Source: Apophysomyces variabilis (Eukaryota > Mucoromycota > Mucoromycetes > Mucorales > Mucoraceae). From it: a stretch of 64,000 bases of DNA. Where the stretch lies: assembly GCA_002749535.1 (NCBI GenBank), contig MZZL01000401.1:396301-460300 (forward strand), in the 5' to 3' direction. Below the pieces are notes generated by a model. That model was given only the letters and a program-made list of their open reading frames with translations, made no database searches and was not told where the DNA came from. This document shows, in pieces, positions 1 through 64,000 of this stretch; position 1 is the first letter of the stretch, and each line of letters begins with the position of its first letter. A program made the position numbers and the translations under genes.

Positions 1-572
1 CCATGGAAATCGGAGCGTGGATACATTTCGGCCATTTCCAATGTCCAGGTTGCGGGACCACAACCCGAATCAAGAACAGTACATCCCTTGGTCAATAGAT
101 CATGGACAGGCGCAAGAAAATTACTAAACGTTTCCCATTAGGGTTTTAAAGGTCAGCTCGGTTTCCCTGTTTCTTCTCTTTCCCATTTTTCCAGTCATTG
201 AATAAGATACCTTTCGAACGCATAACGAAGGACCCAGTGTTGTTGATGCATACGATCGAGTTCTAGAAAGCAAAGTTTTTGTCGGTGAGATCCATATAGG
301 AAAGAAAGGGGGAGAAATAAAAATCAGGACTTGCCTTGATCGTCTCCAGGCAATATATAGGTTACGTGCTCCGTTGTATTGAATCGCCGTCCACCAATAT
401 ATCGATAGTTATTGCTGGATTTAGAGCTTGTATGCAGGTTTTTTTCGGAATTTGATTGTTTGGAAGATGATTTATCATGATGATGAGAATGAGGATGGTG
501 TGGATGCTGTTGATGATGGTTATGATGATGATTATGATGAAAAATATGGCGTAACGAACTGATCAGACCCAT
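1..572 (-). CDS. SAM-dependent methyltransferase, 5' part (3' end outside window)
   Basis: Three exons are visible: 572-335, 262-211 and 123-1, running off the window start. The N-terminus begins MGLISS, is very His/Asn-rich for about 35 residues, then reads GRRFNTTEHVTYILPGDDQ, continues E-L-D-R-M-H-Q-Q-H-W and reaches VLDSGCGPATWTLEMA. That is the class I methyltransferase motif I (hDxGCGpgtW). The layout matches the large Mucoromycota family of short methyltransferases with a 'YxLPxDxxExDRLHxQH' lead. The first intron (263-334) has a GC donor (GCAAGT). An upstream in-frame ATG at 674 exists, but it precedes a purine-rich leader and I prefer 572. MGxxxS could allow N-myristoylation; that is inference. 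Substrate unknown. Confidence 0.8.
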
Positions 573-3500
573 GTCCAAGTTTGGGAAAAGAAGAAAAAGA
601 AGAAGGGGAAAGGGGAAAGAAGAATCAAGTGATGTATACTTTGCTGTTGGTATGAAAAGAAAAAGAAAAAGCAAAAGAAAAATAGGGCTTTGGTCTTTTT
701 AGATGATCGATCAAACGGAAATTGCCACCTGGTGTTACCTGCACCCTTTTATCATGTTGCTATGTAAACAAAACTCAGCCAAAAGTGAGGGAAAAAAAGT
801 GGGAGTAACAATAAGCATCAGAAAACAAAATGGCTTAGATAGGTTGGACACACAGAGCTTATGAAGTTTTAATGACGTGCAGCAGCGTTCTTTTTTTTTT
901 CCCAAGCCAAAAGTCCCATTACAGGAAACTGTCTAAAGGTAATGTGGTCCGTGTTTCTTGTATATTCTATCGCAATCTCCATCCACCATTTCAATGATGA
1001 TTCAGCCACGTGTCCATATACAAATACCAAATGTCAATCCTTCTGTTTTCCTGATCTTCATGTCGGACAACATCACTAAGAAATCAATTTATCTCCATGA
1101 CAACAACTATAGTTTTTTTCTATTGGTTGATTGAGACCACGGAAAACTTGTCTAGATGGCTAACACGCTAAACAAATTTAGGAGAATAGAATAGCGAAAT
1201 GAAACTGTACGGTGTTATATCCCTTTTTTTTTCATACAGCACAACCGAGTTAGTCACACTGCATGTCCTTTTTAGGTAAGTTACTGTAACACGAACCAAT
1301 GAACGGGACACCAATATGGAAGAACATTCGTTCGGTTTGATCCTTTTTCCCATTACTGTGGACAAAAAAGAAGACCCCCTGCGTCTTCCCGTTTTCAGGT
1401 TAGACGGGAAGGGAAACATTGGTAATGACGTTTATGTATTGTAGCTGATTGACCTTCTGTGGGGAATCTACGGAGAACGTTTTCGTCATGCATAAAGAAC
1501 ACCATTATGTAACGTGCACAGATAACAAATTTGTGAGTTTTACCCTGTGTAAAATCCCATTTCTCGTACGATGAGCGGGAGTAAAGTTTTCTTCTTTCTA
1601 CAACACTAGTGCCAATCCCCCACAAATCCAACAGTTTAGATTACTTGTTCTAAGCTATATCCAACCCCCTTTAATGTCATATCCAAAACTCACCTTATCC
1701 TGGCAACTAAGAAAAAAAAACATGTGTTTTCTGGCCTAGGTGCCTTTTTTAGTCACATAGCGTGTTCCTACTTTTGTACGAGACCAATCTACCGAGGTTG
1801 ATGGAATATTGACTGAGCATGCGCCGATTTCTATCCTACCATGGTGTCATTGTCATCTATGCAGTGTCCCACGATCTTGAGATACAACAATATATTGGTT
1901 TCCCTTGGCGGTCTTGCGATATGCCTTTTTTTTTGTACGCTAGTACGTTATGTACGATACTGCAAACCAAAAGTCAATGCTTGATCATCTATTTGTGCAT
2001 TAATTATTGCTGTCGAAATCTCGTCAACGTGGAAAGTATAGGCAGCAGTGATTAATACTCATTAACTATTTCTCGAGGCTGATACAGTATGTAAAAAACG
2101 TTTTTCATCCTATTCAAAGCCTTCGTGCCATGGACGGCCACCATAGCGTTTGGCTAGACGTTCCGCCATCTTTTCCTGCAGGTGCCTAACGATCTGACCG
2201 CTGGAGCTCCTTCTAAAGTCCACAAGTTGTTTCCGTGTACAAACACTGTCTTTAGTTTGACCTCGGCTCTACAGGTAGTGAATGAAGATCGCCGGGCTAT
2301 CCAAATTCTAACAGCAAATTAGTGTCAATGAGTACTTGTATACCATTGTAGTTCCCGCAGGGATTGAAAGCCTCCTCCACCCTCTCATTACTAACCAGTC
2401 AGCCGGTATCATCGTTCACTTTAACATAAAGCGTTTTCTAACACACGCTTCGAATAAGCTCTATTGATCATGCTAACATATAGACAAACTGCCAAACCTT
2501 CTTCGAGATAATGTCTTTATCAGATGAAGCTCCATCTGCTATTAGAAGGGCTCCCTGTGATTATGTTTTTTCCTCCTGAAAATAGAACAATGGGCAAGAA
2601 GCCGAATCTGTCAAGTCCAAAGGTGCTGTTTGAGGAACACCCAACAGCCATAAATGCTGCTAAAGTTAGCATGTATTTGAAACCAAAAAAAAATACGATT
2701 GTTCTGTTACTGCTGTTAATATATAATAAGATCTACATCATGAATGGATATCTCTAATGGAAGAATATATAGATAATATGTGATTCTTCAGACTGTAAAC
2801 GAATTCTGTATGGGACGAGACTTAATTGTGGTATGAAAGTGAACATGAGCTTCTTCTTATCAAATGGGTATTGTAAGCCTGTGCAAATTCGTCGTTTCCA
2901 TAAGCACATGCCAACTTTCGGGCAACACAAATTAATACAGAAACGGGGATATCGATATCTATATTCGCTAACCAGTCCGAAATGATGTGGCCCGTGTGTC
3001 CACAGTTCCTACTATTAATGCTTATTGAATCATGTCTCCATGGAGATACACTAATTCTTTTTTACCTAAAGCGGTCACTGATGAGTTTCTTTGAACTTCC
3101 CCTGCTTTATTCAGCTATGCAGGTTTTTGTCATCTCTGACAAAGACGCTAAACAAATATGGACAAACTAAAAGCAGAATCTAGCTGTTCCATCTGATGCT
3201 CCTTTCTTTTATGCACAATATCTTCGTCACACTATGCTGCTTTTTTGGATAGCGTTTTGTGACACAAGCCCATAAGCATATGAAAACAAACATTTGTCGG
3301 GTTCGCTTATTTTCCATTCCCGTAGTAATACCTCTTATGTTGTGTAATACAATTGGCTTGGTAAACGGGGCAAGAAGGGGAATTTTCGTTTGCTACCAAT
3401 ACCTAACGTTAGCTTAGCTTCTAACGATATATCACGGAGACTCTTATGCATGAAAAGGCATCACTGCTTTGTAAGCATGCATACCACGCACCAAATGACA

Positions 3501-4103
3501 AACTTCTGGTTTTCATTCCCCACCGTAAGATCCTGATTTTTCTATCATTAAGGGCGAATAAAAGAGCTTTTTTGTATCCTAATGTACTTGAACAGTGTGC
3601 ACACTCAATGAACAAATCGCTTATCCTATCCTACCACATTAATCTCATAAGCAAAACGCTTGTGATTATGGGATCGTTTTTCTTATTTCCAGAAATCAGA
3701 ACACCCCGAAAGAAATATGGTTTTTCTGGCTTGAATCTCTCCGTTTTATTATTCAAGATGGCTTCCGCTAACAATGCCACATAGCACTTTTTATTTCGGC
3801 ATGACACTATATCTTTACTAACCCAACGAAGGTCTCAGCCGTAGTGTGCCGGAGTAGGTTTCTAAATGAGAATTTCTCTTTTGCTTTGTTGTCAGCATGT
3901 GTGATGCCATCACTTGGTTATTATTATCTAGACAGGTCTTTCTTCCGGTTGATGGTTTAGTGCAGGGGACCTATTGGTATTTGGCTGGGTTTCTACCGAC
4001 GTTTGACCATTGACAGAACGGTCACGAGTCGCCTTTCGAGGCGCTGCACGGTGCGCTTTTTTTTTCTTTTCAGCTCTCCATTTCCCCTTGTCTAACTCTG
4101 GAC
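573..4103. other. Long intergenic region upstream of TUP1
   Basis: About 3.5 kb without a recognisable complete gene. It is AT-rich with short spurious frames on both strands. The only stretch that reads like protein is a 53-codon open exon on the minus strand at 2110-2268, listed separately. The last few hundred bases, which include a T-run at about 4058-4066, are the likely promoter and leader of TUP1. Confidence 0.6.
2110..2268 (-). pseudogene. Orphan coding-like exon, unrecognised
   Basis: Reading minus from 2268, after a good acceptor (CTGTAG), there are 52 sense codons and then TAG. The product is rich in Lys, Arg and Glu, contains HLQEKMAERLAKRYGGRPW and ends HEGFE. It lacks an initiating Met. 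Immediately upstream (about 2300-2390, minus) a second open stretch contains IQVLIDTNLLLEF in a frame I could not join cleanly. It may be the last exon of a decayed gene or element relic. I do not recognise the family. Confidence 0.25.
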
Positions 4104-6464
4104 ATGTCGGTCTATAATCATCGACCCATGGTACCTGCTAATCCAGGTCGTCTTATGGAACTGTTGGATGCAGTTAAGGCGGAATACGACCAGTTGACGC
4201 AGGACGCGATGGCCGCCAAGGCTCAAAGAGACGAATACGAACACAAAAGTAACAAGCGGAATCAGTAACAGATGCTTCAGATGACGACAACTGACGCGTC
4301 TGGATTTAGTAAACAGTCAGATTCAAGAAATGAGTCATTTCCAACAGAACCTTCTAGATCTCGAAAGAACACAACAGATCATCAAAAAGCAGTACGTCTG
4401 ACTTTGTACATGAGCCAAATGCGTCTTTATTAATTTCGAATCCTAAATTTAGGTACGAAGAAGAAATTGCCCATTTGCGCCAGCAACTGGAGCAGGTAGA
4501 ATCCAAAGCATAAAGCATAAAAAGTTTTGTGGAGTGGCATGAAGCTCATTTGCAGCTTAGGTCCAGCACGGAGGGCCACCCCCACCTTCCGCCGCTGTGG
4601 GTAACACTAGTGGTTACGCCGGTAAGGCTTTGTCCATCCCACTAGAGCTCGTGTATATTCGGTACTAAGGGAATTAGGAGCTTATCCCACCCAGCAACAA
4701 CAGCAACAACAACCTCCACCACCACCCATTTTGGACTCAAAACCGCTCCACCCAGGCTATCCTAGCGCCCCTCCTCCCAGCGGTCCTTCTCACGTCTCTG
4801 GCGCACCCCATCCTGCCAGCACGCCTTACATGAATGGTAACGCACCTCTCCCAAGAAATACACCTCCTCCACCTCCAGCTCCACAACGTAAGTAGAGCCA
4901 TTTTTTTATTGTTGTTAGGTCGTACGAAGATACTTACGACCAAACGTAGCTTCGGTACGGGGACCGACAAGTACTGTTAAGCCCGGGGCTGGTCCTCACA
5001 GCGGCAGCACCACGCCTAGTGTACCGGGTGCTCTTGGTGACATTGATCCGGAGAGTGTTCCTGCTAACATGAAAGTCGAGGGGGAAGACTGGTTTGCATT
5101 GTAAGAAGGAAGAAGCATGAGTCGTCTATGGTTGAACCGAAGGGAATTTATGGGTTCTTTTTAGGTTCAATCCGAAGAAACATCGTTATCTTAAAGTGGA
5201 ACTTGTGCACAGTTTTGATCATCGCAGCGTGGTTTGCTGTGTCAAATTCAGCGCTGATGGTAGATACCTTGCTGCGGGATGTAATCAGGTGACCTACATT
5301 TACGATGTTGTCACTGCTGCACGAGTTGCGTGAGTGAAGCTAGTCCTATTATTGAATTTGCAATTTCCTAATGACTGCTCTATTTAGTGTTCTCCAAGAT
5401 GAGACCACAGGGAGAGATGGTGATCTCTACATTCGCTCTGTGAGCTTTAGTCCTGATGGCAAGTATTTGGCCACTGGTGCAGAAGATAAGCAAATCAGGG
5501 TAAAATCATGGATGAGATTAAGGTGTTATAGTGAAAAGAAGATGGGACTCAACGGCATCTTTTATTTTTTTATTTTATTTTTTTTTGGGGGGGATAAACA
5601 TAGATTTGGGATATTAGCAAGAAACGCATCCGACGAATTCTACAGGGTCATGATCAAGATATTTATTCGCTTGAATTTAGTCGTGATGGGCGTATTCTCG
5701 TGTCTGGATCCGGCGATCGAACGGCACGATTGTGGGATTGGGCTGAAGGAAATTGCATTCATGTCCTTCGAGTCAAGGAACATGATCAAAAGGATCCTGG
5801 TGTGACTAGTGTGGCTATTTCTCCTGATAATAGGCTTGTGGCTGCTGGAAGTCTAGATAAGATTGTGCGTGTCTGGGATGCAGTCACAGGTAATATGTTG
5901 GAACGACTTGAGGGACACAAAGACAGTGTGTACTCCGTGGCTTTTATGCCCGACGGCAAGACATTGGTCAGTGGCAGCTTAGATAAGACACTTCGTATGT
6001 GGCAATTGGGTACCAGTGAACGATACGATCGAAATAACAGAAGCGCATGTACCCAAGTCTTTACGGGTCACAAGGTACTTAATCCTTCTATTTATCGTTC
6101 TATGTGCAAGCAGCGTGATTCATTCAATCTGTGCTTATAGGACTTTGTGTTGTCGGTGGCCACAACACCCGATGGTCATTGGATTGTATCCGGATCCAAA
6201 GATCGAGGTGTACAGTTTTGGGATCCGAGAACTGGTCAAACTGAATTCATGTTACAAGGCCATAAGAATTCTGGTAAGCTATTTTGAACCTATTCAAGTC
6301 AAAAAAGAACATTTCGTTTCTTCCCCGCACAAAAAAAATTTCTCACGCAAGCCTCTTGTACAGTGATTTCGGTGGCCACCAGCCCAGGACGAAAACCATT
6401 ATTTGCCACTGGTTCAGGTGATAATCGAGCAAGGATTTGGAGTTATGAACCTTTGGGTGGTTGA
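4104..6464 (+). CDS. TUP1: Transcriptional corepressor Tup1 (WD40)
   Basis: Eleven exons (4104-4248, 4310-4391, 4453-4495, 4561-4621, 4681-4887, 4950-5100, 5165-5329, 5388-5499, 5604-6074, 6141-6273, 6364-6464) give 556 residues with consistent phase. Residues 1-90 are the Tup1 tetramerisation helix ([16 protein letters not shown]...), which binds Cyc8/Ssn6 in the family. A Pro/Gln-rich linker follows. From about residue 245 a seven-bladed WD40 propeller begins ([80 protein letters not shown]). In fungi Tup1-Cyc8 is a nuclear global repressor recruited by DNA-binding factors, acting through histones and Mediator. The 3.5-kb upstream gap fits a heavily regulated gene. Identification is secure. 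Confidence 0.95.
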
Positions 6465-7059
6465 AAACATTGTTCCCTTGTCACCCCTCTCTTTCTCTCT
6501 ATTTTTCTTATGATTTATCGCATCAAACAAAGCAAAAAGGATTAAAAAAATCCAACAAGAATCAACAGATTTTAATTTAGCTTTTTTTTACTTTTTTTTT
6601 CCCACTCCTGTTCCCCACGCAGAAAGGACAGTCGACTCATAGTATGTCTTATTGGTTCCCTCATTTTCCAATTGGCGGAGCCTATGTGTTTTGGTTTGAT
6701 GTATGACGGTGGACCGGCAGAGAGCATGGTCTGAAACGCAATGTGGCACAAAAACAACAAACATAACGATATTCTCCTAACAATGGAACATGCATTCATA
6801 GATACATCGTATTGAATACTCAGATTTTTGCTTATCTAAGGCTGGAATGACAAGTAAAAAAGAAAAATAGGCGTTTTGAAATGAAGGATGACTCGGGTCA
6901 CATGCGCTACCTTGTGATTTGATCGACGCCAGAAAATAAGCGTTTTTTTTTCTAATCCCCCCACCTTTTTTTTTGGCTTTTGGGATGTGGGATGTATAAA
7001 ACCGTTGTTTTTTCTCACCAACTCGCGTTTCTTCTCTTTCCTACCATTACATAAAAAAA
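6465..7059. other. TUP1 3' region and ACS promoter
   Basis: The first half is the AT-rich TUP1 3' flank with poly-T and poly-A runs. The second half is the acetyl-CoA synthetase promoter, with T-runs at about 6942 and 6967 and a TATA box at 6995. No coding signal seen. Confidence 0.6.
6995..7001 (+). promoter_or_regulatory. TATA box of acetyl-CoA synthetase gene
   Basis: TATAAAA lies 59 bp before the ATG at 7060. It is followed by a pyrimidine-rich stretch (about 7006-7045) typical of fungal transcription starts. Position and consensus support a core promoter for the ACS gene. Confidence 0.6.
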
Positions 7060-9517
7060 ATGACCGCACCTACAGAAAATCCTCAATCTACCGAATCTCA
7101 CATTTACCCTGTGCCTGCAAGACTTTTGAGTCCAGAATGTCCTAAACCCTATGTTACAAGTATGGAACAATACAAGGCCCTCTGGGAAGAAAGTGTTAAG
7201 AATCCTACCCAATTCTTCGGCAACGTAAGTTATAACTGGGAAAAAAAAAGGAAATATATCTAAATCAATTGTTTTGATATTTGGATGAATTAGTTGGCAA
7301 AGGAAACCTTGAGTTGGTCAAAACCCTTTACAACTGTACAGAACGGAAGTTTTCATCAAGGTGATGTTGCATGGTTTTTGGAAGGTGAATTGAACGCGGC
7401 GTACAACTGCATCGACCGACACGCACTGGCTACACCAGAGAAGGTAACACGACAGCACCATGCAAAATAAATAAACTTAACTTGTTTTCTTTTTCTAAAA
7501 AAAAAAAGGTGGCCATCATACACGAAGGAGATGAACCTGATAGTGTGCGTCATATTACATACCGTGAATTACTTCAGGAAGTTTCACGTCTTGCCAATGT
7601 ATTGGTATCATTGGATGTTCGCAAGGGTGATAATGTTTCGATCTATATGCCAATGGTTCCGGAGGCTGTGTTTGCCATGCTGGCATGCGCGCGTATTGGT
7701 GCGGTGCATTCGGTTGTGTTTGCCGGTTTCTCATCTGATTCCTTACGCGATCGTATTGTGGATTGTGGTGCCAGAGTGGTCCTGACAGCAGACGAAGGTC
7801 GTCGTGGAGGAAAGAACATTGCTACGAAGCGAATCGTGGATGAAGCTCTCAAAGGCTGCCCAAGTGTTGAGCATGTGCTGGTGTATCGTCGGACTGGATC
7901 AGACATACCATTTACCGCAGGTCGCGACCTCTGGTGGCACGAAGAGCTGGCCAAGGCTCGTCCCTATTGCCCGCCGACGCCGGTCAACGCAGAGGATCCG
8001 CTGTTCCTACTCTATACCTCCGGTTCTACCGGAACACCCAAAGGTGTTTTGCATTCTACAGCAGGTTATCTATTAGGCGCCTCGCTTACTGTTAAATACG
8101 TGTTTGATTATCATGATAACGATATCTTTGCTTGTAAGCCAAATTTTTCTTTCTTTTGTTCCTTGCTAAACTTTCCCCCCCTTTTTTTTTCTCCCCGCAT
8201 CCTGTTTGTACTCTCCTGTTCCCAGTTTTTTTTCCTTTTTCATTAGAGAGAGCGTCTTAGTTAATCTGATATGTTTATTTTTGGCTAGGTTTGGGTGACA
8301 TTGGCTGGATTACAGGTCACACCTATCTCGTATTTGGACCTTTAGCAGTCGGCGCAACGACTCTCTTATTTGAATCCACGCCAACATATCCTGATCCCTC
8401 ACGATTCTGGCAAGTGGTCCAGAAGCACAAGATTACGCAATTCTACACCGCACCTACAGCTATTCGTGCACTACGTCGATTAGGAAATAAATGGCTTCAG
8501 GGCTATGATTTGTCGAGTCTTCGAGTGATTGGATCTGTCGGTGAACCAATCAATCCGGAAGCCTGGGAGTGGTATTATGAACAGGTCGGCAAGAGCCGAT
8601 GTGCTGTCGTCGATACCTACTGGCAAACAGAGACAGGTTCTATCGTCATTGCTCCCCTGCCGGGCGCCACACAGATGAAACCAGGCTCGGCCACTTTCCC
8701 CTTCTTCGGTATCAAACCAGCGATTCTCGACCCTCAGACAGGTGCCGAACTCACTGGCAACGATGTCTCTGGTGTACTGGCCATTGCCCAGCCTTGGCCT
8801 TCGATGGCTCGTACCGTATACAACAATCACCATCGTTACCTCGACACCTATTTAAATCCCTACAAGGGTTATTACTTCACCGGTGACGGTGCTCGCCGTG
8901 ATAAAGATGGTTACATTTGGATCCAGGGCCGTGTGGATGGTATGTAGGCTACCCGACCAAAACCCGTATTCTGTGTCCTTTTGGCGTACTGATTTTTTCC
9001 CCATCTTATCTCTTCCTCTATTAGATGTTATCAATGTGTCCGGTCACCGCTTATCGACGGCTGAGATCGAGTCAGCTTTGATCTTGCATCATTCTGTGGG
9101 TGAGGCTGCCGTGGTGGGCGGACATGACGATCTGACCGGTCAATGCATCCATGCCTTCTGTACGCTTAAACCTAATGTGGAAGATTCGGAAGGATTGGAA
9201 CGGGAACTGGCTTTACAAGTCCGTAAGGTCATCGGTCCTTTTGCCCAGCCCAAGAGAATTTATGTTGTCAACGATTGTAAGTATTAAAGAAGGAGGAGAT
9301 ATAATGAGTGGACTAGAGCTTTTGTGCTGGGAAGGGTGATCAAGGCTTCGGTTTGCTAAATCTTTTGTTTTTTTTATTAGTACCTAAAACACGGTCTGGA
9401 AAGATTATGCGCCGCATTCTTCGTAAGATTGTGAATAAGGAATCAGATTCTTTGGGCGATACCTCTACATTGGCAGATCCCACGGTCATCCAGGCCTTGA
9501 TTGCCAAAGTCAAATAA
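7060..9517 (+). CDS. ACS1: Acetyl-CoA synthetase (AMP-forming)
   Basis: Six exons (7060-7224, 7294-7443, 7509-8133, 8289-8939, 9025-9276, 9381-9517) give 659 residues, the usual length. It activates acetate with ATP and CoA to acetyl-CoA through an acetyl-AMP intermediate, in cytosol and nucleus. Visible motifs: [19 protein letters not shown] (A3 P-loop of adenylate-forming enzymes), [11 protein letters not shown] (A5), [20 protein letters not shown] (A7), the hinge [20 protein letters not shown] (A8), and TRSGKIMRR (A10), whose Lys622 is the catalytic and acetyl-regulated lysine. All key residues are present. The start has a TATA box 59 bp upstream. ACS is needed for growth on acetate or ethanol and is glucose-repressed in many fungi; the adjacent repressor gene TUP1 is probably coincidental. 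Confidence 0.96.
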
Positions 9518-11214
9518 TTTTCCATAACCCCTCATCCCCGCCGTAAAAAGAAAAAAAGAAAAGTACTGAGTGACAAGGTAGTCTTACTTATGTGCTGACA
9601 CGTTTTGTTTATATTTTTTTTTTTGCATCAAATGCTTATTATTTTCTCCTCCTTTTCTTGCCAGAATTAAAAAGAAAATTAAAACGTTGTCAACAAAACT
9701 CATCGGTCTCTTTCAATCATATGAAGATGTCATGTCAAATCAACACGTTCTACCAAAGTCGTACTAACAAGCCGACACGACAAGATCATAAGCGTAGTTT
9801 ACTCTGAGATGTCCAAGTAAAGTGTTTCTCACGCGAAAAAAAAAATGGACATGGTCCTGCATGGTCTGCATAAATTTTTGGCTTACATCATGTTGGTTGG
9901 TTTGGATAAGCGAATGAATAGGGCCATAGAATGGCAAAACCGATAACGGATAAAAAAGTAGGTAATAGAAACAAGTGTTGCATGTTCATTTGGTGTTTCC
10001 CACCCCGTTAAGAGGGCAAGGGTTATTCTTTGGCTAACCTAGTCCACCCACTCTTCGTTTTAACCTTGCGATAACAATCACGGCACCATCTTTCGCAGAT
10101 AGCATTACATTGCGTATAGAGAAAAATTGGCCTGTTGATTTCTTTTTATCTCTAGTTAAGCAATTCTAATCCATGCAGTGCTTGAGAAACTCGTTCGGTT
10201 TCTCGAACTATATTTGCTTTATTTTCATAGTATTTCTCAATTTACTCTTGTCGACGTGATGAAGCGCACGGTTAGATGTAGTGTAACTAATGCAAGAGTA
10301 ATTTTTTTTTATTTTGATAGTTGCATGAACACATGTCATACAGTTAAACGAAACGGGAAGGATAATGTGTACGGCCTATACTATGTTTAGCTGTGATACA
10401 ATCTGCAGCCATTAACGAAAATTTGCGCTAGCAGTAGATTTAGTGCGTCTGTACGCCGCCACTACCTTCCATGGTAATTCTTTTTTTCTTCCTGTTCTCC
10501 GTTCCTTTGCTTTCTTCAGCAAAAGCTTGTCGCTCCAAGCTGCTATGAGGACTGGGAAGAGAAGGACAGTCAACCTCTTGAAGTCAACAAAGAAAAACAG
10601 AGATTTAACCAAAATATTGCCATAGGGATAACTACTATCACTCTCTTTAACACTTAGTTGAGACAGCAGAATTAAAACTGGGTCTTTAGATCTTGTTTCC
10701 ACTGGCCCCTGTCAGCTCAAGGGGAATCGATTTTCGCTTAGGCACAGTAAAGCACGATGTGTCTTTCCGGAACTCATTCCAGTCTAAATATTCAAAGAAA
10801 TTTAATTTTTGTATCAAGAAATGATGGTATGTATCTTCAAGGAGCAATAGCCTTTTCCTCAACGTTAGAAATTGGTTATTGGTCGGTAAGCCAATCGGTG
10901 CCTATGATAGGGCACTGCAATAAATTTCAAGAGCCACTGTATGAAGATACAAAGGAGAAAGTTCTCCCATGGAAAAATTGCACAAACAATTAATGATTAA
11001 GTCGCCTTATTTCTTTCCGTAACATTTCTATTCATTCGTGGACTGTGAGGATCAAGGATGAATTTGCTATTCAGTTTGACAAGTTGATTAGCCAATAGGG
11101 ACTTGCTATAGCAATTACGTCACTTAGCAAAATTGTGCAATCGCGGCATCCCAACAAACTTGCCGGGACCCAGTTAATTTTTTTCTATTTTTTCGTCTTT
11201 ACAACCTTACAAAA
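9518..11214. other. Intergenic, no gene recognised
   Basis: About 1.7 kb between ACS and ATP18. It holds AT-rich 3' flank near 9550-9700 and only short frames without family features (for example 10412-10702 minus and 10757-10993 plus). The pyrimidine-rich stretch at about 11176-11206 is probably the ATP18 leader. Confidence 0.5.
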
Positions 11215-11544
11215 ATGTTTGGCATGCGCAAGTGGTCCACTCCCGTCCTTCGCCCCGTTGCTCCTTTCATTGCCGGTGGTGTTGCCGTTTTCTTCTTGGT
11301 CGCCAAGGCTCAGGATGCCATGATTAACTGTAAGTCCACATGCTCAACAAAAATCGCGTTGTTTTGGTCATGACGAAACACCTAATTTCAATTCTGTTTT
11401 TTTTAGCCGAGGATTACAAGAACGATCCCAGAAACCCTGCTTGTACGTGGATTATAGAGAATAGAAAAACAAAGAAAGAGCTCTAATCAAAACTAACTTT
11501 ATTTCTCTTATTTTGTAGTGGCTACTGGCAAGAAAGCTCACTAA
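11215..11544 (+). CDS. ATP18: Mitochondrial ATP synthase subunit j/i (Atp18)
   Basis: Three exons, 11215-11329, 11407-11442 and 11519-11544, encode 58 residues starting MFGMRKWSTPVLRPVAPF. One membrane helix follows (residues about 17-31, FIAGGVAVFFLVAKA), then NSEDYKNDPRNPALATGKKAH. This closely fits the fungal ATP18 pattern (MFGxRKWPTPVxRPxxPF ... AQxAMxNSEEYKNDPRNP). Atp18 is a small inner-membrane subunit of the F1Fo peripheral region that supports dimer formation. The two downstream exons are only 36 and 26 nt, so open-frame scans miss most of the gene. A poly(A) signal follows at 11580. It is convergent with DPH7. Confidence 0.92.
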
Positions 11545-11579
11545 AGTCTGACAAAAAGATGCCTTACTGAAATCCCAAC

Positions 11580-11585
11580 AATAAA
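11580..11585 (+). terminator. Poly(A) signal of ATP18
   Basis: AATAAA lies 36 bp after the ATP18 stop codon, in the 158-bp gap shared with the convergent DPH7 gene. Confidence 0.5.
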
Positions 11586-11702
11586 AGCACTTGCGAAAGA
11601 CAAAGAAAAAAAATGTATTAGACAACTTCTAGTTTATTTTGTACAAATGGCAGACTCTATCATGGAAAATGGATGGTGTATTTTGTGTGATCGAGTATTC
11701 TG

Positions 11703-12713
11703 TTAGTTCGGTGACCAGAGGTGCATGATGTGATCGTAAAATGAGCAAGAGGCTATCAGATCGGAAGCGAATGACCAGTCGGCACCATAGGCCATGCTCT
11801 CATGGTCTAAGAAACTCTTCACGATGGATCCTTCTTTGGTATCCACCACAAACGCTCCGGCATGCATAGAGGCCGAAAGTAACTTGGAAGGATCGGTTGG
11901 ATGCCACTTAAGTCGCCATATGCCTCCACCTTCAGTATGGATATCATGCAATGGCTTACGCATGGACCGCGTATCCCACACGGAGATATGTTCATCGTAG
12001 CTTCCTGTAGCAAGTAGATGATCATGAGGGGAGGATTGGATGGTGGTGACGCCCATCATATGGCGTTTTGCAAATGTCTGTGTCTGTGTACGGGTATCCC
12101 AGCGCTTTAAGAAGCCATCGTCTGCACCCGAAAAGATGGTTCGGGTATCGTGATAATCAAAGGCAGCAATCCATGCTTCCAGCTCATGCGCTTGCCAGCT
12201 ATCGAGCACGGTCCATTGACCGGCATCCGTAGCTTGGACAAGGGAAAGATCGCCATTCGAGTGAGAAGTCACCACAGTCTTGGTTTGGTCCACTCGTCCA
12301 GACCAATCTAAAGAGAGACAAAGGATGTCGGGTTCCGAGACTTGGATATGCTCAACGCGGTGGAGCAGGTGGTCGTCGTGCTGTAAAGCATAAAGGCTTA
12401 GGCCGCCAATAGAATCGGCCACACCAAGCACTTGCTGATCATTGATCAGGGCATGACTCCATTTCATGTCAAGGATAGCCGGGGTCTCGACCACTTGCTT
12501 CTGGACAAGCGGTGCAGACGTTTTGGGCTCCACTTGGAACAGGTAGAGTTTGCCCTTGCGAATTCGTGCATTGTCTTTAGTTTCGTCTGTCAATTGGTAG
12601 GTACCACATGCGAGATACTCTGCATGATCACGAAAAGGACAAAATTCGGTGGAATCCGCACTGTAAACGGTATCAAAGGATGCAATCGATGCTGCCTGCA
12701 TGGATTCGATCAA
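11703..12713 (-). CDS. DPH7: Diphthine methyltransferase/methylesterase Dph7 (WD40)
   Basis: A single uninterrupted exon of 336 residues, unusual among intron-rich neighbours. The N-terminus SFDTVYSADSTEFCPF, then CGTYQL and AILDMKW, are hallmarks of DPH7 (WDR85; yeast Rrt2). WD40 blades follow, including SGADDGFLKRWDTRTQT, LATGSYDEHISVWDTRSMR and GGGIWRLKWHPTDPSKLLSA. The family removes a methyl group from the over-methylated intermediate so that Dph6 can amidate it, completing diphthamide on elongation factor 2 in the cytosol. Met1 or Met5 could be the start; both precede the conserved block. It is tail-to-tail with ATP18. Confidence 0.9.
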   Translation of the reverse strand: MIESMQAASIASFDTVYSADSTEFCPFRDHAEYLACGTYQLTDETKDNARIRKGKLYLFQVEPKTSAPLVQKQVVETPAILDMKWSHALINDQQVLGVADSIGGLSLYALQHDDHLLHRVEHIQVSEPDILCLSLDWSGRVDQTKTVVTSHSNGDLSLVQATDAGQWTVLDSWQAHELEAWIAAFDYHDTRTIFSGADDGFLKRWDTRTQTQTFAKRHMMGVTTIQSSPHDHLLATGSYDEHISVWDTRSMRKPLHDIHTEGGGIWRLKWHPTDPSKLLSASMHAGAFVVDTKEGSIVKSFLDHESMAYGADWSFASDLIASCSFYDHIMHLWSPN

Positions 12714-13550
12714 AACTGAAATAGGAAAAAAGGGAGCGCGGGTATCAATCGGCGCAAGACGCGTGACGGCGAAAGTAACTGCAATACCTCTTCAAGAGAC
12801 CTGCGCACGAGAAAGCAAGGTGCCGCTAACGAAGACGTGCAGCTATTTAAACATAAATGATGGTGAGTAGCGGCTTAGCAGAATGCCTTCATGAGCTTAT
12901 CGATTTCTCGACTAATTCCAATTTTCGATTATCCGTAAGATATCCGCTTGCTTCTATCCTCTCTCAGCTGTGGGATCGCGGCTTCTCTGCAAAAGTGGCG
13001 TCTACATTCGAAAAGACTTTCATAACAGATTTGATATGCAAGTCTCACGTTTGAAATGATGTCTAACTTTGATGCATTATACAGATGCTTTATTATCAAA
13101 CTGCAATGCTATGCGCCTATCTCTCTTGTGCAAAACATCTCTGAGTGTGCGGATGCGCCGTCTCGGGAAACTATCCAATCCATGAAACACAGTTTGGGAA
13201 TATAATGAATAGGCAGATGAAAGTTTATAGGGGGAGCGAGTCGACTTTCACTGCTGAATCGGGATAACATAGACAAAAGCTCTACACATGCTTCGTTACG
13301 GATGCCTCATCATGGAATCACGTCCTGTGGAATCAATGTGATTAGGATAGTTTACAAACATGCTTTGCAAACGAAGATTAAGATACCCTTAAGCGCAAAG
13401 AAATATATTATTCCCTGCATGTCATATGGAAGTAAAGAACATGAATTGTAAGATAGGAGGGGTTCATCTATAGCGCGTTTGTTGTTTTATAGTGCAATTA
13501 TTCTTTTTTTTTTTCATCCAGGAATACAAAAAACAAGCGTGTTTTTGGTC
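12714..13550. other. DPH7 promoter and ETFB 3' flank
   Basis: No recognisable gene. The 12.72-12.85 kb part is the DPH7 promoter, GC-richer than the surroundings (ACGCGTCTTGCGCC on the minus strand). The remainder is AT-rich with short unrelated frames, ending in a T-run at about 13505 beyond the ETFB stop. Confidence 0.5.
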
Positions 13551-14611
13551 TTACAACACCTTAGCTTCGTTCTTCAACTTGTCCAGCAATTCATCTACAC
13601 TCTCCACCTTGCGACCACCCTCACGCTTAGCGGGTTCTTCGACCTTGAGAGTCTGGATACGAGGAGTAATATCAATGCCCAATTCTTCAGGGGTGATCTT
13701 GATCAAGGGCTTCTTCTTTGCCTTCATGATGTTGGGCAGGGAAGCATAGCGGGGTTCGTTCAATCTGGGTACCAACGAAAATGTTACATGAATCCTTCAT
13801 GCTCTCGTTCCTTTTCTTGCTTTTTAACTTACCGCAAATCTGTGGTGATGACTGCAGGCAACTTGGTTGAGACAGTTTCCAAACCACCATCGATTTCACG
13901 TGTGACCTTGAGCGACTGATTCTCAATTTCAACCTTGGAAGCAAAGGTTGTCTAACCGAGAGTGTAAAAAGAAGTCAACCGTGGGAAAAAAATATATAAC
14001 ACCAGCGACAATCTTCCAGTGTCTTTGAGCATACCTGAGGCCAGTCCAACAAGCCAGCCAACATCTGGCCGGTCTGATTGCTATCATCATCAATGGCTTG
14101 TTTGCCCAAAATCCACAGATCAGGCTTTGCTTCCTTGTCTGCATAGGCCTTGAGCAATTTAGCCACAGCAAGAGGTTGCAAAGTAGCATCGTCCTTCACT
14201 TCAACATGAACTGCACGGTCGGCACCCATAGCCAAGGCAGTACGCAAGGTTTCTTGGGCTTTGGCAGAACCACATGAGATAGCAACAACTTCAGTTTTGG
14301 GAGACTTTTCCTTGATACGCACAGCCTCCTCCACAGCAATTTCGTCGAAAGGGTTCATGCTGTGCTTCACATTGCGATCAACATCCGTCTTGGCAGCATT
14401 CACACGGACCTTGACAGCTAAAGAGACAAAGTCAGAACACGAACCATAAAGTCAATGAGTCCTCGTTCTTTTTTCTGCCAATCGCACAAGCGCGGTGCGG
14501 GGAAGCCAAGAGGGGGGGAACACTCTTATGACTTTTTTTCCATGGCTATATGCACTCACCAAAGTCAATGACACGCTTGACAGGCACAAAAATACGCAGA
14601 GGGTTGGACAT
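13551..14611 (-). CDS. ETFB: Electron transfer flavoprotein subunit beta
   Basis: Four exons on the minus strand. The protein starts [17 protein letters not shown] and joins [14 protein letters not shown]. It continues [37 protein letters not shown] (the AMP/ADP-binding loop), then [19 protein letters not shown], the ETF-beta recognition-loop signature. It ends with a Lys/Glu-rich helix and TAA at 13551. With ETF-alpha it carries electrons from mitochondrial acyl-CoA and other dehydrogenases to ETF:ubiquinone oxidoreductase. The start is the only ATG before the conserved strand. No obvious cleavable presequence, as is usual for the beta subunit. Confidence 0.95.
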
Positions 14612-15657
14612 GGAGAAAGCGACAGGGGAAAGGTGAAAGCAGAAAGGAGGGACGCTCCGACCGAGAAAATGATGACCATGGATTCATGTGACAGAGGTTT
14701 GTCGCGATTTGGGCTTTAACCAATAAGACAGCTTCAAAACAGCCATTTGGTTTGGCGCTGATAGCCGTGCTTTGTCAGTTGGCACTGCACACGAGAAAAT
14801 GAATAAGTGCCAATAAATAAAGTTGCATCTTCTGTTTGCCCGGTTATGTTCAAAGCTCTTTTGCACGTATGTGCGACATAGCACTGTATAGCAAGAAAGG
14901 GTACATAGTATACTTGCTGTTCAATTCAAACATGAGATGAGATGCATGGTTCCGCATCTCTATCCCGTCATTATATAGAAGTAAACCAGTTAGATGTTAT
15001 TACAGGCAAACAGGGTTCTTCTATGCATAATGTAGGGAAAAGGCTGGCGGGCCTAAAAGATAAGATCAATATTACTTACAACGTTCTATGAACGACAGCG
15101 GTAGCAAATCATTCCTATAGACAATGTAGGAAACGCTGTTCGATATGCCGTAGTAATTAGTAAAGCATCAGCCCGTGAATCAGTGATACGCCGAATTATA
15201 TAGATTAGACTCCAAATGGTGTAGTTTTATCTACAAAGACAAATAAGCTAGAGTGAGCAGAAAGGGAACGATAGTACAGGGAGACAAGTTCACTGTATCA
15301 AGAGAGAAACCTCCTTCTTGATGGTGAAAAAAGGGGCAGCAACTTTAGCTATTTAAGCTTTCCACAGCCATTGTATGCCAACGGTCCTTTTTATTTTGGT
15401 CCCCCTAGATGTATTAGTCCAGCAACAATACGCAAGCTTCATATAGTTTGCGGAGCAAGTGTGGATTCAGGGGGTTGCTTCTGACCATGTGTTGAGTGAA
15501 AGATGACATGCTACAAAGATCATTATATTACAGTGTACCCATGCAAAGACAAAGGAAAGAAACAAAAACTATTGGAGGAGTTGAGACGATGTGATGTAGA
15601 TATGTTATCAACATGACTTTCATCTCTATGTAATAAACAACGTAGGCTTTATATTAT
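14612..15657. other. Intergenic, no gene recognised
   Basis: About 1 kb covering the ETFB promoter (14.6-14.9 kb) and the AT-rich 3' flank of the tetraspanin gene. No frame has recognisable protein features. Confidence 0.5.
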
Positions 15658-16696
15658 TCAATACTGTCTCTGGTGATATGAGTATTTCTTGTCTGCTGGA
15701 TCCTCCTTGGAAATCGATTCCGAGATAGCCGAGTCGACTAAGGTAGGGGATGACCCGCCCCTATCTCCTGCTCCATAGACCCATTCTGGATTCGATGCCA
15801 AGCGATCCATTGAAATGGGGCCTTCCTGTCGCGACCGATAAATCGCGCGTGCGCACAAAAGCGTAATCACGTTGCAAAGTGCCAAAATCTCGATGCTTAG
15901 AGCGGCAAAGAGGATTAGATAAATAAATGAAAGTTGTTTTCGTATGTAATGAGTCAGGGGGTCGTAACAAGGTGGTGCTGAATTTACGAGTTCGCCAGTG
16001 CATCTGTCAGTAGAAACTGGATGATCGAGGATATGTGAGAACCCACAGCAAGTAAACTGAAATAGAACGATTGACCAAGAAGAAAAAGGGTCGAGCTTCA
16101 GTCCATTGCTGTTCCATGCCATAAAAGCAAGTGATTTTTTTTTACCTTCGTTTCAGCATAAATTCGATAATCTGTGGACGACTCAGCCCATACAACATTT
16201 AACCAAGATTCTGTATGGGCTGCCTGGTCGTATACAATGACGGCAGTGGATATTTGGTAAACAAAGGCAATCAATACAATGACTGTGTATACGACGTGAA
16301 TGCATTGTCGTTGTGTGAAAAACGCGCCGATGATGCCGATGATGGCAGCAAATAGCAAAATGATTCCTAAGACGCTGATCACTGTCGAAAAAAGAAAAGA
16401 AAGCACAATTGAGCTGTGTACGAATTTTTTGCGCTATGTTCTCTTGGGTATTGCAACTGATCTTTACTTTTAAGTATATTGACAGGTATCAAAATCGATC
16501 CATCCACATAATTATGGCTTCCCATGATACCGAAGGCCATTAATCCACATCCGAAGAATGCGTAGAGGAGATTGGTGATGACAAGGTAACATCTACTCAA
16601 CCTGATAGAATAACAGTGTTATAAGCAATCGTTTTCCTTTTCTACAACTTCTATTATTGGTGAAGCACCTTTTTAATACCTTTGACAACACGCCAT
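15658..16696 (-). CDS. Tetraspanin family membrane protein
   Basis: Four exons: a 17-nt first exon (16696-16680, MACCQR), then from 16601, with two further introns. N-terminal MACCQRLSRCYLVITNLLYAF puts Cys at the membrane boundary (palmitoylation-like) before TM1. TM2 is SVLGIILLFAAIIGIIGAFF and TM3 is VVYTVIVLIAFVYQISTAVIV. A large loop with the tetraspanin FTCCGF (CCG) motif and further Cys residues follows, then TM4 (FIYLILFAALSIEILALCNVI) and a Ser-rich cytoplasmic tail. CCG plus four TM segments defines the family. Fungal tetraspanins such as Pls1 act at the plasma membrane in appressorium or hyphal polarity; which subfamily this is cannot be said. The micro-exon start is inferred from phase and splice sites. 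Confidence 0.85.
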
Positions 16697-18461
16697 TAGA
16701 AAGGAAAGAAAGGAAAGAGGAAGAGGAAAAAGGGAAAGCGGTCAAAAAGAAAGAAAGAAAGAAAGAGGGAAGAAAGAAGCGAAAAAAAGGGGGCGAAGAA
16801 AGACAAGATAAATTCTTCCCTCTCTCTATCTCTCTCTCTATTTCTTTCCCGCTTTGCAACTTACTGCTAATTGAGTTTTGACAGATTTTTTTGTCATACA
16901 AAAATTAGGGGAATGGGTTTCCTCTTTCACTTTAAAAGAGAAATGCTCCTTAAGGAGTTAACTGTTTCCTCCGAGTTGAATAGTTATTATGATCACTATC
17001 ACAAGAAAAAAGGTTCATTTTAAACGAGGAGGAGAAAAAGTGTATCCATTGTTGTGGCAATGCTTTTTTTTCTAAAATGAAAAAGATGATCTGCGCAAAA
17101 GTAAAGCAACCCCTTTGCATCTTTTCAGATCCCGGATCTGCGATTCAATTGGCCATACGCTAGATTAAGGAAGACCTTGCATGCACGTTGTCTCAAAAGA
17201 AAAGAAAGATATATGCTCTTCTAACTAATAGAGTGATATACTGACCAACTGGGTCCTCCTATCAACTATATTTGTTTCCTTGTTGGTTTTGACAACGGAG
17301 TCCTTTTTATCTTTTTCACTGGTTCTGAATGGTTGATAAACATGCTTTCCTATCAGTTGCCAAGATTTCCAATTGCTATTTTGAGAACCATGGTGACATA
17401 CTGCCTGCAACCCCACGCATTCCAAAAGAAATATTCTCTGTGTCGGCTTACCCTTTGCGTAATCCGATACGAACCATAACGGAGTTAAATGATTTCATTG
17501 TCCGTTCTTTAACGGATCTGGAGATACTACAATCAATGGCAACTACGTCAAGTAAAGCAGCTTATTGTTGTTATGGGAAGCGTCACAACTGGATCATATA
17601 ATGCTTTATATTGCTATGGTTGGCGTGATCTGGGATAAATTTACCAAGATACCCCTCCAATGATTGCGACACTCCGCAGAGCAAACTACTCGCTTCAGTG
17701 CTAATGCACTTATTCAATTGATGCATACAGGTAACAGGTTCATTAAATACAGTTACACTACCGCGAAAGATTACATGTCTCTTTTATTCAGGAACGGCAA
17801 CCTGTCAGCATACTAGCAGGTCTGAAGTTGTTCAAGAGCTTGACACATAAACTAGTCCATATTCGGTACAGTCCTTTGCAATGTTCAATTCACCGGGTCA
17901 GCAGTCAAACTGTTAAGTTTTAGTTGGTCACTTATAATAGACGTTTAACCAGGAACCCGGTTATTAAGCGCAACATGTACTTGCGACATAATTCAGGGCT
18001 TCGAGATTCTTCATAGGTATGATTTAAGATTACGTTCATTATGGAATTTCTTAACTACTTCTCACTATTCTAAACAAGGTTCAACCCCAGTCATCGCCGG
18101 GTTTTGGTCGTTCCTGAAAATGCACAAGAGGCTTTCTATTTTACCTTGTTGGCAATAATATATGTAACAATGCGGATTTCCCTGGGCATACCGTGTTTTC
18201 TCGATGAGAGCTAGTTTTTTATATATAGATGCTGCATGATAGGATGAATGACAGAGAGGTTTTGTTTGGGTAAGGGTCCTATGAACGTTCAGATTTGGTT
18301 ACCTTCAATTTTCCCCGCCCAGGCAAATTGTGAGGGACTGTTGGTGCTTAAGCCACCTTAAAATTTGCTTCGATCTTTTTTTTCTTTTTCAGTTACTCCT
18401 CGGGTTACCTTGTTCTTCATTGGAGAAGGCCGAATTCAAACGTTTTATCCCTACATTCACC
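16697..18461. other. Intergenic with polypurine tract
   Basis: 16700-16800 is a long A/G-rich run on the plus strand (CT-rich leader on the tetraspanin strand). The rest has only short frames. 17329-17601 (+) is open for 90 codons but matches no family I know, and a TATA-like TTTATATATAGAT occurs at about 18216. I see no supportable gene. Confidence 0.5.
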
Positions 18462-21067
18462 ATGGTCAGCACCACACCTTGCACTGCCGAAAAACCCGAG
18501 GCCGTCGTTGTTGAACAGAATGACGATACCACCAAGAAAGACCTCGAAAAACCCACCGTTCCTGCACCAGCCCCTCCTGTCAATGTATGGCAAGTGCGCA
18601 AATCCACCGCGACAGAAAATGGAAAAGAATCAGAAACGTCACTTGCAGCTGCAGCTTCCGGTAAACTAATGAAAAAAATAAGAATTGAAAAGGAGATAGA
18701 GGTGTTACAGTAGTTGGTTTGTGATTTTGCTCACGTCCATGCTTTGTTTACCAGAAGCATGGCCTGCACCCCAGGAAACTTTGGAAGTTGAGGAGCAGCC
18801 TGACCAGAAGAAGGAAAAGATCACTTTACCTAAAGGTATGCATCATCAAAGGGATACTGGATGAAAGATCATGACGAAGTTATGTAAAGGTAGAGGTCAA
18901 TGGAAGCCTTATACCCCAACTATCACACATTCTACGCCTACACCTACCGGTCGTTCTCGAAGCACCCGTGGCGGCCGCCCTACGTCTAACAAAGACCGAA
19001 AGGCTCGTCGCGGAAGCCAACCCACGTTGACCAAGAAGGAGAAGGAAGAAGGATCGAAGCCAGAAGTTGCAGGCGAATGCAAAACAAACGATGCCCAAGA
19101 AGCTGAAGCTGCCGCCCTTCGATTCTCCCGACCATCTTTCCGAGGCCGTGGACGCGGTCGTGGCCGTGGTGGTTTCCGTCGTCATGAATTTGGCTTCCCT
19201 CCGCGAACAAGACCCATGTACGTTAATGTGGATGCCGAAACCTTGAAGGTGTACATCTTGCAGCAAATGTGGGTAGAAACTATCTATTTCCGCTTGATTT
19301 ATATTAACTGAAATCGATCTCTCAGTGAATACTACTTCAGCATTGACAATCTTTGCAAAGATCTTTTCTTGCGTGGTCAGATGGATGCACAGGGTTACGT
19401 CGATCTTAAATTGCTGGCTAACTTCAACAGAGTGAAGGGCCTGACAACTGATATGAGTTTGATTCTTGAAGCATTGCAGCAGAGTGAATTGCTGGAACTA
19501 AGCAATGGCAAGATCCGTCGAAAGGAAGGATGGGAGACTTGGGTTCTTCCAGCCGTGGCCAATAACGAAGCTACCCGCGAAGTGCCAAAGCCAGCTGTTG
19601 CTGCTGCTCACCCAACTTTAGCCTCGCTTGCTGGCAATGGCCCTTCCGTTATGTTATCCAAGAAACCTACTGCCGCCCCAAACAGCGTTGAGCGCCGCAA
19701 GTCCCACGTCAAAGAGGAAGTGAAGGAAGAGGATGATGTGTTTGACTTTGAAGATGACTGGGTGGATGGTAGCCGTGCAAATACCGTTAAGAAATATTAC
19801 CTTTCCGACGATGATTCCGAATTTGATGACGATGATGATCTCGAAATCGACGACGATACAGTCGCAAGGATCATGATCGTTACTCAGCGTAAGCGCGATA
19901 AGACACACACCTCGTTCGATCGTGCGAAGATGAACGACGAAATTTCGGAAATGATCAACGAAGGATTGTACGAGTATGAAAACGGCATTCACGAGTACAA
20001 ATCCAACAACGTGAAGGTGGGTACTATTGATCCCGAACAATTTGCACAGCTTAGCGCTAGTGCTAAGCGTGAAAGTGAGCTGTCCAAGCCTAACAAGGCC
20101 AAGCCGTAAGTAAAAAAAAAGAAAAGAAAAGAACACAAACATTAGACGTAGTAAACGATCTTTAATTGTGTATTGATTTAGTATCAAGACATCGAAGAAG
20201 GCTCCTCGATTCTATCCTGTTCGCCCTGAATCGCTGCCTAGCAGTGCTTTCTATGGGTCTACTCCCAGATCAGCCAGCAAAAAGGACCATGACCACGGCC
20301 ATGTTGGTTGGGTTCTCAGCGATCAGCCCTATCATTATAACCCTGCTGACCTGTTGTCGACCAGTCTTGGTAAATCGCCTGCTATGACAGACATCCTGTC
20401 TACTTCCATGGACATGGCCCATTCCTTCCCCAACTTCCAGCATCCCAGCCACGAGTTGCTCCGCGAAAATGGATTTGTGCAGCACAAATATCACAAATAC
20501 CACGCCAAAGCACTAAAAGAACGCAAACAGCTCGGCGTTGGTCAATCTCAGGAGATGAACACTCTGTTCCGCTTCTGGTCTCACTTCTTGCGTGATCATT
20601 TCAACAAGCGTATGTACAACGAGTTTAAGAAGTTGGCTGTGGAAGATGCGAACCAGAACTACCGATATGGTTTGGAATGTCTTTTCCGTCTGTATTCTTA
20701 TGGCCTTGAGAAACGCTTCCGCAGTGAAGTGTTTGAGGACTTCCAGGAATTGACTTTAGCAGATTATGATAATGGACACCTTTACGGTCTTGAGAAATTC
20801 TGGGCCTATTTGTACTATCGCAAGGATAAGAAGAAGAGAGAGTTGAACGAACGCTTGACTGCATTGTTGGCCAAATACAAAACTGTGAAAGATTTCAGAA
20901 ATGCCGAAGCACCAAAGAAAGAAGAGGGTGAATGCTACAAGGTTCCCCACCATGGCGTAAGTTGAAGAGGACGCAGATATGAAAGAAGTACTAAACCCAG
21001 GATATTTATCTAGAAACAAAGAGGTAGTGTTAGTGGCCCGTCAGGTGCCCAAGCCGTTCACGCTTAA
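18462..21067 (+). CDS. LARP1: La-related protein 1 (La motif plus DM15 repeats)
   Basis: Six exons (18462-18660, 18755-18835, 18890-19268, 19326-20105, 20182-20956, 21014-21067) give 755 residues. The N-terminal third is basic, with an [11 protein letters not shown] box. The La motif begins at about residue 215: [20 protein letters not shown] ... [14 protein letters not shown]. An acidic region follows ([11 protein letters not shown], then a Glu/Asp cluster). The C-terminal part (about 575-735) holds DM15 repeats with the repeated MxNxLxRFWxxxL / Y.YGLE.LFR patterns. LARP1 binds 5'TOP mRNAs and the cap through DM15 and links TOR to ribosomal-protein translation. Yeast Sro9/Slf1 lack DM15, so this is animal-like. 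The last 18-codon exon follows an intron with a TACTAAAC branch site; unspliced reading ends two codons after the donor. Confidence 0.93.
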
Positions 21068-22163
21068 AGCATGATAAATATTGCTTGTTTTCTTCTTTCT
21101 TTTCGTTCCCCTTTTCTTTCGATGATCAAAAAATTACAAAAAAACGCAAACTTATAGACGAAATCCACTTTTTCTCGCTTTTTTTTTTCTTTTTTTTTTT
21201 TTTAAGAAAAAATCTTCAAAAAAAAGATTGTTATATTTTACTGTTCTGTAACCTTTTCACTCGATAAATATACGTCGAAGCTTTGGCTTCCCAAAAAAAA
21301 AAAAAAAAAAAAAAAAGAAAGGAAGAGGAGCACAAGGGTGTCGGTTTAGTATTTCAGTTAAATTTCATTGGATAACACTTCCTGTTGGTTACAAGTGCTA
21401 GCGGAATTGTAGTAAATTAATGAAAGTATTTTATCTCTTTGTCCGAGGTGCTAATTATATTACTATTCGTAGTCTAGGCTTTGTGATATGTTCCCAGATC
21501 ACCCATGCAACGGAGAGGAGGGCAACATATCTTATCCACTTGGCAGCAATAGGATGTCTACTTTACCTCTGTGTATTTTGCAATATGCATAAAATCTAGC
21601 AGCCGTTCCAGTTTAATAGAATGATATTATCGTATAATGCAGCAAAGCGTAACATAAGCAATTAGCACGTCTGGCTTTAAGTGCATCATAGCAGTTGTAT
21701 GGAAAATAAGTGGGAGGGAGGACATAGGTTGGAATGCGATGATCATAGCGATAACAGCGGTGGGTAATTCACCGATTTTCTCGGCATTCGGATAAATGAA
21801 TTCATATTATGAAATTTAGTCTATTGCTGTTCTATTATACTTGCAGATGTAAAATAGGCTGCTTTCCCTGTCATACAGATGATAACCTCCCTCACTTCCT
21901 CTATCAATAATAGCATTATGCATAACTAGACCCCAATAACAATTATAGCATGTTTTACGTTTGACGACACCGACGTATTGACGGTCTGCAAGTCTTTGCA
22001 GTCATTTATATGAGGCAAATGGATCAGTCCTTCCCGACATGTGAAGGGGGTGCAAATAAAACTAGGCCGAGGAAGCTTCACCGGAAATTCGACGTCATCG
22101 GATACTCTTTTTTAAAATCCATCTCGGAAAGGCTCAGTTTGCCCAACCTTTCCTATCTTCAAA
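21068..22163. other. Intergenic with homopolymers
   Basis: LARP1 3' flank with T-runs at about 21180-21203 and a 23-nt A-run at 21293-21315, then AT-rich sequence without a recognisable frame. The last 150 bp are the UBC6 promoter. Confidence 0.5.
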
Positions 22164-23180
22164 ATGGCAACGAAGGCAGCATACAGACGACTTACCAAGG
22201 AGTACATGGAAATCCAAAAAAAGTATGAGAGAGATTTGCATATAATGATCAGGAGAGTGTTTTAACATGTTATCTGTTTTCAGTCCCCCTCCTTTCATCG
22301 TTGCGAAACCTTTGGAAAGCAACATCCTCGAATGGCAAGTTTGCAGCAAACAAGAAAAACGATCTCTAAACTCATTTTTATCTAGGCATTATGTCATTCG
22401 CGGGCCACCCGATACCCCATATCACGGTGGAGAATACTATGGACGATTAACATTCCCATCAGATTACCCTTACAAGCCGCCTGCTATTCGAATGACTACA
22501 CCATCGGGACGATTCCAACCAGATACTCGACTTTGTTTGACCATGAGCGACTTCCATCCCAGTTTATGGAACCCTAGCTGGTCCGTTGCGACCATTCTGA
22601 ATGGGTTGCTGAGTTTTATGGTAAAGCAGGAAATCACTAGTTGGTCGTCTTGGTTTCATTAACTTACCTTGCCAACCATGACGTTCCTATAGACAACCGA
22701 TGAAACGACGACCGGAAGTATTAAAACGACTGAATCCGAAAAGCGTTTGTATGCTGCTCGCTCGCATAAAACAAACTTAAAAAACGCAAAGTTTAGAGGT
22801 AACAAAGAAGCTAATCTTTTTTTGCCTGGAAAACCTAGGAAATAGCAATAAATAACCATTTTTCACCTTTAGATGTCTTTCCTGAGTTATGTACATTGGA
22901 GCCTGCACCTTTACCGAACATGCCACAAACAGAACCATCTTCCACATTGAATCGACGACGAGCAACACCAGCACCGACTCAACAATTGCAGCAACAGCAG
23001 CAGCGAGTTCCGACCACTGGAAAACCACGGACTGACGGCGTCGTAAACGAGAATGAAAATGCATTAACAAGAACGGTGAGCCAATGGAGGCGGTGGTTAC
23101 TTATCTTGGTGGTATTCGTGTATCTGGTGATGTCAAAGCTGGCTGCGCGATCATCTGCTGGGGGCGAAGGTGCATCTTGA
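22164..23180 (+). CDS. UBC6: Tail-anchored ubiquitin-conjugating enzyme E2 (Ubc6/UBE2J2)
   Basis: Five exons (22164-22222, 22284-22334, 22386-22620, 22693-22798, 22873-23180) give 252 residues, as in yeast Ubc6. The E2 core runs from [18 protein letters not shown] through [36 protein letters not shown] and [18 protein letters not shown]. The catalytic cysteine is Cys87, with the class-typical TMSDFHP instead of an HPN box. A Gln/Pro linker precedes a C-terminal hydrophobic anchor ([18 protein letters not shown]). The family works in ER-associated degradation with Doa10/Hrd1-type ligases. The second intron (22335-22385) is GC-AG with donor GCAAGT. Confidence 0.95.
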
Positions 23181-24423
23181 AAGAAATGAACGACGAAAAC
23201 TATATACACATGTATGTTCTGAATTGGCTGTTGTCACTTTTCTTTATCCTTCCTCGTTCTGTGACTATGAGTTATCCGCCCTACTGTGTTCCAAATAATA
23301 ATAAAAAAATGTAAAACAGCTCACATATTTGCAGCGCAAACAAAGGAATTAAACGTCCTGAAAACAAGATGAAATACAGCCACCACGCATCAGCTTGCAG
23401 GCATAGAGATCCTCGCACTGGGCTTTTCTCCTTGGCCAACTCACCAAGGAAATCAAACAGATAACTTGTGGTTACTTCTTACCTTGAGTTGAACTACAGT
23501 AATGCACCACCATGACGGGTAAAAAAGCAATGTGGCAATGAACTTCGGCCAATCAAGATAATACATTGCGTGCTGGTTAATTGTTTGCAGCATGTCTTTA
23601 TCTGCACCATGTAGTCATTATAGTCAACTGCATGTCTTTGGCTGGCACCAGAATCGCACAGCTGCACGCATCGTCCTAGACAGAAGACGAGCGGAGTACA
23701 CTCAGCCATACTGCGAACTTAGCTCGCACCAAGCGCATGACAATCTTTTTTACCTTAAACGGTCAAGGTTAGCATGGTTAATGCAGAACATTTCCGTTTC
23801 CGTGCATCGTACGTTACATCTGTTCAACATCTGCAGTAGGTGTAGATAAGACAAATTTCATTCAGGAAACAACGAGCGAAGGCATGCCATTTTGAAAATC
23901 CATGGCCCAAGAGCGGTGCTGGACAATTCATTCCAGAGTCTTAATGACCAATAGAGCACTGTGGCGTTATAGAAGGTTTATGCGATCTTGTTCCCAGTAG
24001 CAGAATGGAACCATGCGGTTATTTGTCGAACGTGCTGATAGTTATATTGAGAAATTTGCAGATAAAATTGTGTCTTTCCATCTCATGGCACAGTCTATTG
24101 TCAGAAAACAAAAGAAGAAATTGCAATATCTGTCCATGGCATCAAGGAGGTCTAAGACAAGCCCAAAAAGTCTCTAGTGACCGCCTTTTTTTTTTATTGT
24201 AGGGCAGTTCTGCTTTCATGGATGGGAAAGGGTTTGTTTATTCTCATGTTATTATTACACGTTGCCATTGCCATTTTACAATAAAGGTATAGGAATCATA
24301 TGTGTGTTTTCTTCTCCAGTATGGATAATCTGCGATTGGTATCCTTTGTATGAAGGAATGTGGGTGTCTCGCATCCTTAGTTATACATATTCCATTTAAG
24401 CTCTGCTAATGAGATAGCTTGAT
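23181..24423. other. Intergenic, no gene recognised
   Basis: About 1.2 kb between convergent genes (UBC6 + and F-box gene -). It carries AATAATAATAAAAAA near 23290, likely UBC6 polyadenylation. Nothing else supportable. Confidence 0.5.
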
Positions 24424-26312
24424 CTATCCTATCTGCGCTCCGTTAAAACACAGTGCTTTGACAGATGCACATATCAAGTGGATGTATCCACAAGAGAAGT
24501 CGTCAGCATCTAACTTCATGGTTGATAGTATTCGACCATCCCGTTTGAGCAGTTGAAGTTGTTCACGCAGACGAAATTCTCCTATCCGTAATGCTTTTGC
24601 TAGCACATCGGCTAGCCTTGCTTCGTTGTCAGCCAATTTATGGACTCTCCCAGTAACCTCTTCCTCACGACGTAATAAGCGCGACTCAGCCATGTAATAC
24701 CATACTGGTTTAGCTTCGACCCATTGTTCATTACAATCGTACTGTGTCGGATCTTCCACCCATGTGCATGCAAGGAATTTGATGATAGTCCCCGTATCTG
24801 ATAAAGATAGCAACGTATGATTCATATTGAGCTGTCTTAATGAGGTATAGGGCATTTCGATGCGTATTTCTCGCCCTTCTGCTTCAATGGCACATAGAGA
24901 AAAGGACAGCGAATTCAACTGGCGACAACGGCGAGATAAGCGAGGCAAGACGCCTTTAGCAATATTTGTTTCCTTCATCTGGAGACGACGAAGGGGATGC
25001 TCCTTGATTTGGGCCGGCAAGCTCCTTCGCGAAACCACAATTCGTGTTTCCAGCATAATGAGCTCAGTCAAATGTGCACAACAATCTAAAAGATGATCTA
25101 TATCGTAATCAAATTTTGTATATTCTAGCGGCTCTGGATCAACGCTGGATCGTATGGTCAATCGTGAGAGATTCGGCAGCCATGCTAAATCGGATACAAG
25201 CTCGTCGGCTGTCATTATGTTATAGTAATGGTAATGCCAGACGCTAAATTCTGTTATATTGTGTCGTAGACGACTGAATAAGAGAGGTTGATAGAACGGG
25301 AACTGACGCAAGGGTGGTGATTCTGGATAAATCGAATCCCCAGAGATTATCTTCGTCAGCTTCGTACCGGCGTCGGCTAGAGCGTTAAAGAACTGTACAT
25401 CGGGAGCACATCTCGCAAACCAGTGCAAGGATACCAGCTCAGGACATCGTTTGGCGAATAGCTCGAAAAGATCCAAACGGCGTTGGATAAAAGGGGACTT
25501 CTTGAATTTCCACGAGGTTATCGTCAGAACGCGAAGGTGTGGGTACTTGTAAGCACAATACAGGATCACATCTCTGTAATCGTAACAATGCAGCTCAACC
25601 ATCAGATCCAGACAGGTCAGGGATGAGGCTGGTTCAACGTTCTTGAAGTAGTCTTCTTCAATGGCAACGCATGTCTCGGTGGATTCAGCACCATGGAACA
25701 CCATGTCCAATGTTTTCAGCCTTGGACAGAACTTATGAACACTGTCCGAAAATGCGAATATATGAAGATCTTCTGGAAGCTGGAAATCAATTTTCAGGTA
25801 CTCAAGTCGAGGAGCATGGGACAGGATGTCGAGTGGATTGCAATCCTTTCGGTAGGAATCGAAGGTTAGGGAAGTCAAGTTGCTGCAGGCGTCGCACCAT
25901 GAGGCGAGCGCCGTTGTCGTGAACCCTAAAATGACCCAGTGAGACCTTTGACATCCAACCGCTTATGTTATGTAGTCACTCTACCATCCGTATTAAGATG
26001 CAGTGTCTCGAGATTTGGACATAAGCTCTTCAACTCCTCATATATCTTGACCTTTAGCGTCGTAGACATCTGCAGATGCAATTCTTTGACGCTATGGCCT
26101 AAGGGAGAGGATGTTTCAGCCGTGTCTCTGAGTCTACGAAGAAAGCATTGAAGAAACTTTTTTTGATAGATGATGACTTCTTGATAATATCGATGTTCAA
26201 GTTTGCTATGCCATTCTTTGCAAATACAGAGAAGAATCAATTGATCCTCTTTCGACAAGTAATCAAAAGCAAGATCGATGACTTTCAGTAGGTCAGGCGA
26301 AGAAAGCGGCAT
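24424..26312 (-). CDS. F-box / leucine-rich-repeat protein
   Basis: Two exons joined over a short intron (about 25928-25986). The N-terminus MPLSSPDLLKVIDLAFDYLS ... LILLCICKEW is an F-box-like helix set. It is followed by irregular LRRs (KELHLQM, LCPNLETLHL, NLTSLTFDSY, RLEYLKIDFQL, HLRVLTITSW, NLSRLTIRSS, HLTELIMLET). Such proteins are substrate receptors of SCF ubiquitin ligases and are abundant in Mucoromycota. An upstream in-frame ATG at 26441 would add 43 residues without an F-box feature; I chose 26312 because a pyrimidine-rich leader directly precedes it. The promoter side carries the 11-bp minisatellite. Substrate unknown. Confidence 0.8.
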
Positions 26313-26542
26313 CCGCAGCAGACCCAAAAAGAGAAAGAAAACTGGTCTTTTATTTTCGTAACATTCGATATAAACATATAGGGTATCCCATGGAATAAGG
26401 TTCGCTCCGAACAGTGCCACTCTGAGAACTAACTCCGCCATGCAATGCGTTTAGCGCATGTCCCGCGTAACATTTTGCAAAAAGTAAACTTTGCCTAGCA
26501 ATCAATAAACGCTTGATGCAGATGAACTTTTATAATTTGCCT

Positions 26543-26860
26543 ATGCTTAAGTGATGCTTAACTGATGCTTAAGTGATGCTCAACTGATGCTCAACTGATG
26601 CTTAAGTGATGCTTAAGTGATGCTCAACTGATGCTTAAGTGATGCTTAAGCGATGCTCAACTGATGCTTAAGTGATGCTTAAGTGATGCTTAAGTGATGC
26701 TCAACTGATGCTTAACTGATGCTTAAGTGATGCTCAACTGATGCTTAAGTGATGCTTAAGCGATGCTCAACTGATGCTTAACTGATGCTTAACTGATGCT
26801 TAACTGATGCTTAACTGATGCTTAACTGATGCTTAACTGATGCTTAACTGATGCTTAAGT
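26543..26860. repeat. Minisatellite, 11-bp unit, about 30 copies
   Basis: About 30 head-to-tail copies of GATGCTTAAGT with two coupled variants, GATGCTTAACT and GATGCTCAACT (plus rare GATGCTTAAGC). Variant order is not random: a four-unit block (TCAACT, TTAAGT, TTAAGC, TCAACT) occurs twice and the array ends with eight identical TTAACT units. It lies about 100-230 bp upstream of the F-box gene start. Confidence 0.95.
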
Positions 26861-27048
26861 GTGTGGTATTTAAGATGTGTGTGGGGTGTGTTAAGAGATA
26901 TACAACAGACGTAGAAGTACTGTGAGACCCTGATTTATTCTTGTGAAAAGAACAACCTTTCTTGTTTTGATTATTACTCTCTTTTTACTAGCGTTGAGTT
27001 TGAATATAAGCCACAGTACATATTAGATTCTATGTCAAATACGACAAA

Positions 27049-27104
27049 GTGATGCTTAAGTGATGCTTAACTGATGCTCAACTGATGCTTAGCTGATGCT
27101 TAAT
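27049..27104. repeat. Second short block of the same 11-bp repeat
   Basis: Five copies of the same unit (GATGCTTAAGT, GATGCTTAACT, GATGCTCAACT, GATGCTTAGCT and a partial), about 190 bp beyond the main array and separated from it by unrelated sequence. Confidence 0.9.
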
Positions 27105-28491
27105 GTGTTTCTTTGCGAGTGGAGATGGAAAGGATTGTTTTTGCAAATGCTTGTATGGTTGCCTTCTTGAGACTACATTGTGGTTGGTTTGATAGCAACA
27201 ATTGATCTGGAATACGATGTAAAGTGCAAGCGTAAAGCAATCATTGTCAATCATACTCTAGTCATTGATGATCGTCTACCAGTAAGCTTTTGCAAACATG
27301 AGTTATATTCATCCCAACCCACCAACAATTAAATATAAGCATTTTGGTAAAGGTGGTATTCATCCACAGGCGATCATAAAAATTGTTTTATTCAGACAAC
27401 ACGCGGAACAAGAAAAAAACGCTTACATGAAATTATGCTATAGACGATCGTTGCACGGATCCCTTGCGACAATTAAATTTGTTGATGATACGTTGTTTTT
27501 GCAGAAGATCATGCCGAATAAAAATTTCGATCCCATTAGTATGCAAGACAACCAACTTCTTGATTTGTTTGTGCTTTCTAATTTATACACAACTGCTAGT
27601 TTGCACCTTTTCTTTCTTTCTTTCTTTTTTTTTTTTTTTTTTTTACCTTATGAATGATCTGACATCGTTTGGGTTAGTTGAGAGGCCGGCGCAGTCCGGT
27701 ACGACCAATCGAATAGGTTTAAAATTGGTTTTCAAACGCTAAATCAAGTCTGCCCCATATGAAAAAGGAAAAGGTTGGAAATATTCATTTCACTTTGTCT
27801 TGTCCTTTATACCTTGCATATTGCCATTAACATTTTTGATGTTGTGAATGTAGTCATATGCGGATTTTTGGATATCTCGTTGCTTCAATAGTTCGTCACT
27901 ATTGCATTCCGTGGATACGTATACTTTGGAGCATCGGCCAGACGTCAACAAGGATTCTACCATTTTTTTGCGTCAATCGTGTTTTTGTGTCAGGCAACTC
28001 GATTGTTCTTGTCAAGCATAGGAAACTGGTGTGTATCCTCAAGCCCTTAAACGATATAGAACGATGTTATCTCGATATCGTCGCAGAAAAAGACGTTTCG
28101 AACTATGATCGCGCTATACGCAAATTATAAAAAATTCAGCTACGTCAAGCGGTTATTGATTGCTAGGCAAAGTTTATTGTTTTGCAACATGCAAAGTGTT
28201 GCTTGTGTTTGGCGCGCAAAAAGTTTCTGGAAAGTGTACTATGTCTCATTCGTTGCAATACAAACAGAACGTAAATATAGCATGTTGAAATAATCCATGA
28301 TATAGCTCTGATGAAGCTTTCAATGTAAAACAGTGAAAGATGTACTCAATTTGTTGGCATAACGTAAGGTGATCATGTGTTGTCAAGACTTGCCCAAGGG
28401 CGTCAGTTGTGATGATGAAATCCATTAGTTATATTATGAGGGTAATGTAAAAAAGAAGCTATCTACTTTGTAATGTCCTGGTGAATATTCC

Positions 28492-30607
28492 TTAAAATTT
28501 CATTTCGCTCTCCTCGAAACCAACGGTAGGGAAACGTGATGCAAAGACAGCAACCTCTTGTTTCAGTTTCTGGATCGATTCAATGTGTTCTCCCTCGCCA
28601 ATATGTGCCTTAAAGTCGGACAACTTCTTGCCGCTTACTTTAGCCTTTTCCTCCGAAGCGATGTTGACGGCGCGATCAATGAAGTCAACGATCTTTTCAA
28701 AGTCTTCTTCTTTCAAGCCACGGCTAGTCATAGCGGGAGTGCCCACGCGAAGACCACCAGGGATCAAGGCACTCTTATCACCAGGGACCGTGTTCTTGTT
28801 GGCGGCGATGTTGACGAGTTCCAGCACGCGTTCTACTCGGGCACCATCGATACCCTTGGGCTTCAGGTTGACCAGCAACAGATGGTTGTCTGATCCTCCA
28901 GACACAAGCTCGTAACCTTTTCGCAAGAATTCCTTGGCAAACGCCTGGTTGTTATCCAGTACCTTTTGTTGATATTCCTTGAATAGAGGTGATTTGACCT
29001 TGAATGATCGAAAGGAACAAAGTGAATGAGTTCCCATTTCCCGAGCATCGGAAGGGGCGAGTGCTCCTTACCTGCTTCAAAGCAACGGCCAAGGCAGAGA
29101 TGGTATGATTGTGAGGACCGCCTTGATGACCGGGGAAGACGGATTGGTTAATGGGGCCTTCCAGATCATACAAAGTTTCTATGGGTGAATTAAGTTAAGA
29201 CTCACTCTTTTGTCCGGACGACGCTTCTTTTACTCTGATTTACCATTGCCTTTTTTGTCCACACTTCGGATTCCCTTTCTGTAGAAGATCATGGCACCAC
29301 GGGGTCCTCTTAATGTTTTATGTGTTGTGGTTGTGACAATGTCCGAATGTTCGAAGGGACCTGGCATCACACCAGCAGCGACCAGGCCGGAGATGTGAGC
29401 CATATCAGACATAAGATAGGCGCCGCATTTGTCGGCGATCTAAAAAGTAACGTTCCCCAGATTTTTTTAGGATCTTTGCGTGACTAATCGCGTGCATTCT
29501 CGATTCAAACTGTACCTCTCGCATGCGAGCATAATCAATATGGCGAGCATACGCACTTGCACCAGCAACGATGATCTTTGGTCGGTACAAGATGGCATTC
29601 TTTTCCAATGCATCATAATCGATGTAACCGGTCTTCTCGTCCAGGCGATAAGGGAAGGTTTCAAAGTAAGATGACACGGCAGATATCTTTTTGGTAGGCG
29701 TCTGATAACCGTGCGACAAACTATAAGGGAAATTTTGTGAGATACGATAACTTGTGAACCAGCTCTCGTTCTCCGACTTACTGTCCACCATGAGGCAGAT
29801 CAAGACCCATCAGACGATCATGAGGTTTCATAAGGGCACCATAAACGTACAAATTGGCAGGAGCACCTAAGGTTTTGCGATGAATACCAAAACAAACACA
29901 AAGTCAATAACCTGTCTGTTCTTACCTGACAAAGACTGGACATTGACACCCCATTCCTTATCGTTAAGATTAAATGCTTCCAAAGCACGCTTTTGGCAAA
30001 GTCTTTCGGACATATCAATGAACTCATTGCCACCATAATATCTTAATTCAACGAAAAGGCAGATGTCAGCAATAACTACATAATGACATTACATGTTCTA
30101 GATCTTTTTACCTAGCCCCAGGATAACCTTCCGAATACTTGTTTTGCATGATACTGCCGAGCGCATCCATAACAGCTCGTGCGGTAAAGTTCTATAAGGG
30201 TAGCCAACCAAAGTAAGAAGAGAACGTCATAGAGTGAACCAGGTTTTACCTCAGAAGGGATCAAAACCACACTTTCGCGCTGCCTCTTCTTTTCTTTTTC
30301 AATGATATCGAACATTTCCGGATCATACTTTTCCAGTCTTTCGTTGAGAAACTGTTAAAGTACGTGATGATCAATAAGAAGCGCTCTTCTCTCTGTAACA
30401 AGGATCATGCTTCGGATTCTTACCTCACGCTGACCAGCAGGAAAAACATAGTAGCGCTAAAAGCACGGATGAGAGTAAGTTCGCAATCCTTTTATTCTAC
30501 CCATAAATTGGGATTATGCAAAAAGATGTTTTACTTACAGCTTGTTGCACAAGTGGTCTTGCTACACGCAAAGTAGGCTTCGATGCAATCAAGAAAGATC
30601 TGAGCAT
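28492..30607 (-). CDS. SHM1: Serine hydroxymethyltransferase, mitochondrial
   Basis: About ten exons. The first encodes [20 protein letters not shown], an amphipathic Arg/Ser-rich mitochondrial presequence. The next exons give [11 protein letters not shown] and [20 protein letters not shown]. The core follows: [49 protein letters not shown], then [16 protein letters not shown] with the PLP Schiff-base lysine, and [18 protein letters not shown] is at 28492. The enzyme interconverts serine plus tetrahydrofolate with glycine plus methylene-tetrahydrofolate and feeds mitochondrial one-carbon metabolism. All cofactor residues are present. Confidence 0.95.
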
Positions 30608-30974
30608 GAGCGAAAATGAAAATAAGAGAGAAGAAGAAAGAACAAAGGGAGCAAGGAGGTGAAGGTTACGGGATGAAGGTAAAGATTGGATATAAATATC
30701 GGAATGTCAACTACTTCCAGTCACTCTAAAAGAGGCAATGCTTTTCCACCGAGTCAATCCACCGCGTCAGGAAAAAAAAAAGAAAAAAGAAAAAACTGAT
30801 GGAGATGAACTGAGACTGCTTTTCCAAATAAGGCATTTTACAGAGTCTTCTTTTGTGTTTGACTCTTAACACATTGGGAGAAAAGGTAATTTAACTGCTT
30901 GATCTGACTGCAAGTAGTCTTTCTTTTTCTTTGTTTTGCTTTGTTCTATAATGAAAACGAGAGTGTCCTACTTT
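30608..30974. other. Short intergenic region
   Basis: SHMT promoter (a TATTTATATCC element near 30700 on the minus strand) and the 3' flank of the mitoribosomal gene. No coding signal. Confidence 0.5.
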
Positions 30975-31996
30975 TTATTGTGATTCATTAGCCAGATAAC
31001 CACGATTCGCAGGATCGCTATAGTATTCTATAAACGAACAATCATATATCAGTCCCCATCGATTGTCCGCCTCGTCGAATGACAATATCCACTTACTGAT
31101 ATCTTCCTTTCGCAAAGGTGCGGCCAATTTTGGAAGTTGTGCAAACTTTTCGGGATGGATCAATGATCGCAGACCCAATTCGTTGTAATAGCGTGTGGTA
31201 ATCTTTCCTCCTGCCTTCTCGATGGCTTCAATAGCCGATTTCGAGGCCCTAGACACCTCAATCGTCACTGCTGTATTGAATCCTTCAGCACCCTAATTGC
31301 CATAAACACATCAAAGATTGCTCGTCAATCCAAAATATTCTGTCAATGTGCACAACCAAACGCAAAAAAGCAAAGAAACATACAACGCCCAAAATCTTGA
31401 CACCATCCTCAATCTTATGTATACAACGGCTATCCAAAAGATCCTTCATTGTGATGGGTTTGGATGCGTCAATACGGCCTGTTGCAATCCAGTGTTGTAA
31501 ACGATCGAGGTTAAGTTCTTGATATTTCTTCCCATGGCTAGGTACAACCACAATTACTTTAGTCGTCGGACAAAACAATGCAAATGGCCATTTGACACTT
31601 ACATGTTATTGAAGCCACGCTTGGGCACACTTCTCACAAGGGGTGTCTGACCACCTTCAAACCATGGTTTGGGTGTACCATTGCCTGAACGGGCATTCTG
31701 ACCTTTGTGACCACGAGTAGCCGTTTTTCCTCTTCCTGATCCAGGACCACGGCCAACACGATGGCGCTTTGACAAACAATCGATGAATGCGACTTTTTTC
31801 TCTACAAAATCGGGCCATTCGCTATTGGTCTTACCTGCGTTACGGCACCAGGATTGTCGGATAGACTACCGAGCGTAATGGGTGTTTTGGGCGCTTTCAC
31901 CTGTGTAGCATATTGACGCACAGGTACAGTGAGACGAACGGTGGGGAGGAATGCCGTGCGGAACATGTTACAATGGAAAGCTCGAACCAGGGCCAA
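30975..31996 (-). CDS. MRPL10: Mitochondrial large-subunit ribosomal protein uL15m
   Basis: Five exons. The N-terminus [20 protein letters not shown] ... VRQYATQ is a presequence. Then [68 protein letters not shown] and [20 protein letters not shown]: the bacterial L15 core with the Gly-rich N-terminal signature. The C-terminal tail, [19 protein letters not shown], is typical of fungal MRPL10. The last intron (31028-31096) is 69 nt, a multiple of three without an in-frame stop. Reading through it inserts 23 residues, but the spliced form matches the family better. Confidence 0.93.
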
Positions 31997-33461
31997 AGCC
32001 AGTTGATATTTTTGAGTTGGCCCACCAGAAAAAATTTAGAAGTCACTTAATACGCACAATGTCTCTCTTATGGCACCCACACTGCGGGAGCTGAAACTTT
32101 CTTTGAAGGCACCAGTTGCTCCAACCTCGTTTTTTTTGCGATGAGGCGAATGCAATATCTACTGCTGAATGGCTTAAAATGCGCTCAATATCTGTATATA
32201 TAATTCTGCTAAAGAAAGTTGTAGTTCTTTTTAGCGAAGCGGCCCTTCTTTCAACGTTAATTTCCCATTTCCCCAAGGCGTATTACTTTGATACCCCACA
32301 AGGTTTGTATGCTCTTTATGTTTTTATTATGGAGATTTGCTATTGGAAGTCTATGTGTTTATGAACTCCATTATTTGGCTTTGAACCGTCGCCACAGGAG
32401 TCGATGCGGACAGCTTAAGGATACAAGCTTTGCATGGCTTGTTCAATCATTTTGTAAGTGTTGCCTTGTCTTTATCTTTCTGCGCCATGCGGAAGTAGAG
32501 TTTATATAGAAATGTAATATTAAGTAAGAGAGTAACGTACGTAAAAATCACCAGAAGAATGCTAGTGAATTGGGATCTTGATCCACCAAAGACAGCAACA
32601 TAAGGATGATATGTGATTGCTTCTTGCCGTTTATTCCCTCTTAAGCAGGCGTTTCTTTGTTTATTGGGTAATAGCAAAGACAGGAGTCACTGTGGGTAAC
32701 CGATTTGGGTAAATCGATCAAGCTCACGCTACGAGATATGCAACAGTACCAAGCTGCCTATGTAGGCAGAGAATTGGCTCCCACGGATTTCTTCTTGGTA
32801 CTTCTTGGCATGTAGACAGATAAGGGAGTTAATACAAGTAAACAAAGATCCTATAATGTTCGTAGACATTGGACTGACAGACAAAGAAGGATTTTTTGGT
32901 TGTTATAAACGGTTTGGATAGATAGCCTAACGGAGCCACTACATATGGGCTAGTTTATTTGGCTCAGATAATCTGGATATGAGGCAAGAAGATATATATT
33001 TCTATTTGTTGGTCAGTTGCCTGACCGGGTATCGATGGGTTATATAGACTCTTTTCTTTGTTTGGACTGTGATTAAGTTGAATGCATTTGTTTTGGTCAG
33101 GGACGAACACATGACACAGTAAATAAGGCGATGCTGTAAAGCTTAGTACTTTTTCGTTTTAGGTTGATGCTAAGTTGAAACAGAAACAAAGTAATCTATG
33201 TTAGGCTATAGAAGAGTAACATGTTGCGATGGACAGTGGATGCCTTAGATGAACTCCGACTTTTGTATTGAGAGAACAAGCCAGTCATTAAGGTCACACC
33301 AAAGCCAAGCAAAAAAAAAAAAAAGGAAAAGGGGGGGAGAAACAAAAAAGAAAAAAGAAAGAGACGCCAAGTCAGAAGACACCAGGAGTGGGTTGCTTTT
33401 CAATTTCCCTTTTCTTCCTTCTCTTGTTATCGCCAACAAAATACCCCACATATATAAAACT
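31997..33461. other. Intergenic, no gene recognised
   Basis: About 1.5 kb between divergently transcribed genes. A-runs at about 33311-33323 and a purine-rich leader precede the next gene. Short frames such as 32116-32364 (+) show no family features. Confidence 0.5.
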
Positions 33462-35528
33462 ATGTCAGGGTATAGTAACAATCCAAAGGCTTATTACAAT
33501 CAAGCAGGTAAGAGATAACACAATTCCCTCATGAGCATGTGGGTTGAATACTTGACATGGGCGACTTTAGAGTATACTTCACCTAGTACTCAGTATCAAC
33601 ACCAACCCACCCAACCTGTTATTCATAAACCAGACGATGCTTCAGCCGAAGGAATGCCTCCTCCTCCACCTTATTCAGCTTCGTCTGCACCTATACCAGC
33701 TCCGTCCAAACAAGGACGTTCATCAGCAGATTATCCAAAATATGGCTCCATACCTGCACAGCCTGGTCTGTTGGATCCTGTACGAGACACATCCTCTTTA
33801 GGCGGACAACATGGATTGACGAGAAGTCCATCAGACCAACGAACGGAGGATCTGGCAGGTCCTTCCTCTGCCTCTGCGGTCCCTCCCTGGACAGTAACCA
33901 ATCCACGTAAAGGAATCGGGGAGAAAAGGCTGCATAAAATAAAATTGGGCTCAGACTTCTTTTCTTCTCTGTAGATATTCCACGCGACTGGCAACCTCAT
34001 CGGTCTACATCACGTCCACTTTCTACGGCTTCTGCTCCTCCTTTATCGTCGCTTCCCTCTCAGTCACCATCACAACAACTGCAACAACAACGATCACCCT
34101 CCCATAACAATACCCTCCCGCCACGTCCGATCATCGGTGACAGATCCCGACCACGACGATCCTGGTCTCTACGAGGCTGGGACGATGAGGATGGACCTAC
34201 GAGCCGTCGACATAATCATAACAGAGACCCAGGATGTTGTAAAAAATGGTGCAAATATCTATTTTTGGCCATTCTGATATGGCTTGTCCTTCTTAAATAC
34301 AGCGACATCATCCGGTTTCCATCTTCTGATGGTCATATACCTCAAGCAGACTTGGAATGCGATCATCGACCTGCTAAGCTGTGGGAAGATTTGCCTTCAA
34401 AATTTGTTCTGCAGAAAGATATACGTGTCGTTCTCAAAGGCCGCATTTCAGGTGGTCGAGTGACGATCCATCCTGCCCGTCCGGAAGACGATGGTCAGGG
34501 CTCGATCCAGACACAAATCCGGGTTGCTTCCAAAGATCCCCATATTACAGACAGAATGAGTTATGTATTGGATCGATCCGAAGGAAGTCTCACGCTGAAT
34601 ATGCCGTTATCCAATGATTGCATCCATCTTCTCATGGATATCTATGTCCCTCCAAAAGCCCAATCGCTCTTTGTTCGGATGGAAAATGTTCATATACAAT
34701 CCCGGGGACAGATAACAACCAACAGCGTGTCTCTGTCGACAGCTAATGCGCATATCCGGTTTGTGCAGAGTAACTGGCGCGGTCATGAATTGCTGTTAGA
34801 AGCACAGAATGGTGAGGTACGCATCGAAGGCGATCTTGAAGCAGATCAACGGGTCCAAATCCATACATCCAATGGTGCATTGGTGGTCGGTGATGTTGTA
34901 TCGCATCAAGGTCAAATCAAGTTACAGAATGCAAACGGTCAGATCAATGGTCGTCGCATTCAAGCTGCTGAGTTGGTCGAAATCATGACTTCCAATGGAC
35001 CTATTCATGTAGACAGCGTAGAAACAAACCAACTCACCGTGGAATCCTCCAATGGCTGGATTAAATTGAATGAAATCCAAGGAGACAATCTGATGTTGAA
35101 AACGTCCAACGCCCCAGTGAATGCAGCCGTGATTGCTCCAGCCAATGTCCAAGCAGACGTATCCACCACTAACGCCCCCATTAATCTTCATATGGTAAAC
35201 CCATAAAAGAAAAAAAAACAATGACTCTGTACGATCACCGAATGTATAGTGATCGGGTTTTCTCTCTTTATTTCTAAAGTACTAACAAACTTTTTTTCTT
35301 TGGATGATATAGCCTTCGAATTTTACCGGTGGCTTTTTCATGCAGACATCGCATAACAAGGTTATTCTTCAAGATGCGTTGGCCAAAGCGGGTCATATCA
35401 AATACCAAATTAACAGTGACCAAGTGAAACAGGGTACTCGGTTGGATGGAAGTACACCTGATGATGGAAGAGTGTCAGTAGTCTCAAGCAATGCTGATGT
35501 GATGCTTGTGTTTGATTCCCAAAAATAA
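33462..35528 (+). CDS. Single-pass membrane protein with adhesin-like (DUF4097/DUF7330-type) ectodomain
   Basis: Four exons. The N-terminus MSGYSNNPKAYYNQAEYTSP opens a ~230-residue Pro/Ser/Gln-rich cytoplasmic region with PPPPYS and SRPRRSWSLRGWDDED. Then CCKKWCKYLFLAILIWLVLL, one membrane segment flanked by Cys and Lys. Beyond it is a beta-repeat region with recurring 'xxTSNGxIxV' units (IHTSNGALVVGDVVSHQG, LQNANGQINGRRI, IMTSNGPIHVDSV, VESSNGWIKLNEI, LKTSNAPVNAAVI, VSTTNAPINLHM), as in the putative auto-transporter adhesin head fold. Such type II proteins are common and uncharacterised in Mucoromycota; a cell-surface role is inference. TATATAAAA sits only 2-3 bp before the chosen ATG, so the true start could be downstream. 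Confidence 0.75.
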
Positions 35529-35834
35529 CATAACATATACACATACCCCAAAACCTTTTTAATATCTCCACATGTTTTTAATTTTTGTTCTGCATGAGGA
35601 TGGCATGTATCATGGGGGAAAAAAGGGAAATCAAAGTAAAAGAATATAGGGGAAGAGAGAGAGAGAGAGAGATGGAACAAGAATAGCATACAGTGACCCA
35701 AAAAGTATAAAGAAAAACATTTCAAGAAAAAAAGAGAAAAAGAAGCATTAGTAAGGGAAAAAGAAAAAGACGCGAATACCAAAATAAAAAAAAAAAGAAA
35801 AAGAATATGAACGAGAAGCGATTTTAATAGTTAG
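35529..35834. other. Convergent 3' flank with (GA)n tract
   Basis: 306 bp between convergent genes, purine-rich on the plus strand, with (GA)n at about 35655-35672 and A-runs near 35785. Likely shared 3' UTR and polyadenylation region. Confidence 0.5.
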
Positions 35835-37687
35835 TTATGCTTGATCACCATCACTGGCACCTAGTTCATCCACTTCTTCATCTGTTCCTACTAATTCATC
35901 CGGATTCGTTAATGTAGATTCAGGGATGTGTATTTGTGATGACGAAGAAGGTGAGGTTAGCGTCGTTGGTTTCGTACCCAAGGATGAAGGAGGTGCAAAC
36001 GAAGGATTTGCAGCTGGTGTAGGAGGAAATGCTTCAGACTCAACAACAGCCGGCTGTTGTGCTGGAGGGGATTGTAATGCTAGTTGGTGTTGTGGTTGTG
36101 GTTGTTCTTCTGGTTGCTGTGACGATGGCTGTTGTTCATCAAGACCCACCGTTGGCGACGAGGTCGATGCTGGTGTTGGCCCAGATGACGTTGGTAGCAA
36201 AGAAGATGATGGTTGTGGCTGATGATGATGATGGGAATGCTGGTGTTGATGATGCTGTTCTTGCTCCTCATCCACCAGAGAATCATCATCCGGAGGAACG
36301 CCGTCCGCTCTTGGTGCCCTTCGATTAGCATTTCCCATTTGTTCCAAATTTCCCCGTTTCTTTTCTGCTGCGGCCATCACGCCTTTAGCTGCCCGCGGCT
36401 CCATCTCCTCAAAATTTTGCCAAACATAATGCTTCAGATGATCTGTCCCTGGTAAATCTTGAATCAACTTAGCAATGGTGGGGTGTTTAAATCCGTAATA
36501 ATCTGGTCCACTGGCGGAATTCGAGTGCTCGCGATGACGGATTTCGTTTGATCGTCGTACAACCACAGTCCAGGCACCAGTGGCCGAATTAGCAATGATA
36601 GGTTGCTCAGGCATATCTGCTGCAACAACGTGAAAACGAGGACCATCTCCTCCATCAAGAATAGTGGAAGTGATCACAGTATTACTCGTAGGGTCGATCA
36701 TGCTAGGATACGTTCTAACAAAGCAAAAGAAACAAGAAAAGAATGTTGGTTTTCCCTCTTGCTCTTTTTATCTCCCATACCACATCTCTTTTTCCCTCTC
36801 TTTTTACCTGCTCACTGTGTACCCCACGGGGAAAATGTAACGTTCATTATGGAATGTATCACGGTCGTTCACAATCTTGCCCAGGCTGAGGACCGTCAGT
36901 ACACCGATTTGTTGTGGTAGTTTAGGTTGACCATTATCATCCCGTTCAATGGGTTGAACTCTTCGAGTTTTCACAGCAATTCGGGAAATCTTGGAACGTT
37001 TCGGAGGAGCCGAGGCCACGGTGGCCAAGTCTCGTTGTTGATTTGGACTATGGATAGGAGAACCCATAGTAGACTTGGGCTTTTGTGTGAATGGTGTCAC
37101 GCGTCGCATCATTCGTGATGTCTTGGATGACGTGGAAGGCAATCCTAATTTTTTTGGGGAACGGGGGAAAAGGGAGGTAAGCACCACACAAACAAAAAAA
37201 ACGACCAGACCCGTTTCTCTCTTTCCTTTTTTCTTATCCTTTTCCTTGTTTACTTTACCTTCTTCCACCTCACTTTCCGTTTCGGAGAAGTCACTTGGTA
37301 AATCACTACTATTATCATCGGAAGATTGACCCAAATTCTCCATACGTGCGATATTATCCAACAACAAACTAAAGAAAAAGAGAAAACGCGTTAAAATACG
37401 ACGCACAAGGTAATATTTCTGACTTGCTTTCTTTCAAAGGTTAGGGTGCGGATTTTCTTCTTAGCGCGCACGTATTCCTTGGTCATGTTTTCATTGATCT
37501 ATGAAAGAGAGGCGCAGGGCATTTCAGTCATTTATGTAAAATAAAAAGCAAAAAGACAATTATTAACCTCTATGACTTCTCGCAGTTTGCGTTTTAGTTT
37601 TTTATATTTATCTTCCGTAAAACCGTCGGGAGAGGTTGGTAAGTTGGGTTTCATTTTCTTGGAAGGAGATAACGGAGGAGTCGACAT
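35835..37687 (-). CDS. FYRN/FYRC-domain nuclear protein (TBRG1-like)
   Basis: Five exons. It starts MSTPPLSPSKKMKPNLPTSP, then a basic coiled coil (KYKKLKRKLREVIE / INENMTKEYVRAKKKI / LLLDNIARMENL), an acidic Ser-rich stretch, and a basic linker. Then comes the FYRN core (PQQIGVLTVLSLGKIV, ERYIFPVGYTVSRTYPSM), followed by FYRC (GPRFHVVAADMPEQPI, TGAWTVVVRRSNEI, GPDYYGFKHPTIAKLIQDLP). The C-terminal ~130 residues are His/Gln/Pro-rich low complexity. Coiled coil plus FYRN/FYRC without SET or JmjC matches the TBRG1 class; nuclear chromatin-associated role is known only for relatives. Intron 37369-37427 is read as GC-AG (donor GCAAGT) because no GT donor gives the right phase with the expected FERNLLLDN join. 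Confidence 0.8.
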
Positions 37688-38160
37688 TGTTTGGAAATAT
37701 AAAGAGAAAGAAGAAATGCAAGAAAAAAAAGAGAGAAGAAAGAGAAACAGAAAAGAAAGAAAGAGAGAATGGAAAAATATAAAAAAATTGGAAGAACAAG
37801 AAGAAGAAGAAGTGTTTAAGTGGGGGTGCGGGGGGACAACTGACACAGAGACAGAGAGTGAGAGAGAGAGAGAGAGAAAGAAAGAGAAGGGAACAAGTCT
37901 GAGGTGAGGGGGGGGGCCGTGGAAAGAGAGACAAAAAAAAAGTGGGAAGAAGCCAATAGGAGAAGCTCATCCACGTACAACGGGAAAAAATTTTATTTGG
38001 CTGACTTTTTCCTTCTTGCTTTTTGGGTAACTAAAGAAGAGGCTTTTCCAACTGGGAAACAATGTCGAATCTTTAGTGATCAAAGTAAACATGAAGTAAT
38101 AATGACTCAATGAATCATCAGGAGTGACGGCTCGTTAGTAAAGACCGTGTACAAGTATAT
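37688..38160. other. Purine-rich promoter region
   Basis: 37690-37940 is almost purely A/G on the plus strand, including (GA)n at about 37858-37880 and a G-run near 37910. It is a CT-rich leader or promoter for the FYRN/FYRC gene. The rest is the 3' flank of the surface-protein gene. Confidence 0.5.
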
Positions 38161-39133
38161 TCATTGAACATTTAAAATAAATAATAATACTATGAGCCAT
38201 TGAATGGAGAACAACGGGACCTTCTTCATGGCTGCATTCGGTGAGCTTGTAGGATTCATCGGACCTGTCGAAGTACCATTACTATTAGTCGAAAGTGGAG
38301 GGCCATCATAAGAAGGTGTTTCGGAAGCTGTCTCGGTCCTAAGATAGCTAGTAGGTCCATGGCCGTTGCTGCATTGATAATACTCGGTGCAAGCCGATGC
38401 GCAGTCCAGTCGACCGATCGTTTGGCCGTTGCAAATCCCCTGGCACGCCTGCGCCTTACCGGAACATTCCGCTTCAACAATAGGCCAAATGTAACTAGCA
38501 TAGTCCGTCGTCTTTTTCTACATACACCATCCAATGCCAAAAAAAAACCATTCGCGTATCACGTAAGTTTGCCACCGCATTAAAAAACGGAGAAAAAAAA
38601 ACACAATAAACCATTCTCTGGTGCTCTCTCTTTTTTTTTTTCTTTGCAACCCTTTCATTCGCCCCATCCTTACCGAACAGGCACAACCCCATGCCATACT
38701 TGTGGTATTACAGAAACTAAAAAGATAAAAAGATTTAAAGGAAAAAAGGCATATCAGAGATAGTCAGTGATCCCAACTGTATGGGATGATCAGTCCTACT
38801 TCTTTGAGGCTTCATTAGGTCCTCCACAATTGCTCTAAAAGAATAACAATGATATTAGCAAGGTGCACCAGTTTAGGATAAAAAAGGGTATTGGTTACCG
38901 CGCAATAAGCACGTTGACGTTCACATAAGCTCTCCCGCGAGGGAGGATCCATATCCAGAATAGTCCACTTCACCTGCGGTAGATTGGCTGCAGACAATAT
39001 AGAAGTTGAACAAGATCAATAATTTGCGTAACAACCCATCTCTTGCTTTTTTACCTGGCTTTTGTTTATCATTCTGCGCCAACACCTTAACAAAGAACAA
39101 GCCAATCATCACCATAAACATATTCCAATGCAT
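38161..39133 (-). CDS. Secreted cysteine-rich, probably GPI-anchored surface protein (DUF7707-like)
   Basis: Five exons reconstructed by phase: 39133-39055, 38987-38899, two small exons near 38838-38804 and 38730-38680, and 38517-38161. The ~199-residue protein has a signal peptide (MHWNMFMVMIGLFFVKVLAQ), then a Cys-rich domain: ESLCERQRAYCASNCGG, FCNTTSMAWGCACS, YIWPIVEAECSGKAQACQG, ICNGQTIGRLDCASACTEYY, QCSNG. A Ser/Thr-rich stalk and a C-terminal hydrophobic tail (VPLFSIQWLIVLLFILNVQ) follow, as expected for GPI attachment. Signal, spaced Cys pairs, stalk and tail match fungal DUF7707-type proteins; function unknown. No single open frame exceeds a third of the gene, so it is easily missed. 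Confidence 0.75.
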
Positions 39134-39368
39134 GGTTGTAGAACACCAAAGACGAAAAGAAAAAATTGAAGAGAGAAAAAGCAAAAGACAAACAATAGGC
39201 TTTTGACGCACTCAACTTAATAAAGCTTGATTGGATGGGACGCTTCTTTTTTCCTTTTTACGAAGCACTCCTTTTCTAAGCATAAGAGCATGTAAATACC
39301 TCAAAAAGAGAATATTTGTATTTGATAAACACAGAAAAAAAAAAGAAATAGAGATGATGTACACAGGT

Positions 39369-41762
39369 TTATTCTTCCTTTTCTTCGCTTTCACTCTCTG
39401 GTTCATCCATACGGACAAACTCAATCATTAATTCCGAATGATCGGTATGGGGAAACAAGTCTAGCGACACAGCCCGCGAAGGTTTGAAGGGCAATCCCCT
39501 GAAACGGTTCGATTGGGGTCGGCAAAGACTAATTTAGGATAGATTTAGCAATTTATCTTTACAAAACAGCATTGCATTTTTTTTGGTTCCTTCTATCTTT
39601 TTTACTTACCTCACAAAATTAGGTAATGCTTGCTTAGCATCACAACTGATATAGATAATGCGGTTAATATGAGGAGATTCACGAACAGCACGGATCACAC
39701 TGGCATGGACTCCATTTCTAGCATCAAAAATAAATGAGTAAGAGATACACACAAAAATGCCATTCTCTTCATTCTCCTGTATTTTACCTTGGAGGATCCA
39801 GTACAGCCACAACATCTTCATTTTCCGCACCCGTGACAACACCAAGACAGTCTTCTACCTTGCTGGCGTAGTACGTAACATTCTTGATGTCTGAAAGGTT
39901 TCCCATACGTAAACACAAACTATCCTTTTTCATACCCTGGAAATATATGATGAAACGTACTGTTTAGTTCGGCATTGATCTTGGCATCCACAATTGCCTC
40001 CGGAACCATCTCAACACCAATAACTTGATCGACAGATTTGGCCATGGTGATACCAATCGTACCTGTACCACAGCACAAATCTAACAAAGTGGTCTTCTTA
40101 CTCTGATCAATATTACACCACTCTGCACATTTAGCATAGAGCAATTCCGTAGCAGGCGTGTTGATCTGGAAAAACGCGCTACTGGAAATACGGAACCTAA
40201 ATCGCCCAAACTTTCAGTAACCGGACTCTCCATTTCATTCAATATACTTACTTGCAGCCTAGGATTTCTTCATGAACGTAGCCGTCACCCACCAAAACTT
40301 CTGTCTTGCCCTTCGGAGTAATACCGTTGGAATCACCATCCCAGATTTGAAGTAACAGAGTCGTTACGTCAACCTTTTCCTCCTCAGGCTTGTCCTTCAA
40401 TCCAGTCCAGTAAGAGATCAGCTTCTTCTTCTCTTCTTCCACTTCTTCCTCACTCATATCTGCAGTCTTCATTTGGATCAAAACCATGACTAGATGAACA
40501 ACAGTAAGACACCTGTATTCGTTTTGGTTTCTATAGTTGCATCGAATACCTTCGCCTGTACGCTGAGTTCTCGTCATCATTGTTCGCCACACACCAACTT
40601 TGGTCGTACGATCATAGACAGCTAAAGAAGAAGCCCTCACATAGTTCTAACGACACACACTTTCAATCCCACTTGATCTTTGATAGTCGTCACGATCCTA
40701 CCTCCATTGCCCTTGCAATCTTCTTGGCTACATCTGGCACATGCAGACAATCGTTTGGAGAGAGTACTGCCGTCACTCCGTGGCGATACAATCCCAAAAG
40801 GAATCCAACTGTTGCCTCTCCCTCCAAATTATGACCAATGGTAAATTCACACTTAGTGCGATAACCATTGACGTTGGGAGATGCAATGATATCTTCGTAC
40901 GGACAAGGCATCGCTTGCCTGGGAGAAGCCAAAGAAAACAAGGGAAAGAAGAAACGATCTGTTACCCCGATTCTGCTCTTCATCCTAGATAGTTTCGCAC
41001 TTTTTAAAACGCTTACTTTTCATGTGCCCAAGCCGATTGTTTCTTTCCAATCTCCGACAAATCACGCAATTGGGAGATTTGTTTCTTTAGGTTCATCAAT
41101 TGTTTCGCTCCATTACGTCCTTTCTTCTTCAATTGCTCCTCATATGGCATCCTAAAAGGGAAACAAAGAGAGTCGGATTAGTACGCCAAAACGAAATCAA
41201 AGAAAAGATTGTTTGTTCTTTTACTTGTGAAAGGGAGTTACTTGATCTGCCAATCTTTCTGCTGGTGGACGAGTATCTTCTTCTTCTTCTGCCTGTTCTC
41301 CTTTGGCCTTTTTGTCATTTCGCTGGAAACGCTCACTATGTTCCTGTCGCGTCACACTAACATATTCGGCCTTGAGCACACGTTTCTTAAACTCATAACC
41401 ATCCAATTTCTTAATCACTTCTTGAGCCTCTTCCTCGGTCTATTGAAAAAAAAAATCTGTTCAGTACTGACCGGACAAGGCGATGGGATATCTAAAATTT
41501 CCGAACTAACATCACAAGTGATATAGGCATAATCCCATTTGGGTGCTTTTTTAAACCGTGACAGACCCATGGATTGGAAGAGCTTCTTCACTACGGCGAC
41601 TTCTCTACCAGGTAGGTTGGTCACCTTCACACGATGGATGACTTGATCTTCCTCCATCTTGACCTTTTTCTGTTGTTGGGATTGGTCCTCCTGTTCTTCG
41701 TCTTCAAACGAACGTTTCCTTGAAAACACGGACGAGACGAGAGAGTACGCGTATTTCAGCAT
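39369..41762 (-). CDS. TRM2: tRNA (uracil-5-)-methyltransferase Trm2/TRMT2A
   Basis: About nine exons. It starts [20 protein letters not shown], then an RRM-like domain ([40 protein letters not shown]). Next is the RumA/TrmA-type core: [37 protein letters not shown], then the SAM site [48 protein letters not shown], and [16 protein letters not shown] containing the catalytic Cys. The end is [28 protein letters not shown] and an acidic tail. The enzyme makes m5U54 in the T-loop of tRNA. The N-terminal RRM is the animal TRMT2A-type arrangement. Confidence 0.92.
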
Positions 41763-43733
41763 AAAGTGAGATAAAGCAAAAAAAACAATAATAAAAAAGG
41801 GAAAGGGTAGGGTAGGGTAGAACCAAGCCAAAAGGGTCACAGGTACTTTTTTTTTTTCAATAACAGTTGCCAGAGCTTGCAATAATTTTTCAGTCCTTCA
41901 GCCAATGAGATCGGTGGAAATGGTCTTCACCCCCAAAAAGTGAATCCTTTTTTAAACGTCACAGTTTTGTCCCACCATGAAGTCAAAATGTTTGGCCAAC
42001 TGATGCGATTTGACTTGACCGTTGCACGAACAAAATGGGGAGTGTCATGCAGTCTTCATCTCCCTCCAAGACATATCTTTATAGAAGACAAAAAGAGCAA
42101 ATCAGGATTAAAGTGATTTCATGCATTGAGGAAACGTCCTATTTACTTTTTGACTCATGGTCTGGGCGACAATACGCACTTTTTCTCAAAGTGCAAACAG
42201 CCCAAACCAAGGAATATAGAAACAGGTGACAGCCGTACGGTGATATCACCCTCTGTGTGCGTGCGTTAGACTATGCTATAGTCTGTCTCTTTTTTTTTTT
42301 TTTTTCTTTTTATGCGTCGCGCCTAAACTGCAGAAATGGAATGGAATGCTTCAATTGCTGAGTCCCTTACATTTAGCTAATCAAAGAAAAAAAGAAGAAA
42401 TTATAGATCTATTAAATGCTACGTCTACCCTTTCTTTTTCTTTTTTTCTTCTCTCTCGTTAAACCAACGGAAGAAGAGTGCAAGTAATCCCTTATTGGAT
42501 GCACAAAACTTATGGTGCTTAGGAAAGGCGTTCCTCTTCTGTGGACGATTATGACGCCATTGGCGGGCGATAATATTACTAAGAGAAAGAAGGAGGCAGT
42601 GCATTAGAACGTTAACATAGGAATTGTATTTTTTTTCAATTTAAAGAGACTCAAGTTTTTACCTATACACTCTGGTCCAATATAATATCGATCCAAAACA
42701 GTAAAAGAAGAAACTATTTCTAAATACAGTCGAAAATGTAAGATAAAGAAACAGCAAAGTAAACTCATCGCATTAGCCTGTTTTAGCAGTAAAAGATGAG
42801 AGGAGGTGGCTTTTTACATTTCAACCGGTGGCGTAAGCTCGTGACCAAAAAGCAGGGGGACCAAGACGTGAAAGTAAAAAGGTGATCATTATGTGTCTGA
42901 ATGACAACAATAAAGCAACGCAGAAGTTTTCGGAGAAGGGGAAAAAAAAGAAGGATGAAAGGAGGTAATGCAATTTAACGTATAGTAGGGATGGTAACGA
43001 AGAAATAAAACGCAAATCTCCATGAAGATCGCCATAGTTACTGCGTTTCAATGAATCATGTTGAAAAAATACTGTATGATTTGTTTTCTGACGCAAGCGG
43101 AATCGGTTACTCCATTTTTGCTAATATTTTCCTTTATCCTCAACTGTTTTTAGCATTGTATCGTTTAGAATTGTCTTCTAGTAAGTGGGATGGGTATCCT
43201 TGTTTTGGTAAAGTAGTTGTGCTTGGCCCTGAAACAAAATACGCTTCCGATTCATAATCTCTGCCTAGAATTTCGATAATTTGGTTGGATGATCCTACAA
43301 AATCTGCCACTTCGAAGCTTCAAGTAATTTTGGGCGGAATTTTCAAACAAACTTCTGACGAAATAGTGTGTTTAGTGTAATTGAGATTTATCCTATCTGA
43401 CATTTAGGGAAACTTTCAAGCCGAACACTTCATTGTTACGACATTTTGCTAGACAAGACAACACACACGCGTACTTTAACGTGAGCGAGAGAGGGAAAAA
43501 GAAAGTTCATGATGGAGACAAATTAGTAAAGCAGAAACGGTTACTATGTCTGACTTTTGCGTGCTGTTGCTTCTTTTTTATTTGGTTTTAAATAAGAGGA
43601 GGGGAGTGAAGAAAAAAAAACTGAACAGTAAAAGAAACCAAAACAAGAACAAGAGAAGAGGAAAAAGTGGGGGAGGGGAGGAAAGAGAACAGGAAAGAAA
43701 AAAAAAGGGGGGGCAAATGGAAAGAGCATTCTC
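41763..43733. other. Intergenic, no gene recognised
   Basis: About 2 kb holding the TRM2 promoter (GGGTAGGGTAGGGTAG near 41807-41822), T-runs at about 42290-42306, and the AT-rich 3' flank of the Bni4-like gene, which includes a G/A-rich strip at 43590-43720. Short frames only. Confidence 0.5.
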
Positions 43734-45435
43734 CTACAAAAAGAAATGTGTGAATTGGCGGCTGTCGACATGGACTTCCATGTCTGTCAGCTTGTACTCG
43801 TTTAGCTCCTGTTTGATTTTCATGGCCAGCATCGGTGAAAGCTTTTGGCAGGTGGCATTAGGGTCGCATCGACGATCGTATTCTGAGGCGGCCAAGGTTT
43901 CATGAACCTGGATGGTTCCACAAAACTGGATCCGGCGTGGTCGTTGAGGTTGTTCCGAGACCACTGAACTGGTGGAGGACATGGCCGGCTTTAATCGAGG
44001 CGATCCACGTAACGGCAATAAACCGTCCAACGGATGGTTTTCCTCTTCGTCGTCGTTGTCATTCTCAGTATAGGGTTTCCTTCGTGTCGAATGTTTGCTG
44101 GGTCGAGTCGATGAAGCAGTCGATGAAGAAGGAGAAGGAGATGGTAGAGAGTCGCCTGGAAAAGGTCGTGGGAAGGAATATTCCGTAGAACAAGGTGAAT
44201 CCGGATAGGCACGTGTATCTAAAGAATCGATACCAACCATATCTTTTGTCTTAGTGCCTTTTGTCTTTTAAAAACAACGAGAAACAAATATAGAAGGGAA
44301 GGGGGATGCCAAATAAACTTACTTTTAAGAATGCCTTTTTTGACACTGGTGTTTTCGGTATTAACGGACAGGCCTTGTCGTTTTTCCTCAATTTTTTCCA
44401 ATGTACATCCATTGACTGGCATTTGTTTTCTATGAAATAGCCCACCCAAAGAAAGCGACCGTCGTCGTCGAGTAGAGAAACTTGATTTTGTCGAGGCCAA
44501 TGTACTTATGGACCGAATGGACTGCTTATCGCTCCCATCATCACCACCGGATCGAAGATGACTCATACTGAAAACCTTTCGCAACCGTTTGGTAAGAGAT
44601 GGTTTATCCAGATCGGATTGAACGGAAATCGTCGTACGTGAAGTAGCCGATGTAACCGACGAGGTAATGGACGATCGGCGAGTGGATGGTGCAGCGGAAC
44701 AAGACGAAGATAGCGAAGGTGGTCGTCCTACAGATGTTTCGGATGGCGTGGGTGTAGGTGAACCTGACATGCGACGCTGGTTAGATATTCTTGCGCGTCT
44801 TGCTGGATCATTCGTTTCGCGTCGCGTTTTGGACCGGGCTTCTTTACGGCCAGGATTATTCGACGTTCCAAGGGATCGTCCCGGATTAGCCGATGTATGT
44901 GATCGAGAGGATCGACGGGATTGCTGAACATACATGTTTTGTTGTTGTTGCTGTTGTTGCATGTATTGTAGATTATAACATTGTTGTTGATAAGTTGGAT
45001 AATAGTACGGGTTTACAGAGGCATAAGTATGCCAATCTGTAGGCGTGGGAGCCCAGGCATCTTGCGACTAAAAAAGAATCATGAGGTCAGTAATTCAGGA
45101 GACAGGTAAGGAGAAAGAAGATAAAGAGGTTTGATAAATAATAGAGTGCATGATTTAAAAATAAACCGCTTACTAAAAGCGGCAACGGCGCTTTCGTTTA
45201 ATGGTCCTTTCTGGAAAATGAAACCACAACAGATACGCAAAGGAAGAAAAAAAAAGGGGGGAGGAGAGGAAGAGAGAAGAAAGCCGAGAGAAAGAGAAAA
45301 GGATTCAAGACTTGCCTGATCTATCCGTAACTTGCAACTGATAAAATTAGCCAATGCAATATCCTCGTCAGCATCGTCTTTGGATGGGTGTTGAGGATGA
45401 AGCGCAGCCGAGTTTTGTTGAATCATGATGGTCAT
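43734..45435 (-). CDS. Bni4-like protein phosphatase 1 / septin scaffold
   Basis: Four exons. The N-terminus MTIMIQQNSAALHPQHPSKD leads into DEDIALANFISCKLRIDQ, a Gln-rich segment, and a long Ser/Arg-rich disordered region with SLTKRLRKVFSMSHLRS and RRRRSLSLGGLFHRKQMPV. The conserved C-terminus reads RPRRIQFCGTIQVHETLAAS, EYDRRCDPNATCQKLSPMLA, MKIKQELNEYKLTDMEVH and ends FTHFFL. That block (basic-IQF docking motif for PP1, then HETxxxxEYDRR..ATC..L.P.LA..IK.ELN..K..EM.VH) is the hallmark of Bni4 and relatives, which bring PP1 (Glc7) to septin rings and chitin synthase III. The first intron (45211-45315) is GC-AG with donor GCAAGT. Confidence 0.7.
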
Positions 45436-45995
45436 AGTAATAAAGAAGAGAGATTTATAGTTCTAAAGAAGCGAATGAAAGGAATGGGGTATAGAGCTAA
45501 GTAGTATATGTCAAATGAACAAGAAAAAAGAAAATAAAAAAAAAAGGATATTCGAATGAGCAAAAAACAGATGTATGAAAGAAGAAGAACGCTTTGACTA
45601 TACAGAGAGGAAGAAGGGTATATACACAAATGCGTGAGAAATATATAATTTCTTAATTCTCTTTGTAAAGAAAGAAAAGGCGCATGAAGGTTAACCCGTT
45701 CGTTATAAAGAATATAAACAGTAAAGAAGGATTGGGAAGGAAAGAAGAAGAAGAAGAAGAAGAAGAAAGAAAGAAAGAAAGAGGAGAGAAAAAAGAAAAA
45801 GATGTCGCGCAAAAAGGGAATCATGATGACAAGCAATCCGGTTTCACTCTCCGCCAAAAAGCAAGAAAAAGAAAGGCATACTCATAACACAAACATATAC
45901 TCACACATATACACGCTTTCTTTCTCTCTTTCTCTTCCTATTGCTCGTATATAATCGGCATAAAAATAGTGTTTCTCCCTATTTTAACTTTTTTA
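45436..45995. other. Intergenic with microsatellites
   Basis: Contains (GAA)n at about 45746-45768, a following GAAA run, and (TATACACA)-like sequence near 45895. Promoter of the Bni4-like gene and 3' flank of GPN3. Confidence 0.5.
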
Positions 45996-47567
45996 TTATT
46001 CATACTCCACCATATCATCCGGCTCCTGGATAACATCGTATATGCACGTAAAAAAAAAAGAACAAAATGCGCGCGCGCGTATATCAGTAATGGGATGACA
46101 ACACTTATACTATTTCCCTTATTTTTACCTTCGGCTCGAGATCCTCTCCGTATTGCATTGCGTGATCGACACTCGAAAGTACATATTCCACCGAATCCTC
46201 ATCTGTTATATTAAGTGGTATGAAACTAACCATACTATAATCGTCAATCTACATACAACAAAGAAAGAATCAGGTCAACCCCAAACATACTAGCTTCTCT
46301 CCGTTAGCTTTACCAGTTGCACAATCGCCTGATTTAATGCATTGAATTTCAAACTCCTTGAACTGCGGTTTTCTTCGCTAACCGCACCGGCTTCTTCCGC
46401 AATTAATAACGGATCCGGTTCGAGGTAGCGTTCAAGTTCGCGTTCGGTCATAGCCTTTTCCCATTGTCGTCGTCGTCTTCGTCGTCGCTGCTTTTTGGTT
46501 TCATCCTCCTCCTCATTGCCCGCGTTTTCATCCTCCTTTTTATTACCGTAATCACCTTGCACCAAATCCATCTTTGTCATCACGTTCACGTGGGGAATCT
46601 CCAGGTTCACCATGGCACTCATCGCGCTCAATACCCCCGAGAAATATTTGTATTTATCCTCTATAAACTGCGACTCAAGGCAATAGACACCGCAAACTGT
46701 CATATTCCATCGTTGAAGTGTCTCGCAGATTCGACGCATAATGGGGAAATGTGTATACAACTCGATCTGTCCAGGGCAATCAATAATCAAATAGTCATCA
46801 TCATAATTGCCAATCTCTTCTTCAAGCCAATCAACATTATTCAGTAGGAACCTAATATTCCACGTGTCAGTTCACATAAACCCTTGTTTCTTTTTTTCTT
46901 TCTTCATTTCTTGGGATTCCAAAAGCAACTCACTCGAGGCAATAAATCAGGCCACCATTCGGTCCATAATCCAACTCTTCCATGACATCCTCTAACGTGA
47001 TAAGTTCTCGGATGTCTAATTGCCCGTAGAAATTTTGGATGAATGCAAAGCTTAGCTTATATGTCACTTCCTTCTTCCCTCCTCCTCTTCCTCTTCCCCC
47101 TCCTCTTCATCCTCCTTCTCCTCCTCTCGCTTCCCTTTTCTTTTCCTTTCCTCCACGCCGATCCCTTCTTTTTTTTCCTTCTTCTTTTGCTTCCTCGGCT
47201 GTTTCTCATTCATCCCCCCTTTTTTTATGCGCAATTTACCTATTGTCGGTTCATATTCAAAGTTCTCAGCAGCTGGATCAAGGTTGACAAGATGTACTCT
47301 TCGTCCAGTCGTCTGACAATGGGTCATCATGGTTGCGCAGTAGGTGGACTACATTATATGGCAATAGAAAAAAAAACAAAGGCGTCATTTATTTTTTCTT
47401 TTGTTTTTGACTTGCTTTGTAATCCATTGTATTCTGGCTGTCCAATCTAGTGGTTTCCTTACCTTGCCACTTCCTGCAGGTCCCATAACTAGTTGACAAT
47501 GACGTCCCCTAGGTTAAGCAATGTAAACAGTGAGCTAACAAAAGATATAGCACTATGGAGCTTACAT
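45996..47567 (-). CDS. GPN3: GPN-loop GTPase 3
   Basis: Seven exons. The A and T of the start codon (47567-47566) are followed by an intron (47509-47565), and the G begins exon 2, giving [16 protein letters not shown] with the P-loop (G1). Next [42 protein letters not shown] (the GPN loop), [20 protein letters not shown] (G3), [12 protein letters not shown] (G4), an acidic and Arg-rich insert, [14 protein letters not shown], and a last exon EPDDMVEYE. The C-terminal exon group also reads [18 protein letters not shown]3 pairs with GPN1/2 in assembly and nuclear import of RNA polymerase II. The internal ATG before GPAGSGK is rejected as start because it would remove strand beta-1. Confidence 0.93.
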
Positions 47568-50010
47568 GGCGTGTGTCGATTATGCGTGTATGTCAAGCAG
47601 GAAATGTTTTGTGTGTATAATTTGTTGGGTTGGAACCCGCCCGTCATTTTTTCCAAGTCACGGGCAGAAAAAAAGTCCCGCCCCTCTATTTCGTATACCA
47701 ACCTTGCAATGAAAGTAGCCAAGGGACACGAGGTGAAGTAGGCCAAAAAAATTGTATTTGTTCACACGATACCATCATGAGGTTACATGGTTCTAAGCCT
47801 TATTCTTGAATGATAAGAATGTACCTGATCTTCGGTACATCTGGGTCCCCGCACACATCTATACACAGACAGGGCAAAGCAGGTTTTTTTTTCTTTTATA
47901 CATTTGGGCAATGATCAGTATGATAAAAAAAAAAGAGTATCGCCCCTTTTTCTTTCTCCTCGACTGCATCCGATTGGTTTTTGCGGCAAACAAAAAAGAG
48001 ATGTCAACATAGAGAGAACGTGTCATCCAAAGGATTTCGGGATTATAAAATCTCGTGGCGCGCTGATGTCGTTTCCGCCACCTGCATCCCCCATCCCATG
48101 ACGAAGGAAACAAATTCCTACGGATTAGGATACCCAAATCACATGGTATCTGTAACGAATTGACACTCATTTCTGTCTTATTCAATTCCTTTTATTACAG
48201 CAGATGGATATGGAGCTTCTCTTTTTTCCTTATTCTTCGGAGAAGAGGGGGGATGGAAAGACCAGCACAGTGGGTTAGAAAGAAGAGAGGTTTTTAAGAA
48301 GGAGAAGATGGAAATGTTTAGCTTTTTTTTTGCTTTTTAATTGGGGGAGCAAAAGATGTTTCTAAAATTCTGCTACGAAACGAGGCACTGTGCTTCCCTC
48401 GTGACACAAACTTAAACAAACAAGAACGGATCGATCGTGTAAAAAGGCAAGTTAAAGCATTCGTTAGCTAATGGGATTTCTAGCAACGAACAGATATACA
48501 TGTAAAGTGCAGGATGAAAATCATAAATTTGCCCCTTTGATCCAGCTTCATACTTCTATCCTGCTGGCCGTTTGACAAGTAATCAGTAAACAACATAAAC
48601 TAAACATTATTCTTAGTTTAAGCGCAGCCGAAAAAATTAGTTAATGGCTGTAATATCATGTGGATGCAAAGCAAAAAAAAAAAACTTGTTATACCATCAC
48701 AGCTTTACTTCTTTTTTTTTTCTCACCCTTCAGAGCTAATGCACAAGGAGCATGTTCCACAACAACAAAGAGGAGAAAAAAAAAGAGAGAGAGACAGGCA
48801 GAGAGAGAGCGAGTGTGTGAGTGGCTAAAGGACATAGAAAGAGAGGGCGAAGGTACGGATACGCCGAGGATTGGGTCTCTGCAGCAACCTTTTCCTGTTT
48901 TCTTTTTTAGCTGTGCCCTTATACTTTTTTTTTCCTCTTTATTTTTCCTATCTCTCACTCTGTCTCCTAGTACGTAACATCTGTTCTTCCCCCTGCGCTC
49001 CCCGGAAGTTACACAGCAACTATCTCGGTTTGTGCAACTATGGCACCCACCCATGTCCGTTGTCCCACTGGGGGAGGCTGCAATGCCGGGCGGAGTTTGC
49101 CGATGATCTTTTTTCTCTTGTGGGCCTGTTTGGTTGGCTTGCCCTGCATGTGAAAGGGAAAAAAAAATTTAGCGTTTTGAGGCTTTTTTGTCTGTTGGGT
49201 GTAAATTAAGTGATCTACACTCAGTATGTCATACGATTTGTTTTTTTGGGGGGAAAATTAGGATAGTTGTATGCACAATATAAATATACGTACAGAGAGA
49301 GAGATAGAGAGAGAGAGAGAGAAAGAGGACTATGAACACACAAGTTTGCATTACATGATGGATATGAAACTGTTTAATTAAAATGACGCGGTGTAATGTA
49401 AGGATATGGCAAAATGAGATTCTTGTTGATGATTGTGCACTAAGATGATCGGTGTTCTAAGGCATTGGTTCGTTATGGTCTGTTACATGTGGTCATTGAA
49501 TGGTTTCTAATCTCTATATGGGATGGACCCTAAACTAAACCTTAATGAAACTTTCTTTTTCTTCTCTATCTCTCTGTGTATAAGTCACTCCTCTTTTTCT
49601 CTCGGTATATATTGTAAATTTCAACATCCCAATCCTTCAACTTGTCGGATTTCCTACAAGCCGACCCCGGATATATTCCTCCTGAAGAAGTCAGTTCTAG
49701 CCATCCCCTTGCATCTTCTTCGGTTTCTATCCTAACCTACGCTCCCTTGGTCCCCAATCAGGAATTTTGTCTTTTATTGTCCGCATTTTTTAAAGTTAGT
49801 ATTTTGTGTCAAAATATCCTGGATTATTGATCGTCAAAAAGGTCAGATAAACACAGACATAATGTTCGTCATCCAAAATTCAATAAATTCATCTCATCCT
49901 CTCTTAACGTCTCCTCCTTCTCCTTCTCTTTTCTTTTTCTTCCTTTTGTTCTCTTTATCTCTCTCTTTCTCTTTTTACTATTTTGTTCTCTGCACGTGGC
50001 ATTGACAACA
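47568..50010. other. Long intergenic region between divergent genes
   Basis: About 2.4 kb without a recognised gene. It includes A-runs, G/A-rich strips (48771-48850), (GA)n at 49291-49321 and a CT-rich leader before the cyclin gene (49910-49980). A 60-codon open stretch at 49642-49830 (+) reads plausibly as protein (LQADPGYIPPEEV) but has no ATG and no family match. Confidence 0.5.
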
Positions 50011-51162
50011 ATGGCCTATCATTCGTCAATGAAGAAACCACACGATCTTCCCGATCTTTGTAACGTCGTCTTTCAGTCACTTTGGCGCGGCCTACCTTGG
50101 AACGCAGAATGCCAATCTACCTTTCCAGCCTATTGTCGACATATTCTTAGTATACTCAATAGTCCACCCGTCATCATCTACACTAGGTAAGAAGAAAAAG
50201 TGTGTAACGTTGACCGCAACCAACTCCATCTTTTTTTTTTAGTCTCAAGTTCGTTCAGAAATTCTTGGCAATGTCGCCGCCACGAATTGATCCGTATGAT
50301 TCCGCATGTTCCATCTTTACCGTGGCACTTATGTTGGCGTACAGATACCAACCAGATGGCAAGGCATCGCCTGATCTGGTAATGCCCTATTTCCATTTTT
50401 CCATTCTCTTTGATAAACAAAACTATATATATGCATGACCTTAACTCTTTTTTCTTCTTTTCTTTCTTCTAGAGATACTGGTCGACCATTTCGTCAATTC
50501 CTACTTCCAAACTTATATTAGTCGAACGGGAATTTATACAACACATTATGCACATCGACACACTCTCTCTAGATCACTGGATAGATGAATGCAACACCAT
50601 TTATGATTCTTACATGGACGTCCTCATTTCGACCACCAACATCGACCTTCCCCCTCCGCCACCCTCTGTTGCCATGCACGAACCACAAAACCTACTCTTG
50701 ACCAAACCTTTTCAATATATCCCCAAACCTTCTCCGTCTTCAGCTGACATCATCACGATTGATCCGTCTACCGATGCTCCTCTCACACCTGACTATTCTT
50801 GCATGGCTGATCCATGGCCAGTCGAAGAATGCAACAACAATGAATTAAACGGTGCAAACTGGAACGACATGGAATTATCCATGATGATGCAGCCTTATTA
50901 CTATCAGGACGAGCTTGTCAACGGTTGTTATACAGATGATCCGTTTGATACCATCCCCTTGCTTACCACCGACTACACCACACCTACCATCTCCACAGTA
51001 ACGACCACCGTTCCAAACTCCATGACTTCCACGCATTCGATGGTAAATTTACCGACAACTCATCTAATGGACCATCATTTACTCTGGAACACAAGCAACA
51101 ATGGCGAAGATAACCTTTGGTATTTACCCTATGCACCAAGCTCATCCGGCATATCGTTCTAA
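50011..51162 (+). CDS. Cyclin-domain protein
   Basis: Three exons (introns after codon ..IIYT and after ..SPDL). The cyclin fold spans residues ~15-170: LCNVVFQSLWRGLP, FPAYCRHILSIL, SLKFVQKFLAMSPPRIDP, SACSIFTVALMLAYRYQPDG, YWSTISSIPTSKLILVEREF, IQHIMHIDTLSLDHWIDEC. The V-E-R-E-F followed by a hydrophobic helix is typical of Pcl/Pho80-type and G1 cyclins of fungi. The ~180 C-terminal residues are Thr/Pro/Asp-rich and low complexity. A partner CDK is expected, but which one cannot be told. The ATG at 50011 is the first in frame. Confidence 0.75.
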
Positions 51163-52028
51163 ATTCGACGAGCCTCTCTATTTTCGCTTTTTCTGATACA
51201 CATACTATTCACAACGCTATCTATGTACCATATGTAAATCTCTTTTTCTCCTTTTTTTTTCGTTTACGAAAAAATCATAGCTGTCTATATACTTGTTCAT
51301 CGATCAAAAACGCATTCCGGCATCACTAATAGTATATATGCCACAACAAAGTGCATCTCTTTTTTCTAATCGCTTTGTTTGTTTGTTTATGATGTTGAGG
51401 AAAATGTACGGAGACAAAAAAGGAAGAAGCGATATAAACATGCATCATCAGGTTTGATGCATACGACACATGCTTACTATTGTTTTCATCACGACGAAAA
51501 TATGCATGCAAGTAAAGCATGCTCATGCTGCGTCCAAACACAAATATCACTAATGTTATGCATTGTTCAACTGTTGAATGTCGCAAACAATGACAATGGC
51601 AAATAAGGAAATCATAACCTCATCCGCATCTTCCGACTTCTCTATGCTTATCAAGCTTCTCTAGCAAGAAAAAGAAAAAAGGAACGAAGCAAGGTTTGGT
51701 ATTACCATCACGTTGATTTCTTTTTGTTTCTTTATCATGCAAATTCAGCTTGGGTACAAAAGGAAAAAAAAAAGAAGAACGAAGAAGAACAGTTGCACAC
51801 GCTTTCGTGGGACTCGAACCAGGAAATTGGAAAACATCACAAGAACAATCTATCTCCGCAGCAAACCTTAGCCAAGCTTAAGGATAAATGCTAGCTAAAT
51901 AACCCCATGATCCAAGTTATTTTTGTTTTCTTATTACTGTGTTCATGACTCACTCTCCTTATTTGCGGAAAGGATTATCTATTTGTGTGTGAAACTAGCT
52001 TGTTTATCATATATTAGAAGCCTCCTTT

Positions 52029-52067
<39 letters not shown>

Positions 52068-52296
52068 NNNNNNNNNNNNNNNNNNNNNNNNNNNNNNNNN
52101 NNNNNNNNNNNNNNNNNNNNNNNNNNNNNNNCAGAATACAACGATGAAGAGATGGGAACTTTGATGGAAAGTATTATGGGATAATTCATGTTTCTTCGGA
52201 CGGACGATTTAATGAGAAATGACAGTCGAAAAAGCAAGGTAATGAAGAGGGCAGCTGTCATTGCACTCTCCTCCCAGCTAGATCCAAAAAAAAAAA

Positions 52297-52329
<33 letters not shown>

Positions 52330-52569
52330 GGAGTTTTCTAGGATCAAAGCATTGAAATGACAAAGGTTGCTAGAAGCATCATAGAGAACTCAAGGAGAAA
52401 AACAATGTGAAGAGGAAAAGAGGGAAGAGGAACTGAAATGCGTCGCAGAAGAGGGGGAATAGTTTTGCCATTGAGAAAAAAAAAAGTTCCGCCGTTTTTC
52501 CTATTTTCTGTTTCCTCCCCCACCCCCCAAATTTGTCCTCCTTTATTTTAAAATTAAAGCGGATGAATC
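51163..52569. other. Intergenic with assembly gap
   Basis: AT-rich, contains the N gap and long A-runs at 52031-52067 and about 52286-52312. No recognisable gene; a tRNA-like motif at about 51806-51822 was rejected. Confidence 0.5.
52068..52131. other. Assembly gap (64 N)
   Basis: Sixty-four N directly after a 37-nt A homopolymer; real length and content are unknown. It breaks no predicted gene. Confidence 0.99.
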
Positions 52570-54622
52570 ATGAGCGGTCGTAAAATAAGCTGTATTCCCT
52601 GTCGGTCCAAGAAAGCACGGTGTGATCGGGAAAGTCCCTGCAGTCGTTGCAGCCGAACAAACAAGGCAGACCAATGTGTCTATCCAAAACCAGGTTCGCT
52701 TGGTAGGCCTCCTAAGAATGCCGTCTTCAGAGCAACCCAACAATTGGCCGTCAGAGAGTTCGTTTTCGAGTATCCCACTCGACCAGCTAGCGATGACATG
52801 TGGTCTCTCTGTCCATCCCACCCGAATGGTCTCCGGTACTATATCGAGAATATATACAACTTATATTCACAGCGGGGCCAGGCATTACGCTATTGCATGT
52901 ATGAATCCAATGACAGACACGGCAAAACGCCAAGAAAGAAATTGAACATCGCCCCAATACAACATTTCACCTGGTTAGCACCTGGCATTGTCAACCTTTT
53001 GCTCAGACGTTTAAGCCAGCTTCATCTGGAGGCTTTTACCGATCTTGAAATTGCACTGCAGGCATTTGCCATGATGGAGAACACACCTTATTTCACACAG
53101 ACACCGCTCCTCACAGACCCGCTCCAGTCACTACCGCCTGAAGAAGCGCTCCGATTAATCGATATCTTTTTTGATGCTTATCCTTACTCCGTCATGTTAA
53201 ACAAAACTCTCTTGTTACGGCAATACTGGGACGATACCATAGATCCTGCTTTGCTAAGCACCATCTTTGGCATTGCACTCTATGTTTCTCGGCTGGGTGG
53301 GCAATCACCTACTTTTTGGGGTGCTATGACAGCCAGCTGCCGAAACCCCTTCCTCGATCATGCCCATGTCTTGCTACAGGACGCTACTGCCGAGGCAACC
53401 CTTGGAAAGTATCAAGGTATTGTTCTGCTAAGTGCGTTTGAAAGCATTTATGGATTAGCCAAGCGAGGCATCTCCTTATTGGCTCTATCCTATATGCTGG
53501 CCTCGCAATTAGGCATTTTAGACAACAGATTCCACGGAGACCCCATTGAACAGGAGATCGTCAGTTGGACATTCTGGTCCGCCTATGTCATGACCATCTA
53601 CGGCTGCGTCGAACGTGAGTTTCCTATAGCGCAAGAGCGAGAGCTTTTTCTCTGTCTCCCTGTCTCTTTCTTTTCCTCATCTCACCGTCTATCTTTTGTT
53701 TATTGAACACCAATCTTCTAGATCAGTCGGTCTAAACAATCGTGATGCATTGGCTTTACACAAAGTACCATTCCCTCCAATGAACATTTACGTCTCAGCG
53801 TCATTTGGCGTTACCGAATCGCCTCATGCTGAACTTGTTGAATCTTTCTACTCCCAGGTTGTCATTGCCCAATTCAGCTATCTCATTTTCCGGCACACGC
53901 CGCGGCCACAACATAACCTTTTTGGAGCGGCTATACCAAACGTCAAGGCACTGGAGCCAGAGCGGAACGTCGAACAACAGATGCAACGCATTGTCAATGA
54001 ATTCGCCATCTTTATAGATAACAATCGATTGCTTTGGTCGCCATATCAAAGATATATGATCGAGACAACGTTTCTATTATACAAGGTGCATCTTCGGTTT
54101 TTGCAACCTGCCCTTAAAGACGGTGTTACGCGCATGTTCGAACTACCCATTCGCTATCTGACTTTCTTGGATGAAATTGATCCTGCCAACCCGGAAGTGG
54201 CATCGCGTCTAGGTGAAGTGCTTCCGACAGTATTGGATTTAATCCATATGCTTAAATGGCTTTTACATTTGCCCTTGGCACAATCCTTCCATGTACCGCA
54301 TGGATTGATGGAAGCAAACTTGGAAACGTGCGCAAGGTTGTTAATGTTAAGTTACCAATGGCTACCGTCCTCCGATCTTCTCGAACATTTAAAAGAGTTG
54401 GTGAAGTTAACCAAAATGGACCCATGGCGAACATGGAACGCAACCAAGTTGGTCCGAGCACGCATCGAATCTTTCTTAAAACATCATCTTAAACGTCATC
54501 GCTCAGGACCGTATCGGGTGGAGCCTCTCATTGCTCGAGAGGCATCCTATGAAAGTATTCTTGCTGAGGCACCTGACATTTTCCAACAATTTCTTGTGGC
54601 GGATGAAGCTTGGCTTCTGTAA
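52570..54622 (+). CDS. Zn(II)2Cys6 fungal transcription factor
   Basis: Two exons. Residues ~8-36 form the binuclear zinc cluster: CIPCRSKKARCDRESPCSRC, then C after TNKADQ (C-x2-C-x6-C-x5-C-x2-C-x8-C). A linker (GSLGRPPK) and a fungal-specific middle homology region follow (IDIFFDAYPYSVMLNKTLLL, YVSRLGGQSPTFW, GKYQGIVLLSAFESIYGLA, ...). The apparent frame change at about 53616-53722 is an intron: donor GTGAGT after ..GCVE, acceptor AGATCAG, joining to LGLNNRDALALHKVPFPPMN. Gal4-type nuclear activator or repressor; target genes are not visible. It ends 12 bp before the stop of the small convergent gene. Confidence 0.9.
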
Positions 54623-54634
54623 AGCCCAGCTGGG

Positions 54635-55096
54635 TTACACGATGTCGGCATCATTATCCGATTTGCCACGTTTTTTAATCGATTTTGCTTTCCAATCAGT
54701 AACCGATACAGTCCATACCTAAAAATACGGAAATAAAATCTTATATAGCTAGATCTTGCGGAATAGGCGGCTACACAGCGGATCATTGTACGGTACACGA
54801 ATTGAAAGAAAGGATAAGTTGGTGGTGCTGTTCCCCCCGTCCTGCTCGTTAGGCTACTTTTTTCCCGTGAATAGACCGAATGAAGATGCTGTTGGAATGA
54901 TAAATTGATCCACTGAGGGAAGGAAGAGTTGCTGTTACTGATAGGATGTTGTTTAATTTTGCTCTGTGAGGACTCCTTCCTCTATTTAGCTCCCAGATAG
55001 ACCGCGGGTTAACGCAGAATAGACATACGGTAGCACATCTATCTCATTGCTCATTTCAGATGAGGTATCCAATGCACCATGACAAAGTATTTTCAT
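54635..55096 (-). CDS. Small unrecognised four-exon gene (97 aa)
   Basis: Exons 55096-55029, 54963-54858, 54827-54792 and 54718-54635 join in phase to a 97-residue protein: MKILCHGALDTSSEMSNEID, VLPAKLNNILSVTATL, PSLSGSIYHSNSIFIRSIHG, KKHHQLILSFNSCT, VWTVSVTDWKAKSIKKRG, KSDNDADIV-stop. Donors are GTATGT, GTAGCC (weak) and GTACAA; acceptors CACAG, AACAG and TTTAG. The last exon, with its basic then acidic tail, is the most protein-like. It is convergent with the zinc-cluster factor and divergent from PNS1, sharing a 286-bp promoter region. No family recognised. The weak donors make the middle of the model uncertain. Confidence 0.35.
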
Positions 55097-55382
55097 GCTC
55101 TAGGATTGGTGGATGCATTGAGTGGCTCAATTAGTCGGTCTTGTGCGCTTTCATAGCAAGATGGAAAGCCACTGTCAAGGAACAGTGTAACGTACGCCTC
55201 ATATTGTATGACATTCGGGCATAGAACGATGTGGCACAGTGTAGCGCGTGATGACGTGATGTCGCATTGCAACTACAGCTTTATTTTTTTTTCTCTTCAT
55301 CTCTTGTGATCTCGCTTTCTATTCTCTTCTTTTTCTTTCTTTTTCCTCCTGTACTTCCTTCTCTTTTTCCCATTCTTTGGCA

Positions 55383-57237
55383 ATGGATCAACCACAAAAC
55401 TACAATTACCCTCAGCCTCCACCACAGTATTATACGCCTCCGACATCACAGAGCCAACCTGGCTATGCCAATAATGCCTATGGTGGTAATGGCTATGCAG
55501 AACTTGGCCAGCCGGCTCAGGAAAAGATTCGACCGTCAAGTGGCTTCAAAGATGTTTGGGCAGCAGGTCTATGGATCTGTAACCTTGTTGGTTTCATTGT
55601 CCTATCGGTCATCGGTCTCCGTGCGTTTTCATCCACCCAGCAACAACATCCCATCATCACTCTGGACGCCAACACCGCACGTATTTTCGGCTACTCGGCA
55701 ATCGTCGGATTCGGACTCAGTTTCCTCTATTTGCTTTTGGCTAATGCGTAAGCCTATCATTTCCCCTCCCCCCTTTTTTTTTTGATTGCTTGGAAATTTA
55801 CATATAACTCACTTAAGTAAGGGCATCTACGTAGATTCCCTAAGCCATTGATTTATTCGACCTTTATCGGCAGTATCATCGTTTATTTCGGGGTCACGAT
55901 CTACTACTTTGCTCGCCACTATTACTCTGCTGCTATCGTGTTTTTGATCTTCTCCTGTCTGTATCTCGCATGCTTTTTCTTCTGGCGTTCGCGTATTCCC
56001 TTTGCAACAGGCAAGTACGAAGCCAAAAAATGAAAAAAAATGAGAACCTGGCTGATTTTGTTGTGCCTTTGATTGGAGAGTGATTAAGGCAGCTAATGGA
56101 AAATTTTTTTATTTTACCGCAGTGATGTTGGAAACGGTTACTTCGATCACTCGACGATACAAAAGCACTATCATTACCGGTCTTCTGTCATTGATACTGC
56201 AGTCTTTGTTTAGTATTTGGTTTGTCTTGACTGTTGTTGGCGTGTACAATGTGTACAACAAACCGACAGGTGACAATGCCACGCTCAAAGGGATCATGGT
56301 CTTCTTGGTTTTCTCTTTCTATTGGACTTCCCAAGTTATCAGTTATGCAACCCATGTGATCTTAGCTGGTGTTTTTGCTACTGTATACTTTGTAAACAAC
56401 CAGATCCGGCACCCGATCTGGGGCAGTGCTCGACGTGCACTGACAACCAGTTTCGGAACGGTGTGCTTTGGCAGTTTGTTGATTGCCCTCATCAACCTTG
56501 TCCGTTTCTTTGTTTCTCTTGCCCGGTCCAACAGTGATAGCGCACTTCTGGGCTTTGTCCTATGCATTGTTGAATGCATTGTAGCATGCGTTGAAGGCAT
56601 CTTTGTAAGTCACTCGTCTCTTTTTCTATATTAGTTTGGTCTTCTTGAACTTAATGCTTCTGGATTTTAGGAATGGTTCACATACTATGCATTCAGTGGC
56701 GTTGCTATTTATGGCGACGCCTTTATTCCCACCGCTAAGCGCACATGGACCTTAATCAAGGACAGGGGTGTGGATGCTATCATCAACGATAATTTGATCG
56801 GCAACGTACTTTTCATGGGCGGACTGTTAGTCGGTATTCTTTCATCGCTCTTAGGATTTATCTATCTTGAGGTAGCCAAACCAGCTTATAACGCCAATGG
56901 CGGTATGACAGCAGTCGTTGTACTGGTTTGTTTTTTGATTGGTTCTTCGATGTTCTCGACCATTGCCACCGTGATTTCTAGCGGTGTAGCAACCACCTTC
57001 GTCTGCTTAGCAGAAGATCCAGACGCATTAAGACGGTAAGCTATTACTATTCCTTACTTTCTGGGTCAAAACTTAAAGACCAACTTTTTCTTTCTTTATT
57101 TTTGTTGACATAGAACCCAGCCTATGCTGTTTGAAAAGGTAAGTTTTGTAACACAGAAAATAGCAATGGGCAGGAGCTCATTTCCGTGTGACTTTTAGAT
57201 CCGTGAATCCTGGCCTGAGGTTGTGCAGGGCATTTAG
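55383..57237 (+). CDS. PNS1: Choline transporter-like protein Pns1
   Basis: Six exons. An N-terminal Gln/Pro/Tyr-rich cytoplasmic segment (MDQPQNYNYPQPPPQYYTPP) and FKDVWAAGLWICNLVGFIVL precede about ten membrane segments. CTL/SLC44 signatures include FWTSQVISYATHVILAG-like (YWTSQVISYATHVILAGVFA), SARRALTTSFGTVCFGSLLI, EWFTYYAFSGVAIYGDAFIP, and the C-terminal TFVCLAEDPDALRRTQPMLF. PNS1 proteins lie in the plasma membrane; the transport role of the fungal members is debated. Intron 56011-56122 is GC-AG with donor GCAAGT. The start follows a long CT-rich leader. Confidence 0.93.
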
Positions 57238-58686
57238 TCACATCCATCCATTCACAACAACAGCAAACTGTAATTGTACACTTTAACTACTATATATCTA
57301 ATACTATCTATGTGAGTGGGTTGTTTTTGGTTCTCTTGAATACCGCTTTTCAACTTTAAATTTTTGTATGGTCAATTGCCCAAGGCAAACATGTATTTGC
57401 CTGTTAAAACAGAAAGAAACATGGGAACAGAGATTGGATGATTGAATTCTGTTCCCTGCCATATTAGGAGTCCATGCGAAAGCCATAAAACTGAGCATAG
57501 GAACAATGCGATATTTCAGGAAACTAAATTTGCCTGGTGATAATCTACGTCAATGCGATATATCGCGAGCTCTAAGAAAGGCGTCAGCTTGTAAACCTCT
57601 TTATGATGCCTCCAGCCCGGAAAATCCCCAAAGATTGTTCTCGTCCAAATGCTGACAAGGTGCATTATTAGCATTTTGCAACTACTAGTATAACAGCCTA
57701 TCATGCTAGTTATTGATTTTGCGTTTCTGACATATTTAATGATGATGTAGGATGAAGTCAATCAATGATAAGAAACTGAAGATGGCTACGTGCCTTTCTC
57801 CATCTTTGAGTCGTATAAACATTTTCTTGGCTAATGTGTGGGTAAATCCCCGCGATTTGTGCATGCTCGAAACACTCTGTTTTCCTGTGACGCCAGAGGG
57901 GGATTTCCCGTTGCCGTATACGTCTAGAAGCTCTTGAGCTAATCTGTCTATCGCATCATTCCTCGTTTGGTCGCATCCAGTACATTCTATTCCCGTTGAT
58001 GATATAATTGGATACATGATATTTCACGATGCAATGACACTTCAGAGGCGACATTTGGCTTTGTATTCCCAACTTGAAATTGATGCCAAACTGAGAGAAG
58101 GTGGGTTGCCATTAAATGTTGTGATAAAAATGTCTTGGAAGATGTCGACTCAAGCAGATGTTTTGTTGCGCGCAAATGGGTGGCCCACTTTATCCATTTC
58201 TAACTGTGCGGCTCGGATCTTTTGTTTTCCCTGTCCCGGTCCACAGGTTCAAACCAGGCTTTTTGAGAAAGAGATTGCAATGCTTTCTCCTAAAATTATT
58301 AGCGGTCCTTTTGGCCACGATAAGTAACGTGGATAGCTGTATAAGTCGCCCCGTCATTGATTGCAAGAATAAATGGTTCATTAGGCTCGTAGCTGATATT
58401 CATCGACAAGAGTGCCTTTCCATTCTTTAGACAAATATTTAAATGCACAGTATGATAAAGGTTCCAGCGCGATTGTGATACAAAGAAAGAAAATGCGAGG
58501 ACGGAGCATAGTAGGATTCCCGTATTTTTAGAACTTGCGACATCTCACTGTTGGAAGAGGGCCACATAGATTTTCCGGAAACAATGTTTCTTAGCGTAAC
58601 ATACCGTCCGCTGTACCTGTTCTGCTGATAAATATGGAGATGTTCACGGGACGGACTGCTTCGTTTTCAGCCTTTGTCCGTCGTTC
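57238..58686. other. Region with decayed coding-like sequence
   Basis: After the PNS1 3' flank there are overlapping broken frames on the minus strand at 57736-58330. One piece (57736-58017) contains CTGCDQTRNDAIDRLAQELL and TLAKKMFIRLKDGERHVAIF; upstream, in other frames, CGPGQGKQKIRAAQLEMDKV and IFITTFNGNPPSLSL. Stops separate the pieces, suggesting an old transposon or gene relic. No family recognised. Confidence 0.35.
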
Positions 58687-59666
58687 ATGCTCGGAAACCA
58701 TTTCACAACAATTCATCCTGCTGATGACCATTTTGTTAAAGAAAATGAGACCGTATCAGTGGACTCAATTCTACCATCGGCATCAGCTGAGACAACTGAA
58801 CAGTCCGTATTGCTACAGGAAATAGAGAAAGCTTTTCCTGGCAAAGATAATAAGCTTGACTATCCACAGCAACTCGGGCCTCCTATACCGGCTCGACCAG
58901 CTGCTTATCATCTGCCGCAAATAGCCCAAATAACCCTGCCATTGTCGATGCCATTAAGGCAGATCGTAACGATCGCTCTTCTTACGGGGTTTAGCATAGC
59001 CGGCGTTGTTGTCGGTTTGCTGAGAATCGTTAAGGTGAAATAAAATAATAGCTTTCGGAACCTAGTCGTCAAACCTCAGAAGTTCGGGCTAACCAGTTGT
59101 GCTTTTTCTTTTCATTTTCTTCTTAGTACTTTATGTTTCCAATACTTACATCCATAACTCGGTATCGTCGAGATCGGTGCAACCAACGAAGCGCGCTTTT
59201 AGAAGGCTTGATCGAGAGATTACAAGCCCCGCCTGACGTTGGGGGGACTTCCCAAGTAGTTGCGGAGCGACATGGGAAGATCTCGGATAATTTAGAATGG
59301 ATGCTTGAGCAGCTCCAGGGCCACATCGCCGTCAAGGGAGGCAAAGCTTACAGGAGGATATGGTCACTTCGAGCAGCTTTAAGAGACTGTAGGCACCGGC
59401 TTGTCACAATTGCTGAGAAAGATGTTTTGTCAGCTTCTTCTGGGTACGGTTCTCGACCATTGGCTGGTTCACCTATGGTAGAGGGTTTGAGAAATGAAAT
59501 CCTCAGCCTCAAAGGAATATTACTGAACCGAAAAAATTTCCCTTTGCTTCCCACAAGCCAGCCACCCCCACCTGCTCCGTACCATCCACGCCGCCAGAGA
59601 TCCTTTCGTGCAGAACTTTCTGCTCAATCACAGAAAGAGAAAGAGGACAAAAATCAAAAGCAATAA
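58687..59666 (+). CDS. Membrane/coiled-coil protein, possibly Pex14/Pex17-like
   Basis: Two exons, 58687-59034 and 59127-59666, give 295 residues in phase. The N-terminus is acidic; then PQQLGPPIPARPAAYHLPQI, a membrane-like segment (IVTIALLTGFSIAGVVVGLL) with a second short hydrophobic part (YFMFPILTSI), and basic, helical, coiled-coil-like sequence (RSALLEGLIERLQA, DNLEWMLEQLQGHI, VEGLRNEILSLKGIL). A Pro-rich basic tail ends KEDKNQKQ. The order Pro-rich, one TM, coiled coil recalls the middle and C-terminal parts of peroxisomal Pex14/Pex17 docking proteins, but I see no diagnostic motif. An additional upstream exon is possible (acceptor-like TTTTCAG at about 58658). It is tail-to-tail with the Fanzor gene. 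Confidence 0.5.
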
Positions 59667-59973
59667 ATTGCGTTATGCACAAACTTGCCAGAAGTCCAGA
59701 GTGGGGTTTTTCCTGGGCTTCAGAAATGGTGGATCTGAATACTGGTTTATTCAAAAGTTTTTAAAGATTTCATCCAAAATTGTTTGAAGATTCCACCCAA
59801 AACTGTTTGAAGATTTGGGTATAGAAGTTATAAATAATTTGCCAACAAACTGTTAGTGATTATCCTCTGTTAAACTGTGATAGTGAACTTACCGGCGTGA
59901 CCACCTGCGAAAGATAAACATTAGTAAAAAATTCCTAACTAGAAAAATTGGCTAATACACTTACCGTAAAAAC
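59667..59973. other. 3' flank of Fanzor gene, candidate guide-RNA region
   Basis: 307 bp after the Fanzor stop (reading minus). Contains three related ~22-bp units and two donor-like GTAAGT sequences on the minus strand. No protein frame. In characterised Fanzor loci the guide RNA overlaps this side; that it does so here is inference. Confidence 0.45.
59749..59815. repeat. Three tandem ~22-bp repeats beside Fanzor
   Basis: Units at 59749-59770, 59771-59792 and 59793-59815. The last two share CC[A/T]CC[C]AAAA[T/C]TGTTTGAAGATT almost exactly; the first is more diverged (TCAAAAGTTTTTAAAGATT). They may belong to a transposon end or to a structured RNA. Confidence 0.7.
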
Positions 59974-62919
59974 CTAAAAATCCCCGGAGGGACCAACCGT
60001 ATTCGTAACGGCGGTGTATTGATCTAATGAAGGCCGGGCAAACTCTCTTGGTCTTCCTTGCCCAGACCAAATTGACTCCGCAATCAAGAATAAATTTTTA
60101 CTGGCCAAGACGTCTCGGTCCCATAACATCTTACAGTTTTTGCATACCAAGATGCTATGGTGAGAAACGCAATCGGCTGTGGTAAGCTTTTGCAGGGACC
60201 TGTATCTGCAGCTATGGCACACCTAAACGACGTTTGTGAGCATTATATTACTATCAATCGCTCCAACTTACTTGCGAAGAAAGGTATTCATCTATCGTGA
60301 GCACCAATAGTTCTTCGCGCTTTTCTCTCCGTTTCAAAGATCTCCATAGGATATTCACAACTCCCTTTCGGTGTCCTTTGTAGTTGCATCGATTGTTGAA
60401 CATCCCGTCCCCAAATACAATGAGTGGCACTTTCCTTTCAACAGTGAATTTCTTTTGCCTCCAGTGAGGTAAACGCTTGGTTTTTTTAAGCGTACTGCGC
60501 TCGGCAGATGTATTTGGCTGGGGAAGGCTATCAATTAGCTGTTAATTCCTGCAGGTAACGAACTGTCATGCAGATAAATACTAACCTTTGGTGTAACGGA
60601 TTGCCAACTTCTGAATCTTTATTGACCTGCTTCTTCCGACTTTTTCGCTTCCTTTTCCGGGATTTTCTGTTTGATCTCGTCCGTTTCCGTCTGCTACAGT
60701 TGTACTTTTTACCACCAAATGCTAGTATATTGACCATTTCCTCTCTTGCTCTTTGCACGCCTTGATATCCTCGAAATCGAGCTTCAGCTCGATGCGGACC
60801 ATAAAACTGGAAAAGCACGTCCATATTGCCGAATATAGATCGTAGATAACCGTCGTAGGCTTCGATATGCGCTGTTTTTCCAGACTCCAATGAGGTTTCA
60901 ATGTCTTGTATACCTTGCTGCTTTTTTTCCTTCTCCATTTTATTCTGTCTATTCGGCGAACCAGTATACACATAGTATTCTTTGGTTGAGCATCTCCTTA
61001 TTTCATGAGGTTCTGATCCGCAGCCATAAGAAGCAGTAAAGACTTGATTGATGCCCGGATCAATCGCACATGGTGCAAAATTGTCATAGATATGGTTACC
61101 GTCAATGTCTTCAACAGAGAGGCTGGCGTCCGTGACCACTGACTCAATCTTTCGTGCGCGAGCGAACTGGAAGTCAATCGCGTAGCCATCGGTGAAGATA
61201 ACATTTTTGAAAGCGATTCGTCCACTGTTACCGAAATTTTGAAGCTGCTCCAGACTAACAAACATTTTTGAGAGATTTAGCTACAAATAATCATAGTAAA
61301 TACCTGTCAAATCCCAGCTTGTGGAAATCAAAAACTTGATAAAACTGGGCAAGCTGGTCCTCATAGTCTTTTCGGTGGCTGATGTTCGTTAACTGTTGAA
61401 GGGTCTTGGAATTAACGCAGATAAATCTCCAATGAGTTGAAGGAGACGGAGACAGAGAAAACAATCGCGGTAGATCCTTAAAACTACCTTTTGCCTTTTC
61501 GGCTTCTTCGTTTTTTGGATCGTATTGCTCTCCTTGAGCGTTTTGTTTTTGTTTGGCTTCTTCATGCTCTCGATTGTATTCGGTGAGTATATATGCTAAC
61601 ACTGGAATGTAGCTGCCTGGAAAAGCAGATAGTTTTTCCGCGTTTGTTTGCCATTCGGGCATTAGTGTCGCAAACTCGCCACAAATGGTTTCTACAGCCT
61701 GATCAAAGTCCGAGACGGCAAGTTCATCTTCGAAAGGCCAGTGAGGATCACCTCTAGCAAGTAGTTCATAAATATAGTCTCCTGCAATGGCTTTTGCATT
61801 TTTTTGGGATAAGCCCTATACATATATAGTTAGTTGAGAGGTATGCACTATGTATGCTTTCATCTTACAAGTATAAGCTTTGTAAGTCGTCTCGAGATAT
61901 AAAACTTTAGGCGACCTTCAAAGTTTTCAGCGACATTGTTGGAATATGTGGTGGCTAACGTGACACAGGCCGCGGAAAGGGCATCACTGTAACCGGAAAA
62001 ATTCCTAACAGGATAAAGAGCATTTGGATGGTTATCCAAGAACGCTCTCCAGTGATCACGTAGGTCTTGAGGGAAATTGGGGTTGTTGTTGCTAATATTG
62101 ATGCCCATGATAAGCTGACACGCCGAATACCAGAAGTTTTGAGTATAAATATAAGAAGGCACCGGTCTATCACAGTTCGCAATAATGTACGAGTTGACAA
62201 GTAGCTGAGCACGGAAGATAACTTCCCTAAGGAATGCCGATAATCGAACGCTATTCTCCTGGAAAATCTCTCGAAATTCTTGACGCACCACAGATGAAGT
62301 TGGTAACTTTCGAGTAAAAGTTTCGTAATGATTGTCGTTTAGTTTCTCCGCGATAACGCTCTTTTTCGTTTTGGAGGGTTTCCTGCAATTTTTAGAAGAA
62401 GATTTCGAATGATCGATACCGCCGCAGCTCGGGCATGGTTTGTTGGATTTATTTGGATTCGATGTCTCCTCCGCTTTGAGTTGTCTTCCACGTTTTTTTG
62501 CCGCTGAAAACTCTGCCTCCTCTGTAGCATTCAATTTTCTTTTTACTCCAACTTACACAGGAAGGGACGTTATCAGAGACACGTTGCGGATTAGAAAATG
62601 TATTAGCTTACCAGGTTTCTTTCCATGGCGCGCGTTCAATGGACATGCCTTGTATCGTTTATTTGGATGACCATTCTGCCCGCAGTCTTTGCAAAAGACT
62701 GAACATGATATGTGTGCAATGATAAATAAGGCTATTGATCAAGAAAAACTTGTCCCTTCTGTAAGACTCACCTTCTTCTCGTTTTAAGCGTTCTGCTTCT
62801 TGTTGGAAATATTTTCTGATTTTGCAAAGGCAGACGATACCTTGCCAGTTCCATTCATAGGAACGCGGAATCAAAGCTGTCAATTTTGAACAGCACCACT
62901 CAAAGACGGCTTGAAGCAT
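59974..62919 (-). CDS. Fanzor (eukaryotic TnpB-like RNA-guided endonuclease), intact
   Basis: Seven exons (62919-62772, 62698-62612, 62551-61869, 61815-61304, 61254-60586, 60527-60272, 60222-59974) sum to 2604 nt, 867 residues, every phase consistent. The N-terminus has two CCHC knuckles (Cys52/55, His60, Cys68; Cys118/121, His126, Cys134). A helical region follows, then RuvC-I FAPCAIDPGINQVFTASYG (Asp542), a very basic stretch (SRRKRTRSNRKSRKRKRKSR), RLPHWRQKKF and VPLIVFGDGMFN. At the usual RuvC-II glutamate position there is Gly-Asp; instead LTIDEYLSSQ supplies Glu780 about 40 residues later, as reported for Fanzors. A zinc ribbon (CHSC ... CKNC) and RuvC-III LWDRDVLASKN (Asp822) follow. 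In the family the nuclear protein uses a guide RNA from the element end to cut DNA. Met1 may instead be an upstream in-frame ATG at 63042. Confidence 0.88.
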
Positions 62920-63786
62920 AATGAGAAAAGACAACGCAAAAGAGATGTGATAGAATGTTCTTGTTACTTCTGTTGTCTCTTTTAAGGTACGATGGTAATC
63001 CGAAACCGTCACATGCGTAATTGGACAACTTTTGCTCTTCACTTATTAATGACGGTGTATCCAGACTATAACTTCGTCGTCTTTACATGGAAACAACTTT
63101 TTCCATTATGCCATTCAATGATCTATTCCTCGACATTCATAAATAAGACCTTCGAAAGTTTAAGACCGACTTTTTCATTTTTCTAACAAAACAAATTCTA
63201 TTAAATTTTTTAAGCTGGTAGGTTGGACAACTTTTTTTAAACAGAGACGCATTATGCTTGAAACAAGAATGTCAAATTAAGCTTCAGGGTCTACGCTGCG
63301 CTACTAATTCAAGGTTATCAAAACCATACAAGCCCCGCTAAACAGGACTTTTAAGATGTGTAGGCCTAACCGGTTTTCCGAAATTGTAAGTTACAAGCCA
63401 ATATCACATACTAGACAGGTGAGTCGTGCCGAATGTCGCGTATGTGTAAATCATACAGTATACTGCTATATTCTACGATACTCATACTTCTGTCAAAGAA
63501 GATTACAATATCTAATTTTGAAATGTATACAAAGACACTTGTAGGTCAAGGAGATAAGCCTTTATGACAAACCCTTTGTTTGTGGCCTCTACTTTTTGAA
63601 GCTTTTCTGCTTTTCTTAGATCATGAAAAAAGCAAAGGTGAATAGACTAATAAACTGATGGAAATGAAAAGGGCAAATAGGAGGTCTATGGAAATGTGTA
63701 ATACGGAATCAGTCATTGATGATAACCATTGAAGGAAAAACCAAGGGAAAGTGGACGTAAGAAAAAGAGTATTATATTCGTGCTTG
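62920..63786. other. 5' flank of Fanzor gene
   Basis: Non-coding as far as seen. TTGGACAACTTTT occurs at 63021 and again at 63223, and an inverted repeat TGGAAA/TTTCCA surrounds a related ACAACTTTT at about 63088-63105. These may be element-end motifs. The stretch 63621-63786 (minus) is open and hydrophobic but in a frame I judge intronic or 3' to the neighbouring gene. Confidence 0.45.
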
Positions 63787-64000
63787 TCAAAACAAGTATC
63801 CTCTCTGACTGGACTCCAACTAGGTTTTGCCTTTGATAACGTTTTGTTTCGCACTCGATTCACACGTGCGTATAATGCGGATTTCCACAGCTTTGCCAAA
63901 CTTCGTCCATTACACAGGTGGTGACGATAGATTCAATTAAAAACAATATAACTATCAAAGCTAGAGAAAGAGAATACGAAGGTGCAGTATGTGATGCCTC
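63787..64000 (-). CDS. C-terminal part of a membrane protein (continues beyond window)
   Basis: Reading minus from the window edge, an open frame runs ASHTAPSYSLSLALIVILFL, IESIVTTCVMDEVWQSCGN, PHYTH. At 63866 a donor (GTGTGA) and at 63819 an acceptor (ACCTAG) join it to LESSQRGYLF-stop (63787). One strong membrane segment is visible. The alternative of reading another frame after the acceptor gives a longer hydrophobic tail (63621-63812). Family unknown; only a fragment is in view. Confidence 0.35.

Follow-up and report, generated by a model that had tools for sequence, protein, structure and literature searches.

A Fanzor1 gene on an IS630/Tc1-mariner transposon with a one-sided RC-TA flank signature, and a candidate guide RNA at its right end

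Fanzor proteins are eukaryotic relatives of the CRISPR enzyme Cas12. The locus described here raises the question of whether it encodes an intact member of this family and what such a protein might do for the transposon in which its gene resides. The biological role of Fanzors was stated to be unknown in the 2023 Fanzor paper (PMC10432273; cited, like all other sources here, from its accessible sections). Throughout, the window denotes the whole stretch of DNA that was analysed, 64,000 nucleotides in length, within which only the Fanzor end of the transposon lies, the left end being located beyond position 64000. The original prediction had proposed a full-length, apparently catalytically intact Fanzor encoded in a fungal genome by an 867-codon, seven-exon model with no stop or phase break. 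This model was reproduced from the raw sequence, with zero internal stops and all six introns (49–73 nt) of the GT-AG type, and has the following layout:

59974..62919, minus strand: Fanzor1 gene of 7 exons and 867 aa, rebuilt from raw sequence
62919-62772, 62698-62612, 62551-61869 and 61815-61304, minus strand: exons 1–4
61254-60586, 60527-60272 and 60222-59974, minus strand: exons 5–7

Frames and splice sites were compared in a sample of 20 copies fetched with their flanks, the window copy included. All twelve splice dinucleotides of the model are retained in 12 of the 19 other copies, namely eight young ones (99.1–99.9% coding identity) together with L021, L023, L026 and L028, and the seven-exon splicing of the window Fanzor, like its start codon, is predicted from the sequence.

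In the rebuilt protein, the three RuvC residues and the zinc ribbon are located where they had been placed: D542 within AIDPGINQ, E780 within IDEYLSSQ, D822 within WDRD, and the ribbon cysteines at C787, C790, C812 and C815. VFGDG is found at residue 737. The sole Pfam domain reported above cut-off is Cas12f1-like_TNB (PF07282, E=3.9e-8, aa 764-829), and the Fanzor/TnpB motif as published in PMC3627910, D-X(125-275)-[TS][TS]XX-C4-X-RD, is matched from D542 to D822. The protein also combines DPG at RuvC-I (542) with an alternative glutamate, E780, separated by six residues from the first cysteine of the first CxxC (C787), which corresponds to the definition of a Fanzor in PMC10711439, and its zinc-ribbon spacer of 21 residues is longer than the 12–18 of the search pattern used in the accessible text of that paper. 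Among structures in the PDB, SpuFz1 was the best match with the C-terminal part as query (whole-sequence score 1.5e-5) and GtFz1, at 1.4e-3 with the same part, ranked first with the whole protein, the individual aligned stretches of both matches being weak when taken singly. D822 falls opposite the RD aspartate of SpuFz1; in GtFz1, E780 falls opposite a glutamate and D822 opposite an asparagine. Together, the Pfam domain, the PDB matches and the published motif support the identification of the gene as a Fanzor1, and the position of E780, both opposite a GtFz1 glutamate and six residues ahead of the ribbon, agrees with the proposed displacement of the RuvC-II glutamate. Two N-terminal CCHC knuckles had been claimed as well; both are present, at aa 52 and aa 118, but with the non-classical spacing CX2CX4HX7C, and a pattern search of the protein for the classical CX2CX4HX4C knuckle found none. 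A Zn2Cys6 domain (PF00172) is encoded within the window and supports a fungal host, as predicted.

A search of the 38.7-Mb host genome for further copies with a 901-nt Fanzor probe gave at least 40 matches. Among the matches listed, 30 span 856 nt of the probe or more, and ten, one of which is the window copy, match it at 99–100% identity, with a different right flank in each. The copies sit within TA-flanked inverted-repeat transposons, and the near-identical copies with their distinct right flanks support recent activity and mobility of the Fanzor-bearing family, in line with the original prediction. A protein-level search with exon 5 gave at least 152 matches (150 of 251 candidates scored); since these are pieces, the number of genes is smaller than the number of matches. 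The host genome is dense in Fanzors, and a second Fanzor group shares 38–53% of exon 5 with the query.

The intactness claimed for the window copy holds for that copy but not for the family as a whole, in which the Fanzor frame is open in just four of the 20 fetched copies (the window copy, L012, L014 and L016) and broken or partly masked in the other 16. Three of the four open frames keep all three catalytic residues; L016 has a tyrosine in place of D822. Five of the remaining six young copies carry a frameshift and the sixth, L017, one stop and masked stretches, and every one of the ten older copies (L019–L028) has frameshifts and stops relative to the window model. Such decay, which reaches half of the ten young copies as frameshifts and the third catalytic position in L016, would suit a Fanzor that is intact merely because its copy is young and that is carried as inert cargo without selection for function. 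We consider this improbable, given that both the flank signature and the right-end block described below recur in the second Fanzor group and that a sister Fanzor beside one copy retains the DPG motif and a knuckle. Conservation across the 38–53% group speaks for a function, at the least in the periods between invasions.

That sister Fanzor is located near L011 (C95:367027-367611), about 3 kb from the right end of the copy, stands at 41% in exon 5, and its knuckle is of the CX2CX4HX7C form. Five broken copies (L019, L022, L024, L026 and L028) have a stop in common at window-model codon 754, either by common descent or through a mutation hot spot. In L010 (C86:105250-115150), at 891-1090, a 201-bp piece of Fanzor coding sequence takes the place of about 360 bp of the upstream part, as if it were the outcome of template-switching during break repair.

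The part of the transposon visible in the window comprises, in addition to the Fanzor gene:

62920..64000, minus strand: upstream noncoding part of the window transposon, extending past the window edge
59742..59788, minus strand: right terminal inverted repeat (TIR), ending ...AACCAG; inner limit approximate
59740..59741, no strand: TA at the right end, a target-site duplication of the Tc1/mariner type

TA is present in 36 of 37 Fanzor-linked right-type ends. Three young copies (C94, C95 and C43) are homologous over approximately 7.07 kb, contiguous end to end, and reveal a composite whose order, from the left, is TA, TIR (its tip decayed in C95), the transposase frame, an inward copy of the TIR, a stretch of about 2.3 kb lacking long frames, and then the Fanzor gene with the right TIR and TA behind it. 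The transposase frame is open over 466 codons in C94 and C95 and over 424 in C43; altogether four copies at 99–100% identity (C94, C86, C95 and C89) keep all 466 codons open, and in C94 the transposase and Fanzor frames are both open. The transposase, read from copies outside the window, matches DDE_3 (2.6e-21) and the IS630 family NF033545 (1.1e-32; 113.7 bits against a cut-off of 100), and 34 residues separate its last D from the E. On the strength of the DDE transposase and the TA-flanked TIRs, the transposon is of the IS630/Tc1-mariner type, with the window copy judged by its right end. An intact frame would also be found in a domesticated host gene that no longer transposes, an explanation that we hold to be extremely improbable for a locus inside an element that has a TIR and TA and is present in multiple copies, some of them near-identical.

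Other arrangements coexist with the composite. In six older copies (L019, L020, L021, L023, L026 and L027), the left TIR directly precedes the Fanzor region and the transposase is missing; the older C59 copy (L022) does carry one. Two intact solo transposon copies without Fanzor, C93 and C79, have the left-type TIR at both ends, and the left and right TIRs of Fanzor elements differ (GGTTTTTTC vs GGTTTATTC). Damage to the inner TIR of the composite takes more than one form, its TA reading TG in C95, C41 and C89 and its outer bases being lost in C94, C43 and C35; C86, C81 and C59 keep this TIR. This variety fits, and may reflect, selection for joint movement of transposase and Fanzor.

A TIR pattern search that recorded eight flanking bases found 83 TIRs and zero control matches. 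At Fanzor-linked left ends, the base before the TA (–1) is C in 23 of 25 and the base at –2 is a purine in 24 of 25 (A 17, G 7, T 1), against a window background of 0.187 for C before TA (binomial tail 3.5e-15 for 23/25); at Fanzor-linked right ends, the flanking base is C in 5 of 37. The 25 left ends are 23 rows less C87:1123993 and C100:58437 (unclear register), plus L021, L027, C116 and C89:641559, the last counted though its Fanzor is displaced; C49 (flank same as C94), C95:377630 (decayed tip) and internal TIRs were left out. From the 37 right ends, C76:209610 was dropped (unclear register), and C46:27056, really a right end, was added. The Fanzor-free control consists of the two intact solo copies and their four ends, where both left ends read T and the right ends read C in one case and G in the other.

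We read RCTA (R, purine) as the putative target-adjacent motif (TAM) of the Fanzor, in which TA would be the target of the transposase and RC an extra demand. Since the solo copies lack the extra RC demand, that demand appears to be tied to the Fanzor and its RNA and not to the transposase ends. For one site, the genome also contains a relative of the left flank that is not followed by an element (C46:74000-74090); its match to the flank, 92% over 98 bp, runs through ...GACT and includes the C, which at that site is therefore host DNA and not carried by the element. Transposases can favour particular bases around TA, and the signature could instead express an end-specific target preference of the transposase, with the Fanzor as a passenger or in some other role. 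Such a preference is conceivable since the left and right TIRs differ, the small solo control (2 copies, 4 ends) leaves it room, and C also precedes the TA at uncounted left-type ends without a nearby Fanzor (C69:6513, C95:4176, C30 and C77, the last a Fanzor-free transposase fragment); the other uncounted left-type ends read C (C46:28947), T (C62) and G (C113). We nevertheless regard it as rather unlikely, because C occurs at one of the four ends of the solo copies, all of which bear the left-type TIR (probability 0.002 at the Fanzor-linked rate), and because the conserved left dinucleotide of the SPu-1 family of Spizellomyces punctatus belongs to a measured TAM (PMC10432273). Our prediction of RCTA as a TAM follows the same logic: in SPu-1, as here, bases are conserved ahead of the left repeat, and the SPu-1 bases, CA, are part of the TAM measured for SpuFz1, CATA (accessible text of PMC10432273).

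Two exceptions to the signature, C23:71643 and C69:19974, both read GAG-TA. A separate TAM in the sister group of these copies was considered and is not supported, as the extra usable end, C116, reads AGCTGC-TA; it was one of four additional sister-group copies, C124 and C100 having no left TIR tip and C88 no end in the stretch.

The right end offers candidates for the guide RNA of the Fanzor:

59742..59883, minus strand: conserved right-end noncoding block overlapping the right TIR, candidate fRNA (omegaRNA) scaffold
59715..59739, minus strand: candidate guide, host flank right after the right TA, TTCAGATCCACCATTTCTGAAGCCC; role suggested by published Fanzor loci
59905..59964, minus strand: possible GT-AG intron in the 3' UTR, ending just ahead of the candidate fRNA; from sequence only

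The window family and the second Fanzor group (38–53% of exon 5) share a conserved stretch of approximately 75 nt ahead of the right TIR. In the fetched stretches, the core motif of the block occurs at 29 of 30 right-end loci, a number that includes ten near-identical young copies, at 0 of 21 left-end loci and at 0 of 5 Fanzor-free transposase loci, these five being made up of both solo copies plus three pieces, of which one is partly masked. As the motif is limited to right-end loci, the block is not a transposase-binding end as such, and it is likely to represent a guide-RNA scaffold. Host DNA, which varies between copies, adjoins CCAGTA directly at right ends, and by comparison with known loci the host DNA after the right TA is the likely guide. 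For other Fanzors, native guides of roughly 11–21 nt are reported, and for other Fanzor1s the guide-RNA scaffold has been predicted to take in the TIR and the target-site duplication (PMC10711439 for the scaffold). RNAalifold, applied to 29 right ends, yielded –1.0 kcal/mol and no conserved fold (the shuffle control had zero spread and was uninformative), a fold of 23 right-end sequences contained six pairs, none with a compensatory change, and Rfam had no match within the window at gathering scores.

The gene, the element, the transposase, the right-end block and the flank signature are observed directly in the DNA. To account for them we lean towards a mechanism in which a Fanzor1 on an IS630/Tc1-mariner transposon, guided by the right-end RNA and using RCTA as its TAM, would retain the element by cutting empty sites. 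The transposase would excise the element and paste it into a TA; the 3' region of the Fanzor mRNA (about 59883-59740) would provide the guide-RNA scaffold, right TIR and TA included, with the host bases immediately past that TA acting as the guide. After departure of the element, the emptied site would read RCTA followed by the guide target, so that the Fanzor complex would recognise RCTA and cut the empty allele, and repair from a copy still holding the element would restore or copy it. Insertions at a TA without a preceding RC would be unprotected and lost, and for this reason a one-sided RC signature would remain. In this scheme RNA expression, cleavage, the role of RCTA as TAM and retention are what we infer; retention appears to be the simplest mechanism for the RC signature and parallels the published view of TnpB (PMC10432273). 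With more reserve, and with somewhat less than even confidence, we propose that the Fanzor and not the transposase might determine which insertions last, the RCTA TAM extending the TA target and acting as a filter that would leave the one-sided flank bias absent from Fanzor-free copies.

The original prediction had also looked to empty sites, and here the outcome was negative: none spanning both flanks cleanly was found for five joined flank pairs (c43, L027, c76, c94c and c94b), nor did the other joined flank pairs, which were compared with the fetched loci only, yield one. The joined c76 flank and its match in C113 have 9 nt in common left of the site and no more; the match of c94b in C46 extends over 98 bp of the left flank at 92%, after which 8 nt intervene before the first 9 nt of the right flank. 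Across 20 joined flanks, there was no convincing reading frame of an interrupted gene. Within the window, a 179-aa stop-to-stop frame without a Pfam match (59127-59666) ends 73 bp before the right TA of the element, so that the insertion lies just past a possible gene. The insertion C76:28327 lies approximately 8 nt, and C94:1391016 approximately 18 nt, from the edge of a high-copy repeat; each of these two repeats has at least 38 further matches.

Since a Fanzor1 with a mariner transposase, Fanzor-only TA elements and families that exchange their 5' parts have all been described in the accessible literature, the kind of element is known. SPu-1, which carries SpuFz1, likewise has a Fanzor1 enclosed by inverted repeats and putative TA duplications (PMC3627910) and a noncoding RNA downstream of its gene that runs past the repeat (PMC10432273). 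It measures about 2.1 kb with a single ORF, and according to the accessible text of PMC10432273 no transposase was found between its repeats, whereas the Fanzor gene of the window is split into seven exons and encodes zinc knuckles, and young composites of its family carry an open IS630 transposase. Fanzor-less 'ghost' elements of S. punctatus retain the CA and a guide-RNA-like end (PMC10432273); unlike these, the solo copies here have ends without the right-end block. PGv-1 and PUl-1 also unite a Mariner-type transposase and a Fanzor1 in one TA-flanked element (PMC3627910, Bao and Jurka 2013), but PGv-1 is described as single-copy (PMC3627910), unlike the multi-copy fungal family of the window, whose solo, Fanzor-only and composite forms occur in one genome and so make the flank comparison possible. 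MCi-2 of Mucor circinelloides resembles this family in having a near-identical Fanzor-bearing 3' part and exchanged 5' parts (PMC3627910), as do here the three young copies with a transposase unit and C41, where part of an older element, inverted, stands instead of that unit; it differs in its 11–12 bp duplications and in being described there as having no recognisable TIRs, in contrast to the TIRs and TA found here. PpFz1 of Parasitella parasitica is a fungal Fanzor1 too, with a solved structure, and differs in its TAM, ATN, and in a cyclophilin-binding domain (PMC11423790); it is absent from the PDB matches of the window Fanzor at E up to 1.

In the accessible literature that was searched, no study comparing copies of one DDE transposon with and without a Fanzor was found. 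That comparison, and the one-sided RC signature, are new here. One genome unites composites, in at least one of which (C94) both genes are open, with Fanzor-only and Fanzor-free copies and a predicted TAM and guide, so that it becomes possible to test directly whether an RNA-guided nuclease of a eukaryote helps the transposon that carries it to stay put.

A separate observation concerns related IS630 transposases (35–48% identity to the query), which form inverted pairs that span 4.6–16.6 kb and have the same or nearly the same scores (C87:489447/493189, C87:1166176/1170973, C80:513211/520291, C92:283164/298674, C75:974197/981339, C95:1785493/1792186 and C74:74388/78701). These pairs look as if whole transposase genes were contained inside very long inverted repeats.
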